Positions 1 to 64,000 of a DNA stretch of 64,000 nucleotides are shown here, in pieces. Origin of the DNA: Lachnospiraceae bacterium. GTDB lineage: Bacteria; Bacillota; Clostridia; Lachnospirales; Lachnospiraceae. The stretch spans positions 1 through 64,000 of the forward strand of contig CAJTDN010000018.1 in assembly GCA_910574865.1 (NCBI GenBank), written 5' to 3'. The position numbers and the translations under genes were made by a program. The notes beneath the pieces are model-generated. The model was not told the origin of the DNA and made no database searches. It was given only the letters and a program-made list of their open reading frames with translations. Positions within the stretch are counted from its first letter, which is position 1; every line of letters starts with the position of its first letter.

Positions 1-417
1 GGTCAAGAATCGCTGTACGCTTTTCTTTTCCTTTTTTACCGTTCTTGCCACTCCGCAGAGTGGCGGGTGTTCCGCGAACCTCCCTTTCGGAAAATCCGCC
101 GTTCCCAAAAATTCTTTTCAAGAAATTTTCAAGGATTGTTGTTGTCTATTGTTCAGTTGTCAAGGTTCTTTCTGCCGTGTTGTTCTTGTTTCAAGCGACA
201 GCTTTAATATGATATCACAACCTTTTCGCTTTGTCAAGAACTTTTTTTAATTATTTTTCGGCATCTTTTTGGTCTTTTTTGACCGACCAAAATATGATAC
301 CACTTTAACTTTTATCTGTCAAGACATTTTTTACACTTTTTGTAAAAATCTGTTGCTTCCTGACAAACCGTCCCCCGTCGTCCATGCTACCGGCTTGGAA
401 CCTGACGTGGGACAAAC
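1..417. other. AT-rich non-coding region
   Basis: No credible gene is seen in this stretch. It is AT-rich and T-run-rich, with a small inverted repeat near 50-64 (CACTCCGCAGAGTG-like). The style resembles spacer DNA flanking stable-RNA genes in Clostridia, and a tRNA-Ser gene follows, but no rRNA sequence is present. Confidence 0.4.
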
Positions 418-506
418 GGAGAAGGAGGGATTTGAACCCTCGCGCCGCTATTAACGACCTACTCCCTTTCCAGGGGAGCCCCTTCGGCCAGCTTGGGTAC
501 TTCTCC
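418..506 (-). tRNA. tRNA-Ser (GGA)
   Basis: On the minus strand the acceptor GGAGAAG pairs with CTTCTCC. The anticodon loop reads CTGGAAA, giving anticodon GGA, and a long variable arm typical of class II serine tRNAs follows. The T-loop GTTCAAATC is present. CCA is not encoded. Confidence 0.93.
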
Positions 507-580
507 AAAATGTCCGTTATTTAATATACACGATTTATCACTACTTGTCCAGTACTTTTTTCCTTTTTTTTGCATTTTTT

Positions 581-1396
581 TTAATCCGGCTTGTCATTCG
601 ACATCAAAACGCCTTGCCTAGGCTTGATTTGATGACCTTCCCCCGTTTTTCTCACATCCGAAAAGTATTTGATTTCCACCAGCCTGAGTCCTTGCGGCGG
701 CACAGTCACTCCGGCCGCCTTGCGATTTCTCGTCTCAAGAATTTCTTTCACACGCTCCGGCGCGTAAAACCCCCTTCCCACTCGCAAAAGTGTCCCCACG
801 ATGATACGAACCATGTTATATAGGAAACCATTTCCCGTAATGCAAATCCGCAACTCATCCCCTACTGACACGATTTCCAGGGAATGCACCGTGCGTACCA
901 TGTCGTCCACGTTGGCGTGGATGCTGCAAAAGCTGGAAAAATCATGCCTGCCGACCAAATATTTTGCCGCGCGCCGCATGTTTTCCATATCTAAATCATA
1001 GGACACGAAAAACGTGTACAACCTGCGGGTAGGATCCCCCACCTTCGCATTTAATATGCGATACTCGTAGGTCTTCGTGCAATCGCGGTAACGCGGATGC
1101 CAGTCAAGGGGAACTTCCTCCGATTTGACAATCACGATGTCATCCGGCAAATGTTGGTTGAGCGCGTAAGAAATCCGCTCCGGTGGAATACGCGTCTCGG
1201 AATCAAAAACCGCCACGTTCCCAGAAGCGTGCACGCCCGAATCCGTACGGCTGGCCCCGATGACCGCCACCGCCTCGCCAAGCATCTTTGACAGTGCCGC
1301 GTTTAGCACCTCCTCTATCGTAATCCCGTTCGGCTGCACCTGCCAGCCGCAATAATTCGTACCGTCATACGCCACGGTCAGCCTGATTCGCCTCAT
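581..1396 (-). CDS. truA: tRNA pseudouridine synthase A
   Basis: TruA converts uridines 38-40 of the tRNA anticodon arm to pseudouridine. The start is placed at the ATG giving MRRIRLTVAYDG, the family's usual N-terminus; the frame is open 11 codons further upstream. The catalytic aspartate lies in SRTDSGVHA (about residue 52). The product is 271 residues, slightly longer than the usual 245-260, with a hydrophilic C-terminal tail. The gene is last in the series ecfA1-ecfA2-ecfT-truA, an arrangement commonly seen in Firmicutes downstream of ribosomal protein genes, although the ribosomal genes are not in this window. Confidence 0.93.
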   Translation of the reverse strand: MRRIRLTVAYDGTNYCGWQVQPNGITIEEVLNAALSKMLGEAVAVIGASRTDSGVHASGNVAVFDSETRIPPERISYALNQHLPDDIVIVKSEEVPLDWHPRYRDCTKTYEYRILNAKVGDPTRRLYTFFVSYDLDMENMRRAAKYLVGRHDFSSFCSIHANVDDMVRTVHSLEIVSVGDELRICITGNGFLYNMVRIIVGTLLRVGRGFYAPERVKEILETRNRKAAGVTVPPQGLRLVEIKYFSDVRKTGEGHQIKPRQGVLMSNDKPD

Positions 1397-1589
1397 TTCA
1401 GCCTCCATTATCATTGCAACATTCGCCAAATTCGCGCTTCCCGCGCTTATTAAGCGTTCAATGCCAGTTGCTTATCCATAAGGAAGTTCTTTTCGCCAGG
1501 CTCGACTTTCAGTCTCGCCAATCTCAAAGAACGACCTCGCACTAAATTCAAGCTTCGCTTACAGCTCGCTTTCATTAAGTTGCTTTCGG

Positions 1590-2414
1590 TCAAAAAATCC
1601 AAACGTGGAATGGTAGGAACCGCCCTGCCGCGAACGCCACGGCCACATATGACATCACGGCAAAATATGCCATGTAATCCCGCCGCCCATATGCAAGCGG
1701 CTTCATTTTCGTGCGGCCCTCCCCGCCAAAATAGCATCTCGCCTCCATCGCCAACGCCAAATCGTTGGCGCGGCGAAAAGCGGAAACGAACAGCGGCACC
1801 AGGATTGGCACCATCGCCTTCGCTCTCTGCAGGATGTTCCCGCTCTCCAAGTCCGCCCCGCGGGCAATCTGTGCTTTCATGATTTTATCCGTTTCCTCCA
1901 ATAATATCGGAATAAAACGCAACGCGATTGACATGATCATCGCCACCTCGTGCACCGGAACGTGTAGTTTGTCCAATGGCCTCAACAAACTTTCGATGCC
2001 GTCCGTCAACGCGTTCGGCGTCGTAGTGAGCGTCATCAACGACGAGCCGATAATCAAGTAAATCAGGCGCACCGCCATGAACACGGAAATACGCAGGCCC
2101 GCTTCCGTAATCTGGAAAATCCACACGCGTACCAGAACCGCCCCCCCCTTCGTCAGGAACAAGTTCATGACCACCGTGAACATCAAAAGCAAGATAATGG
2201 CCTTCAATCCTCTCACGATAAATTTGAATGGCACCTTGCTGGCACGAATCACGAATGCCAGGAATAACGTCGCCACCACGTACCCCGGCAAACTGTTCTG
2301 CACGAACAAAGAAATCAAAAAGAGCAAGGTGCAGACAATCTTCACCCGCGGATCCAAACGATGTATGAAACTGTCGGCAGGATAATACTGCCCAATCGTA
2401 ATCTCCCTAATCAT
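1590..2414 (-). CDS. ecfT: ECF transporter transmembrane subunit EcfT
   Basis: EcfT is the membrane coupling subunit of energy-coupling-factor vitamin transporters. It links the two ATPases to interchangeable substrate-binding S proteins. The 274-residue protein opens with MIREITIGQYYPADSFIHRLDPR, the typical EcfT start, followed by several hydrophobic segments. A conserved coupling-helix region (ALRFIPILLEETDKIMKAQ) is present, as is ARGADL. A good ribosome binding site (AAGGAG) precedes the ATG. It lies just downstream of ecfA2 in the same transcript, so it would serve several S components encoded elsewhere. Confidence 0.94.
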   Translation of the reverse strand: MIREITIGQYYPADSFIHRLDPRVKIVCTLLFLISLFVQNSLPGYVVATLFLAFVIRASKVPFKFIVRGLKAIILLLMFTVVMNLFLTKGGAVLVRVWIFQITEAGLRISVFMAVRLIYLIIGSSLMTLTTTPNALTDGIESLLRPLDKLHVPVHEVAMIMSIALRFIPILLEETDKIMKAQIARGADLESGNILQRAKAMVPILVPLFVSAFRRANDLALAMEARCYFGGEGRTKMKPLAYGRRDYMAYFAVMSYVAVAFAAGRFLPFHVWIF

Positions 2415-2474
2415 GTGTTACTCCTTGTCTACCATGCGCGTCACGTGCCAGGCATTCGCAAATCCACCCGTGCG

Positions 2475-3323
2475 TCACGCCTTCAGCACCCGCAGAATTT
2501 CTGCAGCCGCCTCCTCTACCGTCGTCACCATGGTCTCGACCCGGATGCCACGCGCCTTCAAGTCGTGCATCACGTACGTCACCTGCGGTGCGGCCAGCCC
2601 GACCGCTTCCAATTCCTTATAATGGGCAAACACCTCCTTCGGCGTCCCGTCCAGCATCTTTTCTCCTTTGTTCATCACGATGATGCGCTGCACGTACCGT
2701 GCTACGTCCTCCATACTGTGTGAGACCAGAACCACCGTCATTCCCGTCTGGTCATGCAAATATTTGACCTGGTCCAAAATGTCGTCACGTCCCGCCGGAT
2801 CAAGCCCGGCAGTAGGTTCATCCAAGACCAGCACCTTCGGCTTCATCGCCAGTACCCCGGCGATTGCCGCACGACGCTTCTGCCCGCCGGACAATTCAAA
2901 CGGCGACTGATGGTAATATTTTTCAGGAAATCCGACCAGTTCCAAGGCCTCGCGTGCCCTCTTTTCACATTCTTCCTTGGGCAGCCCTTGATTTTTGGGG
3001 CCAAAACAAACATCAGAAAGCACGTCCTCCTCGAACAACTGGTACTCCGGATACTGGAACACCAGACCCACCTGGCCGCGCAGCCCCTTCATGTCATACC
3101 CGTCCACATAAATATTTTCCCTGTTAAAATAAACAGCGCCCGAATCCGCCTTGACAAGCCCGTTCAAATGCTGAATCAGGGTGGACTTTCCAGAACCCGT
3201 GTGGCCGATGATTCCCACAAACTGTCCCTGCGGTATTTCCAGCGAAACATCCCTTAAGGCCTGCTTCTCGTAAGCCGTTCCCGCGCCATATACATAATTG
3301 ACATGCTCTAGCTTAATCGACAT
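2475..3323 (-). CDS. ecfA2: ECF transporter ATPase EcfA2
   Basis: This is one of the paired ATP-binding subunits of the ECF module. Walker A is GHTGSGKST, the signature is LSGGQKRR, and Walker B is VLVLDEPTAGLDP, followed by the switch histidine in VSHSM. The start at 3323 gives MSIKLEHVNYVYGAGTAYE with GGAGG upstream; the frame extends 13 codons further but with a poorer start. It overlaps the end of ecfA1 by 16 bases, which implies translational coupling. The protein is 282 residues, normal for EcfA2. Confidence 0.95.
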   Translation of the reverse strand: MSIKLEHVNYVYGAGTAYEKQALRDVSLEIPQGQFVGIIGHTGSGKSTLIQHLNGLVKADSGAVYFNRENIYVDGYDMKGLRGQVGLVFQYPEYQLFEEDVLSDVCFGPKNQGLPKEECEKRAREALELVGFPEKYYHQSPFELSGGQKRRAAIAGVLAMKPKVLVLDEPTAGLDPAGRDDILDQVKYLHDQTGMTVVLVSHSMEDVARYVQRIIVMNKGEKMLDGTPKEVFAHYKELEAVGLAAPQVTYVMHDLKARGIRVETMVTTVEEAAAEILRVLKA

Positions 3324-4159
3324 ATCGCCTCCACCAGTTCCTCTCTCCGCAGGATTCCACACGGAACGTCCAAACCGCGCCGCCGAAGTTCCTCCGCCAG
3401 CATCGTCACCTGCGGCACGTCCAGCCGATACCTTTTCAGTTCGTCAACCCGGCCAAAAATTTCCCGCGGCGTTCCCTGCATCACGACGCGCCCGCCTTCC
3501 ATCACGTAAATCGCGTCCGCGTCAATGGCTTCTTCCATATAATGGGTAATCAAGATTACCGTCACGTTTTTCCGCTTTCGAAGCTCCTGCACGGTGCGCA
3601 ACACTTCCTTGCGTCCAACGGGGTCAAGCATGGCGGTCGGCTCGTCGAGCACGATACACTCCGGCTCCATCGCCAATACCCCGGCGATTGCCACGCGCTG
3701 TTTCTGCCCGCCCGACAATTTGTTCGGCGAGTGCGCACGATACTCAATCATGCCGACCGCACGCAGGCCGTCCTCCACGCGCCGCCAAATTTCCCCCGTC
3801 GGCACGCCCAGGTTTTCCGGGCCGAATCCCACGTCCTCCTCGACCACGGTCCCGATAATCTGGTTGTCCGGGTTCTGGAATACCATCCCTGCCGACCGGC
3901 GCACGTTTACCAGTTCCCCGGAATCCCTCGTGTCGCGCCCGTTCACCCACATCGTGCCGCCACTCGGCACCAAAATCGCGTTCATGTGCTTGGCCAGCGT
4001 CGACTTTCCCGAACCATTGTGCCCGAGAATGGCCACGAACTGCCCCTGGCGCACATCCAGCCCGACCTCGTCCAACGCCCGGTTCATGCCGACGACGTTT
4101 CCCTCGTCATCACGCTGTTCATATTCATAAACAAGCTCCCTCGCCCGTATCATTTCCAT
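3308..4159 (-). CDS. ecfA1: ECF transporter ATPase EcfA1
   Basis: This is the second ECF ATPase. Walker A is GHNGSGKST, the signature is LSGGQKQR, Walker B is CIVLDEPTAMLDP, and the switch histidine is in ITHYM. The start is chosen at 4159 (MEMIRARELVYEY) because GGAGGG lies about 8 bases upstream; the frame is open for 27 more codons upstream. It is the first of the three ecf genes and heads the ecfA1-ecfA2-ecfT-truA series. The 283-residue length is normal. Confidence 0.94.
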   Translation of the reverse strand: MEMIRARELVYEYEQRDDEGNVVGMNRALDEVGLDVRQGQFVAILGHNGSGKSTLAKHMNAILVPSGGTMWVNGRDTRDSGELVNVRRSAGMVFQNPDNQIIGTVVEEDVGFGPENLGVPTGEIWRRVEDGLRAVGMIEYRAHSPNKLSGGQKQRVAIAGVLAMEPECIVLDEPTAMLDPVGRKEVLRTVQELRKRKNVTVILITHYMEEAIDADAIYVMEGGRVVMQGTPREIFGRVDELKRYRLDVPQVTMLAEELRRRGLDVPCGILRREELVEAICRLS

Positions 4160-4267
4160 CTGGAAATCCCTCCGCCCTTTCGCCGTCCATGGCTGGCCGC
4201 CCGACCTCGCCCTTTCTTTGGGCAGCCTTTCCGCCACCACGCCCTTTTCTCCGGCACCCCCCGCGCT

Positions 4268-4789
4268 TTACGCCTTCTGCGGCTCCTCGTATTCCGCGCC
4301 AAACGTCTCCACCGTCACCGTATTCATTTTCTGCTCTTCAAGCGGCCTATCCTGATAATCCGTCGCCGTCTCCGCAATCTTGTTCACCACGTCCATTCCT
4401 TCCGTGATTTTCCCAAACGCCGCATAAGCTCCATCCAAGTGCGGGGACTTCTCATGCATGATAAAAAACTGGGAACCCGCAGAATCCGGGTGCATCGCCC
4501 GCGCCATGGAAAGCACGCCCGGGTCGTGGCTTAAGTCGTTCTTGAATCCATTCTGCGAAAACTCTCCCTTAATCTGGTAGCCCGGACCGCCCATCCCCGT
4601 CCCGTCCGGACAACCGCCTTGTATCATAAAGCCGCGAATGACACGGTGGAAAATCAATCCGTCATAATAGCCCTTCTGTACGAGGGAAATAAAATTGTTC
4701 ACCGTGTTCGGCGCGGCTTCCGGGTATAACTCGGCCTTCATCACGTCACCATTTTCCATTTTAAATGTAACCACTGGATTTTTCATCAC
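4268..4789 (-). CDS. Peptidyl-prolyl cis-trans isomerase, cyclophilin type
   Basis: The product is a cytoplasmic cyclophilin of 173 residues that accelerates proline isomerisation during folding. The catalytic core FHRVIRGFMIQGG (arginine in HRVI) and the substrate-pocket stretch GSQFFIMH are present. There is no signal peptide. It is transcribed in the same direction as ecfA1 and lies about 100 bases upstream of it, so co-transcription is possible. The family is highly conserved and the assignment is secure, though the precise paralogue (PpiA or PpiB) cannot be decided. Confidence 0.93.
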   Translation of the reverse strand: MMKNPVVTFKMENGDVMKAELYPEAAPNTVNNFISLVQKGYYDGLIFHRVIRGFMIQGGCPDGTGMGGPGYQIKGEFSQNGFKNDLSHDPGVLSMARAMHPDSAGSQFFIMHEKSPHLDGAYAAFGKITEGMDVVNKIAETATDYQDRPLEEQKMNTVTVETFGAEYEEPQKA

Positions 4790-4898
4790 AATACCTCTTT
4801 TCTATATGTTTAACATACCTATTTTAGCCGAAAAACCGTCATCCGTCAATTAAAAGGTGAAAGAAAAGGAAAGGTATGGAATCTGGTGGAAAAACAGC

Positions 4899-4943
4899 GG
4901 GCGCGCGACCATTGATTTGCCCCTAATCAACAATCGCGCGCCC
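4899..4943. repeat. Strong inverted repeat (hairpin)
   Basis: GGGCGCGCGA (4899-4908) pairs with TCGCGCGCCC (4934-4943). Inside it TTGATT (4912-4917) pairs with AATCAA (4925-4930), leaving a 7-base loop. No T-run follows on either strand, so it is not a typical terminator. It lies 25 bases before a small open frame with a very strong ribosome binding site. Confidence 0.75.
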
Positions 4944-4967
4944 GTCTTAGAAAGGAGGGAAAAATAT

Positions 4968-5108
4968 ATGAAAAACAAAATAAATCTGCTTGTCATGGTT
5001 TAGTCGAAGTCCGGTGGCCACGGAGACATTTCCGGATGGCCCTGCCCCCTTGTGACCGCGGCCACCGTCTTCTGTGTTTGTATTTACAAGGATACTACCA
5101 AAATATGA
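4968..5108 (+). pseudogene. Small Cys-rich frame interrupted by TAG at codon 12
   Basis: A near-perfect ribosome binding site (AAAGGAGGG, 4951-4959) precedes ATG at 4968. The frame reads MKNKINLLVMV and then meets TAG at 5001. The same frame stays open for 34 further codons to TGA at 5106, giving a Gly-Gly pair, then WPCPLVTAATVFCVC near the end. A GG pair before a short Cys/Thr-rich tail faintly recalls peptide-bacteriocin precursors, but no modification or export genes are in the window and the leader is short. A 10-bp stem with one mismatch (5013-5023 with 5056-5066) overlaps the frame, so the region may instead be a structured RNA or an 11-codon leader peptide. Function unknown. Confidence 0.35.
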
Positions 5109-5332
5109 ATTACATGTGTCATGAATCAAAACTTTTTATTAACTTTATTAACAACTTATAATCCTTGTCAAAAGAATTCCCTCTTTAACGGGTCATGCAT
5201 CCATTCTCTCCTTGCAGCCACGCGTCATGCCCCCCTCTTCATATACTGCCACCTCATATGGCCGTAGCATGCCCACACGTCCCTCGTAATTGCCCAACAC
5301 ATGAACCCGACTTTCCCCCTGCCACCTCCCGC

Positions 5333-6097
5333 TCATGCACCTATCAGGTTTCCAATCGCCCGCACCGCCGTCTTCACGGCCAATTCCGTGTCATACACTT
5401 CCACGTCCTCAAGCCCCATTTCACGACGTGTCTGGTTGGCTACCACGAGCATCACGCTTCCCGCCCGAACGCGCCGCACCGCCGCCGTGATAAAGAGTGC
5501 CGCCGACTCCATCTCCGAAGCCAATGCCCCGCAAGCCTTCCACGCCTCCCAGTTCATTTTTAACCTCGTACTCTGCGGCATTGTTTCCGGGCTGTGCTGT
5601 CCGTAAAAATTGTCCTTGCAATGTACCACACCCAAGTGATACGTGGCACCCAGCTCCTCCGCCGCCGTCTTCAAGGCTTGTACCACCTCATAATCCGGCA
5701 CGGCAGGGTATTCGATGGGAGCGTACTCCCTCGTCGTTCCCTCCGCCCGGATGGCTCCAGTCGCGATGACCAAGTCACCGCCGCGCACTTCCGGCTGCAT
5801 CCCGCCCGAGGTTCCCACCCGGATAAACGTGTCCGCGCCGCAATGAATCAGTTCCTCCATGGCAATCACCGCCGACGGGCCTCCGATACCGGTCGAAGTC
5901 ACGCACACCCTCTCCCCGTTCAGCTCTCCGGCGTAAGTGACGAACTCCCTCTTCTGGGCGATTTTGCGAGGATTGTCAAGATGGGCGGCAATCAATCCGC
6001 ACCGTCCCGGGTCGCCCGGCAAAATCACGTAACGCCCCACGTCCGACGAATCCAACCCAACATGATACTCCTTGTCCTTCGTGTAAATCAATGACAT
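5333..6097 (-). CDS. udp: Uridine phosphorylase
   Basis: The enzyme splits uridine with phosphate into uracil and ribose-1-phosphate (pyrimidine salvage). NP-1 family features are visible: VILPGDPGR near the N-terminus, TSTGIGGPS in the phosphate region, RVGTSGG, and the nucleoside-binding [10 protein letters not shown]. The start at 6097 ([15 protein letters not shown]) has AAAGGAGGT eight bases upstream; the frame is open 16 more codons. The length of 254 residues is normal. It stands alone, separated by a terminator from the sugar operon upstream. Confidence 0.9.
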
Positions 6098-6322
6098 CAC
6101 ACATACCTCCTTTGCAAAGTTTTCGTAGAATGTCGCATTTCTCAAAAGCCCTATTCAAGAAAATTTGACAGCCACCCGTTTACTTATAAAGATGTTGGGT
6201 TCAAAACAAGTTTTGCCCCTGGTATCTTATAAATCAATTATCTTAAAAAATCTATTATAATTATAACGAATATTCCTCAAAAATACAATCGCAACGATGC
6301 CATGAAAAATCAAAATAAATTG

Positions 6323-6356
6323 AAAAAAGCAGGTCGCCCCGCTTTCCTGCTTTTTT
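6323..6356 (-). terminator. Rho-independent terminator
   Basis: GCAGG and CCTGC form a short stem flanked by A6 and T6 runs, so it can act in both directions. On the minus strand it lies just downstream of the LarA-like gene and probably ends the glycosidase-glycolysis operon. Confidence 0.75.
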
Positions 6357-6376
6357 CTATATTCTCTTTTTAACAA

Positions 6377-7867
6377 TCACCCGCAACATCCGCCTTGCCT
6401 ATGCCCATAGGCGTCCATGCAGTCCTCGTCCAAATTTTTCATGCAAAGGTGTACCGCCGCCTTTTGAAACGTCATTGGCAAAGCCAGTATGTTCGGATTA
6501 TCACCGACATATTTCTTTTTCGCATCTTTAAGCGCCTCCTCGAACGTGGCCCTGGTTTTTAGTCCCATCCCTCTCGCATAGCCTGGCTCTTCCGCCCCCA
6601 CGATATAAATCGCGCTCGTGTTCATTTCCGCGATATGTCCACAAGACATCATGGAAAATCCATGAAATGGATGAAACGCATTGGCAAAACGGTATTTGCG
6701 GACATACTCCTCATTCGTGGCAAAATATTCGCCTAACCGGTTCATGTCCGGCAGCGTGTCCATGTGGTCATGCTGGAACATCTCATACAGTTCCCGCAAA
6801 TACGGCCACAGCTCATCATGAAAATAACCGTTACATGTCGAGGAACAAATTATGACGCATCGCTCGCTCATAACCCTCTTGTAGCGAAGCACCTGGGCAC
6901 TTAACGCCTGCATAATCATGATGGGATTCGTCCCCATGCCGTCCCCGTAATGAAATTTTTGCGGCATGCCGAACACCAGCACGTCGTATTTTTTCTCCGC
7001 CCAATGTACATACGTCCTTTGATCGGCCACCTTCCAGCTAATCGGCATCATTTCCTTCGCATACCCAGAATAAATGGCAATCTGCCTCGACCGCGTATCC
7101 AGCACGGCATCACAGCAGAAAAACGGATGTCCCATCCTTTCCTCCATGTGCATGCTGATTTCATCAAACTTGTTGCGCATCAGGCTGCCGCCGTTCACCG
7201 GCGTAAAATCCTTTCTGTGCATGACCGAGGGCACGTGGTGGCTGGCAATGCTTTTCCAGTTGGTGATTCCCGTCGCACTGTGCTTGTAACCGCCGGAATA
7301 CCCGCCGTACGGGTTTCCCTGCACATGGCCGATGAGAATCGGGATGTCGCACTCATAGACATATTTATTCATATACACCGGGTCACCCCTGTGCGTCGTT
7401 CCCAGGTCGACCATGTGGGCTTCATCCTCGCTGTCATGGCTGATAATCTGCCCTGAATGCCAAAATTCCTCAAATAATTCCGCGCCAAAAATGGCCTTGG
7501 CATCCGACTCCTTGCTTCTCGGGTGCAGTCCGTTTGAAATGATGAACAAGACATCTTTCTTCTCCACTCCCGCCGCATACAGCTCCCGCAAAATATATTT
7601 AATACTCAATTTTCTATGGCTGGTCGCCTGCTCCCCGCCCTTCACCCGGTCGGGAACGACAATCGTGACCGTGCTGCCCTTATGTGCCAATTCACTTAAT
7701 GCCGGCATGCCGATAGGATGCGCAAGACTTTCCAGATACGCCGCCTCCAGCTCTTCCTCGGGAATATAATCCGGATCCTTCACTGTTTCTCCCGGAATAA
7801 ATATATCCGTATTCTCCGGCAGCTCTGCCGATATCGTGCCTTGCCCGTACTCAAACTCCATTTTCAT
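6377..7867 (-). CDS. LarA-family nickel-pincer racemase/epimerase
   Basis: The protein belongs to the LarA family, whose known members racemise lactate or epimerise other 2-hydroxy acids with a nickel-pincer nucleotide cofactor. By comparison with LarA, candidate ligands are His115 (SNGLHPR), His144 (ISHDSED), Lys195 (GYSGGYKHSATG, the lysine that would carry the cofactor) and His217. At 496 residues it is longer than classical LarA (about 425) and ends in an unusual GGCCG tail. The ATG has AAGGAG upstream. It is the last gene of an operon with GH3, GPI, PFK, aldolase and TPI homologues, so the substrate is more likely a sugar acid or a hydroxy acid from that pathway than free lactate; that is inference. 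The larB/C/E cofactor genes are not in the window. Confidence 0.85.
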   Translation of the reverse strand: MKMEFEYGQGTISAELPENTDIFIPGETVKDPDYIPEEELEAAYLESLAHPIGMPALSELAHKGSTVTIVVPDRVKGGEQATSHRKLSIKYILRELYAAGVEKKDVLFIISNGLHPRSKESDAKAIFGAELFEEFWHSGQIISHDSEDEAHMVDLGTTHRGDPVYMNKYVYECDIPILIGHVQGNPYGGYSGGYKHSATGITNWKSIASHHVPSVMHRKDFTPVNGGSLMRNKFDEISMHMEERMGHPFFCCDAVLDTRSRQIAIYSGYAKEMMPISWKVADQRTYVHWAEKKYDVLVFGMPQKFHYGDGMGTNPIMIMQALSAQVLRYKRVMSERCVIICSSTCNGYFHDELWPYLRELYEMFQHDHMDTLPDMNRLGEYFATNEEYVRKYRFANAFHPFHGFSMMSCGHIAEMNTSAIYIVGAEEPGYARGMGLKTRATFEEALKDAKKKYVGDNPNILALPMTFQKAAVHLCMKNLDEDCMDAYGHRQGGCCG

Positions 7868-7895
7868 TCTAACGCACTCCTTCCATGCTCAATCC

Positions 7896-7991
7896 CCATT
7901 TTATATTTTGGCCCGCTTCCTATTTCTTGTTTTGGCCCGCTTCCTATTTCTTGTTTTGGCTCGCTTCCTATTTCTTATTTTGGCTTGCTTC
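7896..7991. repeat. Four 24-bp tandem repeats across the TPI stop codon
   Basis: Units at 7896-7919, 7920-7943, 7944-7967 and 7968-7991. On the minus strand each reads GAAGC(A/G)(A/G)GCCAAAA followed by T or C and AAGAAATAG, degenerating in the copy nearest larA. The first unit encodes the last seven residues plus stop of the upstream TPI-like gene. The array is therefore a tandem copy of a gene's 3' end including its stop codon. Confidence 0.92.
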
Positions 7992-8816
7992 CATGTAAAT
8001 ACGAACAATTTCCAGATATTCCTGCGGATAAAACCCAATCTCTCCCTGAAATCTTGTCAGTGCAATCAACCCGCCGTCAATCTCCTCGATGGAAGCCAGC
8101 ATGGCCGCGTTGTCCTGCTTCAAACCACCGCCGTACACCACGTCCATGCCATGAGTCCGTTCTTTGACAAACCTGGCAACCTTCGTGATATATGCTTTGT
8201 CGGCCGGCGTCTTTCCCGGGCCGATAGACCAGACCGGCTCGTAGGCGATTACCACCTTTGAAGTGTCCACGCCATCCAATCCAATTTCCAACTGCCGTCC
8301 GAGCACCTCCTGCCATGCCTCTTGTTCCTCACTTTTCTCGCCAATGCAATACAACACCGACATTCCACGCCCAACGGCACACTTTATTTCCTGATTCAAA
8401 ATGCGGCCCACCGCATCCGCATCGGCCACGCCCGCCTCGGCTAGAATCCCCTCCTTGTCATTTCGCTCCTCGCAATGACCGATAATCACCGTCTCGCAGC
8501 CGGCCGAGGCCATGACCGATGCCGGCCTATTCGTAGTAAACGCACCGAAATTTCCGCCAACGGACGTATCCGCCCGGTACACCCCCTGACAGCCAATTTT
8601 CAGCACGTTTCCCTTCTTTGCCGCAATCGCCGGCAGTATGTGCATCTCCGGAAAATAAATGGCGAATTCCACTTCCCGCAAGGCATACTTTTCCAATTCC
8701 TCTTGCACTCCGTCAACAACCGACCGCGCCCAAGAATCCACTTCCGCCAGCCTATTCACGCCGCCATATTCAACCGGCACGTCAAAACGTTTAAAATTCA
8801 CGTAAATATGTTTCAT
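7968..8816 (-). CDS. Divergent triosephosphate isomerase homologue
   Basis: TIM-barrel protein of the triosephosphate isomerase family, 282 residues against the usual 250. The catalytic set seems present: Lys9 (NFK), His114 in GHCEER (usually GHSER) and Glu193 in AYEPVWSIGPGKTP. The phosphate-gripping C-terminal loop is changed. The usual IDGALVGGASL is replaced by IDGGLIALTRF, and YGGSV by YGGGL. Such changes fit an isomerase acting on a different phospho-sugar, but this is inference. It lies between aldolase and the LarA-like gene in an operon with PFK and GPI homologues. Its stop codon sits inside a tandem repeat. Confidence 0.85.
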   Translation of the reverse strand: MKHIYVNFKRFDVPVEYGGVNRLAEVDSWARSVVDGVQEELEKYALREVEFAIYFPEMHILPAIAAKKGNVLKIGCQGVYRADTSVGGNFGAFTTNRPASVMASAGCETVIIGHCEERNDKEGILAEAGVADADAVGRILNQEIKCAVGRGMSVLYCIGEKSEEQEAWQEVLGRQLEIGLDGVDTSKVVIAYEPVWSIGPGKTPADKAYITKVARFVKERTHGMDVVYGGGLKQDNAAMLASIEEIDGGLIALTRFQGEIGFYPQEYLEIVRIYMEASQNKK

Positions 8817-8880
8817 CGCATATCCTCTTTTCTGCCCATGCCTTTCTATACTTTAACAAGGAGTTTCGTTTGCGAAACGT

Positions 8881-10035
8881 TCAAATTCCCTTTCGTTTGT
8901 ACCGCTCCGCCATTTCTTCCAGCGTCGCCGCTTCCACCTTGAAAGCCTTGCCGACACTGCCAAACCTGACAATCAACGTGCCCACCACTTCCTTCACGCC
9001 ATCCTCGATGCATTTGCAAATCCGCGCCACGTCGTCGTCCGGCACGTTTCCATACATCACCGTGTCCATGATTGGCGTAAGAAATACGCGCGGGTCGAAG
9101 GCCGCCTTGTTCTTTTCCATCAGCTCGTAAATGCCGCCAATCGTGGCGCTGTTTTGAAGTGCCGTTTCTCTCGCGAACAATTCTTTCATGTTGCGCGTCA
9201 CCGCCAGCCGGATGTCTGTGTCCACGTTAATCTTGTTGATGCCGCAACGCGCCGCCTCGATTAACTGGTTCACGTCGATTCCGTGGGCATTTTCCAATTT
9301 TCCGCCCAGGCCGTTGATTTCCTCCACGACATATTGCGGCACGGTGGACGACCCATGGCTGACCAGGTACCCTTCTATGTGCTCATGACGCATGCATTCC
9401 TTGATTGCAATGGCAATCTCCTTGCGGATTACCGCGTTTTTGCCCTTGTTCGCCCCGTGCATCGTGCCATAACTGATGGCCAGCGCGTCCACTCCCGTTT
9501 TTTTGAAAAATTCGACCGCGCCGAGCGGATTGGTGTACGTGCTGCCTTCCGAAAATACATGGTCTTCCACCCCGGCCAGCACGCCCAACTCCCCTTCCAC
9601 GCTCACGCCGCGCGCGTGCGCATACTTGACGACCTCCCTTGTCAATTCCACGTTTTCCGCAAACGGGAGCGAACTGCCGTCTATCATCACGCTCGTATAA
9701 CCGCCCTCGACGGCCGCCACGCACGAATCCAAACTCTTGCCGTGGTCAAGGTGCAACGCCATCGGAATGGGGCTGTCCTCCCCATACTTCTTCACTGCGG
9801 CGGCAATGTTTTTCGCCCCGGTCTTTTTGTCCTCCAGCGTGGCGTTCATAAAATCCGTGCGCCCGCCCATAAAGGCGTTGGCCAAATCCGCCCCCTACAA
9901 AATGGCGGGGCTTCGAAACATCTCGTGCACGCCGATTACCGCCTTGGCCTGGCAGACCGCGTTGACGTTGAACGCCCCCTGGGCGTAATTTCCCTTGTCC
10001 GCCGCTTCCAAAATCACCCTCATTGGTACTAACAT
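8881..10035 (-). pseudogene. fba: Class II fructose-bisphosphate aldolase, interrupted by an in-frame TAG
   Basis: Zn-dependent class II aldolase family, cleaving fructose-1,6-bisphosphate into triose phosphates. The start at 10035 (MLVPMRVILEAADKG) has GGAGG upstream. Zn and catalytic residues are present (LHLDHGK, SYGTMHG, VSHGSS). Near codon 45 the frame reads SPAIL-TAG-GADLANAFMGG (TAG at 9895-9897). Homologues normally have glutamine there, so a single CAG to TAG change is the simplest cause. Everything after the stop is intact and in frame. Either the gene is freshly inactivated, or the stop is suppressed, or it is a sequencing error. It belongs to the GH3-GPI-PFK-TPI operon. Confidence 0.9.
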
Positions 10036-10057
10036 AGTTACATCCTCCATTTTTTCA

Positions 10058-10244
10058 ACTGTGCGGTTGCCATAAATGACCTGCCAGCATGCCATTTATG
10101 GCAATGCCGACGGGGCGTTGGATTAACAACCTACTCCCAAATGAGCAAAACGCAGATGCATAAGCAGACGCAAGCGCGCGTAAGCGCGAGTTTTGCGAAT
10201 GTGAGAGTCAGATTGGATACTCCTTGGGGCGTCCAACCGCACAG
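10058..10244. repeat. Nested inverted repeats between aldolase and PFK genes
   Basis: CTGTGCGGTTG (10059-10069) is inverted at 10234-10244, bounding about 185 bases. Inside, TTGCCATAAATG (10067-10078) pairs with CATTTATGGCAA (10093-10104), and a GC-rich segment near 10170-10190 (GCGCGCGTAAGCGCG) is self-complementary. No gene is visible. It may be a small palindromic element that inserted into the operon, or a processing or attenuation structure. Confidence 0.6.
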
Positions 10245-10254
10245 ATGGATTTTT

Positions 10255-11418
10255 TCAATTGTACGACACCATCTCTGGCAGTTCCCCGCCAATCAGAGGA
10301 CGGCACCATTCTTTAAATTCCTCCGTCACGCCGTTCCCTTCTGCGTTGATGTACTCGTCGGGCATCGTGCGCTCGCGCAACATCACCTTGTCGATATCCG
10401 CCAAAAACGGCTTCGCCTTATAAGGCTCTGCCGATACCCGGCGAAACGCGACCATCTTGCCGCTCTCGCCGTCAAAGGCCGCCTTGCACGCAAGCCGTCC
10501 CGCCAGCTCCGCCTCATCCCTGTCCACCGGGCTTTGCAGCGCGATGGAGGCCCGGCCCAAAAGCCCCGGCTTTTCCCCCCGCGCCTTGTAGCCCAGGCGG
10601 CGGATGACCACGTTGGCCAGATGGGAACTGACGTCGCCAAAATACGTCGACCGCCCGACCTTGAAAATCGGTTCCACGACCGGCTCGCCGGCGGCATCTT
10701 TTAACCCCTCGCTCGCCACCACGACAATCCCGCTCTTCTTCTCCAATAATTTGCGCACGTCCTCGACGAATGCGTCCTCGTCGAACGGCCTCTCCGGCAG
10801 GTAAATCAAGTCCGGCCCCAGACCGTCCCCATCCCCCGCCAGCGCGCTGGCCGCCGTAATCCACCCGGCGTTCCTGCCCGAGGCTTCCACGACCACTACG
10901 TGGATGGGCAGCCCTTTGACGTCGGCACATACCTCGCGCACGCTCTGGGCAATGTAACGCGCCGCGCTGCCAAAACCGGGACTATGGTCCGTCACCGCGA
11001 TGTCATTGTCCATCGTCTTGGGAATTCCCATCACCTTCACGTCAAGTCCCTTGGCCTGGCACGTCTTGTATAATTTCCCGCAAGTGTCCATCGTCCCGTT
11101 ACCGCCATTGAACAGCACGTACCTGATATTCTTTTCCGCCAATATGTCCGCCATCCGCTCGTATTCGCCTTGCTCCAACTCATCGCGTGACGTGCCGATC
11201 GCGCTGCCCGGCGTCTGCAAAAGCAGCCGCAATTTTTCCTCCGGCACATTTTCCAATTCAATAAAATCTTTTTTCAAAAGACCACCCGTGCCGTTTCTGG
11301 CCGCGTAAATATGACAAATTCCCTCTTGCTTTTTCGCCTCGCGCACCGCCCCGTAAAGGGAGACGTTAAGAACCGCGGTCGGCCCGCCCCCGTGCACGAT
11401 TAACAGATTTTCTTCCAT
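10255..11418 (-). CDS. 6-phosphofructokinase family protein (PPi-PFK-like clade)
   Basis: Phosphofructokinase A family, expected to phosphorylate fructose-6-phosphate at C1. It is 387 residues, longer than bacterial ATP-PFK (about 320). The N-terminal loop is GGGPTAVLN and the donor-site motif is GGNGT (105-109). The catalytic motif is PKTMDND (133-139), with the lysine typical of the PPi-like branch. The hexose-binding SGRNAGW replaces MGRHAGW. Glycine in GGNGT suggests ATP, while lysine in PKT is found in PPi enzymes and in ATP-using relatives, so the donor is undecided. It starts 6 bases after the GPI gene's stop, with AAAGGA as ribosome binding site. Confidence 0.87.
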   Translation of the reverse strand: MEENLLIVHGGGPTAVLNVSLYGAVREAKKQEGICHIYAARNGTGGLLKKDFIELENVPEEKLRLLLQTPGSAIGTSRDELEQGEYERMADILAEKNIRYVLFNGGNGTMDTCGKLYKTCQAKGLDVKVMGIPKTMDNDIAVTDHSPGFGSAARYIAQSVREVCADVKGLPIHVVVVEASGRNAGWITAASALAGDGDGLGPDLIYLPERPFDEDAFVEDVRKLLEKKSGIVVVASEGLKDAAGEPVVEPIFKVGRSTYFGDVSSHLANVVIRRLGYKARGEKPGLLGRASIALQSPVDRDEAELAGRLACKAAFDGESGKMVAFRRVSAEPYKAKPFLADIDKVMLRERTMPDEYINAEGNGVTEEFKEWCRPLIGGELPEMVSYN

Positions 11419-11424
11419 ATCTAT

Positions 11425-12789
11425 CTACACATCCTTTCCCAGCGCCTCGAACATTTTCACCTTATATGCCTCGACCCCGGGCTGGTCAAACGGGTTCACG
11501 CCCGCCATTTTGCAAGAAAGATAGCACGCGAACTGGAAAAAATAGAACAACTGGCCAAAATGGTACGCGTCCAACGCCCCGATTTCCAACGTCATGCAGG
11601 GAACCCGCGCACTGTGGGCCGCCACGGTCGCCTCGTAGGCAATTTTATTGATACTCCAGAAATCCTTCCCGTCCAGATAATCAAACCCGTCGGCCAGGCT
11701 TGCCATCAGCGTTTCATCCGCCTCCACCACAAGGGAATCCTGCTGCCCTTTCACGTCAAGGAACGTCTCGAACAAAATGGGCGTTCCTTCCTGCACGAAC
11801 TGCCCTACCGAATGCAATTCTTCCGAATACTCCGAGGCCACCGGGAAGAGGCCTTTGCCATCCTTGCCCTCGCTCTCGGCAAATAATTGAATCCACCATT
11901 TGTAAAAATGACGGAACTGCGGCTCGAACGACGACAGCATTTCCACGCGGTACCCGTATCCATAAAGGACGTTTCGCATGCACGCGTATTGGTAGGCCGG
12001 GTTTCTTCCCGCAAGCTTACCACATACCTCCTTTTCGCCCGGTTTCTCTTGCACGGCACGCGCCGCCCGTTCCGCTCGCGCCTCCGCCCACGCGCCATGT
12101 GGCCTCTCCCCCCGCAATTCCATCTGCATGTCATGCGCGCCGCGAACCAATTCTTCAATATCGACTCCCGCCACGGCCATCGGCAGTAACCCCACGTTGG
12201 ACATGGCCGTGTAGCGCCCGCCGATATTTTCAGGGAACTCCAAAAACGTATACCCGTTTTCCGTACAAATTTCCTCCAGCCGGCTGCCCTTCGTCCCGGT
12301 GGCGATAATACGCTTTGCCGCCCGTTCCCCGTACCGCTCGTACAACCACTTGCGCAAAACGCGAAATGACGAGCCCGGCTCCAGCGTCTCAAAATTCTTG
12401 GCAATACAGTCGATATACACGGACTTGCCCTTAAGCCGCACCAGCATTTTTTTCAGGGCGTTCGCGGACAACGTGTTCCCGGCGTAAATGATTTCCGGCG
12501 TCCCGGGGCGTTGCAACGCCTCAATTACGGAGCGGGCGGCGTTGTTCGAGCCGCCCACCCCGATTAAAACAAACGCGTCCGCCTCCTGCCGAATTTTTTC
12601 CGCCAGCTTTTGCAATTTTTCCACCACCCGGGCATTCGCCCATACCTCCGTGTCCAACCACCCCAGGCTGTCCGCGTAAAGAGCCTCGCCCTCTTGCGCG
12701 GCCGCCAGCACGGATGCATTCTCGCCCAACGCCCGCTGATATTCCTCCTTCAGTTTTTCATTCTGTTTATGGACTATGAATTTTAACAT
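11425..12789 (-). CDS. pgi: Glucose-6-phosphate isomerase
   Basis: Interconverts glucose-6-phosphate and fructose-6-phosphate. Two SIS domains are evident: GVGGSNNAARSVIEAL (sugar-phosphate loop, about residues 77-92), the ATGTKGS region, and the catalytic-glutamate stretch PENIGGRYTAMSNVG. The C-terminal NPFDQPGVEAYK signature is clear. The 454 residues match the short Firmicute GPI type. It sits in the operon between the deleted GPH transporter and PFK. Because housekeeping glycolytic genes are seldom clustered with a glycosidase, this is probably a pathway-specific paralogue. Confidence 0.92.
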   Translation of the reverse strand: MLKFIVHKQNEKLKEEYQRALGENASVLAAAQEGEALYADSLGWLDTEVWANARVVEKLQKLAEKIRQEADAFVLIGVGGSNNAARSVIEALQRPGTPEIIYAGNTLSANALKKMLVRLKGKSVYIDCIAKNFETLEPGSSFRVLRKWLYERYGERAAKRIIATGTKGSRLEEICTENGYTFLEFPENIGGRYTAMSNVGLLPMAVAGVDIEELVRGAHDMQMELRGERPHGAWAEARAERAARAVQEKPGEKEVCGKLAGRNPAYQYACMRNVLYGYGYRVEMLSSFEPQFRHFYKWWIQLFAESEGKDGKGLFPVASEYSEELHSVGQFVQEGTPILFETFLDVKGQQDSLVVEADETLMASLADGFDYLDGKDFWSINKIAYEATVAAHSARVPCMTLEIGALDAYHFGQLFYFFQFACYLSCKMAGVNPFDQPGVEAYKVKMFEALGKDV

Positions 12790-12839
12790 CTCTTCACTCC
12801 CACGCTTGTTTTCTCTTAAACACTATTTTCCCATTAATG

Positions 12840-13409
12840 TCACTCAGCCGCCTGCCCTACCTCGGTCTCTTTCTGTTTCAATTCATCCAATGCCACCTGC
12901 AAATCGGCCTCCCCTTGCTTGTCAATCGGATAAAAATGCATGGCAATCAGCGTAATCACATATGCGGCAATCGGTATGAATGAACGGCATGCAAGCAACG
13001 CGTTTAGCGTCCCCTCACTTTGTACCGCCGCCGTCCAGCACAAACTATATAAAATATAGACAATATACGCATAAAGCACCTTGCCGCCCGCGCTAAAATT
13101 CGGTACCGTGAACAACGCAACAACTACCACCCCTAAAAGCGGCGCTCCAAAATGGATAAAGCCACGGTATTTTCCAAATCGTTTTAGATTCGTGCGGTCA
13201 ATAATCATGCCCATAATCGGATCCGTGAAAGCATCCACCAGTCTCGCCACCATGAACAACGTGCCGGCCACCACCGGGTCAAGTCCCATTACATTTGTGA
13301 AGAAAAACATCATAAACATCGTTATCAACATAAATATTAAATTATTAGCAATGTTTCCGACCGAAAACCACCATGCTTGTAAAGTCGTCGCCTCCGTCTG
13401 TCTCTTCAT
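12840..13409 (-). pseudogene. GPH-family sugar transporter with internal deletion
   Basis: Members of the glycoside-pentoside-hexuronide:cation symporter family have about 450 residues and 12 membrane spans; this frame has 189. The first ~125 residues are a normal N-terminal part, including FTNVMGLDPVVAGTLFM and DAFTDPIMGMIIDRT. They are joined in frame to a typical end (ALLACRSFIPIAAYVI and a hydrophilic tail). About 260 central residues are missing, so transport is unlikely. The ATG has AAGGGGG upstream. Position between GH3 and pgi suggests it once imported the glycoside for this operon. Confidence 0.82.
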
Positions 13410-13519
13410 CTTCGTACCCCCTTGTATCTGTTGTTTTTTTAATTGGCGATACCCTAAGTCCTGCCCTTATCACTTGGGTAATGCCAAACCACCATGTTCT
13501 TTGTCTTGACTACTCGCAA

Positions 13520-15994
13520 TCACTCCACCGTCACTCGGCTCGTGAAGCTCCGCTTGTGCAGCACATCCTCCGCTTCGCCGGTCAACGTGATTTCTCCCGC
13601 AAACGGCAGATTGTCGGAACTGTTGCCCACCATCACTTCCAGCCGTCCCGGCTCCACGACGAAACGCATTTCCTCGTCATAATATCCGAGCTGGGCGCAA
13701 TCCACCTGAAACGCCACTTGCTTTTTCTCACCGGGACGTAAATGCACCCTCGCAAATCCTGCCAACTGTCTGACCGGGCGCACCACGTGCGCGTCACAGA
13801 AATGCGTGTACAACTGAACCACCTCGTCGCCTTCGCGCTCCCCGGTATTCGCCACGCTGCAACGCACCTCGAACGTGCCGCTTGTCGGCACTTCCTTCTG
13901 CACCGTCTCAAAATCCGACAAGGCGAACGTGGTATAACTCAGACCATGTCCAAAGGAAAATAACGGGCTGTTTTCCTCGTCCACATATTTCACGTTCATG
14001 ATTTCAGATGCCGCCGAAACAGTCCCCTGGTTCTCACCATATGCCACTGCCTGGTTCTCGGATTTCATGGCTTTCCCCTGGTAGCCGCTTCCCGTGCGCT
14101 GGTTATATACGACCGGCACCTGCCCCACGCTCCGCGGAATCGTCACCGGCAGCTTTCCTCCGGGATTCAACTCGCCGGACAGCGCCTTGGCCACCGTGCG
14201 TCCGGCACCCGCCCCCGGCATCCATGCCTGCAGCATTCCCGCCGCATGCCCTGCCGCCCACGGGAGGGCGAAAATACCCGGCCCGTAAAGTACCAAAACG
14301 ACCGGCTTTCCCACGGCGGCGACGGCCTCCACCAACTGTTGCTGCACTCCCGGCAAGTCCAGATGGCAACGGTCCCTGCCCTCGCCTCCGGTCGTCCCGA
14401 ACCAACCACAGTTCCCGCCAACCGCCATAATGACCACGTCACATTCCTCCGCCGCTTGTACGGCTTCCTCAATACCTGACGTGTCCGCTCCGATTATGGA
14501 GCATCCCTTCGCATAACGCACGGAAAACCGTTTTTCTAATTCTTCCTTCAGGCTTGTCGCCCCCAGGGCGCGCAAGACACGCTCCATCCCGCTCGTCGAG
14601 GTCTCTTCCGATTCACCTCCCAAAGCCGCATATGGATTGTTGCCGCCTTCCGATTTTGCTTTCTCCGCCTCGTCCGCTATCCCGTTGAAGCTCGTACCCA
14701 TCCCCTTTTGTCCCGCCTCAATCATCTCAATGTATGCCGGATACGTGTAACCGCTGACCGGGTCACGCAGGCTGTCCGCGTGCGGACCCACCACCGCCAG
14801 CTTCGTCCCTGCCTTTAGCGGCAGAATTCCGTCATTTTTTAACAATACGAGGGACTTGTCGGAAATCTCGTCCGCCAGCTGCCGCTTTGTCTCATTGGTC
14901 ATGTGTGCCGCTACTTCCGACTCGTCCACGTATGGATGTTCAAACAGACCATACTCGAACTTGATTGTCAAAATTCTTCGCACTGACTCGTCCAGAACCG
15001 ACTCGTCCAGCTTCCCTTCCCGCACGTATTCCGGCAGTTTTTTAAACGCGTTCCCCACCGGGATTTCCGTGTCCAGCCCCGCCTTCTTGGCCAAATATCC
15101 GGCCTCCTCGTAGCTGCTTGCGACCTTGTAAAAATCATACATCTTCATCACGCCCGCGCCGTCACTTGTCAGCATTCCACGAAATCCCATCGTGTCACGC
15201 AAAAGCGTCTGGGCAATCTTCGGGTTCATTCCCACCGGCAGGCCGTCAATTTCCGAATAGGAAGCCATCATGCCGGAAACGTCCGCCTCCTTGGCCGCCG
15301 CCTCGAATGGCGTGGCAAATACCTCATATAGTTCTCGATCGGTAATCCGGCTCACGGCGGTGTTCAACCCTCCCTGCGTTTCCGAATAACCCAGGAAATG
15401 CTTGGCGATACAAGCCACCCCGTCCGTCTTGTTTTTCTGCATTCCCTTGATATAGCTGACTCCCATCTGGCTAATCAAATAGGGATCCTCGCCAAACGTT
15501 TCATACGTCCTGCCCCAGCGCGGGTCGCGGGAAACGTCCACGACCGGGCTCATGGCCGAGGTGATGCCCACCGCCCGCGTCTCCTCCCCGATAATCTCGC
15601 TCATTTTCTCGGCCAGTTCCGGCTCCCATGTGGCCGCCACGTTCGCCATGGACGGGAACAGCGTGCCTCCCGCCGCCGGATACCCGCACAGGTTTTCCGA
15701 CTGGAACGCGACCGGAATCCCCAGACGCGTCTTTTCCACAAAATACTTCTGAATCTGATTCGCCATATGGGCAATCTGCCCGGAAGATGCAAGTCCCAGC
15801 GTAGAAAACTGGGTAAAACGCCCGTGACCGTCCGGATATTTTTCCCGCATCGCCTCGTCCGTGACTTCCCCCATCGCCGCAAATATCGGCAAATCCCCAC
15901 ACAGCTGCGCCGCCTTTTCCTCCAACGTCATGCGCGCAAGCAAATCTTCCACGCGAACCTCCACCGACTGCGTGCTATCCTTGTACAACATCAT
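13520..15994 (-). CDS. Glycoside hydrolase family 3 beta-glucosidase-like
   Basis: GH3 enzyme of 824 residues, likely releasing glucose or xylose from beta-linked oligosaccharides or plant glycosides. The N-terminal barrel has VVDVSRDPRWGRTYE, the KHFLGY lysine-histidine motif and the nucleophile Asp278 in LTSDGAG. The (alpha/beta)6 domain (SLVLLKNDGILPL) and a C-terminal fibronectin-III-like domain (FSFGHGLSYTTF onward) follow. There is no signal peptide, so it acts inside the cell on imported glycosides. It is the first gene of the operon with a deleted GPH transporter and four glycolytic homologues. GAAGGAGG precedes the ATG. Confidence 0.93.
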   Translation of the reverse strand: MMLYKDSTQSVEVRVEDLLARMTLEEKAAQLCGDLPIFAAMGEVTDEAMREKYPDGHGRFTQFSTLGLASSGQIAHMANQIQKYFVEKTRLGIPVAFQSENLCGYPAAGGTLFPSMANVAATWEPELAEKMSEIIGEETRAVGITSAMSPVVDVSRDPRWGRTYETFGEDPYLISQMGVSYIKGMQKNKTDGVACIAKHFLGYSETQGGLNTAVSRITDRELYEVFATPFEAAAKEADVSGMMASYSEIDGLPVGMNPKIAQTLLRDTMGFRGMLTSDGAGVMKMYDFYKVASSYEEAGYLAKKAGLDTEIPVGNAFKKLPEYVREGKLDESVLDESVRRILTIKFEYGLFEHPYVDESEVAAHMTNETKRQLADEISDKSLVLLKNDGILPLKAGTKLAVVGPHADSLRDPVSGYTYPAYIEMIEAGQKGMGTSFNGIADEAEKAKSEGGNNPYAALGGESEETSTSGMERVLRALGATSLKEELEKRFSVRYAKGCSIIGADTSGIEEAVQAAEECDVVIMAVGGNCGWFGTTGGEGRDRCHLDLPGVQQQLVEAVAAVGKPVVLVLYGPGIFALPWAAGHAAGMLQAWMPGAGAGRTVAKALSGELNPGGKLPVTIPRSVGQVPVVYNQRTGSGYQGKAMKSENQAVAYGENQGTVSAASEIMNVKYVDEENSPLFSFGHGLSYTTFALSDFETVQKEVPTSGTFEVRCSVANTGEREGDEVVQLYTHFCDAHVVRPVRQLAGFARVHLRPGEKKQVAFQVDCAQLGYYDEEMRFVVEPGRLEVMVGNSSDNLPFAGEITLTGEAEDVLHKRSFTSRVTVE

Positions 15995-16077
15995 AAATCT
16001 TTCCTCCTTCTTTCTTTTTTTGGGATTTCTCCAGTTCCCTCGTGATGCTTTTAGTCCACTTCCATTCCCTTCGTTTA

Positions 16078-16128
16078 ATTAAAACTTTTAATAATATAGA
16101 TTATACATTATCTTAAATCTTTTAACAA
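16078..16128 (-). promoter_or_regulatory. Promoter and possible operator of the GH3-glycolysis operon
   Basis: On the minus strand TTGTTA (16128-16123) and TATAAT (16105-16100) are 17 bases apart. Overlapping the expected start point is the inverted repeat ATTAAAACTTTTAAT (16078-16092), a plausible repressor site. The ROK-type regulator at 17707-18906 is a candidate to bind it, by proximity only. Confidence 0.6.
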
Positions 16129-16142
16129 TATGTATATGTACT

Positions 16143-16200
16143 AAAAAAGGCACCTGAAATTTGTGCAATTTCCACAATATCCATTGCACACCGTTTCAGG
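16143..16200 (-). terminator. Rho-independent terminator
   Basis: On the minus strand CCTGAAA and TTTCAGG, and inside them TGTGCAAT and ATTGCACA, form a stem that is followed by TGCC and T6. It would end transcription coming from the DUF262/DUF3696 remnants and protect the downstream GH3 promoter. Confidence 0.7.
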
Positions 16201-16270
16201 CACCCATATATCTGGATTTTCTACCCATACCACTTCCTTGCCCATGGACGGCCTACGATTCATTATGTAC

Positions 16271-16456
16271 TCATTCCCACTTATGGGCGTTTAATTCATG
16301 TAAAATGTCGTCCCCCAAATCATCCGCAATATAACCATGGTACACGTTCCCTCCCGTACGCTGGAAAGCATAACTCTTTCCATGTTTTCTCGCATACAAT
16401 CTTCCTTTTATCCAAACGGCGTGATTTAACAAATCCTGAGCCGTCGCGTCATCCTG
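16271..16456 (-). pseudogene. 61-codon in-frame extension after the DUF3696 stop
   Basis: Directly after the TAG of the DUF3696 remnant (16457-16459) the same frame stays open for 61 codons and ends at TGA (16271-16273). The reading (ending GDDILHELNAHKWE) looks protein-like, with no known motif. It may be the tail of a third gene joined by deletion, or a continuation past an amber codon. It has no start codon or ribosome binding site of its own. Product unknown. Confidence 0.4.
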
Positions 16457-16800
16457 CTACAGTAATTCCATTAATGCATGATCCCACTCGTCAAGAAATC
16501 CTTCCGGCCAAATGTCAATTCTTCCATCTTCGTCCATTTCCGGACACGCCATCTTATGTTCATATCCCTCTTGTATATCCTTATAGAAGAAAAATATCCG
16601 GGTTTGTTCTTTTGCTATCTTTCCATTTTTTACCGCAAGACGGATTCCGTTTATCACATGGTCGCTATGTGTCTCGACAATAATTTGCGCTCCTCCTGCC
16701 CCTGCCGCGGCTATCAGTTCTCCAAGCATCCTCTGTCCGGCAGGATGGATGTGCGCCTCGGGATTTTCCAATAAAATCAAATCGCCCACAATTCGAAAAT
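16457..16800 (-). pseudogene. C-terminal fragment of a DUF3696 AAA-type ATPase
   Basis: The fragment begins in mid-protein at VGDLILLENPEAHIHP, the Walker B region of an ABC/RecF-like ATPase. It continues through VETHSDHVINGIR and ends in the DUF3696-type tail (WPEGFLDEWDHALMELL). The N-terminal Walker A part is absent, replaced by the DUF262 remnant that reads into it in another frame. ATPases of this type are often found beside DUF262 proteins in anti-phage loci (general knowledge; not tested here). It is certainly inactive alone. Confidence 0.8.
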
Positions 16801-17572
16801 CGCCTTATTAATCGGTCCCCTTCGCCTGTCCATACCTATTCTTCGAAAAGCATATTTTCCAAAAACGTCCCTGCAATAAATCATGACTCTGTTAAAATTA
16901 CGTTCTAATCGCTCCAGTTCCTTTTCTTCATAAGTATTAATCTTTTTCATCGTTTTTATTAGAAATGCGTCAATATCGTCTTCATATTCCTTTTCATAAT
17001 CCAATTCCGTGAACGCAAAGAAACGAATCACATACTCCTGATCCAGCATTCTGTCCGTTTTCACGGCATACTGGGTCGCTTCAAGAAATTCCTCACCTTG
17101 CGCAAGTTTTCCCGCCAGCTCCGTCACCTTTCCATGATTCATCGCGTTTCTGATTTCCTGGTCTTCCAGATGCAGGCCGCCGGTATTAATCCTCTGGAAA
17201 ATGTTATACACGACGCTGTCCGGAGTCCCGTTTTCCACGCAAAAAGATATAATCGGGGCTTCCTTTATCCTTCTGACATACTGGCGCGGCAATTCATCAA
17301 ATGTCTTCCCTTCAAACTCTTTCAAGTACTGTAATCCTTCAAGTTTCTTTTTCGTTCTAACGCAAGAACCTTCTTTCTCTTCACCAACCAGATAATTCGA
17401 AAACGCGGTCAGCCTTTGCAAGCCGTCAATCACACGCCAGCGCTCCTCGTCGGACGCGTCAAAATAGAACGTGGGTATCGGGATGCGTAACATCAGGGAC
17501 TCAATCAGCCGGCTTTGCCAGATGCACGATTTGTTCTATCTGCTCATCTTGTTTCGAATCATTCATGGACAT
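16777..17572 (-). pseudogene. DUF262 (ParB-like nuclease fold) protein, deleted and frameshifted
   Basis: DUF262 proteins carry a ParB/Srx-like fold with a DGQQR motif and occur in restriction-like defence. Here the motif is DGLQRLTAF. The apparent native start at 17572 (MSMNDSKQDEQIEQI, with an AAAGGGA site) reads only about 20 codons to a stop. The main homologous part resumes in another frame at WQSRLIESLMLRIPIP, so roughly 50 codons are lost. The far end runs directly into the middle of the DUF3696 gene near 16800, which implies a second deletion. The locus is a twice-deleted remnant. Confidence 0.78.
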
Positions 17573-17671
17573 GCCCGTTCCCTTTCCATATTTTACACGT
17601 TCTACCTATAAATATCCTTTAAGGTATACCATTTTACCACTTTTTTCACAAGCCGTTTTCAACAATGTTGC

Positions 17672-17706
17672 CATTCAGCCCCGCGCCAGTGCGGGCGAAT
17701 TGTAAC
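17672..17706. repeat. GTTACAATTC-type palindromic repeat
   Basis: Imperfect copy: a CATTCAGCCCCGCGCC half and its GCGGGCGAATTGTAAC partner. It abuts the stop codon of the ROK gene. It belongs to the same family as copies at 19618-19659 and 19967-20003. Confidence 0.7.
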
Positions 17707-18906
17707 TCAACAGTTCAAATACAGCCTGCTAATCACGTAATACGCCGCGCCTTTCGCCCCCCAGCAAGAATCGTTCGGTTGGAAAAAGATACTCACTTCC
17801 TCCTCGTTCAACCCGTAAAAATTTGATTTGGCCGCTTCCAACAGACGCTCCCGGTTTTTCTGCACGTTCATAATATAACCGTCCACGACGACAAAACCGG
17901 GATTAATCAAGTTGACGACATTTGCCAGGGCGACTCCGAGGCAGTCCACCACTTCTTCCATGATTTTCTGCACGTCCATGTCGCCTTTTTGTTGGCTGGC
18001 CACGATGTCCTGGATGCTCAGCCGCCCTTCTTTTTCCAAAAATTCCCGCAACCTCGGCGCGGCCCCTTCCAACAGCTTCTTCTGGCATCTCTCAAAAAGA
18101 GCCCGCTCGCTGGCAATGTCGTCCACACATCTTGGCACGATTCTGCCCTTTTCCTCCATGAAAAGAACCGAATGCCCCAACTCCCCGGCACCATACGTGC
18201 TGCCGGAAATGATTTCGTCCCCCACCATGATGGGGCAGGCGATGCCCTTGGAGACGAAAAGGTAAGCGAACGTGTCCGACTTGTACTCCTGCCGGCTCAA
18301 TTCGTAGCCCATCGCCCGGATACGGACGTTATTGTCGATGATGACCGGCAGGTTCAACAGGTTTTGCAAATCTTCCGCCAGGTGTTTGCCCGCCCATCCC
18401 TTGCGCGGGTTACTGCGGATGACGCCGCTCTCGCAATCGATAAAGCCTGGAAGTCCGACACCGATGCCCAAAAGCCGCCCTAACGCATACCCCGCCAGTT
18501 TCTCCACCTGGTTTTTCAGGCGTGACAGCATCTGTTCGTAATCGTCGTCCACCACGTCCTCCTTTGATGAGGCCAGGACGTTTCCCTTCATGTTCAACAA
18601 CACGGCCACGGTCGCGTAGGGACCTAACTCCACGCCAATGGCGCAGGCCGTGTCCGCCTTGAACGCGATGGCCGTCGGCCTGCGCCCCATCGCGTTTACC
18701 AACTCGCTTTCCGAAAATGGGATTTCCTCCAAAATCCCCTCCGAAAGCATTTCGTTGACGCTGGTCGTGATGGTCGGAAGCGTCAGCCCCAGCTCCTCGG
18801 CGATGCCCGTGCGGGTCGCGTTTTTCGTGCGGAATATGCTATTTTTAATCAAGACCCGGTTTCTCCGCCTTGTCTCCAACAAGCTGTTTCCCTTTTTATG
18901 TGCCAT
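17707..18906 (-). CDS. ROK-family transcriptional regulator (NagC/XylR type)
   Basis: The N-terminal winged helix-turn-helix (about 20-75; NATRTGIAEELGLTLPTITTSVNEML) is followed by a ROK sugar-kinase-like domain with a glucokinase-type fold (GVGLPGFID, AGELGHSVLF). The zinc-binding CXCGXXGC loop of active ROK kinases is replaced by a single cysteine (RIVPRCVDDIAS), so metal binding is doubtful. Start at 18906 (MAHKKGNSLLE) with AGAAGGGA upstream. Length 399. It lies 1.6 kb upstream of the GH3-glycolysis promoter on the same strand and may repress that operon in response to a sugar; this is inferred from location only. Confidence 0.88.
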   Translation of the reverse strand: MAHKKGNSLLETRRRNRVLIKNSIFRTKNATRTGIAEELGLTLPTITTSVNEMLSEGILEEIPFSESELVNAMGRRPTAIAFKADTACAIGVELGPYATVAVLLNMKGNVLASSKEDVVDDDYEQMLSRLKNQVEKLAGYALGRLLGIGVGLPGFIDCESGVIRSNPRKGWAGKHLAEDLQNLLNLPVIIDNNVRIRAMGYELSRQEYKSDTFAYLFVSKGIACPIMVGDEIISGSTYGAGELGHSVLFMEEKGRIVPRCVDDIASERALFERCQKKLLEGAAPRLREFLEKEGRLSIQDIVASQQKGDMDVQKIMEEVVDCLGVALANVVNLINPGFVVVDGYIMNVQKNRERLLEAAKSNFYGLNEEEVSIFFQPNDSCWGAKGAAYYVISRLYLNC

Positions 18907-18996
18907 TGTCCCGTCCCTTCTCTTTATCCTACTCCCGTTCACTCATTCTTCAATCAGAATCCGCTTCCTCCCGGGCGCAAACCCGCACCTTAGGAA

Positions 18997-19570
18997 TTAT
19001 ATTTTCATCTTGACGGCAAACCAATCCTTGCGCGAGTCGCTACTGCCACCTTTCAAGGTTAAATGAATCTTCTTGATAAACGTCTCGTTCAGCGTCTGCC
19101 TTGCATTGTCAATCGCCATGTCGATACACCTAAAATGATTTACCGTCTCCACGATGTCATCCGCGTTGCCCCCCATCCATACCAACCGTATTCGTCTCGT
19201 AGATGTACCTGGTCTGATCATGGGTAAGCCTGCCGCCTTCCATGCGATTCGAATTGCATGTCAGTTCTATCTGTATTTTATGGTAAATGCCACCCTTTAT
19301 TTTGCTTGCCTTTTCCACTTTCAAAAATTCCAGCAGCGTCCCGGGTTCACTGCCGCCCTTGGCAGCCCGCTCCGGTCGCCGCGCCGTTTCGGGAATGTTC
19401 CACGTCTTCCCCTTCAAAAAGGCTCCCGGGATTTTTCCATCGGCACAGTAGATACGTACCGTGCGTTCTGACACGTTCCATCTTTTTGCAACCTCTGCCA
19501 CCGATAAATATGTCATGTGCGCATACCTCGCATGAACTTGTTCGCTTAAATTATAATACTTTCTCGGCAA
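18997..19570 (-). pseudogene. Fic-family protein, frameshifted and truncated
   Basis: The 5' part encodes a small MerR/excisionase-like DNA-binding motif (YLSVAEVAKRWNVSERTVRIY), then a Fic N-terminal region with the class II inhibitory motif SNRMEG. Within a run of six C (19169-19174, plus strand) one extra base shifts the frame. Removing it restores GMDGGNADDIVETVNHF. The gene then stops after SRKDWFAV, before the catalytic HPFxxGNGR motif. Fic enzymes transfer AMP to proteins; this copy cannot. The homopolymer error might be natural phase variation or a sequencing artefact, but the missing core is real. Confidence 0.82.
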
Positions 19571-20022
19571 GAAGGCAATGAAATCGTCTTCATTTTCTGG
19601 CTCACGGCCGCCGGTACGTTACAATTCAGCCCCGCGCCAGCGCGGGTCCGAATTGTAACGGGCATCACCCGCATTTTTAGTTTGCCTACGGCAAAGCGGG
19701 TGATGCATCGGCCAGATTTACGTGCATCCTCTCGGCCAATCAGCGTGGTGATTGGCCGGGGACTGAACTGTAACGCCGGTACCATCACTTTATCGGACGG
19801 TGGCCGTATAGCGGTGCCATGTGCCAGCGGCACACGCTTAGCACGGACCGAAACGGAAGCGTAGAAGCGCACGCACCCGTGAATAGTAATCGTCGGCCAC
19901 AATACAAAAAGACACCCCCCGCGGCTCGCTTGCAGAAGATGTCTTTCACCTCGTTTCACTTATTTACAATTCAACGCCGCGCCAGCGCAGGCTGGAGCGT
20001 AACTTCATTTTTTTCGTAATCG
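19571..20022. repeat. Cluster of palindromic repeats in a 450-bp gene-free stretch
   Basis: No gene is seen here. Four inverted repeats are: 19618-19659 (GTTACAATTC ... GAATTGTAAC around a GC-rich stem); 19662-19707 (GCATCACCCGC paired with GCGGGTGATGC); 19733-19759 (CGGCCAATCA with TGATTGGCCG, followed by GGGGACTGAACTGTAAC); and 19967-20003 (degenerate TTACAATTC copy). The third recurs at 49128-49169. Confidence 0.75.
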
Positions 20023-21750
20023 TCAGGCCGTCTTCTCCGCCTTCTTGTTCTTGCCGAACAAGGTCTGGATTCCCTCGATGACCAGCATCACCGCAAGGAT
20101 GATTAGCAAGACGGCAAGGATTGCCTGCGCATACGGTCCCCAGTCCGCCCCGCCGGCCGCGATGAGAGCCACCTGGTTCTTGATGGTGATGGCAAGGGAG
20201 CAGATTGTCACGATGTTCATGAACGCCATCGGGAACAAGAACATCTTATTGTTCTTCCCGATATTTCCAAGCCACGTGGCCACGGCCAAAAGCCCCAGCC
20301 CGGCCAAAAGCTGGTTGGCGGAACCGAACAGTCCCCAAATCTTGCTGTAGCCCGTCATGCCGAGCAACACGCCCAGTACCACCGTGATGCCGGTGGAAAC
20401 ATACGGATTTACCAGAATCTTCCTATACCCTTCCTTGATATCGGCCGGCGTCTGTCCCGGTTCCAGCCAGAACTCCTGGAACATGAAACGCGCCAAACGG
20501 GTCGCCGTATCCAAAGACGTCAGGCAGAATGCGGAGTAGGTAAGAATAAGCAGCGTATAAAGGACATTTTCCATTCCCGCCATTCCCGGAATGGCCGCCA
20601 CCATGGCCGCGATGCCGCCCGCAAAAATATCCGTGGCTCCCTGCGTGTGGCCGGTCTGCCTCGCGTAGGCAATCGCGCACACCGTCAAGATGGCCAGCAC
20701 ACATTCCAGCAACATGCCGCCGTAAGCAATCGGCTTCGCATCCTTTTCCCTGTCCAGCTGCTTCGCGGTCGTGCCGGAGGAAACCAGTGAATGGAAGCCG
20801 GAAATCGCGCCGCAGGCCACCGTGGTAAACAAAATCGGGAACAAATACTGCACGCCGTTTCCATTATCCACGGCAAAGCCCGTAAATGCCGGGAACACCG
20901 CCGGGTCGATGTTCGGATGCGCGCCGATGACGCCGACGAGGGCCACCGCCAGCATGGCGTAAAGCAAGAACGAGCTTAAGTAGTCACGCGGCTGCAGCAA
21001 AATCCAGACCGGCGTCACGGAAGCAATCGCGATATAAATGCCCACGATGATCATCCACGTATTGGTGGACAAATAAATCGGGTGGAAATTCATGCCAACC
21101 GCCATGATGACGATGATGGCCACGATTCCCAAAACCGTGGAAACTCCCATCGACATGTTCCTGCGGTAAACGCAGAAACCGAACGCGACGGCAATCACGA
21201 TGAACAAAAGCGACACCATGGCGACCGATGCGTTAGACGCGCTCGCGGCCATGTCCAGGACGCCCGCCTCGTCATACTTCGCGCCGAACGTGGTGGCGAC
21301 GATGGAGGCGAACGCGGCCACAACCAGAATCAATGTCAAATACGCGAAAATCAAGAACAGCCTTTTCGCCCGCTTGCTCATGTTTGCCGATATGATTTCG
21401 CCAATCGACTGCCCCTTATGGCGAAGGGATGCGTACAACGCTCCAAAATCATGCACGCCTCCAAAAAAAATGCCGCCGACCAAAATCCACAACACTACCG
21501 GCACCCAGCCAAAAATGGCCGCGCCGATCGGCCCCGTGATGGGTCCCGCGCCCGCGATGGACGAAAAATGGTGCCCCATCAGGACGGGCGCCTTGGCGGG
21601 AACGTAATCCACCCCGTCCTCCAATGTATGGGCGGGCGTTTCTTCCTTGCTCTCGCCCACGCCCCATTGCCTGCACAGCCATCCACCGTAGAAAATGTAA
21701 CCGCATACCAGGGCGGCGACGGAAAGCAATACCAATACTAACGTGTTCAT
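20023..21750 (-). CDS. cstA: CstA-family carbon starvation / pyruvate-peptide transporter
   Basis: Integral membrane protein of 575 residues with about 16-18 hydrophobic spans. The family signatures near the N-terminus are clear: VLMGHHFSSIAGAGPITGPI and GGVHDFGALYASLRHKG. Characterised relatives (CstA, BtsT) import pyruvate or peptides. The short length is typical of Gram-positive members. GGAGAGG precedes the ATG. A small hypothetical gene ends 3 bases upstream, so the two are probably co-transcribed and functionally linked. Confidence 0.93.
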   Translation of the reverse strand: MNTLVLVLLSVAALVCGYIFYGGWLCRQWGVGESKEETPAHTLEDGVDYVPAKAPVLMGHHFSSIAGAGPITGPIGAAIFGWVPVVLWILVGGIFFGGVHDFGALYASLRHKGQSIGEIISANMSKRAKRLFLIFAYLTLILVVAAFASIVATTFGAKYDEAGVLDMAASASNASVAMVSLLFIVIAVAFGFCVYRRNMSMGVSTVLGIVAIIVIMAVGMNFHPIYLSTNTWMIIVGIYIAIASVTPVWILLQPRDYLSSFLLYAMLAVALVGVIGAHPNIDPAVFPAFTGFAVDNGNGVQYLFPILFTTVACGAISGFHSLVSSGTTAKQLDREKDAKPIAYGGMLLECVLAILTVCAIAYARQTGHTQGATDIFAGGIAAMVAAIPGMAGMENVLYTLLILTYSAFCLTSLDTATRLARFMFQEFWLEPGQTPADIKEGYRKILVNPYVSTGITVVLGVLLGMTGYSKIWGLFGSANQLLAGLGLLAVATWLGNIGKNNKMFLFPMAFMNIVTICSLAITIKNQVALIAAGGADWGPYAQAILAVLLIILAVMLVIEGIQTLFGKNKKAEKTA

Positions 21751-21752
21751 AA

Positions 21753-22349
21753 CTATCCTCTCCTTTTTCCTTTATCTGGAAATAATATATTTTTCAAAAT
21801 CCCCTCCACGCACCGGCCGCTTTTGTTGGTCACGACCTTGCACCCGTCCGGCCAGCCCTTTGCAGACGCGCCGAGCAATGGCACACGCCCCGCCTCCGAA
21901 ACGTCGTCACCTGAAACCTCCAGTACGGCGACATGGAAATCCATCCAGCCGTGCAGGGAAAATCGAAAACTTTTGTAAATGCGGCACTTCCCCACCGCCG
22001 TGGCGGCATCCTTTTCACAAGTGTCGCAAATGAAAATAGGCGTGATGTAGGTGTACATGTGCCCGGGCCCGATATTCGCCCGTTTCAGCCCGTCTTCATA
22101 GGCCATGTCCCGGCATCTCTCAAACACGTCCCTCGTCAGACATTCCATCTCGAACAAATAGACGAATTCCTCGCAGTTTGCCTCCCACAAATTTGCCTGC
22201 CTGGACAAGACATATTTTTCCGAGTGCTCGAAAAACTCGCAAATGGCCACGAGGGGCTCCCGCTCCCCTTCGAACGTCGTTATATTGTAATAGGCGCGGT
22301 AGCCGTCCAAGATCCGCCTGACCGCCCCTTCTCTCGTATAATGCTCCAT
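21753..22349 (-). CDS. Conserved hypothetical protein upstream of cstA
   Basis: 198 residues if started at MEHYTREGAVRRILDGY (AGGA site); the frame is open 11 codons further. No membrane segment or signal peptide. Several cysteines are present, including a CDTC pair (FICDTCEKDA), with a WMDFHVAVLEV strand and a C-terminal GWPDGCKVVTNKSGR. It resembles a soluble accessory protein, and its tight coupling to cstA suggests a role in regulating or supporting the transporter. The family is not recognised. Confidence 0.7.
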   Translation of the reverse strand: MEHYTREGAVRRILDGYRAYYNITTFEGEREPLVAICEFFEHSEKYVLSRQANLWEANCEEFVYLFEMECLTRDVFERCRDMAYEDGLKRANIGPGHMYTYITPIFICDTCEKDAATAVGKCRIYKSFRFSLHGWMDFHVAVLEVSGDDVSEAGRVPLLGASAKGWPDGCKVVTNKSGRCVEGILKNILFPDKGKRRG

Positions 22350-22514
22350 AATCCTGGTCCCATCTCTTTTAATGGGGAACATTATATACCCTGATTATAT
22401 TTTTTTCAATGATTTTTTATAATGTGTTTATTGATGTTTATTAATTTTTTATTATTCTGTCGCTTCAGACTTGGCCGGACTGTGATATACTCTACTGTAA
22501 AAAGTCCCGGAGGG

Positions 22515-22907
22515 TACTTAGGCACACAAGAGGGGAAAAACCTTCCCGTCGTCCACTGTGTCAGGGGAACTCCCGGCTGGGAAATCCGCTCGGAACTTGA
22601 CGCGCTGCGCACGGAAGAGGCAATTGACAAGCCTACTTTTGGCAGCACCGCGCTCGGGGAGCTTTTAAAGACATGGGACACGCAATCAAAGGAGAACGGA
22701 GAAACCGGCATCGAATCCGTCACCCTCGTCGGGCTGTGCACCGACATCTGCGTGATTTCCAACGCGCTGCTGGTGAAATCCTTCCTGCCGGAAGTGCCAA
22801 TCACCGTGGACGCGTCTTGCTGCGCCGGAGTCACGCCGCAAAGCCATAAGACGGCCCTGGAAGCGATGAAAATGTGCCAGATCCAGGTCGTGGGGGAGGC
22901 GGCATGA
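22515..22907 (+). pseudogene. Cysteine hydrolase (isochorismatase/nicotinamidase family), 5' truncated
   Basis: The fragment starts in mid-protein at YLGTQEGKNLPVVHCVRGTPGW and retains the catalytic-cysteine motif GLCTDICVISNALL. The first ~45 residues, which hold the catalytic aspartate and the first metal ligand, are missing. They are replaced by an unrelated AT-rich stretch that keeps the frame open back to 22422. The remainder is in good frame to TGA at 22905. It is therefore a deletion remnant. Confidence 0.82.
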
Positions 22908-22925
22908 CCTCGCTACCGCTTCACG

Positions 22926-22961
22926 TTGTTTCAGCAGGAGCTTAAGCTCCTGCTGAAACAA
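22926..22961. terminator. Perfect 36-bp palindrome
   Basis: TTGTTTCAGCAGGAGCTT is followed directly by its exact reverse complement. It lies 19 bases past the stop of the cysteine hydrolase remnant. Without a T-run it is a weak intrinsic terminator but would form a very stable hairpin. It could equally be a repeat-derived palindrome. Confidence 0.6.
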
Positions 22962-23042
22962 TATTTCCATGCCACAATTTTTTCATCTATTCTCCCCAGT
23001 ATAGCCGGGGGATTGGCGTTTTCATTGACTCGGTTGGATACC

Positions 23043-23078
23043 GCTACAATCACGGTCGGTCAGACCGTGGATTGTAAC
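23043..23078. repeat. GTTACAATCAC palindromic repeat (copy 1)
   Basis: GCTACAATCACGGTC and GACCGTGGATTGTAAC flank a 5-base centre. Same family as 25576-25610 and 28027-28061. It overlaps the last codons of the minus-strand Cys-rich gene. Confidence 0.8.
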
Positions 23079-23361
23079 CCTTTTTCCTCGCCAGCTCCAT
23101 AATCTCCCCGTACCGTTCCAGAATCTCCCCATAGTTTTCCTTTTCATGCGGAAAAATGCAGGCCGTGCAATCCTTCACGCCTTTTTCCGTGTATCGGAAA
23201 TTCCCCTCGCACTTTTCCCCTAATGCGTATAACGGGCAATAACAAAAAAGACAGTTGAAATTTTCCTCGTCATCCGTCTGGTGGCAAGGGAAATATTCAC
23301 ATTCCGAATGACGGAAAAATGTATATTTTTTTCTCGCCCGGCTCGCTTTCTTCTCTTCCAC
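23050..23361 (-). CDS. Cysteine-rich small-domain protein
   Basis: 103-residue protein with eight cysteines arranged around HSECEYFPCHQ, NCLFCYCPLY and KDCTACIFPH. This pattern matches the small Cys-rich domain family (PF04071-like) thought to bind zinc and often found with cobamide genes. The start is a GTG with AAAGGGG upstream. The final residues GYNPRSDRP and the stop are encoded by a GTTACAAT palindromic repeat, so the natural C-terminus has been replaced. The domain itself is intact. Confidence 0.8.
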   Translation of the reverse strand: MEEKKASRARKKYTFFRHSECEYFPCHQTDDEENFNCLFCYCPLYALGEKCEGNFRYTEKGVKDCTACIFPHEKENYGEILERYGEIMELARKKGYNPRSDRP

Positions 23362-23397
23362 GGCTTCCCCTTTCCATTATAAAACGACCATGAACCA

Positions 23398-23583
23398 TCA
23401 CGCTTTCATACATTTTCTTTTTTTCATGATTTCCAGCAGTTCTGCCGCTCCGACTTTCGTGTCCGCAACAATCTCCGCCGGTGTCATGTGTTCATACCGT
23501 ACCGCATTATACGTGCGTATTTTCCTAATATCCTCCAAATCAAAGCGTTCACTTATCACCGGATCCTTCATCATCGCTACCAT
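23398..23583 (-). CDS. Small protein partnered with a PIN-domain gene (possible antitoxin)
   Basis: 61 residues from the ATG at 23583 (MVAMMKDPVISERF), chosen because GGAGG lies 9 bases upstream. It is predicted mainly helical: DLEDIRKIRTYNAVRYEHMTPAEIVADT. It overlaps the 3' end of the PIN gene by about 35 bases. A PIN gene followed by a short helical protein is a common toxin-antitoxin-like order in Clostridia. The function is inferred from context. Confidence 0.6.
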   Translation of the reverse strand: MVAMMKDPVISERFDLEDIRKIRTYNAVRYEHMTPAEIVADTKVGAAELLEIMKKRKCMKA

Positions 23584-24064
23584 AATCCTCATCCTCCTCT
23601 TCTAACAATGCTGATGGCGGATATATCATCAAATCTTTATATCCCCCATACGTAGTAACTGCCTTTATTCCACGAATCGTCTTTACATTAACGATATGCT
23701 TAAAACTCCATGAAATGATAAAATCGCATCCCGCAAGAATCGCTGCCGCAATATGCCTGCAATCATCATAACTTTTTCTCTTTAGAAACCCAAAGTCAAT
23801 AAATTTCTCAGCCAGTAACAGTGTTTCTTCGTCTGTTTCAATTATATTATACTCTATCTAATCCAGATAATCCAACAGAGTTTTTCGCTTCTCCACACCA
23901 CACTTATTAATCTCATAAACTACCACGTCCGAAATAAATATTTCATATCGCCCCTTTTTAAAAATTTCCCAAACTTCTCGCGTCTCATTCATCTGTTCAG
24001 GTGCGTCCCTCTGGTCAAGATAACTGATGACGGACGTGTCCAAATATATTTTTATCCTATTCAT
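23549..24064 (-). pseudogene. PIN-domain (VapC-like) ribonuclease, interrupted by in-frame TAG
   Basis: Start at 24064 (MNRIKIYLDTSVISYLDQRD; purine-rich site GGGGGGAGA). PIN acidic residues are visible: Asp in YLDTS, Glu in VVYEINK, and Asp in SYDDCRHIAAAILAGCD. TAG at 23858-23860 falls after LLDYLD. The frame then continues as IEYNIIETDEETLLLAEKF to TGA at 23549 with convincing PIN sequence, so only one codon is wrong (a sense codon ending in AG by analogy). The C-terminus is acidic (EEEDEDYGSDDEG). The toxin may have been inactivated by this single mutation. Confidence 0.82.
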
Positions 24065-24172
24065 TTCGTCTCCCCCCTTCCCCTTTCCATTCACGCTCAA
24101 ATCCAATATAGCACAAATATGCGTTTTATGCTATACTAACAAAAAAATAAACAAAACCAGGAGGATTAAGTC

Positions 24173-25492
24173 ATGGGTTTTTCAAAGGATTTTTTATGGG
24201 GCGCGGCGACCGCCGCCTACCAGGTCGAAGGAGCCTACGCAGATGACGGCAAAGGCCTTGGCATCTGGGACGTGCTCTCCGACGGCCACGTCGTCCACGT
24301 CGTCCACGGGGACAACGGCAATATTTCGGCGGATCATTATCACCATTATAAGGAGGATGTCGCGCTGATGAAGGAAATCGGCCTTAAGTCCTACCGTTTT
24401 TCTGTCAGTTGGCCGCGCGTGATTCCCGGGGAAGGGAAGGTCAACGAGAAGGGACTCGCGTTTTACTCTGACCTGGTGGACGAGCTATTGGCCGCCGGCA
24501 TCGAGCCGATAGTCACGCTGTTCCACTGGAACCTTCCCATGTGGGCGCATGAAAAGGGGGGCTGGACATGGGACGGCGTCTCGGACGCGTTTGCCGATTA
24601 TGTGAAAGTCGTCGTGGACGAGCTTTCCGACCGCGTGCAGTACTGGATGACCATCAACGAGCCGCAGGCGTTTATCGGCGCGGGGTATCTGGGCGGTTCG
24701 CACGCGCCGTTTTTGCAAATGCTTGACAAGATTCCCTCGCTTACGAAAAACGTGCTTTATGCCCATGGGAAGTCCGTCTCGGTCATCCGCGCCCACGCCA
24801 AGAAAAGTGCGCTTGTCGGCTTCGCCCCCACGGGTTCCTATTTCACCCCGGACGGCGACACCCCGGAGGCGGTCGAAAAGGCGAGGAAGGATACATACGA
24901 GGAAACAATGCCATTTGGCTGCTCCTGGTGGATGGATCCGCCGCTTTTGGGCACCGTTCCCCAGGGACTGCAAGGCATTCTCACGGAAGAGGACATGAAA
25001 ACCATTTACCAGCCATTGGATTTCTGCGGGTTCAACTTGTATAATTCGAACAATTTCAACGACCCTTACGACGGTAGCAGGAACCCGAAAATCCTTCCCG
25101 GCATGCCGCGCACGGCCATGGGGTGGCCCATCACGCCGGAAGCGCTTTACTGGATTCCCCGCTTCCATTACGAGCGTTACCACTTGCCAGTTTTGATTTC
25201 GGAAAACGGCATGGCGAACATTGATTTCGTCATGAGTGACGGCAAGGTGCATGACCCGCAGCGTATCGATTACATGCGCCGCTACATCAAGGAAGTGAAA
25301 CGCGCGGTGGATGACGGAATCCCGATTATCGGCTACCAGTACTGGTCGCTCATGGACAATTTCGAATGGGCGGAAGGATTTGACAAACGCTTCGGCCTGA
25401 TTTATGTGAATTACCAGACGTTGGAACGGACACTGAAAGATTCCGCGTACTTCTACGCGGATGTCATCCGCACGAACGGGGAAAACCTATAA
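24173..25492 (+). CDS. Glycoside hydrolase family 1 beta-glucosidase
   Basis: Intact GH1 enzyme of 439 residues hydrolysing beta-glucosides such as cellobiose. The N-terminal signature FLWGAATAAYQVEG, the acid/base Glu163 (TINEPQ) and the nucleophile Glu344 (LISENGM) are present. The aglycone/glucose-site tail QYWSLMDNFEWAEGF is also present. There is no signal peptide and no 6-phospho-specific Ser-Lys-Tyr tail is obvious, so it likely acts on unphosphorylated sugars. AGGAGG precedes the ATG, and a TATACT box lies about 45 bases upstream. It is monocistronic, in contrast to the decayed neighbours. Confidence 0.94.
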   Translation: MGFSKDFLWGAATAAYQVEGAYADDGKGLGIWDVLSDGHVVHVVHGDNGNISADHYHHYKEDVALMKEIGLKSYRFSVSWPRVIPGEGKVNEKGLAFYSDLVDELLAAGIEPIVTLFHWNLPMWAHEKGGWTWDGVSDAFADYVKVVVDELSDRVQYWMTINEPQAFIGAGYLGGSHAPFLQMLDKIPSLTKNVLYAHGKSVSVIRAHAKKSALVGFAPTGSYFTPDGDTPEAVEKARKDTYEETMPFGCSWWMDPPLLGTVPQGLQGILTEEDMKTIYQPLDFCGFNLYNSNNFNDPYDGSRNPKILPGMPRTAMGWPITPEALYWIPRFHYERYHLPVLISENGMANIDFVMSDGKVHDPQRIDYMRRYIKEVKRAVDDGIPIIGYQYWSLMDNFEWAEGFDKRFGLIYVNYQTLERTLKDSAYFYADVIRTNGENL

Positions 25493-25848
25493 GACACTTG
25501 TTACAATTCGCCCAGAAAATAGACTTAATGAAGACGGAAGTTTGAAGTGGCAATCAGGTGTGTTTTATGGATGCCGTTACAATCACGGCCAGTTAAGCCG
25601 TGATTGTAACCGTGAATCATCACGAAAAAGGGGGCGTTATTATGCCCGACAAGGTGATGGTTTACATGGCATGGCATCTTCATTAAGCCCGTTCTCCACA
25701 CGCAGTTTTTTCAAGTCGTTTTCCAGCACGGCTTTCGTCAGCGCGTCAGAGCCGGTCAGGAGCGACGGCATGAAGGACAATTCCTATCCCATTTTATACA
25801 AAGCGACTCGCAAACGCTTCGTTTGTTGCCCGTATCACCGCTTGAAAC
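25493..25848. other. Gene-free stretch with repeat copies
   Basis: It contains a partial GTTACAATTC repeat (about 25499) and the GTTACAATCAC palindrome at 25576-25610. On the minus strand a short frame (about 25625-25775) reads LLTGSDALTKAVLENDLKKL, which may be a gene remnant but cannot be assigned. Nothing else is evident. Confidence 0.5.
25576..25610. repeat. GTTACAATCAC palindromic repeat (copy 2)
   Basis: GTTACAATCACGGC and GCCGTGATTGTAAC form a perfect 14-bp stem around a 7-base centre. It is preceded by GGATGCC, as in the other copies (GGATACC, AGATACC). Confidence 0.88.
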
Positions 25849-27096
25849 CTAACGGCTCAATTCGTATTTCCCCGCGCCCATCGTACGCGCCTCTTCCCCC
25901 GCGAATTTTACTTCCGCCTCGCAGCCGGCCGGCACTTCCACCGTATACGTGACTTTTCCCCCTTCCTTTTTCCATGCGCAGCTTACCTTCCCATACAGGC
26001 TCTCATATTCCAACGACGCTTCCGTCAGGCTCCCGCCCGGAACCGGGGCAATCTCGAATTTGTTCTCCCCGCGCATGCGGATTCCGCACACCGTATTAAA
26101 AATCCAGTCGCAGCATGCCCCGTTCGAATAATGATTCCTGGACGCCACGCCGTCCCAGTTCTCCCACACGGTCGTCGCGCCCTGCCTGATTTCATAAATC
26201 CAACTCGGATATTCCTCGTTTTCTAACATCTTGTATGCCGCCTCATGTTCGCCCGCCCCAGAAAGCATGTTCAAAACGAACGGCGTGGACAAGAAGCCCG
26301 TCCCCACATGGTATCCGTTTTCCGCCACCATGCACACAAGTCCTTCTTGTACATTTTTCGTGGACTTTTCATCCGTCAGCCCCAGCGCCAGCGGCCGCAC
26401 GTACCGACACATCCTCGGTGAATCCACGGTGTTATTTTTAAGAAAATAATGCTGATACGCCTTTTTCGCTTTTTCGGAAATGTCCCGGTACCGCCCGGCA
26501 TCTTCCGTTTCCCCTGCCGCGTCGGCCATTTCCGCCATGCAGCCGAGCGAATAAGCCAAATATGCCGTCGCCTCTTCATACTTAGGAAGCGTGACATCCA
26601 TCGGCGTGCTCCCCGGCTCGTTCCATTCCCCAAAATGAAAGCCCGCCGTCACGACATACTGCCGATATTCCCCCGGCTCCAGTTTCTCATCCAGTTCCGA
26701 ATCTGACGTGTCGCCTATACGTGAAACCATGAATTCGGCCAGCCGCCGCATCGCCGCATAATGGTCGCGTACCATCCTCGTGTCACCAAAATGTTTCCAA
26801 TAACGGTACGGTATCAAAATTCCCGCGTCCGTCCAGCCGCTCGAGCCTTCCACGAACTCGTTCATGCCCTCATGCTTCGCGACCCTGGGCACAATGTTAT
26901 AGGCTTTCCCGTCCTTAGCCTGGTCGTCAAAGACATCCCGCATCCATTTCCTGAAAAACGCGGTAAAGTCCATAAAATAGCATCCCGTGTCAAAGAACAA
27001 TTGCGCGTCGCCAAGCCACGGGGCGCGCTCCCTGGTCGGACAGTCCGTCGGCACGTCGAGAAAATTCCCCTTCATGCTCCAAAGCGTGTTTTCCAC
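25849..27096 (-). pseudogene. GH78 alpha-L-rhamnosidase, C-terminal fragment
   Basis: Encodes the (alpha/alpha)6 catalytic barrel and C-terminal beta domain of a GH78 enzyme, which removes rhamnose from plant glycosides. It opens in mid-protein at ENTLWSMKGNFLDVPTDCPTRERAPWLGD, retaining the acidic residues of that motif. Later YEIRQGATTVWENWDG and SNGACCDWIFNTVCG follow, then the C-terminal beta sandwich. GH78 proteins are about 850-1000 residues, so the N-terminal half is missing. The break lies at about 27100, next to a hairpin. Activity is unlikely. Confidence 0.87.
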
Positions 27097-27113
27097 CAGC
27101 TTTCTATGACACT

Positions 27114-27158
27114 AAAAATCCATCGGAAATCGCCATAGACAATTCCTGATGGATTTTT
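27114..27158. terminator. Bidirectional terminator-like hairpin
   Basis: AAAAATCCATC (27114-27124) pairs with GATGGATTTTT (27148-27158). A/T runs on both outer sides allow function in either direction. It sits at the truncated end of the GH78 fragment. Confidence 0.55.
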
Positions 27159-27224
27159 GTTTGTAACCATGAAATTACTGAGATAATCACATTAGAAACA
27201 TTTCTGGTCATCAACACAAACTTT

Positions 27225-27894
27225 TTATGCCAATTGGAGAAGTTCGGCTTCCATTTTTTTCAGTTCATCGAGTGACAATGACGGAACGCAATCCGCAATT
27301 TCATCCAATGTCATTTTTCCCTTCTTGATCATTCTTTTCGCCGTTTCTCTTTCTTTATTCTCTTCGATATCCTTCGTATAGGCTTTCAAAATCTGCTCAT
27401 CGTCAAACAGCGTCATCATAATGTCCACAACCTCCTGTTCTCTCCGCGTCAATGGAATTTTTCTCACCGCCAAAAAACTCTTTAGACAACGATATGGTAT
27501 CAGGGATGCTCTTCTTGTCCCCTGTATAAATCACATACAGTTCCGGTTTCGGCATGTTTACCTTTTTACTTCCATATAGGTTTTGATTCGTACGCTTGAA
27601 ATAATCATGGTATGTCTGTATCAAGTACATCAACGCGCGAATGATAATATTCAACGTCCACGTTGACTGGCTCTCAACCAGAACCATCAAACGATTGCCG
27701 ACAGAAAAACCCAAGTCATTATAATCCGCGTCAATCAGTACATGCTTAATTGTGACATCTTCAATCTCATCTTCCGTTATATCAGAATCCTCCGGATGAA
27801 GTGCCTTATATAATTGGAGCAAATATTTCTTATCTTGAAACAAATTTGTAAACACGCTATCCTTTATCTTGCGCTTTGGTACACTCTGCGCCAT
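27225..27894 (-). pseudogene. Rpn/PD-(D/E)XK nuclease family protein, internal deletion and frameshift
   Basis: The family comprises recombination-promoting nuclease or putative transposase proteins, abundant in Lachnospiraceae. From 27894 (MAQSVPKRKIKDSVFTNLF, GGGGGAT site) the frame covers the nuclease fold with VLIDADYNDLGFSVGNRLMVLVESQ (candidate D and E-x-Q residues). It runs to SLSKEFFGGEKNSID. Then a shifted frame supplies the C-terminal helix region REQEVVDIMMTLFDDEQILKAYTKDI. About 60-70 central residues are missing. Another frame-joining deletion, as in the neighbours. Confidence 0.8.
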
Positions 27895-28026
27895 TTTATC
27901 CCCCTCACTCACAATAATTTCCAAAACAAATGCGACCTTCTGATTCTAATTATACAAAACAATTCGCGTGTTTACAACAAATATCTCATTAAATTTTAAA
28001 AAGGAGTTTACCGATTACTAGATACC

Positions 28027-28061
28027 GTTACAATCACGGCCGATTAGGCCGTGATTGTAAC
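28027..28061. repeat. GTTACAATCAC palindromic repeat (copy 3)
   Basis: GTTACAATCACGGCC and GGCCGTGATTGTAAC with a 5-base centre (15-bp perfect stem). It abuts the stop codon of the GH3 remnant at 28064. Confidence 0.9.
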
Positions 28062-28063
28062 GG

Positions 28064-30353
28064 TTACCTCGCGTAAAATCCCCTGCTCTTCCCTTCGACC
28101 AAAGCATCTTCTGTAATCTTAAACGCCAGTTCCGCCTTCACGTCATTGGACGTTGCGGCAACTTCCGCCACCATGTCCCCCGCTTCCACCTTCCAGTTCA
28201 TTTCATAATCCAGGAATGCCAGCTGGCTCACGCGGAAGGTCAAGGCCACCGTCTTCGTCTCGCCAGGTTCCAGCGACACTCTGCGAAATCCCACCAACTG
28301 CTTCACCGGCCTGGCAATGCTGCTGGCGACATCCCGCACGTAAATTTGCACGACCTCGTCCCCGGCCATGTCCCCTATGTTGGTTACGTCCACGCTGACG
28401 GTCATGCTGTCGCTTCCTTTGACCTCTTTGGCCGAAATTCCGGCATTGCCGTACTCGAACGTGGTGTAGGAAAGTCCATATCCAAAGTAATACAACGGTG
28501 CCGAATCCACGTCCGTATAGCCGTCCACCATATAAGCCCCCCTGGAATACGAACTCCCGTTCTCATGGTTATAGTAAATGGGAATCTGGGACGACGTGGC
28601 CGCGACGGTGACCGGAAGCTTCCCGCCCGGGTTATAATCGCCGCAAAGGACATCCGCGATGGCGTACCCGCCCAGCATTCCCGGATTCCAGCATTCCAAA
28701 ATGGCGGCCGCCTTTTCCTGGGCGTTTCGGCTGGAACACGGACGGCCATCAAAATGCAGCACCACGAGCCTGTCATTGATTTTCGCCAGCCTTCCCACGA
28801 TTTCCTCCTGGATTCCGGGCAGGCCGATATGTGCCGCGTCCATCGTCTCCCCCGTGGTCACGGTGGCCCCCCAGCCATATTTGCCACCCACCGTCGCGAT
28901 TACCACGTCGGCACCGGCCGCCTTTTCATACAATTCCTCCAGTTCCGAACGGTCGTCACCCGTATAATTGTACCCGTGCAGACAAACGACCTCCGCATCC
29001 GGATATTTTTCGTGCAACGCCTCGAACACGGACTTGCTCTGCGGCGCACCCCCGCGCGTGCGCGCCTCAACTTCCGGCAGTTCACATTTTAGTTTCGAAC
29101 CCGAATAATAAGGCCTCTCCGCGTCCACGCTCGCCGTGCTGACGGCTTCCGCCGTGTCCGTCCCCGCCATGGCTCCCGATGAGAAGTCCGCGTACATTTC
29201 CGCGATGGCCGGCCAGGTATACCCGCCGAACAGCTGCCGCACGGAATCCGCATGCGGCCCCACGACCAAAATGCGCTTCACATCCTTTTTCAATGGCAGG
29301 ATGCCATCGTTTTTCAACAATACCAATGATTTCAAAGCGTTTTCCTTGCACAATTCCTGCGTCCTTTCCGTGCGGAACACGTTCGGGAGCATTTCCTTGC
29401 GCGGATAGGGGTTCTCAAACAGCCCCAGTTTGAATTTCGCCGTCAACACGCGCCTGCACGCCATGTCAACCAGTCCCTCGTCCACTTCGCCCGCCTTTAC
29501 CTTCTCCAACAATTCTTCGCCATAACCGATGGGGGTCGGGCATTCGACATCCAGCCCCGCTTTCAGCGCCGCCTCGCCCAGATTCGCCATGTCCGCGTCT
29601 AGGTGGAGCCACCACGGGTTCCCCGTTGATGGTCCCATACGAGTTCATCACGGATTGCAGGTTTCCCTCGGTGATGGCCGCCTGGAACGGGGCCGCGTAA
29701 ACCTCCCACAGCAAACGTTCCGTCACCGGTGCCGATGCCATGTTGATACCGGCCTCGGACGCACCGTAAGCCAGGAAATGCTTCGACGTGGAAATGACGG
29801 AATCCTTCAAATCCTCACCCTGCATCCCGGTCACGAATGCCACGCTCATGGCCGAGGCCAGGCACGGGTCTTCGCCATAGGATTCCCCGACCCTTCCCCA
29901 GCGCGGATCCCTAACGATGTCCATGACGGGAGCCAGTGCCTGGCGCACGCCCACGGCCACGAACTGGTCTTTCGCCACCGCCGCCATGTCGCGCACGCTT
30001 TGCGGATCCCAGGTCGCCGCCTGCCCGACGGCGGTCTGGAACACGTCCGCCTGCGGAATGACTGCACCAGTCAACGCCTCGCAATGGATAATGGCGGGAA
30101 TGCCGAAACGGCTGCTCGACACGACATGCCGCTGGACGCGTTCCATGTCTTCCACCATTTTCCCGGCATCCTCCGCCTCATAGAACAACGTCCCCAGATG
30201 GCCAATGCCGTTCGTCACCTTTTTCTCCGCCTCGTACACGTAACAACACTGTAACTGGGCGAATTTTTCCTCCACCGTCATCAGATGCAAAAGCGCGTCC
30301 GCCCTCTCCTCCGCCGACAACGTGGTATCCTGGTATCTCTGCTTTTCTTCCAT
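28064..30353 (-). pseudogene. Second GH3 glucosidase/xylosidase, catalytic nucleophile deleted
   Basis: The 5' part (MEEKQRYQDTTLSAEERADA) runs through PVMDIVRDPRWGRVGESYGED and the KHFLAYGASE motif to NSYGTINGEPVV. The frame then shifts, near 29605-29620, into DADMANLGEAALKAGLDVEC. The intervening stretch should hold the nucleophile aspartate (usually in a VVSDY-type motif), so about 40-45 residues including the nucleophile are lost. The remaining (alpha/beta)6 and fibronectin-like domains are intact to the end. It is followed upstream by GH2, GH78 and Rpn remnants, and a GTTACAAT repeat lies at its stop. Confidence 0.87.
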
Positions 30354-30357
30354 TTTA

Positions 30358-31690
30358 TCAAACCTCCCCGCTCACTGGATTATTCACCTTTATCACCTTT
30401 TCCACCGTCTCGCACCCTTGTGCCTGCACGCGCACGCGGATTTCGCCTTCCTTGCCTCCCGCCCGCACGACCGCTAAAAGCCTTCCATAATAAGGCGTTC
30501 TTTCCTCATCGAAAAAGTTCTCCGTGCTGGCCGGATCCGCGCTTCCGAACCCTTGCAGCACGCCCGCGCCTTCCACCTCGACGCGCACCTTCGAATCAAA
30601 CTCCGTGTGCATGTTTCCTTTGCCGTCCACGACCGCTATCATAAGATACGCCGCGTCCTGCCCATCCGCGCGCAATACGTCACGGTCAACCTCCACTTGC
30701 AGCTTTCGTTCCTCTTGCGCCGTCTCTATCGCGAACCTGCTTATCTCCTGGCCACCCGCGTAAGCCACGGCCTCCACCGTGCCAGCCTCATATACCGTGT
30801 CGAATATTGCCTTGTAGCGGTTTTCCTCGCCAACCGGCAGCCTGCCCGCCGAAGCCCCGTTGACAAGGAGCTCGACCGCCTCCGCGTCCGAATATACTTC
30901 CACCTTAATCGGCTTCCCTTCAAATCCCGGCCACGTCCAGCTCTCGACGGCATTGCTGCAGGCCCAGGGCGTGCCGTGCATTTCCTCGTGGTAATGCTCC
31001 GGTAATTGTACCGCGACATAAGGTTTTTTACGGAAACCCCAGACGATTTCCCGGTAATAGGACATCGGCCTGCGGTACCCCGTGATGTCGAAGTCGCCCA
31101 CGTACGCAAGATAAATCGGGTACGGACTGAAGAACCCTGACGCATTACCATATTTGGGAACACCCGCGCCGGCCTCGCCGATATAATCCCATCCCGTCCA
31201 AGTGAAGTCCCCAATCATCTGCGGGATTTCCTTCGCGTATTTCCAGTTGACATCAATATCCAGCGGCAATGTTTCCGAACCATAGTAAATTCGGTTCGGG
31301 TATTCCTTGCAATCCAGCGGGTAACGTCCGTTCATGTAGTTGTACCCGCATGTGTCCAGGGCGGAAAACGTCTCATCCAGGATTTCCCCGACCAACGGAT
31401 GGATGCCCAGGTAATTCATCTGCCCCATCAGGCTCGTCATCACGTCGTTGATGTCGCCACCCGCGCTTTCAGCCGCCACATCGTTTCCGGTCGCCGCCTG
31501 GCCTTCGCCATTTGTCTGACCGCCCGCGCTTTCAGCCGCCTGTCCTTCGCCGCCCTGCGGCTGGCTCATGGCTGCTAACTGCTCCTTGGTAATCATCCCC
31601 AAATCGCACATCACCTCCGGCAGTCTCGCCATGGTCGCCACCATCCCGTTGACCGCGTTCGTCACGAACCGGGTCGGATCGCAGAGGCAA
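30358..31690 (-). pseudogene. GH2 beta-galactosidase-type glycosidase, C-terminal fragment
   Basis: Homology begins abruptly at DPTRFVTNAVNGMVATMARL, within the catalytic barrel. It continues through QMIGDFTWTGWDYIGEAG, which is near the nucleophile region. The tail is of the DUF4982 type (VEVYSDAEAVELLVNG) and has a beta-sandwich end. The N-terminal half is missing; upstream codons on this frame are not GH2. Residues about 165-210 of the frame form a Gly/Gln/Ala-rich low-complexity insertion with AAESAGG twice. The truncated end abuts an oppositely oriented AraC fragment at about 31690-31703. It lies 4 bases upstream of the GH3 remnant, so they were once one operon. Confidence 0.83.
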
Positions 31691-31702
31691 TCACAATCCT
31701 TT

Positions 31703-32207
31703 AAAGGCACATTCCCCAAGGAACACGCTCCTGAAGTTGATAGGCGAACTGAAAGAGCAATACCCCGGTTGCGCCAACATCGCCCACGGGTTGCTTCTCC
31801 GTTTCTTTTACAGCATGACAAAGGAACACGGGTACGAAGCCTATTTTTCACAGATGGATTATTCTTCACCCGATTATATATTTGTACAAGTGCATGAATA
31901 CCTGCTCCGGACGAACGGCGTGTTAAACCGCAGGGAACTGGAACAAGAATTCCACTATAGTGCCGATTATTTAAACAAAATCGTAAAACAACGCAGCGGC
32001 ATGACACTGGTCGAATACAGCCAGGCCTACCGCATGAAACAAGCCGCCAGGCTAATCTGCACCACGACAGAATCAATTGAAAAAATCAGCCAGGAACTCG
32101 GCTTCGAGAGCAAGTCCTACTTTTACCGATTATTCAAGAAAACATACCATATGTCACCGGCCGCCTACCGAAAATATAGGAGAGGGAATTCTCATGAACA
32201 CGTTTGA
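31703..32207 (+). pseudogene. AraC-family regulator, C-terminal fragment
   Basis: The part preserved is the end of the sensory region plus the full double helix-turn-helix domain (about 31905-32195: NRRELEQEFHYSADYLNKIVKQ, then IEKISQELGFESKSYFYRLFKK). It starts in mid-protein at TLLKLIGELKEQYPGC without a start codon in context. It faces the truncated GH2 gene, and both lose their 5' ends at the same junction. The pair probably formed a divergent regulator-glycosidase unit, deleted across its shared promoter. Confidence 0.83.
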
Positions 32208-32222
32208 CACAAAAAACCTTAT

Positions 32223-32248
32223 GGTATAATCTCGACAGAGATTATACC
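32223..32248. repeat. Inverted repeat
   Basis: GGTATAATCTC and GAGATTATACC form an 11-bp stem with loop GACA, about 16 bases after the AraC fragment. It may be a terminator or a site that marks the edge of the mobile-element remnants to the right. Confidence 0.6.
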
Positions 32249-32249
32249 T

Positions 32250-32671
32250 CGCACCGATTTGCGTCCTTGTCAGCGAGTATGACGGGCAGACCTACCGCCC
32301 GAAATACCATGAGGATTTAGTCCACAGCGAAATCACTCTCCCACCCCATGCGCTCCCTCACTGAAAAAGGGGAAAGGAAGATAGACAGCTTTGGGAGCCT
32401 TGCGAAATTCACAGATGACAGGGAGCAGAAATATCAGCAGTTGGAAACGGCACATCTTTCCAAAGGGCAGAAACTAAAGCGATTAAAGGAACTGTCAAAA
32501 ATATATGCCCTCTATGCGCCAATCCAAGCCACTTATAAAGAGAGCCAGTCACTCAAAGGACTTGCCAAGATGAAATACGATAGGGAGCATAAGGATAAGT
32601 TAAAGCGTGTCATTCTCCATGACTTAGAGCATGGGAAACAGGGGAAATCAAGAAAAAGTGATGGAAAATGA
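32250..32671 (+). pseudogene. Mobile-element protein fragments (mobilisation-like, tentative)
   Basis: From 32348 a frame gives a strongly charged, helical stretch (SKGQKLKRLKELSKIYALYAPIQ ... KMKYDREHKDKLKRV) resembling the C-terminal part of relaxase or mobilisation proteins. Upstream at 32255-32340 another frame reads SEYDGQTYRPKYHEDLVH, also without start. Both look like pieces of an integrated element next to a recombinase remnant. No motif proves the identity. Confidence 0.4.
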
Positions 32672-32880
32672 TGAATACGTCCTCGACAAGTAGCAGCAGG
32701 GTAAGGAGAACCATTCATGCGTTTGTCGTGGAAATTGTCCGGGAATTTGTTGACAAGATTATAGTCCATGCTCCCGACAAGAGCAACGGCAGACGGCTAC
32801 AAGAAGTAGAAATAATCTACAACCATATCGGAGTATTTGACCAGTCTAAGGTCACACTCTGGAAAGGAAATGCAGTATAG
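32668..32880 (+). pseudogene. Large serine recombinase, C-terminal fragment
   Basis: The frame ends in VEIVREFVDKIIVHAPDKSNG and RRLQEVEIIYNHIGVF, the DUF4368-type end of large serine recombinases from Clostridial conjugative elements. The catalytic N-terminal and central recombinase domains are gone. It lies about 90 bases from the tRNA-Leu end of the tRNA cluster, a usual neighbourhood for integrative elements. It is a relic. Confidence 0.72.
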
Positions 32881-32969
32881 CACTGACAATGCTATACTGC
32901 AATATCCAAAATTAAAAAACTTCCTTATGAAACCCTTGCTAATCCAACGTTTCTCTCACTTTTACCTAC

Positions 32970-33055
32970 TGCCGCAGACCGGAATCGAACCGGTACGGGT
33001 ATCACTACCCACGGGATTTTAAGTCCCGGGCGTCTGCCAGTTCCGCCACTGCGGC
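32970..33055 (-). tRNA. tRNA-Leu (TAA)
   Basis: Acceptor GCCGCAG/CTGCGGC, anticodon loop CTTAAAA (TAA), and a long variable arm. It is the last of five tRNA genes read on the minus strand. Confidence 0.95.
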
Positions 33056-33093
33056 AAACCCATATGCCTGACGCAAAAACGCCTGACATAGAA

Positions 33094-33167
33094 CGACCCA
33101 GAAGAGACTCGAACTCTCGACCTCCGCCGTGACAGGGCGGCGCTCTAACCAACTGAGCCACTGGGCC
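33094..33167 (-). tRNA. tRNA-Asp (GTC)
   Basis: Acceptor GGCCCAG/CTGGGTC with one G-U pair, anticodon loop CTGTCAC (GTC), T-arm GAGAGTTCGAGTCTC. 74 nt. Confidence 0.95.
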
Positions 33168-33172
33168 TCGTT

Positions 33173-33211
33173 ATGAGCACCTGGCACTCGTCTTTTGAGT
33201 GCTTACGTGCG
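33173..33211 (-). ncRNA. Covarying hairpin element, copy 1 (tRNA spacer)
   Basis: On the transcript strand: GCAC, a spacer, stem GCACTC/GAGTGC around a 7-base loop, then CCAGGTGCTCAT. The outer GCAC/GTGC pairing and the flanking CTCAT are shared with copies at 33265-33302 and 49611-49649, while the inner stem sequence differs yet stays paired. It lies between tRNA-Met and tRNA-Asp. Confidence 0.55.
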
Positions 33212-33264
33212 ATACATCCCACCGCCGTTAGCGAGGTCTTCCCGAACTTACCAGGTGGGGCGTT

Positions 33265-33302
33265 ATGAGCACTTGGCAAGGTTCTTTCGAACCTAATCGT
33301 GC
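33265..33302 (-). ncRNA. Covarying hairpin element, copy 2 (tRNA spacer)
   Basis: Same layout as copy 1, with inner stem AGGTTC/GAACCT and loop GAAA on the transcript strand. The end reads GCCAAGTGCTCAT. It lies between tRNA-Met and copy 1, in the same orientation. Confidence 0.55.
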
Positions 33303-33320
33303 AAAGTTAGCTTTTAAAAA

Positions 33321-33394
33321 TGGACCTTCGGGGACTCGAACCCAGGACCGACCGGTTATGAGCCGGTTGCTCTAACCAACTGAGCTAAAGGTCC
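33321..33394 (-). tRNA. tRNA-Met (CAT)
   Basis: Acceptor GGACCTT/AAGGTCC, anticodon loop CTCATAA (CAT), D-arm with GGTTAGAGC. The first acceptor pair is G-C, so it is an elongator-type methionine tRNA or a lysidine-modified tRNA-Ile2; the sequence alone does not fully separate these. Confidence 0.9.
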
Positions 33395-33418
33395 AAACTT
33401 TGTCCCTAAAAGGAACAA

Positions 33419-33491
33419 AGCCGATGATCGGACTCGAACCGATAACCTGCTGATTACAAATCAGCTGCTCTGCCAATTGAGCCACATCGGC
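33419..33491 (-). tRNA. tRNA-Thr (TGT)
   Basis: Acceptor GCCGATG/CATCGGC, anticodon loop TTTGTAA (TGT), T-arm ATCGGTTCGAGTCCGAT. A 22-nt segment covering the D-arm end and anticodon arm is repeated in inverted form upstream in the same transcript (33507-33528). Confidence 0.95.
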
Positions 33492-33494
33492 ATA

Positions 33495-33602
33495 TTTAAT
33501 TTCTTAAGAGCAACTGATTTGTAATCAGCACTCCGCCTGCGATTGACGTGCTCAATCTTCGTGAACCCCGCCACATCGGCATATTCCATAATTCTACAAC
33601 GA
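33495..33602 (-). other. tRNA spacer with tRNA-Thr-derived fragments
   Basis: The first 15 bases around the tRNA-Thr 5' end (ATATGCCGATGTGGC on the minus strand) recur at 33571-33585. A segment antisense to the tRNA-Thr anticodon arm lies at 33507-33528. It is a partial, rearranged duplication rather than a functional tRNA. Confidence 0.6.
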
Positions 33603-33674
33603 TGACTCCGACGGGAATCGAACCCGTGTTACCGCCGTGAAAGGGCGATGTCTTAACCGCTTGACCACGGAGCC
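33603..33674 (-). tRNA. tRNA-Glu (TTC)
   Basis: Acceptor GGCTCCG/CGGAGTC, anticodon loop CTTTCAC (TTC), T-arm CGGGTTCGATTCCCG. First gene of the minus-strand tRNA cluster. Confidence 0.95.
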
Positions 33675-33783
33675 AAAAACACAAAAATAGCGCACTCATC
33701 TTTGCGACGCTTTAAATCATACCATACCTCTTTCTATTTTGCAAGTATTTTTTTCACAATCATGCATAAGATGTCGACGCAAA

Positions 33784-33875
33784 GTTATATCAGATGTAAA
33801 ATGACTCCCGCCTCTATGGGCGGTGAGCAACATATTTGTATCAGTGTCGGATTCAATCCCCATCTGATATGCCTC
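33784..33875 (-). mobile_element. IS200/IS605-like right-end sequence
   Basis: A ~92-bp sequence just downstream of the TnpB remnant, with a hairpin (CACCGCC ... GAGGCGG) typical of IS605-type ends. It matches 46787-46882 at nearly every position. In TnpB elements this region also encodes the omega/guide RNA scaffold, so both copies may be scaffold relics. Confidence 0.6.
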
Positions 33876-33897
33876 CGGCGGGCGCAGGACGTCCAGC

Positions 33898-34056
33898 GGA
33901 CATCCGTTTAACGCCGACCGTAACGGAGTGAAGAGAATTCCTTGTTTTTCCCAAGGTTAATATTTATGACCGTCACGACCAATTCCCTTACTGATAAATC
34001 TTTTGTATCGACATTTTGATACCCACAATCAGAGCATATCCGGCTGCTTGCATAGA
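33898..34056 (-). pseudogene. TnpB/OrfB (IS605 family) zinc-ribbon fragment
   Basis: The minus-strand frame reads SSRICSDCGYQNVDTKDLSVREL, the start of the TnpB zinc ribbon and following strand, then a degraded tail (ININLGKNKE). The second CxxC and the catalytic RuvC motifs are gone. The fragment is interrupted on its 5' side by a 198-bp element. It is a relic of a TnpB transposon. Confidence 0.75.
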
Positions 34057-34254
34057 ATGATACCAGGGTCAAAAGGCCATGTATGACATGCTTGCATGTC
34101 AATACATGACTTTGAGACCCGCAAAACACCGAAAAGTAGCCATTTCCCGTAAGAAAATGAGCGGATTTGAGGTGTTTTAGAGTTGCGGGAGCACGTAGTG
34201 CGGAGCAACTCGTGGGTATCATGGGGGCAAAATGTATTTTGACCCCAACATCAT
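34057..34254. mobile_element. 198-bp element with imperfect terminal inverted repeats
   Basis: ATGAT-N4-GGGTCAAAA at 34057-34074 is matched in inverted form at 34237-34254 (only the 4-base centre differs). It has no coding capacity and separates the TnpB remnant from upstream DNA. It is MITE-like in layout; no target duplication could be confirmed. Confidence 0.5.
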
Positions 34255-34276
34255 GTCATAAGTATATCATAAACCG

Positions 34277-34555
34277 TTAGCGTCGGTGTACGGAGGGCAA
34301 CACGCCTCAGCCCATGTGATTTCAAGGGTTTTCAGCGTCATCTTCAATCGGCGTACGTCCTTGTACGCCTCATTCATCTTCCTTGAAAACCCTTGAAATC
34401 CCTATGGGTGAGGTCGCAGAGTCGTGAAGAGACATATTCCCCCCTTTCAAGGCACTTGAGCGACGCGTACAAGGACGTACGCGGAGTGAAAGTAACGACG
34501 AAAGGGGGGAAATATGCCCTTCATCGACCGTGTTGCCTTCTGTACACCGATGCTA
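34277..34555 (-). repeat. Twin-hairpin element, copy 1
   Basis: ~279 bp bounded by inverted termini TTAGCGTCGGTGTAC and a near-complement at 34541-34555. It holds two long hairpins: GATTTCAAGGGTTTTC pairing with its complement (apical loop GTCCTT at 34357-34362), and a CCCCCTTTC/GAAAGGGGGG-type hairpin (loop AAGGAC at 34471-34476). The two loops are mutually complementary. It is inverted relative to copy 2 at 36356-36635. No coding capacity. Confidence 0.85.
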
Positions 34556-34790
34556 CTTTTGGCTTTTCGATCACGATTCCACCCGCCCCAGGCCTTCACA
34601 CTCCCTGCATCTTCTGTGACTTTCGTACCTTCTGCACTCCTTTTTTCATTCCCATTCATTCTCCTCCTTTTGTGCCATGGCAGGAGAATTCACCCGTCTC
34701 AGAACCTCCTGCTTTTGTAAAAACGGTGTTTTAAAAGCATGGATTTTCTGTCATCTTCCACGACGGCCGCGTTTATCATCTTACCGTTCC

Positions 34791-35303
34791 TTATAGTACC
34801 AGCGACGGGGCGGAATATACCCTGCCCCCCAGCTCGCTGTCCAACATGTACAATGCCCGCGCGTCAAAACCGTACAATTCGAACTTCTTGACCATGTCCT
34901 CCGCGTTCGTCTCTTCCTCGCCCTGCTCCTTGACGAACCAGTCCAAAAACTGCATGGTCCGAAAATCCTTCACCTCATGCGCCGCCTCGTAAATATTATG
35001 AATCAAGCCTGTCACGTACTGCTCGTGCTCGTACCCGGCCTTCAGCGGATCCGCATATTCCTTCAATTCCTTGTCGGGCTTCGCGACGGCTCCCAACGAC
35101 ACCTTGCAGCCGTTGTTTTGCAAATACTTCAAGAACAGCATCGCGTGGTCACGCTCCTCCTGGGCCTGCACAAAATACCAATTGGCAAATCCCTTCAAGG
35201 CCTGCTCCTCATAATATATCGCAAAATCAAGATATAAATACGCGGAATAAAGTTCCTTGTTGATTTGGTCGTTTAGCAATTCCGCCACTTTTGTGTTTAA
35301 CAT
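34791..35303 (-). CDS. ftnA: Ferritin
   Basis: Non-haem ferritin of 170 residues, oxidising and storing iron in a 24-subunit shell. Ferroxidase-site residues are visible in NKELYSAYLYL (Glu), AQEERDHAM (Glu, His) and FVKEQGEEE. Start at 35303 (MLNTKVAELLNDQ) with GGAGG upstream; the frame is open nine codons more. It is flanked, with the lipoprotein gene, by inverted twin-hairpin repeats. Confidence 0.95.
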   Translation of the reverse strand: MLNTKVAELLNDQINKELYSAYLYLDFAIYYEEQALKGFANWYFVQAQEERDHAMLFLKYLQNNGCKVSLGAVAKPDKELKEYADPLKAGYEHEQYVTGLIHNIYEAAHEVKDFRTMQFLDWFVKEQGEEETNAEDMVKKFELYGFDARALYMLDSELGGRVYSAPSLVL

Positions 35304-35462
35304 ATGTATGTTCCTCCATTTTCTCTGCATTTTTCCCAGTCATTATATCTCCATGTCGGGACAATTGCAATCCCCGTCACTTATTTTTCACAGATGACAA
35401 CGTACCAATTATAACGAAACAACTGGCAAATGTGCAAAAAACATCCCACCGCCCGTTAACCG

Positions 35463-35508
35463 TACTTCTGAATCGAACCATTCAATACTTCTGAATCGAA
35501 CCAATTAA
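35463..35508. repeat. 23-bp tandem duplication across a stop codon
   Basis: TACTTCTGAATCGAACCA plus 5 bases occurs at 35463-35485 and 35486-35508. The second copy contains the last codons and stop of the minus-strand lipoprotein gene. It is the same pattern as the array at the TPI gene. Confidence 0.85.
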
Positions 35509-36291
35509 TTCTTCCACCTTCGCCGACTGTTCTGGCAAATATGTAATCGTAATAAGTGCCGCGTGGCCGTCCTTCACGCGCATGTACATGTCAATATTCG
35601 CACTAATTCCCTGCACGGCCGTCGTAATCGGCATCTTCGTGTAAGTGGTTCCCGCGATTTCCACCTCGGACGTGTCACCAAAATTCATCTCCATGCCATC
35701 CGCGAGACCGCCTGACATTCCTTGCTTTGAAAGCATGAAAAACTGGTCGGCCGTCATGTTCGCCAGCGGAAGTTTCTGCACCGCGATGCTAATGTTCATC
35801 CTGCCGCCGTCACTTACGCATACCGCCATCAGCTCCGGCTCAATTGCAACCGAGGCCGCCACCTCGCCGTATTTCTCTTGTGCCTCTTCCGACATGATCA
35901 AGTCCGCTCCCACTTCCCGGGCCTGCTCAAATTCTTCCTGCGTCGCCACCACGTAATCGTCCGAAAGGCTCAGCCGGATTCCCAGCCATTTGCTTTCGTA
36001 AACATTTCCGTTCACGGTACCCCGCTCATAGGATTCCCCATCCCGAACGGCATCGTCTTGCCCCTGGTTCCGGACCTCCTCCGTCGCCTGCTTTTTGCCG
36101 TCTTCACCACCGGCCAGCCCATCCTCTTCCTGCCCGCGTTCATCCTCCCGCCGGGATTCTTGCCCCCCACCTTGCTCCGGTTCCTTCTTCAAGCCCCTTG
36201 GCACGGCAGAAGAGCACGCCGTCAATGTAAACGCCAACAGCGCAAGCGCCACGCATAAAATTTTAGTCGCCTTTGATTTTCTTAATTTCAT
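35482..36291 (-). CDS. Putative lipoprotein
   Basis: 269 residues. Start at 36291 (MKLRKSKATKILCV) after GGGAGG. A type II signal peptide with lipobox LTAC is followed by a long, highly charged linker rich in Glu, Gln, Gly and Arg (about 35-90). A globular C-terminal domain follows (from about NVYESKWLGIRLSLSDDY), ending AALITITYLPEQSAKVEELI. It is surface-anchored and probably monomer- or membrane-associated; the fold resembles small PsbP-like or DUF-type extracytoplasmic domains, but this is not certain. Function unknown. It is in the same direction as ferritin, about 180 bases upstream. Confidence 0.75.
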   Translation of the reverse strand: MKLRKSKATKILCVALALLAFTLTACSSAVPRGLKKEPEQGGGQESRREDERGQEEDGLAGGEDGKKQATEEVRNQGQDDAVRDGESYERGTVNGNVYESKWLGIRLSLSDDYVVATQEEFEQAREVGADLIMSEEAQEKYGEVAASVAIEPELMAVCVSDGGRMNISIAVQKLPLANMTADQFFMLSKQGMSGGLADGMEMNFGDTSEVEIAGTTYTKMPITTAVQGISANIDMYMRVKDGHAALITITYLPEQSAKVEELIGSIQKY

Positions 36292-36355
36292 GTTCCACAT
36301 CCTCCCGTCTTGACCATTTCAGCCCTGGCCATGTCTTGTTCCCCAATCATGATGT

Positions 36356-36635
36356 TAGCGTCGGTGTACAGTAGGCAACACGGTCGATGAAGGGCATATT
36401 TCCCCTCTTTCATCGTTACTTTCCCTCCGCGTACGTCCTTGTACGCGTCGCTTAAGTGCCTTGAAAGAGGGGAAATATGCCTCTTCACGACTCTACGACC
36501 TCACCCATAGGGATTTCAAGGGTTTTCAAGGAAGATGAATGAGGCGTACAAGGACGTACGCCGATTGAAGATGACGCTGAAAACCCTTGAAATCACATGG
36601 GTTGAGGCGTGTTGCCCTCCGTGCACCGACGCTAG
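36356..36635 (+). repeat. Twin-hairpin element, copy 2
   Basis: ~280 bp with termini TTAGCGTCGGTGTAC and GTGCACCGACGCTA. First hairpin: CATATTTCCCCTCTTTC pairs with GAAAGAGGGGAAATATG, apical CGCGTAC-GTCCTT-GTACGCG (loop 36436-36441). Second hairpin: GATTTCAAGGGTTTTC with its complement, apical GGCGTAC-AAGGAC-GTACGCC (loop 36551-36556). Just after it a second partial terminus (TAGCGTCGGTGTACAG) follows. No coding capacity. Confidence 0.88.
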
Positions 36636-36791
36636 CGTCGGTGTACAGTACAGACGGCAACCCTGGTACCATCATTATATCGCCGTTTAAAAACATTTGC
36701 AATCCATTTTCTTTCAAATGCCGTTGCGAACACCGGCCCACTTGTGTTATAGTAGGATTGACAATTTTAAGAAAAGGCAGGTACTTAAATT

Positions 36792-38258
36792 ATGTGGGCT
36801 TACAATGAAACGTTTTACCAAATATACCCGATTGGGTTTTGCGGCGCACCCGTACACAACGACGGCGTGTGCGTCCCCCGTATCAAGAAAATCGGCGAAT
36901 GGGCCGGTTACCTGGAGGATCTTGGCATCGGTTCCATCATCCTGAACCCGATTTTCGAGTCGGACAACCACGGCTATGACACCCGTGATTTCAAAAGTGT
37001 CGACTGCCGCCTGGGTACGAACGAGGATTTCAAGGCGGTCTGCAAAGAATTGCACGCGCATCACGTGAAAGTCATGCTGGACGGCGTGTTCAACCATGTA
37101 GGACGCGGCTTCTGGGCGTTTCAGGACGTGCAGGAAAAAAAATGGGACTCGCCCTACAAGGACTGGTTCAAAATCAGCTTTGACGGCAACAGCTGTTATA
37201 ATGACGGGTTCTGGTACGAAGGCTGGGAAGGGCATTTCGAACTGGTCAAGTTAAATTTACAGAATCCGGCGGTCGTCGACTATTTGCTGGACTGCGTCAA
37301 GTTCTGGATCGAGGAATTCGGCATTGACGGGCTCCGCCTGGACGTGGCCTACAGCCTCGACCACAATTTCATGCGCCGGCTGCGCTCCTTCTGCGACAGC
37401 TTCAAGCCGGGATTCGCGCTGATTGGCGAGGTGTTGTTCGGGGATTATAACTTGATCGTCAATGACGGCATGCTCCACAGCTGCACGAATTATGAGTGCT
37501 ACAAGGGAATTTTCTCCAGCTTTAACAGCATGAACCTATTCGAAATCGCGCACTCACTGAACCGCCAGTACGGCCCGGAACAGTGGTGCATTTACCGTGG
37601 CAAACATTTGATGAACTTCGTCGATAACCACGACGTGACGCGTATTGCCAGCATTTTGACGAATAAAAACCACCTTCCGCTGGCATATGGCATCCTCTTC
37701 GGCATGCCGGGCATCCCCTGCCTCTACTACGGCAGCGAGTGGGGCGAGGAAGGCGTGAAAGCCCCGGACAACGACTACGCGCTGCGCCCGTGTTTCGAAG
37801 CGCCAAAGCCTAACGACTTGACGGCATTTATCGAAAAACTGATTACCCTGCGGCGGGAAAGCGACGCGCTGTGTAACGGCGGCTACCACAACGTGGTCAT
37901 CACCAACCACCAGCTCATTTTCGAACGCAAGAGCGACAAGGAGCGGGTGCTGGTGGCAATCAACGCCTCCGACGCGCCTTTCACGGCATACAACGGAGAA
38001 TTGCAGGGAGAATTCGTGGAGTTAACCAGCGGGGATAAGTCGGACGGCACAACCTCGGCAGAAAGCGACACGGCCAAGGGAACTGGTAAAACCGCCACGG
38101 AAAGCGCGGACACCGTGAAAAACTCCGCCGCCGGGACCGGCGAAACCACCACGAAAAGCACAACTCCCGCAGCCGAGAAAACCAATGCGAAAAAATGCAG
38201 CATGAACGGGCAATTGGAACTTCCGCCATATAGCGTGGCATATTGGAAAGCAGTATAG
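36792..38258 (+). CDS. GH13 alpha-amylase family enzyme
   Basis: Intracellular GH13 enzyme (488 residues; no signal peptide) acting on alpha-glucans or maltodextrins. The catalytic triad is Asp184 (GLRLDVAYS), Glu213 (LIGEVLFG) and Asp278 (FVDNHDVTR). Region I is VMLDGVFNHVG. Near the C-terminus a low-complexity Thr/Ser/Ala/Lys insert (about 425-472) interrupts the beta domain just before NGQLELPPYSVAYW. A TATAGT box and a TTGCGA box lie upstream, about 18 bases apart. It is transcribed alone. Confidence 0.93.
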   Translation: MWAYNETFYQIYPIGFCGAPVHNDGVCVPRIKKIGEWAGYLEDLGIGSIILNPIFESDNHGYDTRDFKSVDCRLGTNEDFKAVCKELHAHHVKVMLDGVFNHVGRGFWAFQDVQEKKWDSPYKDWFKISFDGNSCYNDGFWYEGWEGHFELVKLNLQNPAVVDYLLDCVKFWIEEFGIDGLRLDVAYSLDHNFMRRLRSFCDSFKPGFALIGEVLFGDYNLIVNDGMLHSCTNYECYKGIFSSFNSMNLFEIAHSLNRQYGPEQWCIYRGKHLMNFVDNHDVTRIASILTNKNHLPLAYGILFGMPGIPCLYYGSEWGEEGVKAPDNDYALRPCFEAPKPNDLTAFIEKLITLRRESDALCNGGYHNVVITNHQLIFERKSDKERVLVAINASDAPFTAYNGELQGEFVELTSGDKSDGTTSAESDTAKGTGKTATESADTVKNSAAGTGETTTKSTTPAAEKTNAKKCSMNGQLELPPYSVAYWKAV

Positions 38259-38315
38259 GAAAAAGTACCTGAACCAGAAAAGCCAGGGTCAGGCAGGCAG
38301 GAAGTAGCAGCCACC

Positions 38316-38355
38316 AAAAGAGACGGTTTTCGCCCGGAAGCGTACCGTCTCTTTT
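38316..38355. terminator. Bidirectional terminator
   Basis: AAAAGAGACGG pairs with CCGTCTCTTTT around an 18-base loop. It lies between convergent genes (GH13 on plus, hydroxyacid dehydrogenase on minus) and suits both. Confidence 0.85.
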
Positions 38356-38418
38356 CCGTCTCCCCCCTTTCCCGTCCCCCACCTTTTTCTTCTGCCGCAC
38401 ATATCGTTCCTTCATCCG

Positions 38419-39405
38419 TCACTCGCCCAGACCGTTCGTAACGCCGTTCACCACGTTCTGCGGCCTTCCCGCCAGGAACGCGCGGATATTTTCCGCCGTG
38501 GCGTTCATGATGCGCTGTCGGCTTTCCTTCGGTGCCCAGGAAATATGCGGGGTGATGATACAGTTTTTCGCGCCCAACAGCGGATTATCGGCGCGAATCG
38601 GCTCCATGGAAACCACGTCCAGCCCGGCCGCGGCCATTTTCCCGCTGTTCAAGGCATCGGCCACGTCCTGCTCGACGATGAGCTGCCCGCGCGCGTTATT
38701 GATTAAGATGACGCCGTCTTTCATCCTGGCAATCGTCTCTTTGTTAATCATCCCCTCATTTTCCGGGGTCAGGTTGCAGTGCAGGCTGACCACGTCCGAT
38801 TCCGCGAGCAGTTTGTCCAGGTCGACGTACTCGCCAATCTCTTGCCCTTCCTCGCTAACGTGGGGCGAACATGCCAGCACCCGCATTCCCAATGCCCTGG
38901 CAATCCGCCCTTCCGCCCGGCCAATCCGGCCAAAACCGATGATGCCCATCGTCTTGCCTTCCAGTTCAACCAAGGGATAGTCCCAATAGCACCAGTCCTG
39001 GTTGGCCGCCCATTTCCCGGCATGCACCGATTCGTCATGATGCCCGACATGGTGGCAAATTTCCAATAGCAGGGCAATCGAAAACTGGCTGACGCAGGCC
39101 GTGCCGTACGCGGGAACATTTACCACGGGAATGCCCCTTTCGGCCGCGTACTCATAATCCACCACGTTGTACCCGGTGGCCAGAACCGCGATCAGCTTCA
39201 AATCCGGACAAGCGTCCAGCGTCCGACTCGACAGCGGCGTCTTATTCGTCACGGCAATTTGCGCGCCCGAAAGCCGCTTCGCAATCAGCGGGCTTTCTTC
39301 ATATGCGGTTCGTTCATACACTGTCAAATCACCAAATTCTTTCAGGGAATCCCAGCTTAAGTCACCCGGATTCTCTGTAAAACCGTCCAAAACCACGATA
39401 TTCAT
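38419..39405 (-). CDS. D-2-hydroxyacid dehydrogenase
   Basis: NAD-dependent dehydrogenase of the hydroxypyruvate/phosphoglycerate dehydrogenase superfamily, 328 residues. The nucleotide-binding GFGRIGRAEGR loop (about 155-165), the catalytic arginine in NNARGQL, and the catalytic histidine in PHISWAPKESR are visible. It probably interconverts a 2-keto and a 2-hydroxy acid. Last gene of the operon 42682-38419, downstream of an IclR regulator and an FAD oxidoreductase. A second homologue is the operon's first gene, so the two may act on successive substrates. Confidence 0.9.
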   Translation of the reverse strand: MNIVVLDGFTENPGDLSWDSLKEFGDLTVYERTAYEESPLIAKRLSGAQIAVTNKTPLSSRTLDACPDLKLIAVLATGYNVVDYEYAAERGIPVVNVPAYGTACVSQFSIALLLEICHHVGHHDESVHAGKWAANQDWCYWDYPLVELEGKTMGIIGFGRIGRAEGRIARALGMRVLACSPHVSEEGQEIGEYVDLDKLLAESDVVSLHCNLTPENEGMINKETIARMKDGVILINNARGQLIVEQDVADALNSGKMAAAGLDVVSMEPIRADNPLLGAKNCIITPHISWAPKESRQRIMNATAENIRAFLAGRPQNVVNGVTNGLGE

Positions 39406-39466
39406 CTCAATCTCCTTTCATGAGCCGGCACAAACTCCCCAGCTCCCATGCGCGGTGTCTCGCGGC

Positions 39467-40249
39467 TCAGCGAAACATCCCATACCCGAGCTGGCGGGAA
39501 AGTTCGTCCGTAATCCTACGAAATTCCACCAGCCTCGGTTCAATCAGTTCGTCCGTCAAACGGCTATACGGTCCCGTCACGCTGATGCCCGCCACGATTT
39601 TTCCCGAGGAATCACGCACGGGAAAGGCAATGCAGCGCGCCCCCAGCTCCCGCTCCTGATTATCATAGGCGTACCCCCGTTTCCTGACCAGTTCCAGTTC
39701 CTTTCGAAGTTTCTCCTTCTCCACGATCGTATGCCCGGTGTGGGCGGTCAGTTCCTCGTTCTCCAGATAACGCTCAAGCTCCTCGTCCGGGTAAGCCGAC
39801 AAAAATAACTTGCCGATGCCGTTACAGTACATTTGCACCGCGCTTCCCACGGCCTGCACCGCCATCAGCGACTGGTTCTTCACCCGCAGCACTTCCACGT
39901 AAACGGCCTTCTTGTTTTCCTCAATCGCCAGGCAGACCGACTCCCCGAACAAGTCGGAAAGCCGTTCCATGTAAGGACGGGCAATTCGCCGCAGGCCTTC
40001 TTCGCGATGCATGCGGCCCGCCAGCGCGCAAATTTTAAACGTCGGCATGTACTGTGCCGTCTCCTCGTCCTGACGCACGTACCCGCAGCCAATCAACGTG
40101 TTCACGAAACGAAGCGTCGTGCTCGAATTCATTCCCACCGTCTTCGCGATGTCCTGCAGCTTCTGTGCGCCGTCGGCAGAAACCAAGTGCTCCAGCACGC
40201 GCAACAGCTTTTCCCCCGACTGGTTTCCTTGTGTCTTACGTTCGTTCAT
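39467..40249 (-). CDS. IclR-family transcriptional regulator
   Basis: 260 residues with an N-terminal winged helix-turn-helix (LQDIAKTVGMNSSTTLRFVNTLIGCGYV). The C-terminal effector domain has SVCLAIEENKKAVYVEVL and GARCIAFPVRDSSGKIVAGIS. It lies between the FAD oxidoreductase and the second dehydrogenase in one operon and is likely autoregulatory. A 19-bp perfect palindrome at 42705-42723 beyond the operon's promoter is a candidate site. Confidence 0.93.
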   Translation of the reverse strand: MNERKTQGNQSGEKLLRVLEHLVSADGAQKLQDIAKTVGMNSSTTLRFVNTLIGCGYVRQDEETAQYMPTFKICALAGRMHREEGLRRIARPYMERLSDLFGESVCLAIEENKKAVYVEVLRVKNQSLMAVQAVGSAVQMYCNGIGKLFLSAYPDEELERYLENEELTAHTGHTIVEKEKLRKELELVRKRGYAYDNQERELGARCIAFPVRDSSGKIVAGISVTGPYSRLTDELIEPRLVEFRRITDELSRQLGYGMFR

Positions 40250-40277
40250 CTTCCAATCCCCCGCCTTACTTCTATTT

Positions 40278-41702
40278 TTACACTTCCAAAATCACGTTTT
40301 GCGCCAGCAATTCCTCCCGAAGCCGCCCGTAAGGAAGCTCGCGCGACCCGCAATCCGCCCTGGCGCACAACGCGGCCGCGACTCCCGCACCCTGGCCCAT
40401 AATCATACAGCCCACCGTGTTGCGGGTGGACATGTGCGCCTCGATATCCCCGGTCACGCATCGCCCCGCCATGTACAAGTTGTCACATCCCCCCGGTAAC
40501 AACATACGGTACGGCATGCCGTAAAATCCCGGTTCGCAAATCTCACATTCCTTCCGTTTCGGCGACAAATCATGAAACCCGTATAAACCGACCTCGTCCT
40601 CAAACCGTTTCGCCGCCGAAATTTCTTCCTGCGCAATCATTTTGTCGCACATGGTAATCCGGCTGGCACGCACGCCCATCTGGGTGGAAGCCCAGGAAAT
40701 ATATGAATTTTCACAACCCGGCACGCATTTTTTCATGGCGTCGGCAAATTCCATGGCCATGACGCGCGACTCCATCTCCGCCCTGCTTAAGCTTTCCGCG
40801 TCGCAGACGTTGCAGTCGGCTCCCTTTGAATTATTGATGTAGGTCAGCTCCCCCTCATGTATGGACTGCATGGACGTGAAAAAGTTGATATCCAAATCGG
40901 CAAACGCGGCGTACTTCTCCTTGTCCTTCACATGGGTAAACGCAAACCTGCGGGACACGATACCGTCACCTTGGTCGGTCGTCCCGCCCAGCTTGAAAAA
41001 CCCGGTCGGGTTCTCCACCACCGCCCGCTCAAAATCAATCCCGGCCATGCCGAACACCAGGCCGTTTGGACCGCCGCATACCTCGTGATAGCGCTGCCAC
41101 AACTCCGTCTGTTCCAACCCCGCCATGCGGGCAATGTCCCCGTCACCCGAGGCGTCGATATACTGCTTTGCCACCACGGCCGAACGACCATCCTTGTTCT
41201 CGATGAACACGGCCTTTATCCGATGATTGCGAACGGCAGAATCTTCGTCCGCGCCATCCTCCATGCACACGTCGCAAAACATCGTGGACAAGAACACCCG
41301 CACCCCGGCCTCCATCAGCATCTTGGAAATGACCGCCTTGTAAATCTCGTGATCCGCCACAATACGGTAAGGGCTGAAATTCTGGTCCCCGGGCATGGGG
41401 ATAAATTCCGTCGCCCCGCCCGCCTCTTGCAAACGCTCCATCAATTCATAAGCAATACCACCCACGATCCGTTTTGCCTTTTCCGGTTCTTTCGTCGCCG
41501 AATAGAAGCTGCTGATGCCGATGCCCCCGTTCGTCAGTGTCCCGCCGGGCACGGGGGTGCGCTCCACCAGCACCACGCCCGCTCCCGCCCGGGCGGCCGC
41601 GATGGCCGCGACACAACCGGCCGTGCCGGCTCCCGCCACGAACACGTCCGTCTCAACGACCGGCGTCTTGCGCTCCGGCTCCGTCAAATATTTCACTTCC
41701 AT
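40278..41702 (-). CDS. FAD-dependent oxidoreductase (PF12831-like)
   Basis: 474 residues from MEVKYLTEPERK (AAAGGAG site); the frame is open 12 codons more. The Rossmann-type FAD site VFVAGAGTAGCVAAIAAAR is followed by GGTLTNGGIG, QYIDASGDGDIA and a C-terminal FAD-contact region (DNLYMAGRCVTGDIEAH, GQGAGVAAALCA). Cytoplasmic. The family is often found in sugar-acid or polyol catabolic operons. Here it lies between two hydroxyacid dehydrogenases, which suggests that it oxidises a related substrate; the exact reaction is unknown. Confidence 0.9.
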   Translation of the reverse strand: MEVKYLTEPERKTPVVETDVFVAGAGTAGCVAAIAAARAGAGVVLVERTPVPGGTLTNGGIGISSFYSATKEPEKAKRIVGGIAYELMERLQEAGGATEFIPMPGDQNFSPYRIVADHEIYKAVISKMLMEAGVRVFLSTMFCDVCMEDGADEDSAVRNHRIKAVFIENKDGRSAVVAKQYIDASGDGDIARMAGLEQTELWQRYHEVCGGPNGLVFGMAGIDFERAVVENPTGFFKLGGTTDQGDGIVSRRFAFTHVKDKEKYAAFADLDINFFTSMQSIHEGELTYINNSKGADCNVCDAESLSRAEMESRVMAMEFADAMKKCVPGCENSYISWASTQMGVRASRITMCDKMIAQEEISAAKRFEDEVGLYGFHDLSPKRKECEICEPGFYGMPYRMLLPGGCDNLYMAGRCVTGDIEAHMSTRNTVGCMIMGQGAGVAAALCARADCGSRELPYGRLREELLAQNVILEV

Positions 41703-41734
41703 GGTTTCTCCTTTCCCGTTGCGAGCCCGCGCGG

Positions 41735-42682
41735 TCACAGAATGACATTCTTCTGGTTCCCGTCCATCCAGGAAGCCAAGTTGTCAAACACGATTTCGGC
41801 CCGCAGACTCATCGACTCCTCACTGGCAAACGCGACATGAGGCGTCAGCAACGTATTTTTCGCGTGCAGCAACGGCTCGTTATCCGAAAGCGGCGGTTCC
41901 ACGTCGAACACGTCAATCCCCGCCCCGGCTATCACGTCATTGTTCAGTGCGTCCGCCAGATCCTTTGCGTTGACGACCGGGCCGCGCGCCACGTTGATGA
42001 GAATCGCGTTCTTTTTCATCATCTCCAGCTTTTGCGCGTCAATCATGCCACGCGTGGAATCATTAAGCGGGCAATGCAACACGACGACGTCCGACTCGGA
42101 CAGCACCTCCTCCAACGGAACCTGGCGCACGTACTCCGGCGCGTCCGCGTGGTTCGTGCGGCTGCTTGCCAGTACGTTTGCCCCGAACGCGTGAAACAGT
42201 TCTGCCGAGCGCATGCCAATCTTCCCCAGGCCGATGATGCCGACGTTCCTTCCCTTAATCTCGCATCCGACCAGGCCGTCCTTCGTCCTCCCCTGGCGTG
42301 CGCGCTCCTCCACTTTGGAAACATTTCGCAAAAGGGAAACCGCCATGCCGATGACCAGCTCCGCGACCGCTTCGTTTGAGTAGCCCGACGCGTTGCTGAC
42401 CGCCACGCCCTTCTCCTTGCAGGCGTCCAGCCCCACATGGTCCACGCCCGTGAAGGCCACGTCAATATATTTTAGCTTGTCACATGCACGGATGACCTCG
42501 CCCGGCATCGGCATGTTGGCGATAATCATGGCATCCGCGTCCTTTGCCTGGCCAATCAACGTCGGCACGTCGAGCGTCCTCGGATACGAGACGAACTCGA
42601 CCCCTTTCTCCTCCAACGGCTTCTTGCGGGCATCCAGTTCTTCTTCGGAAATGCCCAACGACTCCATAATGACTACTTTCAT
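41735..42682 (-). CDS. D-2-hydroxyacid dehydrogenase (first gene of operon)
   Basis: 315 residues from MKVVIMESLGISEEELD (AAGGAG site); the frame is open 40 codons further but these are not family-like. NAD-site GLGKIGMRSAELFHAFG, catalytic arginine in NVARGPV, and PHVAFASEESM containing the catalytic histidine. It differs from the dehydrogenase at 38419, with which it shares the superfamily. It opens an operon with an FAD oxidoreductase, IclR regulator and the second dehydrogenase, likely for catabolism of a hydroxy acid or keto acid. Confidence 0.9.
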   Translation of the reverse strand: MKVVIMESLGISEEELDARKKPLEEKGVEFVSYPRTLDVPTLIGQAKDADAMIIANMPMPGEVIRACDKLKYIDVAFTGVDHVGLDACKEKGVAVSNASGYSNEAVAELVIGMAVSLLRNVSKVEERARQGRTKDGLVGCEIKGRNVGIIGLGKIGMRSAELFHAFGANVLASSRTNHADAPEYVRQVPLEEVLSESDVVVLHCPLNDSTRGMIDAQKLEMMKKNAILINVARGPVVNAKDLADALNNDVIAGAGIDVFDVEPPLSDNEPLLHAKNTLLTPHVAFASEESMSLRAEIVFDNLASWMDGNQKNVIL

Positions 42683-42704
42683 TTTCCTTCTCCTTGTCTT
42701 CTTT

Positions 42705-42805
42705 GATTTCAATATTTGAAATCGTATTTTATATCTTGCAATCACATTATAAAATGGACAAGCACGGCTTGTCAATAAAAACTTCCATTTCGAAACTTCC
42801 ATTTA
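42705..42805 (-). promoter_or_regulatory. Promoter with IclR-like operator
   Basis: On the minus strand TTGACA (42775-42770) and TATAAT (42751-42746) are 18 bases apart. Downstream lies the perfect palindrome GATTTCAATATTTGAAATC (42705-42723), a candidate repressor site for the operon's IclR protein. Upstream of -35, AACTTCCATTT occurs twice (about 42780 and 42796), perhaps an activator site. Confidence 0.72.
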
Positions 42806-42822
42806 TCCAAATTCTCAACTTA

Positions 42823-44241
42823 TCATTCGTGAACACGCGAAAGGATACTCGCCGCATGAAAGACCATTCCTTCACCTTTCGGCTTGTGTAACACGACATG
42901 CAATATGAAAATGTCGTTCACCGTCTCAACGTCCAGCGTCCCATGATATTGTTCGGCCACGTAGCGCATGCTCATGATGCCGTAACCATGCCGGCCCACG
43001 TCCGGCTTCGTCGTTCGGGGCGTTCCCTCCACGACATGAAGTTGCCCGGAAAAATAATTGACGACTTCGATGGCGACTTCTTCCCCCCTGGCAGAAACGG
43101 AAAGGTCAATCAACCGTTTTTCCCCGTCTTCCAGCCGCTTGGCGGCCTCGATTGCATTGTCCAGCGCGTTTCCCAACAAAGAATACAAGTGGGAAGGCGT
43201 GAGGAAGGAAAGAAGCGTCCCGTCCCCGGCGTGCCCGAGGCGAATATGGTGCCTCTCGCAGAGCAATTGTTTTTCGTACAATACGACGTCCAAAATCGGA
43301 TTTCCGGTCTTGATGTTGGAATCATAAATTTCAATGGCCTGCTTCAAGTCCGACAGTTCCTGCTCGTCCAGCCGTCCCTCCAGCGAGGAAAGCCTGCGCT
43401 TCAAGTCATGGCACTTCATGTTGATTGTCTCGACGCTTTCCTTGGTCATTTCATACTGGTGCTTTTCCTGGAACAAAAGCTGCTCCGTGACGAGAAGGTC
43501 CTGGGACAGCTTATTTTGCCGCAACACCTCGGTGGCCAGGAGAATGACGAAAACGGTGCAAGTCAAAAAGAATACTTTATTGAGGATGGTCAGTTCCGGC
43601 GCGGCCTCCATGTCCTCGTAAACACGGCTGATGTTCCCGAACACGTTGTTCAACAATACAAGGCCGATGGAAATGGACACGACTGCGATGGAAGAACGGC
43701 GGTTCTGCCACAGCTTGTAGCGTTTGGCAAAAAGTATCGCGAACAATACGAAGAAGCCCACATGGTACAACGCGAACAGTACGAGGTTGGACTCCCTGCT
43801 TGCCAGGGGCACGAGGGAAAACGTGGCCTTGTCGTCGATGCCCAAAAGGTTTTGGAGCAAGGCATAGCTGTCACTCGTGAAATTGTTGACGGAAAGCGTC
43901 ATGCACCAGCAAAGAAGCAGTTCCGAAAGCCGTTCCTTGTAACATGCCAATATGACGAAGAAAATATAAAAATTCGTAATAGAATGGGTACCGATGCGCA
44001 ACAAATGCACGGCGACAGTGGAAGTGCCTGCCGACGGCGTGCAAAATGACAAGAGCCACGCCAACAAAAGGCCGCCAAAAAGCATGCCGGGAAAACGCAG
44101 GGCAAAATGCCCGCGCCGATGGTAATTCTTCGATAACAGCAAAATGCAAAAATTCCATTTCAACATGGAAAGCGAGAAGGAAACCAGGTTGATGATTACG
44201 AAATCGGGAATCTGGTAGGCTTTCGCAATGGATTCTAACAT
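42823..44241 (-). CDS. GHKL-type sensor histidine kinase (AgrC-like)
   Basis: 472 residues. About six or seven hydrophobic spans fill the first 240 residues. Then a coiled-coil stretch, the dimerisation box INMKCHDLKRRL (histidine near 285) and a GHKL ATPase domain (LLGNALDNAIEAAKR N-box; GRHGYGIMSMR). It overlaps the LytTR regulator by 7 bases. The C-terminus carries an extra ~12-residue tail. The membrane sensor would detect an extracellular signal; such kinases often sense peptides, but no peptide precursor gene is adjacent. Likely target: the GPH transporter across the divergent promoter. Confidence 0.9.
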   Translation of the reverse strand: MLESIAKAYQIPDFVIINLVSFSLSMLKWNFCILLLSKNYHRRGHFALRFPGMLFGGLLLAWLLSFCTPSAGTSTVAVHLLRIGTHSITNFYIFFVILACYKERLSELLLCWCMTLSVNNFTSDSYALLQNLLGIDDKATFSLVPLASRESNLVLFALYHVGFFVLFAILFAKRYKLWQNRRSSIAVVSISIGLVLLNNVFGNISRVYEDMEAAPELTILNKVFFLTCTVFVILLATEVLRQNKLSQDLLVTEQLLFQEKHQYEMTKESVETINMKCHDLKRRLSSLEGRLDEQELSDLKQAIEIYDSNIKTGNPILDVVLYEKQLLCERHHIRLGHAGDGTLLSFLTPSHLYSLLGNALDNAIEAAKRLEDGEKRLIDLSVSARGEEVAIEVVNYFSGQLHVVEGTPRTTKPDVGRHGYGIMSMRYVAEQYHGTLDVETVNDIFILHVVLHKPKGEGMVFHAASILSRVHE

Positions 44242-44984
44242 GACTCGTCATTCTCTCCTTCTTGTGGCAGTTTGCCCCAAATCATTCTCAGGGCATCATG
44301 AAAGGCTTTCCTTTTACTGCGGGAAACGCGCAGGGTATGGCTTTGTCCGGCATGGGAAACCTCGACCTCGTCACCGGAAACACTTTTTACATGGCGCAGG
44401 TTTACCAGGTAGCAATGGTTGCACTTACAAAAAAGCGCGCCATCCAGCCTCTTTTCCACCGCGCTCAGCGTCGTGTGCTGGACGTAGTCCCCACGGACGG
44501 AATGGAAAATGGTCTTGTGCCCGGACACCTCGCAGTATAGGATTTCCTCAGGGCTTAATTTGACGCTGCCCTGCCGGGTATTGAGGACGATGCCGTTCGT
44601 CTCCCGGTCGGCCAGCCGGCGGTACGCGCGCACGAACTTAAGCGCGAAATCGGCATAAGAGACGGGCTTTACCAAATAGGCGAACGCGTCCACGTCGTAC
44701 CCTTGCACGGCGTACTGGGCAAGGCTCGTGATAAAGATAAGCAACACGTCTTTGTCCAGCTTGCGCAAGGCGTGGGCGGCATCCATGCCATTTAAGTAAG
44801 GCATGGCGATGTCCATGAAAACCACGTCATATTTGGCAGAATAATTTTCCAGGAAGGCAACGGCGTTATGAAAAACGGTCGTGTAAAACGCCGCCTGGTT
44901 TTCATCCGCGAAACGTTGCAAATACGCTTGTAGCGTCCGCGCGTGGATATCGGTATCCTCGATAATGGCAATCTCAATCATCAC
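44235..44984 (-). CDS. LytTR-type response regulator
   Basis: 249 residues: receiver domain (acidic pair near IIEDTD, phosphoacceptor Asp in VVFMDIAMP, switch Lys in YLVKPVSY) followed by a LytTR DNA-binding domain (LSPEEILYCEVSGHKTIFH and CNHCYLVNLRHVKSV). A direct repeat matching the LytTR site layout lies at 45189-45219, about 200 bases upstream of its start codon and in front of the divergent transporter gene. Confidence 0.92.
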   Translation of the reverse strand: MMIEIAIIEDTDIHARTLQAYLQRFADENQAAFYTTVFHNAVAFLENYSAKYDVVFMDIAMPYLNGMDAAHALRKLDKDVLLIFITSLAQYAVQGYDVDAFAYLVKPVSYADFALKFVRAYRRLADRETNGIVLNTRQGSVKLSPEEILYCEVSGHKTIFHSVRGDYVQHTTLSAVEKRLDGALFCKCNHCYLVNLRHVKSVSGDEVEVSHAGQSHTLRVSRSKRKAFHDALRMIWGKLPQEGENDESC

Positions 44985-45188
44985 GTTTCCCCCTCTCCCG
45001 GTATTGGCCCCCTACAAATTTGTACACGGCCGGGTCATACCATGGGGATGTCTAAACCGGCTCATTTCTTCTTAAATATTATAACTGCTCGCGCCGCGAA
45101 AAACAATATCAAAAAGCAAAAGCAGATTTCAATTATCAAAATCGTGATTGCTTTTCACGGAGACACACGAACTGCCGCGAAACCGTGG

Positions 45189-45257
45189 CCAGTTACGTCG
45201 TTTCACACTACCAGTTATTCCGTTTGACTTGAAGGAGATTCCCCCATCCGCTATAGT
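45189..45257 (+). promoter_or_regulatory. LytTR-like direct repeat and promoter for the GPH transporter
   Basis: CCAGTTACG (45189-45197) and CCAGTTATT (45211-45219) are separated by 13 bases, a 22-base period expected for LytTR dimers (AgrA/ComE-like sites). Ten bases downstream, TTGAAG (45229-45234) and TATAGT (45252-45257) are 17 bases apart. The transporter ATG follows at 45289. Confidence 0.65.
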
Positions 45258-45288
45258 CATGATAAAAAGGGAAAAGGAGAACCAAAAG

Positions 45289-46812
45289 ATGAGTTATTTT
45301 GAGAAACTGAAGGCGGGAATCAAGGCCGGCTTAAACAGCAGCCAGAGGGACCACGTGCAATACCGCACGGCGTCGCTTTTGGAAATGATTTGCAGCATGG
45401 CACACAACGGTGTGGGCATGTGTTTTTACATGCTCGCGATGCGGGCCAGCTACATAGGGACGGAAGGGTACGCGATACCCGTCACCGTCGTGGGACTGAT
45501 TCTTACGGTGACGAAAGCGTTCGACGGTCTGACAGATGCAATTGCGGCGGCCATCTTCGAACGTTTTCCGGCTGGCAAGAACGGAAAAATCCGTGTTTTG
45601 TTCGCCACGGGCTGGGTCATCGAGGCGTTGGCGGTGCTTTTGCTCTACAGCTGGGCTTCAGGCAAATTTAGCGGGATTGCCGGACTGATTTTGTTCACGG
45701 TGACGCACGTGACCTACACGCTAGGCTACACGCTGGCGGTCATCAGTGCCGGAACCTCGGCCACAGTTCTGACCAACGACCCCATCCAGCGGCCGATGAT
45801 GGCGTTCGTGGACATGGCGTTTTCCTATGGGACGCCAATTCTCATGAACATGTTCTTAAGCTTCGCCATCCTGCCCAAGTATGACAACCAGTGGAACGTC
45901 CCGGCCTTACGGGAAGCCGGTTATATCCATGTCGGGTTCGCTTTCATACTGATGCTGGTCACTTGTTTCGGCGTGCGGAAGGTTGACGTGAAGGAGACGT
46001 TCGAGACGTTGAGCGACGACAAAGAGGAGAAAGTGAAGTTCCGTGACATGTGGAACGTGCTGCGGCACAACCGCGCGGCCCAAATGTACATCGTGACCTG
46101 CGCGACGGACAAGTTCGCGGCCTCCGTCGCGTCCGAGGCGGTGGTGACGACCATGGTCGCCGGCATTCTGATCGGCAGTTACAAAGCGACCTCTCTGATT
46201 GGCGGCGCGACCAGCATCATCGGTTTGATTTGCGCATTCTCGGGCGGCATCTTCATCGCCAAGGTGGGCGTGAAAAAAGCGACAAGCATATGGTCATGGG
46301 CATGTATCGCCCTTTCCGTGGCATCCATCGTGTTCTACGTGGTACTCGGCAAAGACGGCATGAGCCTGATTTCCGTGGCCGCCGTGCCGACTATCATTTA
46401 CCTGGTACTGCAGATGGGCATCACGGCAGCGAAAATGATTCTCTCGACCGCCAGCTCGGCCATGCGCGGTGACATCGTGGACTACGAGCTGGAGCGTTCG
46501 GGAAAATACATGCCGGCCGTGGTATATGGCGTGTATTCCTTCATCTCGAAACTGGTCAGTTCCTTGTCCTCGACCATCTCGGCACTGTGCGTGGCGTTGC
46601 TCGGCTACACGACGACCATGCCGCAGATGGGTGACGAGCCGACGACGGGGCTGTTCTGGATGGCGATTTTCTTGTCGACGGTGATGCCAATCCTTGGATG
46701 GATATGCAATATCGTCGCCATGAAGTTCTACGAACTGGACAAGGAACGCATGGTCGAGGTACAAAGAAACATCGCCCAGAAAAAGGCGGAGGCATATCAG
46801 ATGGGGGATTGA
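45289..46812 (+). CDS. GPH-family (MFS) sugar transporter
   Basis: 507 residues with about 12 membrane spans; an intact member of the glycoside-pentoside-hexuronide symporter family. Start at MSYFEKLKAGIKAG after AAAGGAG; the frame is open 47 codons more but upstream codons are not family-like. VTKAFDGLTDAIAAAIFERF is the loop 2-3 signature. The last seven codons (EAYQMGD, stop) lie within a sequence shared with an IS605-like end, so the natural C-terminus was replaced. It is probably controlled by the divergent LytTR pair. Confidence 0.88.
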   Translation: MSYFEKLKAGIKAGLNSSQRDHVQYRTASLLEMICSMAHNGVGMCFYMLAMRASYIGTEGYAIPVTVVGLILTVTKAFDGLTDAIAAAIFERFPAGKNGKIRVLFATGWVIEALAVLLLYSWASGKFSGIAGLILFTVTHVTYTLGYTLAVISAGTSATVLTNDPIQRPMMAFVDMAFSYGTPILMNMFLSFAILPKYDNQWNVPALREAGYIHVGFAFILMLVTCFGVRKVDVKETFETLSDDKEEKVKFRDMWNVLRHNRAAQMYIVTCATDKFAASVASEAVVTTMVAGILIGSYKATSLIGGATSIIGLICAFSGGIFIAKVGVKKATSIWSWACIALSVASIVFYVVLGKDGMSLISVAAVPTIIYLVLQMGITAAKMILSTASSAMRGDIVDYELERSGKYMPAVVYGVYSFISKLVSSLSSTISALCVALLGYTTTMPQMGDEPTTGLFWMAIFLSTVMPILGWICNIVAMKFYELDKERMVEVQRNIAQKKAEAYQMGD

Positions 46813-46882
46813 ATCCCGCCACTGATACAAATATGTTGCTCACCGCCTATAGAGGCGAGAGTCATTCCACATCTGACATAAT
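46787..46882 (+). mobile_element. IS605-like end (second copy) overlapping transporter 3' end
   Basis: Matches 33784-33875 (opposite strand) at nearly every position, including the CACCGCC ... GAGGCG hairpin and CATCTGA(C/T)ATA end. No transposase gene is nearby. A right-end or omega-RNA relic, or the reverse: both derived from a common mobile sequence. Confidence 0.6.
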
Positions 46883-46884
46883 CG

Positions 46885-46938
46885 AAAAAAGGGAAAGGGA
46901 CACCCCCGTCAAATGACGTGCCGTTCCTTTCCTTTTTT
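46885..46938 (+). terminator. Rho-independent terminator
   Basis: AAAAAAGG-G-AAAGG pairs with CCTTT-CCTTTTTT. The T-run at 46933-46938 gives a plus-strand terminator for the GPH transporter. Confidence 0.7.
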
Positions 46939-47084
46939 CAGAACCAACCAAACGCAAGAAGGGCGTTCCTCCCCCATTTCACGGCGTGCTCCTCTATCAG
47001 ACATCGATGTTTGTCCTTATCATAGCTGATTCCCGCCAGCAAAATATTCTCACGTTCCTTTTACATAAGGGGATGACGGCCAAT

Positions 47085-47516
47085 CTACCCTTTTTCATTA
47101 AGGTAATAAAGCCCTCTTTCGTCGGGGCAATTCCCAAATTCAATTAATTGACGGATTTTTTCGTATTCGCTCTTTCCCCTTGCCTGCTGCGCCTCCATTG
47201 TTTCAAAGCCTTTCACGTTTTCCGGCATCGTCGGCAATTCGTCAATCTTTTGTACATGCCCGGCGCCTGCCGTCAATCGTTCGTTTTCTTCCGTCGGCAA
47301 TGTGTCATTTTCCCGCGTTCCTTTATCTTCCGCCTGCACGGCATGAGAAGTTTCCTCCATTTGGGCTTCCCGCCGTTCCCCCTCTTCTTGCATCATGACG
47401 GAGGAAACGTAATACTGTATGTTTTGACAAACAATGTCCTTCTCCAACGACGGGTTCACCTGATGCCTCATTCTCATTTCCAGCATCCTAATAGATTCTT
47501 CATCTGACATCATCAT
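47085..47516 (-). CDS. Hypothetical protein, Glu-rich
   Basis: 143 residues starting MMMSDEESIRMLEMRMR, with a GAGGAG site. Highly acidic and hydrophilic; helical N-terminus; no membrane segment. No family is recognised. It is adjacent to an AAA-ATPase-like remnant, so it could be a small partner of that lost gene. Confidence 0.55.
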   Translation of the reverse strand: MMMSDEESIRMLEMRMRHQVNPSLEKDIVCQNIQYYVSSVMMQEEGERREAQMEETSHAVQAEDKGTRENDTLPTEENERLTAGAGHVQKIDELPTMPENVKGFETMEAQQARGKSEYEKIRQLIEFGNCPDERGLYYLNEKG

Positions 47517-47566
47517 GGTCGCTCCTCACTTTCAAACTTTTGGGGCTAAGCCGCCTTCACCCCCGC

Positions 47567-47943
47567 TCAATCACGCAACGCCTGCTCGTTATTATAAAAT
47601 AATGGCGCGGTCTCGTCCCTATGAATCTTCTCAATTTGCGCCGCCACCGCCGCGCGTTTCCCTGCACCGTATCCACAACCAACTGGTCGCTTTCTTTCAA
47701 GCGCAGAACCGTCTCCTGCGCTTGACCTCGCGAATGGACTTGGCAAATTCCATTGGATGAATGACGGAATACATCTGAGCCGCGAAGGATTTTCCAAAAC
47801 GACGGGGACGGCTGACGCAGGTCAAACGCCTTGGCGTCTCAATCGTTTCATTATATCAAGCGGAGCATGCCGCCCTTGTCCACGTACGTATCGTTCCTGA
47901 TACCGGTAAATCCACTGTTTCCCGGATTCGGATAATTTCCCAT
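47567..47943 (-). pseudogene. AAA-ATPase-like / PD-(D/E)XK protein (PF09820-like), decayed
   Basis: A start MGNYPNPGNSGFTGIRND (GGAAGGTGG site) is followed by YVDKGGMLRLI and, in another frame, LTCVSRPRRFGKS, the diagnostic N-terminal motif of this family. Then, again in another frame, LRLKESDQLVVDTVQGNARA and HRDETAPLFYNNEQAL. At least two frameshifts and a large internal deletion. Such genes are very common in Lachnospiraceae with unknown role. Confidence 0.65.
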
Positions 47944-48252
47944 GGTTTCCACCTTCCCGCTTTCTTATACCCGCGGCCGGTGAAATCTACCGTGAGTATT
48001 GTGCCGGCCGCAGCCGCCCACCTGCCTGCACCATGTTTATCTTATTATAAAATGTTCCTCATGTCAATTTGCATTTTATGGGCATGCCGCTTGTTTTTAC
48101 CTATTCTTTTTACCTATACTTCCACATTCGCCATAAGTATTTGCCATTTTTTGTTTCTTGGTGTAAAATACTGTAAAACCCGAGCAAGACGCGGAGACGT
48201 GAATGAAACCAATTTACCGTATATCATTTTAGCCATGGAGGAGATTATAATC

Positions 48253-49098
48253 ATGAGACAACATATTACCGGAAAACAATTTGACGAAGAACGCGCATTA
48301 TATCATTTGCAAAATGCGGACGTAATAGACTGTATATTTGCCGGTCCCGCAGACGGCGAGTCCGCCCTCAAGGAGGCGAGGGACGTCGGCGTGGACAACT
48401 GCCGTTTTTCACTCCGGTACCCGCTCTGGCATGTCGAGGGCTTTACCATGTCCGATTCCACAATGGACGAATTGACCCGCGCCGCCATCTGGTACGCCAA
48501 GGACGGCGTTATCAAAAACAGCCGCTTAGGCGGCATCAAAGCCGTACGGGAATGTGAAAACATCCGCCTGGAGCATTGCCGGGTGGAATCTTTGGAGTTT
48601 GGTTGGAAGTCGCAGGACATCGCGCTGATTGACACGGAAATCACTTCCGAATACCTTTTCCTCGACAGCAAAAATGTGACATTAAAAAATGTCAAAATGC
48701 ACGGGAAATATTCGTTCCAGTACATGGAAAATCTGGAAATCGAAAAATGTGACCTTGATACGAAAGACGCGTTCTGGCACAGTAAAAACGTGACCGTGAA
48801 AGACAGCGTCGTCAAAGGAGAATATTTGGGATGGTTCTCCGACGGACTCACCCTGATTAACTGTAAAATTATCGGAACACAGCCCTTGTGTTACTGTAAA
48901 AACCTGAAATTAATCAACTGCACCATGGAGGATACGGACTTGTCCTTTGAATACTCCGACGTGGAAGCCGACGTGCGCGGCCACATCATTTCCGTCAAAA
49001 ACCCGAAATCAGGCATCATCACGACGGACAGCGTGGGCGAAATCGTGCGCGAGGCGCCCGTCATGGAATGCACCGGGGAAGTCGTCATCCGCAGATAA
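48253..49098 (+). CDS. DUF3737 right-handed beta-helix-like protein
   Basis: 281 residues from MRQHITGKQFDEERALYHL (GGAGG site). Nearly the whole protein consists of short repeated strands of about 20-22 residues with alternating hydrophobic positions (VIKNSRLGGIKAVRECENIRL, VTLKNVKMHGKYSFQYMENL, VTVKDSVVKGEYLGWFSDGL). This is the pattern of a pectate-lyase-like or pentapeptide-like solenoid. DUF3737 members are widespread in Firmicutes with no known biochemistry. Cytoplasmic, monocistronic. Confidence 0.85.
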   Translation: MRQHITGKQFDEERALYHLQNADVIDCIFAGPADGESALKEARDVGVDNCRFSLRYPLWHVEGFTMSDSTMDELTRAAIWYAKDGVIKNSRLGGIKAVRECENIRLEHCRVESLEFGWKSQDIALIDTEITSEYLFLDSKNVTLKNVKMHGKYSFQYMENLEIEKCDLDTKDAFWHSKNVTVKDSVVKGEYLGWFSDGLTLINCKIIGTQPLCYCKNLKLINCTMEDTDLSFEYSDVEADVRGHIISVKNPKSGIITTDSVGEIVREAPVMECTGEVVIRR

Positions 49099-49127
49099 AA
49101 CACCAGCCAAATTTATTTACATCTCCC

Positions 49128-49169
49128 CGGCCAATCAGCATGCCGGTCGGCCGGGGACTGAATTGTAAT
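49128..49169. repeat. GGCCAATCA/GTTACAATT palindromic repeat
   Basis: CGGCCAATCAGCATGCC and GGTCGGCCG form the stem, followed by GGGGACTGAATTGTAA, matching 19733-19775 at most positions. Confidence 0.75.
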
Positions 49170-49347
49170 GAGCTCGGACAGCACGCCAGATACTCGAATC
49201 ATAAACCTTCAAAACGCCAATCCACACTCCATCCATTTTTTGACGTAAAATAATCCTTCCAATTTAAAATCTTTTTGCAGAAAACCAGAAATCATGATAG
49301 ACAGCGACAGAATATTATAAACAGATTCCTATTTTCCGAGTATGATA

Positions 49348-49476
49348 AAGGCACTTGAGAAACAAGCCAAGGAAGATGAATGAGGCGTACAAGGACGTAC
49401 GCCGATTGAAGGTGACGCTGAAAACCCTTGAAATCACATGGGCCCGGGCGTGTTGCCTTCTGTACACCGACGCTAA
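49348..49476 (+). repeat. Twin-hairpin element, copy 3 (internally deleted)
   Basis: Retains the AAGGCACTTGAG piece of one hairpin, then the second hairpin (apical GGCGTAC-AAGGAC-GTACGCC, loop 49391-49396) and the terminus GTGTTGCCTTCTGTACACC. The first hairpin and one terminus are missing. Confidence 0.8.
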
Positions 49477-49610
49477 TTTTCCAAACAACCACATAGTGTC
49501 CTGATTTGTGCAATCTGTATAAATCCAGAAGATTTTTCCATATATTTTTATTGCTTTTGCCCGTCCCCCTATGATAGAATGAAAATACGATAAAAAGAAG
49601 AAACTGTATT

Positions 49611-49649
49611 CGCACGTGAGCATCCAAAATACGGATGCCAAGTGCTCAT
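49611..49649 (+). ncRNA. Covarying hairpin element, copy 3 (5' leader of oxidoreductase)
   Basis: GCAC, spacer, stem GCATCC/GGATGC with loop AAAATAC, then CCAAGTGCTCAT. Same layout as the copies in the tRNA spacer. It ends about 5 bases before AAGGAGGTG, the ribosome binding site of the next gene, and could affect its translation. Confidence 0.55.
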
Positions 49650-49668
49650 TGTAAGGAGGTGAATTTTT

Positions 49669-52365
49669 ATGGCTTTGAGAAAAAAAATCGTACAGTTGGC
49701 GAAGATGATTGGCGGCCTGCCCGGCATGGTCAACAAGATTGATGAAAACGCGCCCGAGTACTACAGCCTGGAGTGCGTGGTGACCGACGACATGGCGGAT
49801 GTCGCCCTGGCGGCGGGGCTTCGAAAAGCCCGCACCATCGCCTATCTGGCGGAAAAAAGCGGGAAATCCTTAGACGAGACGACGCGCCTGGCACACCAGT
49901 TGGGAGAAACGGGCGTGTTCACGATTTGGAAGGACAAGACGGACGGCTTGGAGCGATGCTACGTGGAGATTTTCGCCCCCGGCATCCTGGAACGGATGGT
50001 GGGAAACCGCGAGCAGCTGGCCAAGTTCCCGCAGATTGCCCGCGCGTTTGACGAGTACACGAAGAAAAGCGCGGCCAAGATGGGAGCCATGCTGCCGGAC
50101 GGCTCCAGCCTGATGCGCGTGATTCCGATTGAAAGCGCCATCGACGGCAATCCGAAGGCCGTGCCTTACGAAAAACTCAGTTACTATCTGGACAAGTACG
50201 ACACGTTCAGCGTGTCCGACTGCTCCTGCCGCGCTTCCAGGCGCATCATGGGCGAGGGCTGCGGGCACCTGGAGCAGGACATGTGCCTGCACCTTGGCTC
50301 GGCGGCCGAGTATTACGCCGAGACTGGCAAGGCGCGCTACGTCACGCGCGAGGAGGCCGAGGAAATCTTGAAACGGGCCGAGGACAACGGCCTCATGCAT
50401 TCCATGCCGAACATCGACGAACTGGGGGAATCGGGAGCCATCTGTAACTGTTGTTCTTGTTCCTGCTTCGGCCTGCGCATCGGCCTCATGTTCGGCGCGA
50501 AGGACGCCATCCGCTCCAACTACGTGGCGGAAGTGGACGAGGAAAAATGCGTGGCCTGCGCGCAATGCGTGGAAAATTGCCCGGGCAACGCGCTAAAATT
50601 GGGGCAGAAACTATGTTCCAAGGAAAGCCTGGAAGAAAAGCCCACCTATAAGAAAATCAAGGAAAGCACCTGGGGGCCGAAGGACTGGAACGTGGATTAC
50701 CGGGAAAACCGGGAGGACACCGTCGCCACCGGCACCGCGCCCTGCAAGACCGCTTGTCCGGCCCACATCGCCGTGCAAGGATATTTGCGGCTGGCCGCAC
50801 AAGGGAAATACACGGATGCCTTGGAATTGATTAAAAAGGAAAATCCGTTCCCCGCCGTCTGCGGGCGCATTTGCAACCACCGCTGCGAGACGGAATGTAC
50901 CCGCGGCAGCGTGGACGAGGCCGTTGCCATTGATGAAGTGAAGCGTTTTATCGCCGACCACGACCTGCGGGCGGAAACGCGTTTCGTCCCGCCGATGATA
51001 AACCAGATTGGCAAGCCCTACGAGGAAAAAATCGCCATCGTCGGCGCGGGGCCGGCCGGTATGACTTGTGCATACTTTTTAGCGGCCAAAGGCTATAGGC
51101 CGACCGTCTTTGACAAGGCGGGCCGCCCCGGCGGCATGATGATGAACGCCATCCCCTCCTTCCGTTTGGAAAAGGACGTCGTTCAGGCCGAAATTAACAT
51201 TCTCGAGGAAATGGGCGTGGAATTCAAGTGCGGCGTGGAGGTCGGCAAGGATGTCACCATCAAGGAACTGCGCGAGCAAGGCTACAAGGGCTTTTACATA
51301 GCCATCGGCTTACAATCCGGCGGTGCCTTAAACATTCTGGGCGAGGATGCCGAGGGCGTGATGCCGGGAATCGAGTTTATTAAAAAGGTGAATTTGGAAG
51401 GCGGCCAAAAGCTTCATGGAAACGTGGTGGTCATCGGCGGCGGCAGCATCGGTGCCGACGTGGCCAGGACGGCCGTGCGTTGCGGCGCGCAGAAGGTATC
51501 GCTCTATTGCCTGGAAAGCTACGAGGAAATGCCGATGGGCGAGGAAGACCGCTCGGAATGCGAGCGGGACGGCATCGACATCCACGCGGGCTGGGGACAG
51601 ACCGCGATTACGGCAAAGGACGGCAAGGCGGCGGGCATTTCTTTCCGCAAGTGCACGAGCGTGAAGGACGCGTGGGGACATTTCGCACCCCAGTTTGACG
51701 ATTCCGTCACGGAAACGGCGGACTGCGACTTCGTTCTCTACTGCATCGGGCAAAGGCCGGAATTAAACGACCTGCTCGCCGGAACGAAGGTCACGTTCAA
51801 CGCCAACAAGACCATCAAGGCCGACCCGCTCACATACCAGACCGAAGATGCGGACATTTTCGTCGGCGGGGACATTTATACGGGTCAGAAGTTCGTCATC
51901 GATGCCATCGCGGCCGGCAAGGAAGCGGCGATTTCCCTGCACCGGCACGTGCATGAGGGACAGAGCCTGACGCTCGGCCGCGACCGCCGCCATTACGTGG
52001 CCTTAAACAAGGATGCGGCATTGATTTCCCCGGCGGACGTGGATCGCGGGCCGAGGCAGATTCCGGGTTACAACGAGGCAAAGGCAAGGACGTTTGGCGA
52101 CGCGCGCATGTCATTTACGGAAGAACAGATTCGCAAGGAAACCGCCCGCTGCCTAAGCTGCGGCGCCACGAAGGTGGACGAGTACCTCTGCATCGGCTGC
52201 GGGCAGTGCACGACCCGGTGCAAATTCGACGCCATCCACCTGGTTAAAAAACACGACATGTGGGGCGGCAGTTTCGAGGCGTTGCCAATCGCAGTGGCGA
52301 AACATGTCGTCAAGCGCAGCGCGAACATCGCGGCAAACGCCGTGAAAGGCAGACGGCGCGGGTAA
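49669..52365 (+). CDS. Multi-domain Fe-S/FAD pyridine-nucleotide oxidoreductase
   Basis: 898 residues. An N-terminal domain with many cysteines (SDCSCRASR; CNCCSCSCFG) is followed by a ferredoxin-type cluster (CVACAQCVENCPG, about 295-308). A GltD-like Fe-S domain follows (CKTACPAHIAVQGYLRLA). FAD and NAD(P) Rossmann sites (IAIVGAGPAGM about 454; VVVIGGGSIGADVA about 585) follow, and a C-terminal ferredoxin domain (CIGCGQCTTRCKFDAIHL) ends the protein. Such proteins pass electrons between NAD(P)H and ferredoxin-like partners; the true partner is unknown. hypA follows 126 bases downstream, hinting at a link to nickel or hydrogenase metabolism. Strong AAGGAGGTG site. Confidence 0.85.
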   Translation: MALRKKIVQLAKMIGGLPGMVNKIDENAPEYYSLECVVTDDMADVALAAGLRKARTIAYLAEKSGKSLDETTRLAHQLGETGVFTIWKDKTDGLERCYVEIFAPGILERMVGNREQLAKFPQIARAFDEYTKKSAAKMGAMLPDGSSLMRVIPIESAIDGNPKAVPYEKLSYYLDKYDTFSVSDCSCRASRRIMGEGCGHLEQDMCLHLGSAAEYYAETGKARYVTREEAEEILKRAEDNGLMHSMPNIDELGESGAICNCCSCSCFGLRIGLMFGAKDAIRSNYVAEVDEEKCVACAQCVENCPGNALKLGQKLCSKESLEEKPTYKKIKESTWGPKDWNVDYRENREDTVATGTAPCKTACPAHIAVQGYLRLAAQGKYTDALELIKKENPFPAVCGRICNHRCETECTRGSVDEAVAIDEVKRFIADHDLRAETRFVPPMINQIGKPYEEKIAIVGAGPAGMTCAYFLAAKGYRPTVFDKAGRPGGMMMNAIPSFRLEKDVVQAEINILEEMGVEFKCGVEVGKDVTIKELREQGYKGFYIAIGLQSGGALNILGEDAEGVMPGIEFIKKVNLEGGQKLHGNVVVIGGGSIGADVARTAVRCGAQKVSLYCLESYEEMPMGEEDRSECERDGIDIHAGWGQTAITAKDGKAAGISFRKCTSVKDAWGHFAPQFDDSVTETADCDFVLYCIGQRPELNDLLAGTKVTFNANKTIKADPLTYQTEDADIFVGGDIYTGQKFVIDAIAAGKEAAISLHRHVHEGQSLTLGRDRRHYVALNKDAALISPADVDRGPRQIPGYNEAKARTFGDARMSFTEEQIRKETARCLSCGATKVDEYLCIGCGQCTTRCKFDAIHLVKKHDMWGGSFEALPIAVAKHVVKRSANIAANAVKGRRRG

Positions 52366-52491
52366 TACCATCTTAAGCGATAAACGCGGGTCACGCCGTC
52401 CATGACGGGCGGCACGGCTGACACGGTATGAAACAATAAGCTTACCCCCGCGCCGTCCGATATGCGCGGCGCGGCTGAAAGGATGTAGGAC

Positions 52492-52836
52492 ATGCACGAA
52501 GTGGGAATCATCACGTCCATGCTGCACACGGTGGCAGACATCATGGAACAAGAACAATTGACGGTAGTGGAAAAAATCGTCCTCGAAGTGGGCGAACTGT
52601 CCGGCGTGGTGCCGCATTATATGGAAGAATGCTTCCCGGCCGCCGCCTACAAGACAAGGTTCGCGGACACGAAGCTGGAGATAGAAGTGGTTCCCGGCAT
52701 CGTAAAATGCAACCGCTGCGGCCTGGAGTTTAACGGTTTCCAGTACGACTTAAGATGCCCGGACTGCGGCAACGGCAAGGAACTGACACCGCTAAGCGGG
52801 CGGGAACTGACAATCAGGGAAATCATCGGGTGCTAG
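52492..52836 (+). CDS. hypA: Hydrogenase/urease nickel metallochaperone HypA
   Basis: 114 residues. The N-terminal MHE motif that binds nickel and a zinc site with two CxxC pairs (CNRCG and CPDCG) match HypA. It delivers nickel to maturing hydrogenase (or urease). No hyp, hydrogenase or urease genes are in the window, so its partner here is unknown; the Fe-S/FAD oxidoreductase immediately upstream is the only co-directional neighbour. The window also contains a LarA-type nickel enzyme at 6-8 kb. Confidence 0.93.
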   Translation: MHEVGIITSMLHTVADIMEQEQLTVVEKIVLEVGELSGVVPHYMEECFPAAAYKTRFADTKLEIEVVPGIVKCNRCGLEFNGFQYDLRCPDCGNGKELTPLSGRELTIREIIGC

Positions 52837-52924
52837 CGTCGGACAGGAAACGTCAAATCCTATTGATTGGTCGGAATGGAGATCCAAAACCCATTTGATT
52901 GTAGAGAAAACTACTAAAAACAGT

Positions 52925-52950
52925 AGAGGAATGGTTTTTTCCATTCCTCT
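52925..52950. terminator. Convergent-gene hairpin
   Basis: AGAGGAATGG and CCATTCCTCT with a 6-base loop of T/A lie between hypA (plus) and tyrS (minus) and probably serve as terminator for both. Confidence 0.65.
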
Positions 52951-52962
52951 ATATAACATTCT

Positions 52963-54186
52963 TTATTTCACGACCACCTTGCGGAAATTCTTCTTCCCCC
53001 GCTTGAACACTTTCCCGTCCCCGGCAAAGTCCTCTTTCACGTAAGTCTTGTAAATATCTGTCTCCTTCTCCCCGTCCACGCTCACGCCGCCCTGCTGCAC
53101 GGCACGTCTGGCCTCTGAACGTGTCGGGGTCAGGCCGCCGGCAACGAGCACGCCAAGGATGTCAATCTTGCCGTCCTTGAAATCAGCGTCGCCAAGCTCC
53201 GCCGTCGGCATGTCGGCCGCGTTCCCCTGGCTGAACAATGCGCGTGCGCTCTCCTGCGCACGTTTGGCCTCCTCCTCGCCATGCACCAGGCTCGTCAGCT
53301 CGTACGCCAGGATTTCTTTCGCCTGGTTGAGCTGGCTGCCCTCCCACTTGTCCATCTCGTCAATCTGCTCCAGCGGCAAGAACGTCAACATGCGGATGCA
53401 TTTGAGCACGTCGTCGTCCCCCACGTTCCGCCAGTACTGGTAAAAGTCGAACGGGGACGTCTTGTTCGGGTCAAGCCACACCGCGCCGGACTGGGTCTTG
53501 CCCATCTTCTTGCCCTCGGAATTCAAAAGCAAGGTAATCGTCATCGCGCTGGCGTCCTTGCCCAGCTTGCGGCGAATCAGTTCGGTTCCCGCCAGCATGT
53601 TGCTCCACTGGTCGTCGCCGCCGAACTGCAGGTTGCAGCCGTACTTCTGGAACAACGCGTAGAAATCATACGCCTGCATAATCATGTAATTGAACTCCAG
53701 AAAGCTCAATCCTTTCTCCATCCGCTGCTTGTAGCACTCCGCCGCCAGCATGCGGTTGACGCTGAAATGCGCCCCGACCTCGCGCAGCACCTCGATGTAG
53801 TTCAAGTCGAGCAGCCAGTCCGCGTTGTTCACCATCAGCGCCTTGCCCTCCGAAAAATCAATGAACCGGCTCATCTGCTCCTTGAAGCAGTCACAATTGT
53901 GCTGGATTGTCTCCTTCGTCATCATCTGGCGCATGTCACTGCGCCCGGACGGGTCGCCAATCATGCCCGTGCCGCCGCCAATCAGGGCAATCGGCTTGTT
54001 GCCCGCCATCTGCAGGCGCTTCATCAGGCACAAGGCCATGAAATGCCCGACGTGCAGGCTGTCCGCCGTCGGGTCGAACCCGATGTAAAACGTCGCCTTC
54101 CCGTTATTCACTAAATCGGCAATCAACGTCTCGTCCGTCACCTGCGCGATTAACCCGCGCGCCTTCAATTCATCATAAATCTTCAT
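52963..54186 (-). CDS. tyrS: Tyrosyl-tRNA synthetase
   Basis: Class I aminoacyl-tRNA synthetase, 407 residues. HIGH motif is HVGHF (in [11 protein letters not shown]), KMSKS is KMGKT, and the tyrosine pocket GGDDQW is present. A C-terminal S4-like RNA-binding domain follows ([21 protein letters not shown]). Expression is controlled by the T-box leader directly upstream. Normal length. Confidence 0.97.
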
Positions 54187-54329
54187 TTTCTTACCTCCTG
54201 CTTTCTCAAATTCAGTTGCTTCCCCACCTGGCCATTCCCCGGGAGAATTAATCGAGTAGAGGAGATCCCCCCACCCGTCGCGCCGGGCATCCGTCAGCTC
54301 CAGCTAGCATACTTCCTTTGGATGCCCGT

Positions 54330-54720
54330 GTGCATAAAAAGAGCCCTTTCATCCATAAAGGACGAGGGCTCTTTAGTCTCGTGGTACCACCTTCATTCAC
54401 AGAAGACTCACGTCTCCTGCCTCGGAGTGCATCTTACCATTCATGCCACAAATCGTAGAAACGCATCGGAATCCCCTATAGAATGTATCGGCACATTCGC
54501 GCCGCTTACAAAAACCAGCCATGCCACGTCCACATTTGTAACAATCCATGATTCAATCACTCGGTGCGCTAACGTGCACCACCCCGTCACGGCCTACTTG
54601 GACATATGCACTCCATCCTTTCGGTGTGCGGCTCCGGGATGTATTCGTCACGAGCGGCCTCATGCGCCTCTCACCAACCGGCGACTCTCTGTCTTTGCCA
54701 AAACGTGAGTACTTGTTCCC
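54330..54720 (-). promoter_or_regulatory. T-box riboswitch (tyrosine) upstream of tyrS
   Basis: On the minus strand the leader has a stem I region with GTCGCCGGTTGGTGAGAGG, a specifier loop with the tyrosine codon TAC at 54643-54641, and the universal T-box motif AAGGTGGTACCACGAG (core 54381-54390). An antiterminator/terminator pair follows: AAAGAGCCCTCGTCC with AGGGCTCTTTTT (54336-54374). Uncharged tRNA-Tyr would favour read-through into tyrS. Confidence 0.93.
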
Positions 54721-54748
54721 TTCACGGCCTTTTTCCTATCTGTTGCCT

Positions 54749-54778
54749 ATCTTACCCTAAACCAACCAAATTTGTCAA
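54749..54778 (-). promoter_or_regulatory. tyrS promoter
   Basis: On the minus strand TTGACA (54778-54773) and TAAGAT (54754-54749) are 18 bases apart, about 30 bases before the T-box leader begins. Confidence 0.7.
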
Positions 54779-54803
54779 GTATCTTTCTCACGCTTTTTAT
54801 TTA

Positions 54804-55118
54804 TTACTTCACTTCCTTCGCCTCGATGGCCGCCGCCATCTCATCGACATCCTTTTTCGTCAGCTTGTACCCCAGCCCGAGCAGCACGCCGCTGGCAAGC
54901 ACCGGCACCGCCCCCTTCCGGCGCCATCTCGATTTCCATGTTCCGGTTATTCAACGAGCTGGACACTTCCACCTTGATTTCATTCCCGCCTTCCACCAGC
55001 AAGTCCGCGACTTCCACCTTCCGCTTGTTGATGTTGTAGGCGCCCGCTTTCTTCCCGTTTACGTGCACGGGACAAGCTCGACCTCTCCCGCGTCCAAAAG
55101 CGACTTGTAACGAATTAT
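54804..55118 (-). pseudogene. Glycoside hydrolase and holin-like tail fragments, joined
   Basis: Frame 54841-55068 reads NGKKAGAYNINKRKVEVADLL and VSSSLNNRNMEI, typical of the C-terminal beta domain of large glycosidases. The frame then shifts into VLASGVLLGLGYKLTKKDVDEM, ending at 54804, which recalls the tail of a small phage/holin-like protein or a coiled tail. Upstream codons (before 55068) also break frame. No intact gene; low certainty on families. Confidence 0.4.
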
Positions 55119-55289
55119 GACGATTTTTCTTGTACTATCGTCCATTTTGATGTAAAATAATCGTGGTTGTCTATTACGGCCCTTGAAGGCTAGTGTAAAT
55201 GCGCTTAATTCGGGCAGATTATACTTAGCATCCACCGCACCCCGGCAGAGCGCGGAGTGACCAATTCATCCACAAGGAGGAGATTTCTT

Positions 55290-55814
55290 ATGAAGAAAAT
55301 GGAAGAGTACGTGCGAAGCATTCCGGATTTTCCAGAAGAGGGAATTATTTTCCGGGACGTGACCAGCGTCCTGCAAGACCCGGACGGGCTGGCACTGGCG
55401 ATTGATTCCATGAAGCAGAAACTGGAAGGGATTGATTTTGACGTAATCGTGGGAACCGAATCAAGAGGATTTATTTTCGGCGTTCCCATCGCATATTCCT
55501 TACACAAGGGATTCGTTCCGGTTCGCAAGAAGGGGAAACTTCCGATGGAAGTCATTTCCAAGGAATATGACTTGGAATACGGCAGTTCCGTGGTGGAGAT
55601 GCACAAGGACTCCATCAAGCCGGGACAAAAGGTAGTCGTGGTGGATGATTTAATTGCCACGGGCGGCACCATCGAGGCAAGCATTCAGATGATTGAGGAA
55701 CTGGGCGGCGAAGTAGTGAAAGTAATTTTCCTGATGGAACTGGCGGGGCTTAAGGGAAGAGAACGCCTGAAGGGCTACGACGTTGACAGCATCATCGTCT
55801 ATGAAGGCAACTAA
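55290..55814 (+). CDS. apt: Adenine phosphoribosyltransferase
   Basis: Makes AMP from adenine and PRPP in purine salvage. 174 residues from MKKMEEYVRSIPDFPEEG (AAGGAGG, 8 bases upstream); the frame extends 11 codons further but without a good site. PRPP-binding motif VVVVDDLIATGGT (about 120-132) and the flexible-loop region ESRGFIFG are clear. It is followed 105 bases later by a purine permease in the same direction, probably a salvage unit. Confidence 0.96.
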   Translation: MKKMEEYVRSIPDFPEEGIIFRDVTSVLQDPDGLALAIDSMKQKLEGIDFDVIVGTESRGFIFGVPIAYSLHKGFVPVRKKGKLPMEVISKEYDLEYGSSVVEMHKDSIKPGQKVVVVDDLIATGGTIEASIQMIEELGGEVVKVIFLMELAGLKGRERLKGYDVDSIIVYEGN

Positions 55815-55919
55815 GTTGCACGTAACCAATTATCACCGGGGGTATTTGTGGAAAATCAGCCGCAGGGACAAAGAAAGCGGCATCCCCAAAAATGCCACGC
55901 AAAGGAAAAGGAGAGAGTG

Positions 55920-57278
55920 ATGTTAGAAAAATGGTTTAAACTCAAAGAAAACAACACGAACACCAAGACGGAAGTCATCGCCGGCCTCACGACATTTATG
56001 ACGATGGCGTATATTCTGGCGGTCAACCCGAACATTTTGTCCGCGTCCGGCATTGACAGCCACGCCATATTGATGGCGACCGCGCTTGCTGCCTTTATCG
56101 GCACGATTGCCATGGCGCTTCTGGCCAACTATCCGTTCGCGCTCGCGCCGGGACTCGGACTCAACGCCTATTTTGCCTACACGGTGTGCGGCGAGATGGG
56201 ATATTCCTGGCAAATTGCGCTTCTGGCCGTATTCGTGGAGGGCTTGATTTTCATCGTGTTGTCGGTCACGAACGTTCGCGAGGCGATTTTTAACGCGATT
56301 CCGACCCCGTTAAAGAAGGGCGTTTCCGTGGGCATCGGCTTGTTTATCGCCTTTATCGGATTCCAAAACGCGGGAATCGTGGTAAACTCCGACAGCACGC
56401 TGGTTACCGTCATTGACTTCACGAAGGATTTCAACACGGCGGGCATCAGCGCGCTGTTGGCCATCATCGGCACGTTCATCATCGTCATCCTTCATGTGAA
56501 GAAGGTAAAGGGCTCCATCCTGATTGGCATTTTCGCCACCTGGATTCTCGGCATCCTCTGCCAGTTGACGGGCTTGTACCAGGTGACTCCGGACGCGGGA
56601 TATTATTCCTTGCTACCGTCCTTTAGCACCTTCGACTTCGGCGCGATTGGACAAACCTTCGGACAGTGCTTTCGGGCGGATTTCTCGACCGTTCGGATTA
56701 CGGATTTCATCGTCATCGTCCTGGCCTTCTTGTTCGTGGACGTGTTTGACACGCTTGGAACGTTGATTGGCTGCGCGAACAAGGCCGACATGCTGGACAA
56801 GGACGGGAAGCTTCCCCGCATCAAGCCGGCTCTGTTGGCAGACGCGATTGCGACCAGCGCGGGCGCGGTGCTTGGCACTTCCACCACCACGACGTTCGTT
56901 GAGAGCTCGGCGGGCGTGGCGGAGGGCGGCAGAACCGGCCTTGCTTCCATAGTGACCGGACTGTTGTTCCTTGTGTCCATCATCTTCGCCCCGATTTTCA
57001 CGGCGATTCCGGGATTCGCGACGGCTCCGGCCTTGTTGTTCGTCGGATTCCTCATGATTACGGCGGTCGTACAGATTGACTTCAATGATTTGACGGAGGC
57101 GATTCCGGCATATCTTTGCCTGCTGGCCATGCCGTTGTTGTACAGCATTTCCGAAGGTATCGCGGTCGGCGTCATCTCCTACGTAATCATCAACCTGGTG
57201 TGCGGTAAGGCGAAGAAGATTACGCCGCTCATGTACATCCTCGCGGTACTGTTTGTACTGAAGTATATTTTCTTGTAA
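55920..57278 (+). CDS. NCS2-family purine permease (PbuG/AzgA-like)
   Basis: 452 residues, about 12-14 membrane spans, importing hypoxanthine/guanine or adenine. Start at MLEKWFKLKENNTNTKTE (AAAGGAG). Signatures include TTFMTMAYILAVNPNIL, the substrate-site region DVFDTLGTLIG and TTTTFVESSAGVAEGGRTGL. Follows apt in the same orientation; no purine riboswitch was recognised upstream of either gene. Confidence 0.93.
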   Translation: MLEKWFKLKENNTNTKTEVIAGLTTFMTMAYILAVNPNILSASGIDSHAILMATALAAFIGTIAMALLANYPFALAPGLGLNAYFAYTVCGEMGYSWQIALLAVFVEGLIFIVLSVTNVREAIFNAIPTPLKKGVSVGIGLFIAFIGFQNAGIVVNSDSTLVTVIDFTKDFNTAGISALLAIIGTFIIVILHVKKVKGSILIGIFATWILGILCQLTGLYQVTPDAGYYSLLPSFSTFDFGAIGQTFGQCFRADFSTVRITDFIVIVLAFLFVDVFDTLGTLIGCANKADMLDKDGKLPRIKPALLADAIATSAGAVLGTSTTTTFVESSAGVAEGGRTGLASIVTGLLFLVSIIFAPIFTAIPGFATAPALLFVGFLMITAVVQIDFNDLTEAIPAYLCLLAMPLLYSISEGIAVGVISYVIINLVCGKAKKITPLMYILAVLFVLKYIFL

Positions 57279-57322
57279 AATTGGGGAGCATACCTGATTA
57301 GTCATGAACCGTGACTCTTAAG

Positions 57323-57358
57323 CCCCCGGCCAATCACTTAAGCTGGATTGACCGGGGG
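57323..57358 (+). repeat. CCGGCCAATC palindrome
   Basis: CCCCCGGCCAATC pairs with GATTGACCGGGGG (one mismatch). It shares CCGGCCAATCA with the repeats at 19733 and 49128. It is 45 bases after the permease stop and may serve as its terminator though no T-run is present. Confidence 0.65.
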
Positions 57359-57414
57359 ATACCTATGAAAAGTAACCATTTTTTGAGTTTTTAAAAAAAA
57401 AATGAAAAAAAGAC

Positions 57415-57442
57415 TTGATTTTTCTTCCAAGTCTGGTATAAT
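57415..57442 (+). promoter_or_regulatory. tRNA cluster promoter
   Basis: TTGATT (57415-57420), 16-base spacer, TATAAT (57437-57442), about 35 bases before tRNA-Gln. Confidence 0.8.
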
Positions 57443-57477
57443 AACCATGTTGCGTCTGACAGAGAAGCAACGAGTAA

Positions 57478-57548
57478 TGCGGATTGGTGTAATGGCAGCA
57501 CAGCAGACTCTGACTCTGTTAGTAGAGGTTCGAGTCCTCTATCCGTAG
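57478..57548 (+). tRNA. tRNA-Gln (CTG)
   Basis: Acceptor TGCGGAT/ATCCGTA with one G-U pair; anticodon arm GCAGA/TCTGT with loop CTCTGAC (CTG); T-arm AGAGGTTCGAGTCCTCT. Confidence 0.93.
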
Positions 57549-57622
57549 TTTGGAATTTGGCAGACAAGTTCCTGGTACATCAAGGAGTGGTGGTATTCAT
57601 TGTTTGATGTACTAACATTTAT

Positions 57623-57696
<74 letters not shown>

Positions 57697-57700
57697 TTTT

Positions 57701-57746
57701 TTGTTATTTGAGGAATGATTCCAAGTTCCTCAAATAACAATTTTTT
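57701..57746 (+). terminator. Rho-independent terminator
   Basis: TTGTTATTTGAGGAA pairs with TTCCTCAAATAACAA, followed by T6. Ends the Gln-Pro tRNA transcript, at least in part; tRNA-Ser follows 50 bases later. Confidence 0.88.
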
Positions 57747-57795
57747 CAGAAGCGACGGGGTTTATTCCTCTCACGCTTTCAAGAAATGAACATAG

Positions 57796-57881
57796 GGAGA
57801 GATATCGAAGTGGTCATAACGAGGCGGTCTTGAAAACCGTTTGTCCGCAAGGGCGCGTGGGTTCGAATCCCACTCTCTCCG
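57796..57881 (+). tRNA. tRNA-Ser (TGA)
   Basis: Acceptor GGAGAGA/TCTCTCC, anticodon loop CTTGAAA (TGA), long variable arm. It overlaps, antisense, the tail of the truncated kinase frame. Confidence 0.95.
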
Positions 57882-57888
57882 CTTGAAG

Positions 57889-57920
57889 GGAAACGGCGGG
57901 AAATCGCCGTTTCCTTTGTT
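57889..57920 (+). terminator. Rho-independent terminator after tRNA-Ser
   Basis: GGAAACGGCG (57889-57898) pairs with CGCCGTTTCC (57905-57914), followed by TTTGTT. Confidence 0.8.
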
Positions 57921-58062
57921 TCAAGGAATACGCGGGATTTACGGCGGTTTTTCTCTGCCCGCATTTTCGTAAGCCGCTCAAGCAATGGAAGAAAAATTTT
58001 CTCTATGCTTTCTTCCGAACAATTCGCCTCGACGCCTAGGCCGTCAATTTCAACGTTGTACT

Positions 58063-58758
58063 TCATGATGCACGCTCCACCGGCGCCGCCGGATATTCAT
58101 TGCACAACAAGCGGTATGGCGGTTCATCCTCTTCTATTTTCGGGAAACGCCCGACCTCCTCATAAAACCGGTTGTCATTTTCATCATCATTGCACTGGGA
58201 CACCTCGCCAACCAAGACGCTTCCGGAGCCCGGCACCACGTGGAACTCGTGATACTGGTGCGGCCACAAGGTAATGCTCTCCCCGTTTTTCAACTCGATT
58301 GTCGTACCTGCGGGAACCGTGTAGGTACGCCCGTCCGCGTTCACCTCCACGTCGGAATCCGCCAGCCCCCCGTTTCCGTCATCATTGTAAACCGTAATCA
58401 AAAGCGTTCCCCCGCCCCGGTTAATGATGTCCTCGGACTTGTACCAATGAAAATGCATCGGCGACATCATGTCGTCACGTAAAAATAAAAGCTTCTCCGC
58501 ATACGCCTTCTTGTACTTTGGATTTTTCTGATTTCCATTTCGAAGCGTAATCAGGCCAAACCCAACCTTGTCAAAATTCCCCAGTCCATAGTCCGTAATG
58601 TCCCACCCCAACATGTTGTCCCGGATTTCATCATACTCATGGCCTTTCGTGTTCCATTCCTCCGGGGTCCAGTTGCAAAACGGAGGAAGGTGAAACCCAT
58701 TCTCCCGAATCAACTCCTCCATCTCTCTTATCACTTTATTTATCTCTGAACGTTTCAT
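58063..58758 (-). CDS. D-lyxose ketol-isomerase (DUF1498 cupin)
   Basis: 231-residue cupin-fold sugar isomerase, converting D-lyxose to D-xylulose and D-mannose to D-fructose in known members. Start at MKRSEINKVIREMEELIRENG after GGAGG; the frame is open 25 codons more. Metal ligands are seen in MHFHWYKSEDIINRGGG (two His, Glu) and HQYHEFH. It lies 65 bases after a Gfo/Idh gene, separated by a hairpin, and ends in ATGA overlap with the kinase remnant. Confidence 0.9.
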   Translation of the reverse strand: MKRSEINKVIREMEELIRENGFHLPPFCNWTPEEWNTKGHEYDEIRDNMLGWDITDYGLGNFDKVGFGLITLRNGNQKNPKYKKAYAEKLLFLRDDMMSPMHFHWYKSEDIINRGGGTLLITVYNDDGNGGLADSDVEVNADGRTYTVPAGTTIELKNGESITLWPHQYHEFHVVPGSGSVLVGEVSQCNDDENDNRFYEEVGRFPKIEEDEPPYRLLCNEYPAAPVERAS

Positions 58759-58777
58759 AAGACCTCCATACCCTGGG

Positions 58778-58820
58778 CACTTTTCACGGGCAACCTGATT
58801 TCGCCTACCCGTGAAAAGTG
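58778..58820. repeat. Intercistronic hairpin
   Basis: CACTTTTCACGGG (58778-58790) pairs perfectly with CCCGTGAAAAGTG (58808-58820) between the Gfo/Idh and lyxose isomerase genes. With no T-run it is more likely an mRNA-stability or processing stem than a terminator. Confidence 0.8.
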
Positions 58821-58823
58821 GCT

Positions 58824-59801
58824 CTAATGCCATTTCAAGCTATACACGCTTCCTTCTTTCGCGCTGCGGTAGGCCGCGTCTATAATCTGTACCGTGTGCT
58901 GCGAATCCTCGAATGTCGACAATGGCTTTTGCCCTTTTTCAACATATTCCAGAAACGCCTCGTCCTCCAGCAAAAAGGTTTCCTCATAGCTTTCCGCATC
59001 GCAAATCCGCTCTCCATTGACATACAGCGCGTCCGTCAAATGCATCTCGCCGTCCGTTCCCAGAAAACGGATTCCGTTAAAATCAGCAGACCAGTCCGAA
59101 GCCCAACTGACCGTCACGTTGCACAACGAATCGTCCGTCATTTGAAGATTAAGCTGGGCCATGTCCTCGTCTTCCATCTCCGCCAGCACTCTTTTCGCCG
59201 CATAACACTGTATCCGCTTCGGAAGGCCGCACAAGTACAACATCTGGTAAATCAAATGATGCCCGCTGTCCATCAGCGCCCCTCCCTCCGAGTATACTCT
59301 TTTTGCCCGCCAATGTCCAGACCCGAAGTCGTCCAAAAATTGCGTGGAGGTAAACGAAGACTGCAAAACTTTTCCGAGCGCGCCGCCCGCCAATGCCTCT
59401 TTCATTTTTCGAATGGATTTCCGATATACAAAATTGTGGCCGGGAAACAATCTAATCCCGTTCTGTGATATCAACTTATATATTTGTGGGTACAATTCCT
59501 TCTTCCCCACCACGGGTTTTTCCACAAGCATGGGGATTTTTTCCGCCGCAATCCTTTTTATTTCTTCAAAATGCCCCACCGTCGCCGAGCAAATCATGGC
59601 CGCGTCCAATCCGCCATTTTTTATCATGGCGTCCAGACTCGGAAAAGCCGGTATGTCCAACCGTTTGCTGACGGCCTTTAACTTATCCATGTCCGAGTAC
59701 GTGCACATCCCGGCAAGCTCGGCTCCCTGGATTTCTTTTAGCGCCTCCGCATGTTTGATCGCAATAAAACCGGAACCGACAATCCCCACTCTAACAGCCA
59801 T
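58824..59801 (-). CDS. Gfo/Idh/MocA family oxidoreductase
   Basis: NAD(P)-dependent sugar dehydrogenase, 325 residues. Start at MAVRVGIVGSGFIAIKHAEAL (AAGGAGG). Nucleotide-binding GIVGSGFIA, the EKPVV catalytic-lysine motif (VEKPVVG), and DSGHHLIYQMLY (catalytic Asp/His region). Overlaps the GH42 gene by 11 bases, so they are co-translated. It probably oxidises or isomerises the monosaccharide released by the glycosidase. Confidence 0.93.
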   Translation of the reverse strand: MAVRVGIVGSGFIAIKHAEALKEIQGAELAGMCTYSDMDKLKAVSKRLDIPAFPSLDAMIKNGGLDAAMICSATVGHFEEIKRIAAEKIPMLVEKPVVGKKELYPQIYKLISQNGIRLFPGHNFVYRKSIRKMKEALAGGALGKVLQSSFTSTQFLDDFGSGHWRAKRVYSEGGALMDSGHHLIYQMLYLCGLPKRIQCYAAKRVLAEMEDEDMAQLNLQMTDDSLCNVTVSWASDWSADFNGIRFLGTDGEMHLTDALYVNGERICDAESYEETFLLEDEAFLEYVEKGQKPLSTFEDSQHTVQIIDAAYRSAKEGSVYSLKWH

Positions 59802-61953
59802 TCTTATTCTCCTCCTTACCCGAGCCATTCGACAAATCCTTTTCACACGAATCAGATGATAATTCAAGCAGGACGCCATCATATCCGGGCACCACCGCCT
59901 CAAACACTTCCCCTTGAACATTCACCATTATCGTCCGCTCCCCTGCATGCTGATTGACCGCGGCAAGAACATATTTTTCCCCATTGCACAATGCATTCGC
60001 AGCGCATCCTTCCTTGCGCAACATGCGGACAATCAGTCCTTCCGCCTTTAATTCCCGCAGGAAGTCATAACCCTGGGGCACAAAAGCGTTCTGAACGAAT
60101 GCCGTACATGCCTCATCCGCTTCCCGTTTTGCCATCATGGCCGGATACGTGCCAATCCACTCGACGCATCCCTTCCCATAGGGGCTTCGAGCATACGCGC
60201 AATGTCCGTTTTCTTTTGCCTGTTCCGACACGTCTCCCACAAATCCCAGCTTGTCTCCTTTATGAATCTCCATCGTTTGCACGTAAGAAACGCCTTTACA
60301 GACGAGACGGCCGTCCTTATCCACGATGTGCTCTTTCCCACGTTCCACGTTTTCCTGATATAGAACGGAAAAATCCTCGGCCTCAAATACTTTTTTCAAA
60401 AGAGACGTTCGCACGTCCATCTCCCCACGTTCGTCATAAAACCCGGCCGCCGCCTCCACGACGACCTTTCCGCCTTTTTCCGCAAAAGCGAGGATGTCAT
60501 TTTGTTCTTCCCCGGACAATGCAATCGCCATCGGCACATACAACACGCACAAGCCCTCGTCCCATGCGTCCTTCAAATAGTCCGTATGTACGAAGCGCAC
60601 CGGAATTCCCGCATCCGCGCATACCTTATAGGCTCCCAGCAGGCTGTCCGCATACATCTTTTCCTGCCGTTCTGCCGCGAACAAGAAGAGGCTCGCATTC
60701 CGCGAAATACAAATGCCATTCATGGACAGTACGGACACCGTCTCGTCCAATCCCTTTTCCTGAAAATAACGGGCACACCGTCCGGCCTCAAGGCTCCGCT
60801 CCGTATTTTCATGCTCGAAGCCCGTCAAACCAAAGCCAGGAGATTCCACGCCCGCCGGTTCATATGCATACTGCCAATATACGGCTCCTTTTCCGCCCGC
60901 CGTGATGATATTCCAGTTCCACACGCGCATGTCATATTTGTCGGGTGTCACGTGCCCCAACACATCCGGTTTTCCCGCCCCGCCCTGGAGTTCCACCTGG
61001 TAAAACGTTTTTCCGCGCGCAGCCGCACCAATCATGTCCAGATTTATCATATGTGCCAGGAAATGTTCTTCCCGCATGTTTCCCATCAGCCAGGCCGGAA
61101 AACTTGACAAGCCAAACAAATCCACCGGCTCCGCCAGCAAAAATTCATCCGCCAGCTCCGTTCCCAGCGCACCGTTTCCGGCCGCGCCCATATAGCACGC
61201 GCTGGCACAATGCGTCTGTATCAACTTATTCGGCGCGCCCGCCCTGGCCGCCGCCACCTTTTCCTCCAGCCAACGCCGCAGATTGTACAGCCAAAACCGC
61301 CGCCAGTCCATCATGTCCGGATACGTGCCGAACCTCGGCGGCGGCACGATTTGATTCCAGTCAGTATATCTTCGAAACCACGCCTCGTTCAAATTTTCCA
61401 GCGTCCGATAACGGGCTTTCAGCCATTTTCGAAACTCCGCGTTTGAGGCCTTGCAAGCGCACAAAAGTTCTTTTGGATAATCATACATCGGCTCCAAATG
61501 CGGCTCGTTCCACACGTCAATAATCACCACGTTCTCACGATCCTTAAAATGTGCGGACGTTTCTTTAATAAAACGGCAAATTGCCTCTGCGGCCTCGGGA
61601 TGGTCCATGCAAAACCCCGGCCACCCGCCGGTCGGAATGTTCGCCGGCCCGCCCGGCGTTATTTTTTCTCCCTTCACGCTTTCATAAAAGCAGTCCGAAT
61701 ACTTCTCGTACAGCCAATACGGCGCCCCCTCCACGATAGTGTTAATCATTACGTCAAGTCCGTATCCTTTTGCCATCTCCACCAATTCGTCCAATTCATC
61801 GAACGTAAAGACACCTTCTTTTCGCTCCACGTCATTCCAAACCGCCCACAGCTTGATGATGTTGAATCCTAATTCTATTATATTTTTTAAATCCTTCGCC
61901 CAAAACTCCTTTCGTGGAAAAGGCGGTCTATAATATTGTGTACCGTAATACAT
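59791..61953 (-). CDS. GH42 beta-galactosidase
   Basis: 720 residues. Start chosen at MYYGTQYYRPPFPRKEFWAKDL since AAAGGA lies 9 bases upstream; earlier starts are too close to or upstream of this site. GH42 hallmarks: acid/base in DVWNEPHLEP, nucleophile region QVELQGGAGKPDVLGH, and a trimerisation-type domain with GVLLELS at the end. No signal peptide; it acts on imported galactosides. Between an ABC transporter and a Gfo/Idh gene in one operon. Confidence 0.93.
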   Translation of the reverse strand: MYYGTQYYRPPFPRKEFWAKDLKNIIELGFNIIKLWAVWNDVERKEGVFTFDELDELVEMAKGYGLDVMINTIVEGAPYWLYEKYSDCFYESVKGEKITPGGPANIPTGGWPGFCMDHPEAAEAICRFIKETSAHFKDRENVVIIDVWNEPHLEPMYDYPKELLCACKASNAEFRKWLKARYRTLENLNEAWFRRYTDWNQIVPPPRFGTYPDMMDWRRFWLYNLRRWLEEKVAAARAGAPNKLIQTHCASACYMGAAGNGALGTELADEFLLAEPVDLFGLSSFPAWLMGNMREEHFLAHMINLDMIGAAARGKTFYQVELQGGAGKPDVLGHVTPDKYDMRVWNWNIITAGGKGAVYWQYAYEPAGVESPGFGLTGFEHENTERSLEAGRCARYFQEKGLDETVSVLSMNGICISRNASLFLFAAERQEKMYADSLLGAYKVCADAGIPVRFVHTDYLKDAWDEGLCVLYVPMAIALSGEEQNDILAFAEKGGKVVVEAAAGFYDERGEMDVRTSLLKKVFEAEDFSVLYQENVERGKEHIVDKDGRLVCKGVSYVQTMEIHKGDKLGFVGDVSEQAKENGHCAYARSPYGKGCVEWIGTYPAMMAKREADEACTAFVQNAFVPQGYDFLRELKAEGLIVRMLRKEGCAANALCNGEKYVLAAVNQHAGERTIMVNVQGEVFEAVVPGYDGVLLELSSDSCEKDLSNGSGKEENKNGC

Positions 61954-61958
61954 CGCTC

Positions 61959-62783
61959 TCATCCTTTCACGGCCCCGGCCGTCAGGCCGCTGACCAAATA
62001 TTTTTGCAAAAAGAACCCGACCAGGATAATCGGCAGCATGACCACGGTCGCCGCCGCGCTCGACTGTCCCCAATCAACGGATATGGCGCCCACGAACCGG
62101 GAAACGCCCACCGTCAACGTATATGACTTCATACTTGTAAATTGCATGGCGAACATCAGCTCATTCCAGGAATACTGCAGCGACAGCAGCACCGCGGAAC
62201 CAATGGCCGGGGATAGCAGCGGAAATACGACCCGCCAGAAAATCTTCATCCTGGTACAACCGTCCAGCTTGGCCGCCTCAAACAAATCCTGCGGCAGATC
62301 CTGAATAAATCCCAGTACCAGCCACGTTGTAAACGGGGCGTTAATCGCGATATGGGACAGAATCACCCCGACAAAACCGCCCAACAATTGTACCTTGTCC
62401 AGCATCACGTACAGTGGAATCATGATGGTAATGGCCGGAAGGAGCTTGGAAAATGTCAAAAACCCCGTGATTCTATTTGCCCAGTCCGACTTCATAATCG
62501 CCAGGCCATATGCCGCCAACGAGCCGATCAGGATACTGACCGCCGTGGAAGTGACCGCCACGATTAAGGAATTTTTAAAATAGGACAGAAAATTTCCTTG
62601 TTTAAAAATTTTCAAATAATGCGTCCAGGTCGGCTCAAATACAAATTCCGGCGGCATTTTACGGATTAAAAGCGTCGGCTTTAGGGAACTGCTGACAATC
62701 ATGTACACGGGCAGGATGGCGATGACAAAAACCACCACTCCGAAAATAATTTGCAAGATTCTCGTGCGTGTTTTCTTCTTCAT
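61959..62783 (-). CDS. ABC transporter permease (MalG/CUT1 type)
   Basis: 274 residues, six hydrophobic spans. The EAA motif EAAKLDGCTRMKIFWRVVFPLL couples to the ATPase. The ATPase itself is not in the operon; as is common in Firmicutes, a shared MsmX-like ATPase is probable. Overlaps the preceding permease gene by 4 bases. Confidence 0.95.
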   Translation of the reverse strand: MKKKTRTRILQIIFGVVVFVIAILPVYMIVSSSLKPTLLIRKMPPEFVFEPTWTHYLKIFKQGNFLSYFKNSLIVAVTSTAVSILIGSLAAYGLAIMKSDWANRITGFLTFSKLLPAITIMIPLYVMLDKVQLLGGFVGVILSHIAINAPFTTWLVLGFIQDLPQDLFEAAKLDGCTRMKIFWRVVFPLLSPAIGSAVLLSLQYSWNELMFAMQFTSMKSYTLTVGVSRFVGAISVDWGQSSAAATVVMLPIILVGFFLQKYLVSGLTAGAVKG

Positions 62784-63703
62784 CCCTTTATCCCCTCCTT
62801 GCGCGCTTTCGCATTATAGCGGACAAACACGATCCCAAAAACCAAAAACGAAATCAGCATCGTCGCGTTAGAAATGGCCATGGCATAACCCATGTCAAAA
62901 TGGTCAAATGCATTTTTATAGGCATACAAGCTAAGTGACATCGTGGAATTGTTCGGTCCTCCTCCGGTCAATGCATAAATAATGTCAAACACCTTGATCG
63001 CGTCCACCCCGTTAAACAGCAAGATGACCATATATTGCGGCATCAGGCTCGGAAACGAAATTTTGAAAAACTTTTGGATGAAAGACGCACCGTCCATCTC
63101 CGCCGCCTCGTAGTAGTCGTTCGGAATGCTGACCAGACCGGAGCTTAACACGATTACGACAAACGGGATGACCTGCCACCAATGCGCGATGATGGCACAA
63201 AGCATGGCCGTGGCCGATCCTGCCAGTCCCGGAAACTGTTCCGCCCCCAGGCCAAACCAGCTTAAAATCCAATACACCATCCCGCCATTAATATTAAACA
63301 TATACTTCCAAATCAATCCGATGATAATGGGGGACACCAGTAACGGAATCGTCACAATCGGCCTGATAATCGGACGTATCCGCTCATTTAGACTTTGAAT
63401 CCACACGGACACCAGCGTTCCGAAAAACAAATCTCCCGCAATCGCCCCGGCAGTAAAATACAACGTATTTACGGTCGACTTCCAAAACACCTTGTCCTGC
63501 ATCATACGGATATAATTACCAAGTCCCACGAAATCCCTGCCGAAATCCAAGTCTCCCATATGATAATCAAACAGACTGATTACGATTCCGTATACCAACG
63601 GCAGAAACATGACAAAGAAAACTACTAACATCACTGGTAATAATAAGAGGAAAGGCAGAAAATCTCCCCTTTCCAATATATTCCTTCTGTTTATTCGCCT
63701 CAT
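62780..63703 (-). CDS. ABC transporter permease (MalF/CUT1 type)
   Basis: 307 residues, six to seven hydrophobic spans, EAA motif EAAEMDGASFIQKFFKISFPSL. A short N-terminus starts MRRINRRNILERGDFLPF. Follows the solute-binding protein gene after a GC-rich hairpin and overlaps the MalG-type gene (ATGA). Confidence 0.95.
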   Translation of the reverse strand: MRRINRRNILERGDFLPFLLLLPVMLVVFFVMFLPLVYGIVISLFDYHMGDLDFGRDFVGLGNYIRMMQDKVFWKSTVNTLYFTAGAIAGDLFFGTLVSVWIQSLNERIRPIIRPIVTIPLLVSPIIIGLIWKYMFNINGGMVYWILSWFGLGAEQFPGLAGSATAMLCAIIAHWWQVIPFVVIVLSSGLVSIPNDYYEAAEMDGASFIQKFFKISFPSLMPQYMVILLFNGVDAIKVFDIIYALTGGGPNNSTMSLSLYAYKNAFDHFDMGYAMAISNATMLISFLVFGIVFVRYNAKARKEGIKG

Positions 63704-63719
63704 CTTTCATCCTTTCCTC

Positions 63720-63746
63720 GTCCCCCGCCGCAAGCGGCGGGGGGAC
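63720..63746. repeat. Intercistronic GC-rich hairpin after the solute-binding protein gene
   Basis: GTCCCCCGCCGC and GCGGCGGGGGGAC form a nearly perfect 12-13-bp stem with a 2-base loop. Such hairpins typically raise expression of the binding protein over the permeases. Confidence 0.8.
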
Positions 63747-63765
63747 GGATTCATTCTCACAATTG

Positions 63766-64000
63766 TCACGGATTGAAATCATAGTCCTGGCAAGCGTCAT
63801 TAAATTCTTTTAGCAAAGCTTTTGCGTCCACTCCTCTCGGGTTTTCCGCAATCCGGGAAAGAACCGCCTGAAGATCCGTCAGCATTGCGGAGGAGTCGCC
63901 CGCCGTCGGCAAAATGCGTGCTTTCGCGAGCGTGTCCGTAACCGCCGGAAGATACGGTATCTGCTCCAACACTTCCGAATCCCCGGCCAACGCCGGGAGG
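63766..64000 (-). CDS. ABC sugar-binding protein (partial at window edge)
   Basis: Only the C-terminal ~78 residues are in the window; the gene continues beyond 64000. The segment (EQIPYLPAVTDTLAKARILPT ... NDACQDYDFNP) is typical of extracytoplasmic family-1 solute-binding proteins. It is first in line before the two permeases and GH42, giving substrate specificity to this operon. Confidence 0.8.
   Translation of the reverse strand, partial: LPALAGDSEVLEQIPYLPAVTDTLAKARILPTAGDSSAMLTDLQAVLSRIAENPRGVDAKALLKEFNDACQDYDFNP

What the first reader, a model, noticed from the sequence alone, without database searches (positions are those of the whole stretch)
34277..36635. Twin-hairpin repeat whose two hairpins have complementary six-base loops
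Two full ~280-bp copies (34277-34555, 36356-36635) and a truncated one (49348-49476) each have inverted termini (TTAGCGTCGGTGTAC) and two long, different hairpins. The apical loops read GTCCTT in one hairpin and AAGGAC in the other, so an RNA or single-stranded DNA could form a loop-loop contact. The loops and their CGTAC/GTACG stems are conserved in all copies while surrounding bases vary. I know of no named element with this architecture. It could be a non-autonomous transposable unit, or a structured RNA.
Basis: partly seen in the sequence, partly recalled or inferred. Interest (0 to 1): 0.75.

Follow-up and report, generated by a model that had tools for sequence, protein, structure and literature searches.

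The report
Conserved-core hairpin mobile DNA element
The repeat is a tiny jumping-DNA element that most likely depends on another element's enzyme; it belongs to a family found in many Gram-positive bacteria whose ends differ from host to host while an unusual folded core built on paired G·A mismatches stays the same.

Summary
The repeat is real: a TA-bounded mobile element of 278-279 bp with at least 37 full-length copies (94-100% identical) in this Lachnospiraceae genome. Its two hairpins are diverged inverted copies of one module, so complementary loops follow by descent; full complementarity holds in only 4 of 9 genomes, so the loop-loop contact is not supported.

The module is the finding. 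Its 'internal loop' is not open: on the purine strand Watson-Crick pairs alternate with tandem G·A mismatches. Watson-Crick positions covary (one has four pair types, 72 of 72 rows paired) while the G·A pairs persist. The same core sits in single-hairpin elements, mostly 162-164 bp, in many genomes of the phylum and in Streptomyces plasmids. Their outer arms are close to unrelated (identity 0.29-0.34, against 0.82-0.86 in the first core bases). In some relatives the termini resemble resident IS630-family transposons, and one copy sits inside an IS630 gene with a TA duplication.

Best reading: an ancient, structure-constrained MITE lineage moved by IS630-type transposases. The core's role is unproven; no partner was found for the window's own termini.

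The parts
34278..34555 (+). Full twin-hairpin element, copy A, including the TA at each end (278 bp)
34278..34308 (+). Left TIR arm (TAGCGTCGGTGTAC...), outer stem; approximate inner limit
34525..34555 (+). Right TIR arm of copy A; approximate inner limit
34305..34413 (+). Hairpin 1 of copy A; apical stem-loop 34352-34367, loop GTCCTT
34417..34527 (+). Hairpin 2 of copy A (approximate limits); apical stem-loop 34466-34481, loop AAGGAC
34325..34394 (+). Core module of hairpin 1 (pyrimidine strand on +; purine strand with tandem G.A on -); R2 81.7 bits
34439..34508 (-). Core module of hairpin 2, inverted (purine strand on +); R2 80.2 bits
36356..36634 (-). Full twin-hairpin element, copy B (279 bp)
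36403..36472 (+). Core module (hairpin 2 type) of copy B; R2 73.6 bits
36518..36587 (-). Core module (hairpin 1 type) of copy B; R2 81.7 bits
49368..49476 (-). Truncated copy: one TIR and part of hairpin 1; core match 49359-49428, R2 54.7 bits
36633..36662 (+). Another element end (TAGCGTCGGTGTACAGTACAGACGGCAACC) sharing its TA with the end of copy B

Best explanation
A miniature inverted-repeat transposable element (MITE). Shown: TIRs, TA at the ends, many dispersed near-identical copies, no transposase gene inside, and a folded core conserved across widely separated bacteria. Shown for relatives with the same core: termini resembling those of resident IS630-family (Tc1/mariner-type) transposons in some genomes, and one insertion with a TA duplication. 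Inferred: an IS630-type transposase supplied in trans cuts at the TIRs and reinserts the element at TA. Inferred: the core works as a folded single strand. On its purine strand the segment AAGGCGGAGGAATGA-[apical stem-loop]-GATTGACGACAACGC forms a continuous helix of Watson-Crick pairs and tandem G·A pairs, probably of the sheared type (pattern GA-N-GA-NN-GA facing itself). I think it most likely acts at the DNA level, as a hairpin extruded in single-stranded or supercoiled DNA that brings the TIRs together or is bound by a protein, because the single-hairpin elements show no preferred orientation relative to genes. The twin form in the window carries two such cores head to head.
For: Copies and TA. 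Diverged full twins in other genomes: G010 75-77%, G014 73-74%. Covariation in the core: (lower and apical stems), counted on an alignment whose model had left the loop columns unpaired; (53 distinct loops from 87 of 90 rows: positions 7, 10 and 13 Watson-Crick in 53 of 53 each; A·G/G·A at positions 1, 2, 5, 6 in 49, 52, 52, 48 of 53; 647 of 795 cells pair as WC, GU or GA against a shuffled mean of 564, maximum 583). Loci not used to build the models: (32 distinct loops; position 5 32/32, position 6 31/32, positions 7 and 10 WC 31/32 each, position 13 32/32; 382 of 480 against shuffled mean 358, maximum 370). Purine strand more stable in 32 of 34 single elements, G-U pairs 129 against 71. Distribution: 40/299, 33/391, 34/398 genomes; Streptomyces plasmids (all ten Streptomyces loci fetched match R1). 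IS630 link: degenerate IS630 abutting nearly the same terminus as the G299 MITE (18 of 25 bases, first 14 identical), IS630 elements with TIRs and TA, MITE inside an IS630 gene with similar ends (18 of 25 bases), association 10/40 core-positive against 18/259 core-negative genomes, Fisher p = 0.0013. No orientation bias: 11 sense, 14 antisense.
Against: No IS630 gene in the assembled window genome, and none found with the terminus TAGCGTCGGTGTAC; 28 of 39 genomes tested, most of them core-positive, have no DDE_3 match, and 30 of 40 core-positive genomes of the family sample have none. The IS630 transposons themselves lack the core (the only hit in 19 loci is a MITE inserted in one), so the transposase does not need it. 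In several genomes that hold both, the ends agree only over the first 4-10 bases (G159, G065) or show no clear match (G213, G301). No IS630 partner was sought for the Streptomyces elements. No experiment bears on RNA versus DNA or on movement.
Confidence: 0.75

Rival explanations
1. The element is mobile, but its core is selected as RNA: transcripts through it fold into a G.A-helix hairpin bound by a host protein or cut by a double-strand RNase, which shapes expression of neighbouring genes or makes insertions tolerable.
For: Strong covariation and higher stability and G-U content on one strand. Known bacterial MITE transcripts are processed by RNase III (review PMC10969869, section 4.1). The twin form shows one core in the purine orientation whichever way it is transcribed (inference).
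Against: No orientation preference relative to genes among 25 single elements between co-directional genes, 11 sense and 14 antisense, with simple ORF calls; no Rfam match over the element at gathering scores; in 34200-34650 the one promoter-like site lies outside the element and no terminator-like site was found.
Confidence: 0.2
2. Ordinary MITE whose long palindrome and compensatory changes come from mutational correction of imperfect palindromes, with no function for the core.
For: Correction between arms produces compensatory changes without selection (general knowledge). Core conservation is partly ascertained, because the loci were found by their core.
Against: Correction would turn G.A mismatches into Watson-Crick pairs, yet they make up 46% of core cells and persist in the loci not used for the models, while the outer arms have lost nearly all similarity.
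Confidence: 0.07
3. Loop-loop (kissing) contact between the two hairpins is the conserved function.
For: Perfect 6/6 complementarity in both window copies.
Against: Only 4 of 9 genomes with twin elements keep full complementarity (one of them with a G-U pair); the other five keep 2-4 contiguous pairs; single-hairpin relatives have no second loop; complementarity is expected because the hairpins are inverted copies.
Confidence: 0.03
4. REP/REPIN-type palindromes moved by a Y1 (RAYT) transposase.
For: Short palindromic derivatives of 24, 47, 62 and 67 bp share the termini.
Against: TA-flanked TIR elements; a TA duplication and termini like those of DDE_3 (IS630) transposons in relatives.
Confidence: 0.02

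Closest known systems
RUP (repeat unit of pneumococcus), an IS630-Spn1-associated MITE
   Same: TA target, TIRs resembling an IS630 transposon, many intergenic copies, insertions into IS transposase genes (passages of PMC2229807)
   Different: RUP is 107 bp; no conserved G.A core is mentioned in the passages I read; the elements here are mostly 162-164 or 276-281 bp with a fixed core. RUP sequence was not compared here.
CIR elements of Caulobacter and Brucella
   Same: Two long hairpin arms joined by a linker (PMC2229807 passages)
   Different: CIR has no TIR in that table and carries a GANTC motif at a loop; the window element has TIRs and the G.A core
ERIC and Correia/NEMIS elements
   Same: TA-flanked, structured, dispersed MITEs (PMC2229807 passages; PMC10969869 sections)
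   Different: Other sequences and sizes; no shared core across unrelated termini and phyla known to me (recall)
REPINs
   Same: Small palindromic repeats in many copies; derivatives down to 24 bp here
   Different: REPINs are tied to Y1 transposases (recalled; only titles and abstract starts seen); here IS630-like ends and TA duplication in relatives

Membership tests
Bacterial MITE | Short, non-coding, with terminal inverted repeats | tested here: met
   278-279 bp, TIR stem of about 31 bp; no transposase inside
Bacterial MITE | Multiple dispersed copies with unrelated flanks | tested here: met
   at least 37 full-length copies; flanks of the 30 read look unrelated
Bacterial MITE | Target-site duplication | tested here: met
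   TA at left end 30/30 and right end 29/30 (ends were located by a pattern that includes TA, one mismatch allowed); in three loci the element shares a TA with another element end (L014, L027; window copy B). No true empty site was found for the window family; for a core relative, the L160 flanks with one TA are as long as the homologous stretch of L171 (30 = 30 nt, compared by eye)
IS630-type MITE | Termini shared with an IS630-family transposon | tested here: inconclusive
   Met in relatives with the same core (G299, G155; weaker in G015); weak or absent in G159, G065, G213, G301; no partner found for the window's own terminus
IS630-type MITE | TA target duplication | tested here: met
   as above, with the same limits
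RUP | 107 bp, homologous sequence to RUP | not tested
   length differs; no RUP sequence was compared
CIR | Two arms with GANTC at a loop and no TIR | tested here: not met
   TIRs present; loops GTCCTT/AAGGAC
Known structured RNA family (Rfam 15) | Match at gathering score | tested here: not met
   none over the element in the window or over the elements in 20 related loci; only matches far below cut-off
REPIN / RAYT system | Associated Y1 transposase, no TA duplication | not tested
   Y1 genes were not searched; the TA duplication and IS630-like ends in relatives argue against it

The most novel reading that the evidence does not exclude
A single ancient non-coding mobile lineage, of nearly fixed length and with a fixed tandem-G·A helical core, has persisted across Bacillota and Actinomycetota by changing its termini to follow different IS630-type transposases, and it moves or persists by a structure-guided step in which the folded core (single-stranded DNA hairpin or RNA) is specifically recognised. 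That would be a satellite of transposons defined by structure rather than by its ends.
Probability: 0.35. Interest if true: 0.88.

Novelty: new variant of a known kind. Interest (0 to 1): 0.74.

Why it matters
Bacterial MITEs are usually seen as remnants of transposons with no function of their own beyond their ends. Here the opposite pattern holds: the ends turn over while a folded, partly non-Watson-Crick core and a near-constant length are kept across two phyla. If confirmed, it says such elements have a body part under selection, gives a defined structure to probe, and makes the open question of how these elements are mobilised testable with matched transposon-element pairs.

Tried and rejected
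Loop-loop contact: rejected on 9 genomes. Known RNA family: no match (the hits are four microRNA-model matches and one snoRNA-model match, far below their cut-offs). Transcript-oriented RNA function: no orientation bias, lowered but not excluded. Autonomous copy with the window's own termini: no opposed pair at transposon spacing seen among the 100 listed of 188 places in G000, nor among the listed places of G014, G062 and part of G010; the places of G002 and G061 were not listed; no DDE_3 in G000. Viral contigs: no exact match to one core pattern and one terminus pattern. Phages: no match. Plasmids: no match for two Bacillota elements. The transposase beside the Streptomyces copy in L238 does not look like an IS630 gene by eye and I draw nothing from it. 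Nine answered literature searches showed, in titles and abstract starts, no description of this core in the open-access library; that is no proof of absence in print. Papers: PMC10969869 read in sections 4, 7 and 12; PMC2229807 in passages; others only as listings.

Limits of the counts: one search used 87 of 90 rows (3 dropped for gaps), merged to 53 distinct loops. One search dropped 6 of 45 rows for insertions or gaps; its loci were found with R2, which models the loop pairs, or by blastn, so they are new sequences but not free of ascertainment. In one search only boundaries giving 150-172 bp were accepted (44 bounded, 38 distinct, 36 used), several called boundaries lie 3 bases inside the true end, and elements were aligned on their best match to the core, which raises core identity. 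The unrestricted automatic call found a TA-to-TA boundary for 78 of 111 core groups; besides 154-165 it gave 80, 81, 122, 124, 133, 141, 145 and 173 bp for some singles, which I take for inner or outer miscalls. The orientation test used a simple ORF caller.

Full report
Observation. The window is contig 18 of a 5.33-Mb genome in 82 contigs. A genome of the same genus (G002) has contigs of the same lengths as a record titled 'uncultured Faecalicatena sp.', and the other named carriers of the terminus are titled Lachnospiraceae bacterium, so I take the host for a Lachnospiraceae bacterium of the phylum Bacillota. The repeat is real: copy A 34278-34555 (+), copy B 36356-36634 (-), 95.7% identical, and a truncated copy 49368-49476. 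The genome holds at least 37 full-length copies at 94-100% identity; 40 of 141 candidates were scored, so this is a lower bound. The terminus (up to 2 mismatches) matches 188 places against 3 for the reversed pattern. Thirty copies read with flanks have TA at the left end in 30 and at the right end in 29. Derivatives of 24, 47, 62 and 67 bp and solitary ends with the same terminus were seen. No ORF of 600 nt or more runs through any of these thirty; 29 could be placed, 17 between co-directional, 8 between divergent and 4 between convergent ORFs by a simple caller that ignores ORFs overlapping the element.

Anatomy. The strand folds into a TIR stem carrying two hairpins. Hairpin 2 is an inverted homologue of hairpin 1 (59 nt, 78%), so their loops are complementary by descent. 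In twins from nine genomes the loops pair fully in four (G000, G014, G065, and G094 with a G-U) and not in five (G010, L090, G163, G260, G333: 2-4 contiguous pairs). Hairpin-1 cores are 0.81 identical across genomes, hairpin-2 cores 0.86, but the two types only 0.64 within one element, so the twin arrangement is probably old, or has spread as a unit.

The core module. A blast of the element in relatives hit only its middle in G003, G007 and G008 (and its middle plus end fragments in G001), inside a different, single-hairpin repeat with a terminus of the type TAAGGAACTGT. A covariance model of the core (R1; 15 sequences) found it in 40 of 299 genomes of the family, one per genus. Many of the fetched matches are single hairpins with other arms and other termini, often in a CTAG context. 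A second model (R2) found it in 33 of 391 genomes of the class and 34 of 398 of the phylum, 30 of them outside the class. Plasmid records show it in Streptomyces: the query core matched 8 and 15 Streptomyces records, three loci score 51-54.8 bits with R2, and all ten Streptomyces loci fetched match R1. A search with one whole Streptomyces element matched 44 Streptomyces records and one Embleya, not all over the core.

The segment first seen as an internal loop is paired. On the purine strand, counting outward from the apical stem: A·G, G·A, two spacer pairs, A·G, G·A, a Watson-Crick pair, A·G and G·A (or two Watson-Crick pairs), a Watson-Crick pair, C·A, G·A, a Watson-Crick pair, A·G. In 53 distinct loops the positions 7, 10 and 13 are Watson-Crick in 53 of 53 each, with four, three and two pair types; G·A cells make up 46%; WC, GU and GA together 647 of 795 (0.81) against a shuffled mean of 564 (sd 6.3, maximum 583). 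Slid registers reach 0.41-0.62, and the other strand 0.44. The count on 72 distinct rows, aligned with a model that had these columns unpaired, gives (read on the pyrimidine strand) GC 29, UA 28, CG 13, AU 2 and none unpaired at one position, and AU 39, GC 30, UA 1, other 1 at another. Loci not used for the models (class, phylum and Streptomyces) show the same pattern: 382 of 480 against a shuffled mean of 358 (maximum 370). There, however, positions 7 and 10 vary little, position 1 is A·G in only 24 of 32, and a register slid by 3 reaches 0.73 against 0.80, so that set confirms the pattern more than the covariation. The purine strand is the more stable in 32 of 34 single elements and has 129 G-U pairs against 71. 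That the G·A pairs are of the sheared type is inference from known nucleic-acid structure.

Length and ends. Of 44 single elements with a boundary accepted between 150 and 172 bp, all are 154-165 bp and 30 are 162-164 (for miscalls of an unrestricted search see the rejected section). Among 36 with distinct ends, mean pairwise identity is 0.29-0.34 in the outer arms, rising to 0.39-0.53 towards the core, 0.36 at terminal bases 3-14, and 0.82-0.86 in the first 12 bases of the core; alignment on the core favours the last figure. Twins are 276-281 bp where the automatic call is right. One genome can hold two terminus types on the same core: G065 (L092 against L211/L212) and G159 (L200/L203 against L201/L106).

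Mobiliser. G000 has no DDE_3 (IS630) match. In G299, 66 places carry the terminus TAGTACACCGAA; most pair at 162 bp spacing, some at 213 or 60-62 bp. One solitary end abuts a degenerate IS630 gene (DDE_3 E = 7.6e-11); its first 14 bases equal those of the MITE, 18 of 25 in all. IS630-type elements of 1.28 kb with TIRs and terminal TA were read in G159, G213 and G065 (DDE_3; whether their genes are intact was not tested), and a 1.26-kb one with another TIR in G014. In G155 the MITE and the IS630 agree in 18 of 25 terminal bases, and one MITE copy sits inside the IS630 transposase gene; against the relative L171 the flanks differ by the element plus one TA. In G159 and G065 MITE and IS630 ends agree over only 4-10 bases, and in G213 and G301 I saw no clear match. 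IS630 genes occur in 10 of 40 core-positive and 18 of 259 core-negative genomes (p = 0.0013), assuming both calls drew the same 299 genomes and ignoring kinship. In the 19 IS630 loci the core was found once, in the inserted MITE. In G299 an element sits inside another copy, with a six-base TAGTAC extra at one junction that looks like an excision scar.

Mechanism. Shown: TIR-bounded elements at TA, spread, and a constrained structure. Inferred: trans-mobilisation by IS630-type enzymes, in the window family by an enzyme now lost, unassembled or too diverged. Inferred: the core acts as a folded strand. Lack of orientation bias relative to genes (11 sense, 14 antisense of 25) favours DNA over RNA but does not settle it. 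Known comparisons are RUP (IS630, TA, inserted in IS genes) and CIR (two arms) from PMC2229807 passages and the MITE review PMC10969869 (sections 4, 7, 12). Nine answered literature searches listed no paper that, by title or abstract start, describes the core.

Noticed in passing
window 34058-34221 (+): Clostridiales-1 RNA (RF01699, 120.8 bits) ends 56 bp before copy A; another copy of this RNA lies in L117 at 2199-2358.
   Followed up: no
window 17667-17695, 19618-19775, 19963-19991, 49101-49168, 57310-57337; also L053, L055: A second palindromic repeat family (GTTACAATTCAGCCCCGCGC..., GGCCAATCAGCGTGGTGATTGGCC) that looks like a mosaic of hairpin units.
   Followed up: no
window 23037-23080, 25570-25613, 28021-28064: Three copies of a 44-nt palindromic repeat GATACCGTTACAATCACGG...GTAAC.
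   Followed up: no
window 33785-33850 and 46816-46881: A 66-nt inverted pair, 91% complementary, 13 kb apart, one side near a tRNA cluster.
   Followed up: no
window 7895-7990: A 24-bp unit (CCTATTTCTTGTTTTGGCYCGCTT) repeated in tandem.
   Followed up: no
L152, L153, L154 (G299): A 213-bp variant of the 162-bp element with an extra hairpin-forming stretch of about 51 bp inside the core, at three places.
   Followed up: partly
L151 (G299:C22, about 77110-77294): Element inserted in another copy of itself, with an extra TAGTAC at one junction resembling a transposon excision footprint.
   Followed up: partly
L238 (NZ_CP108735.1, Streptomyces sp. NBC_00984) and L237: Core-bearing elements whose apical stem-loop is replaced by a longer or different sequence.
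   Followed up: no
L209, L210 (G301): Two more IS630 loci whose ends begin CTAGTGT/CTAGTAT, like many of the core-bearing elements.
   Followed up: partly
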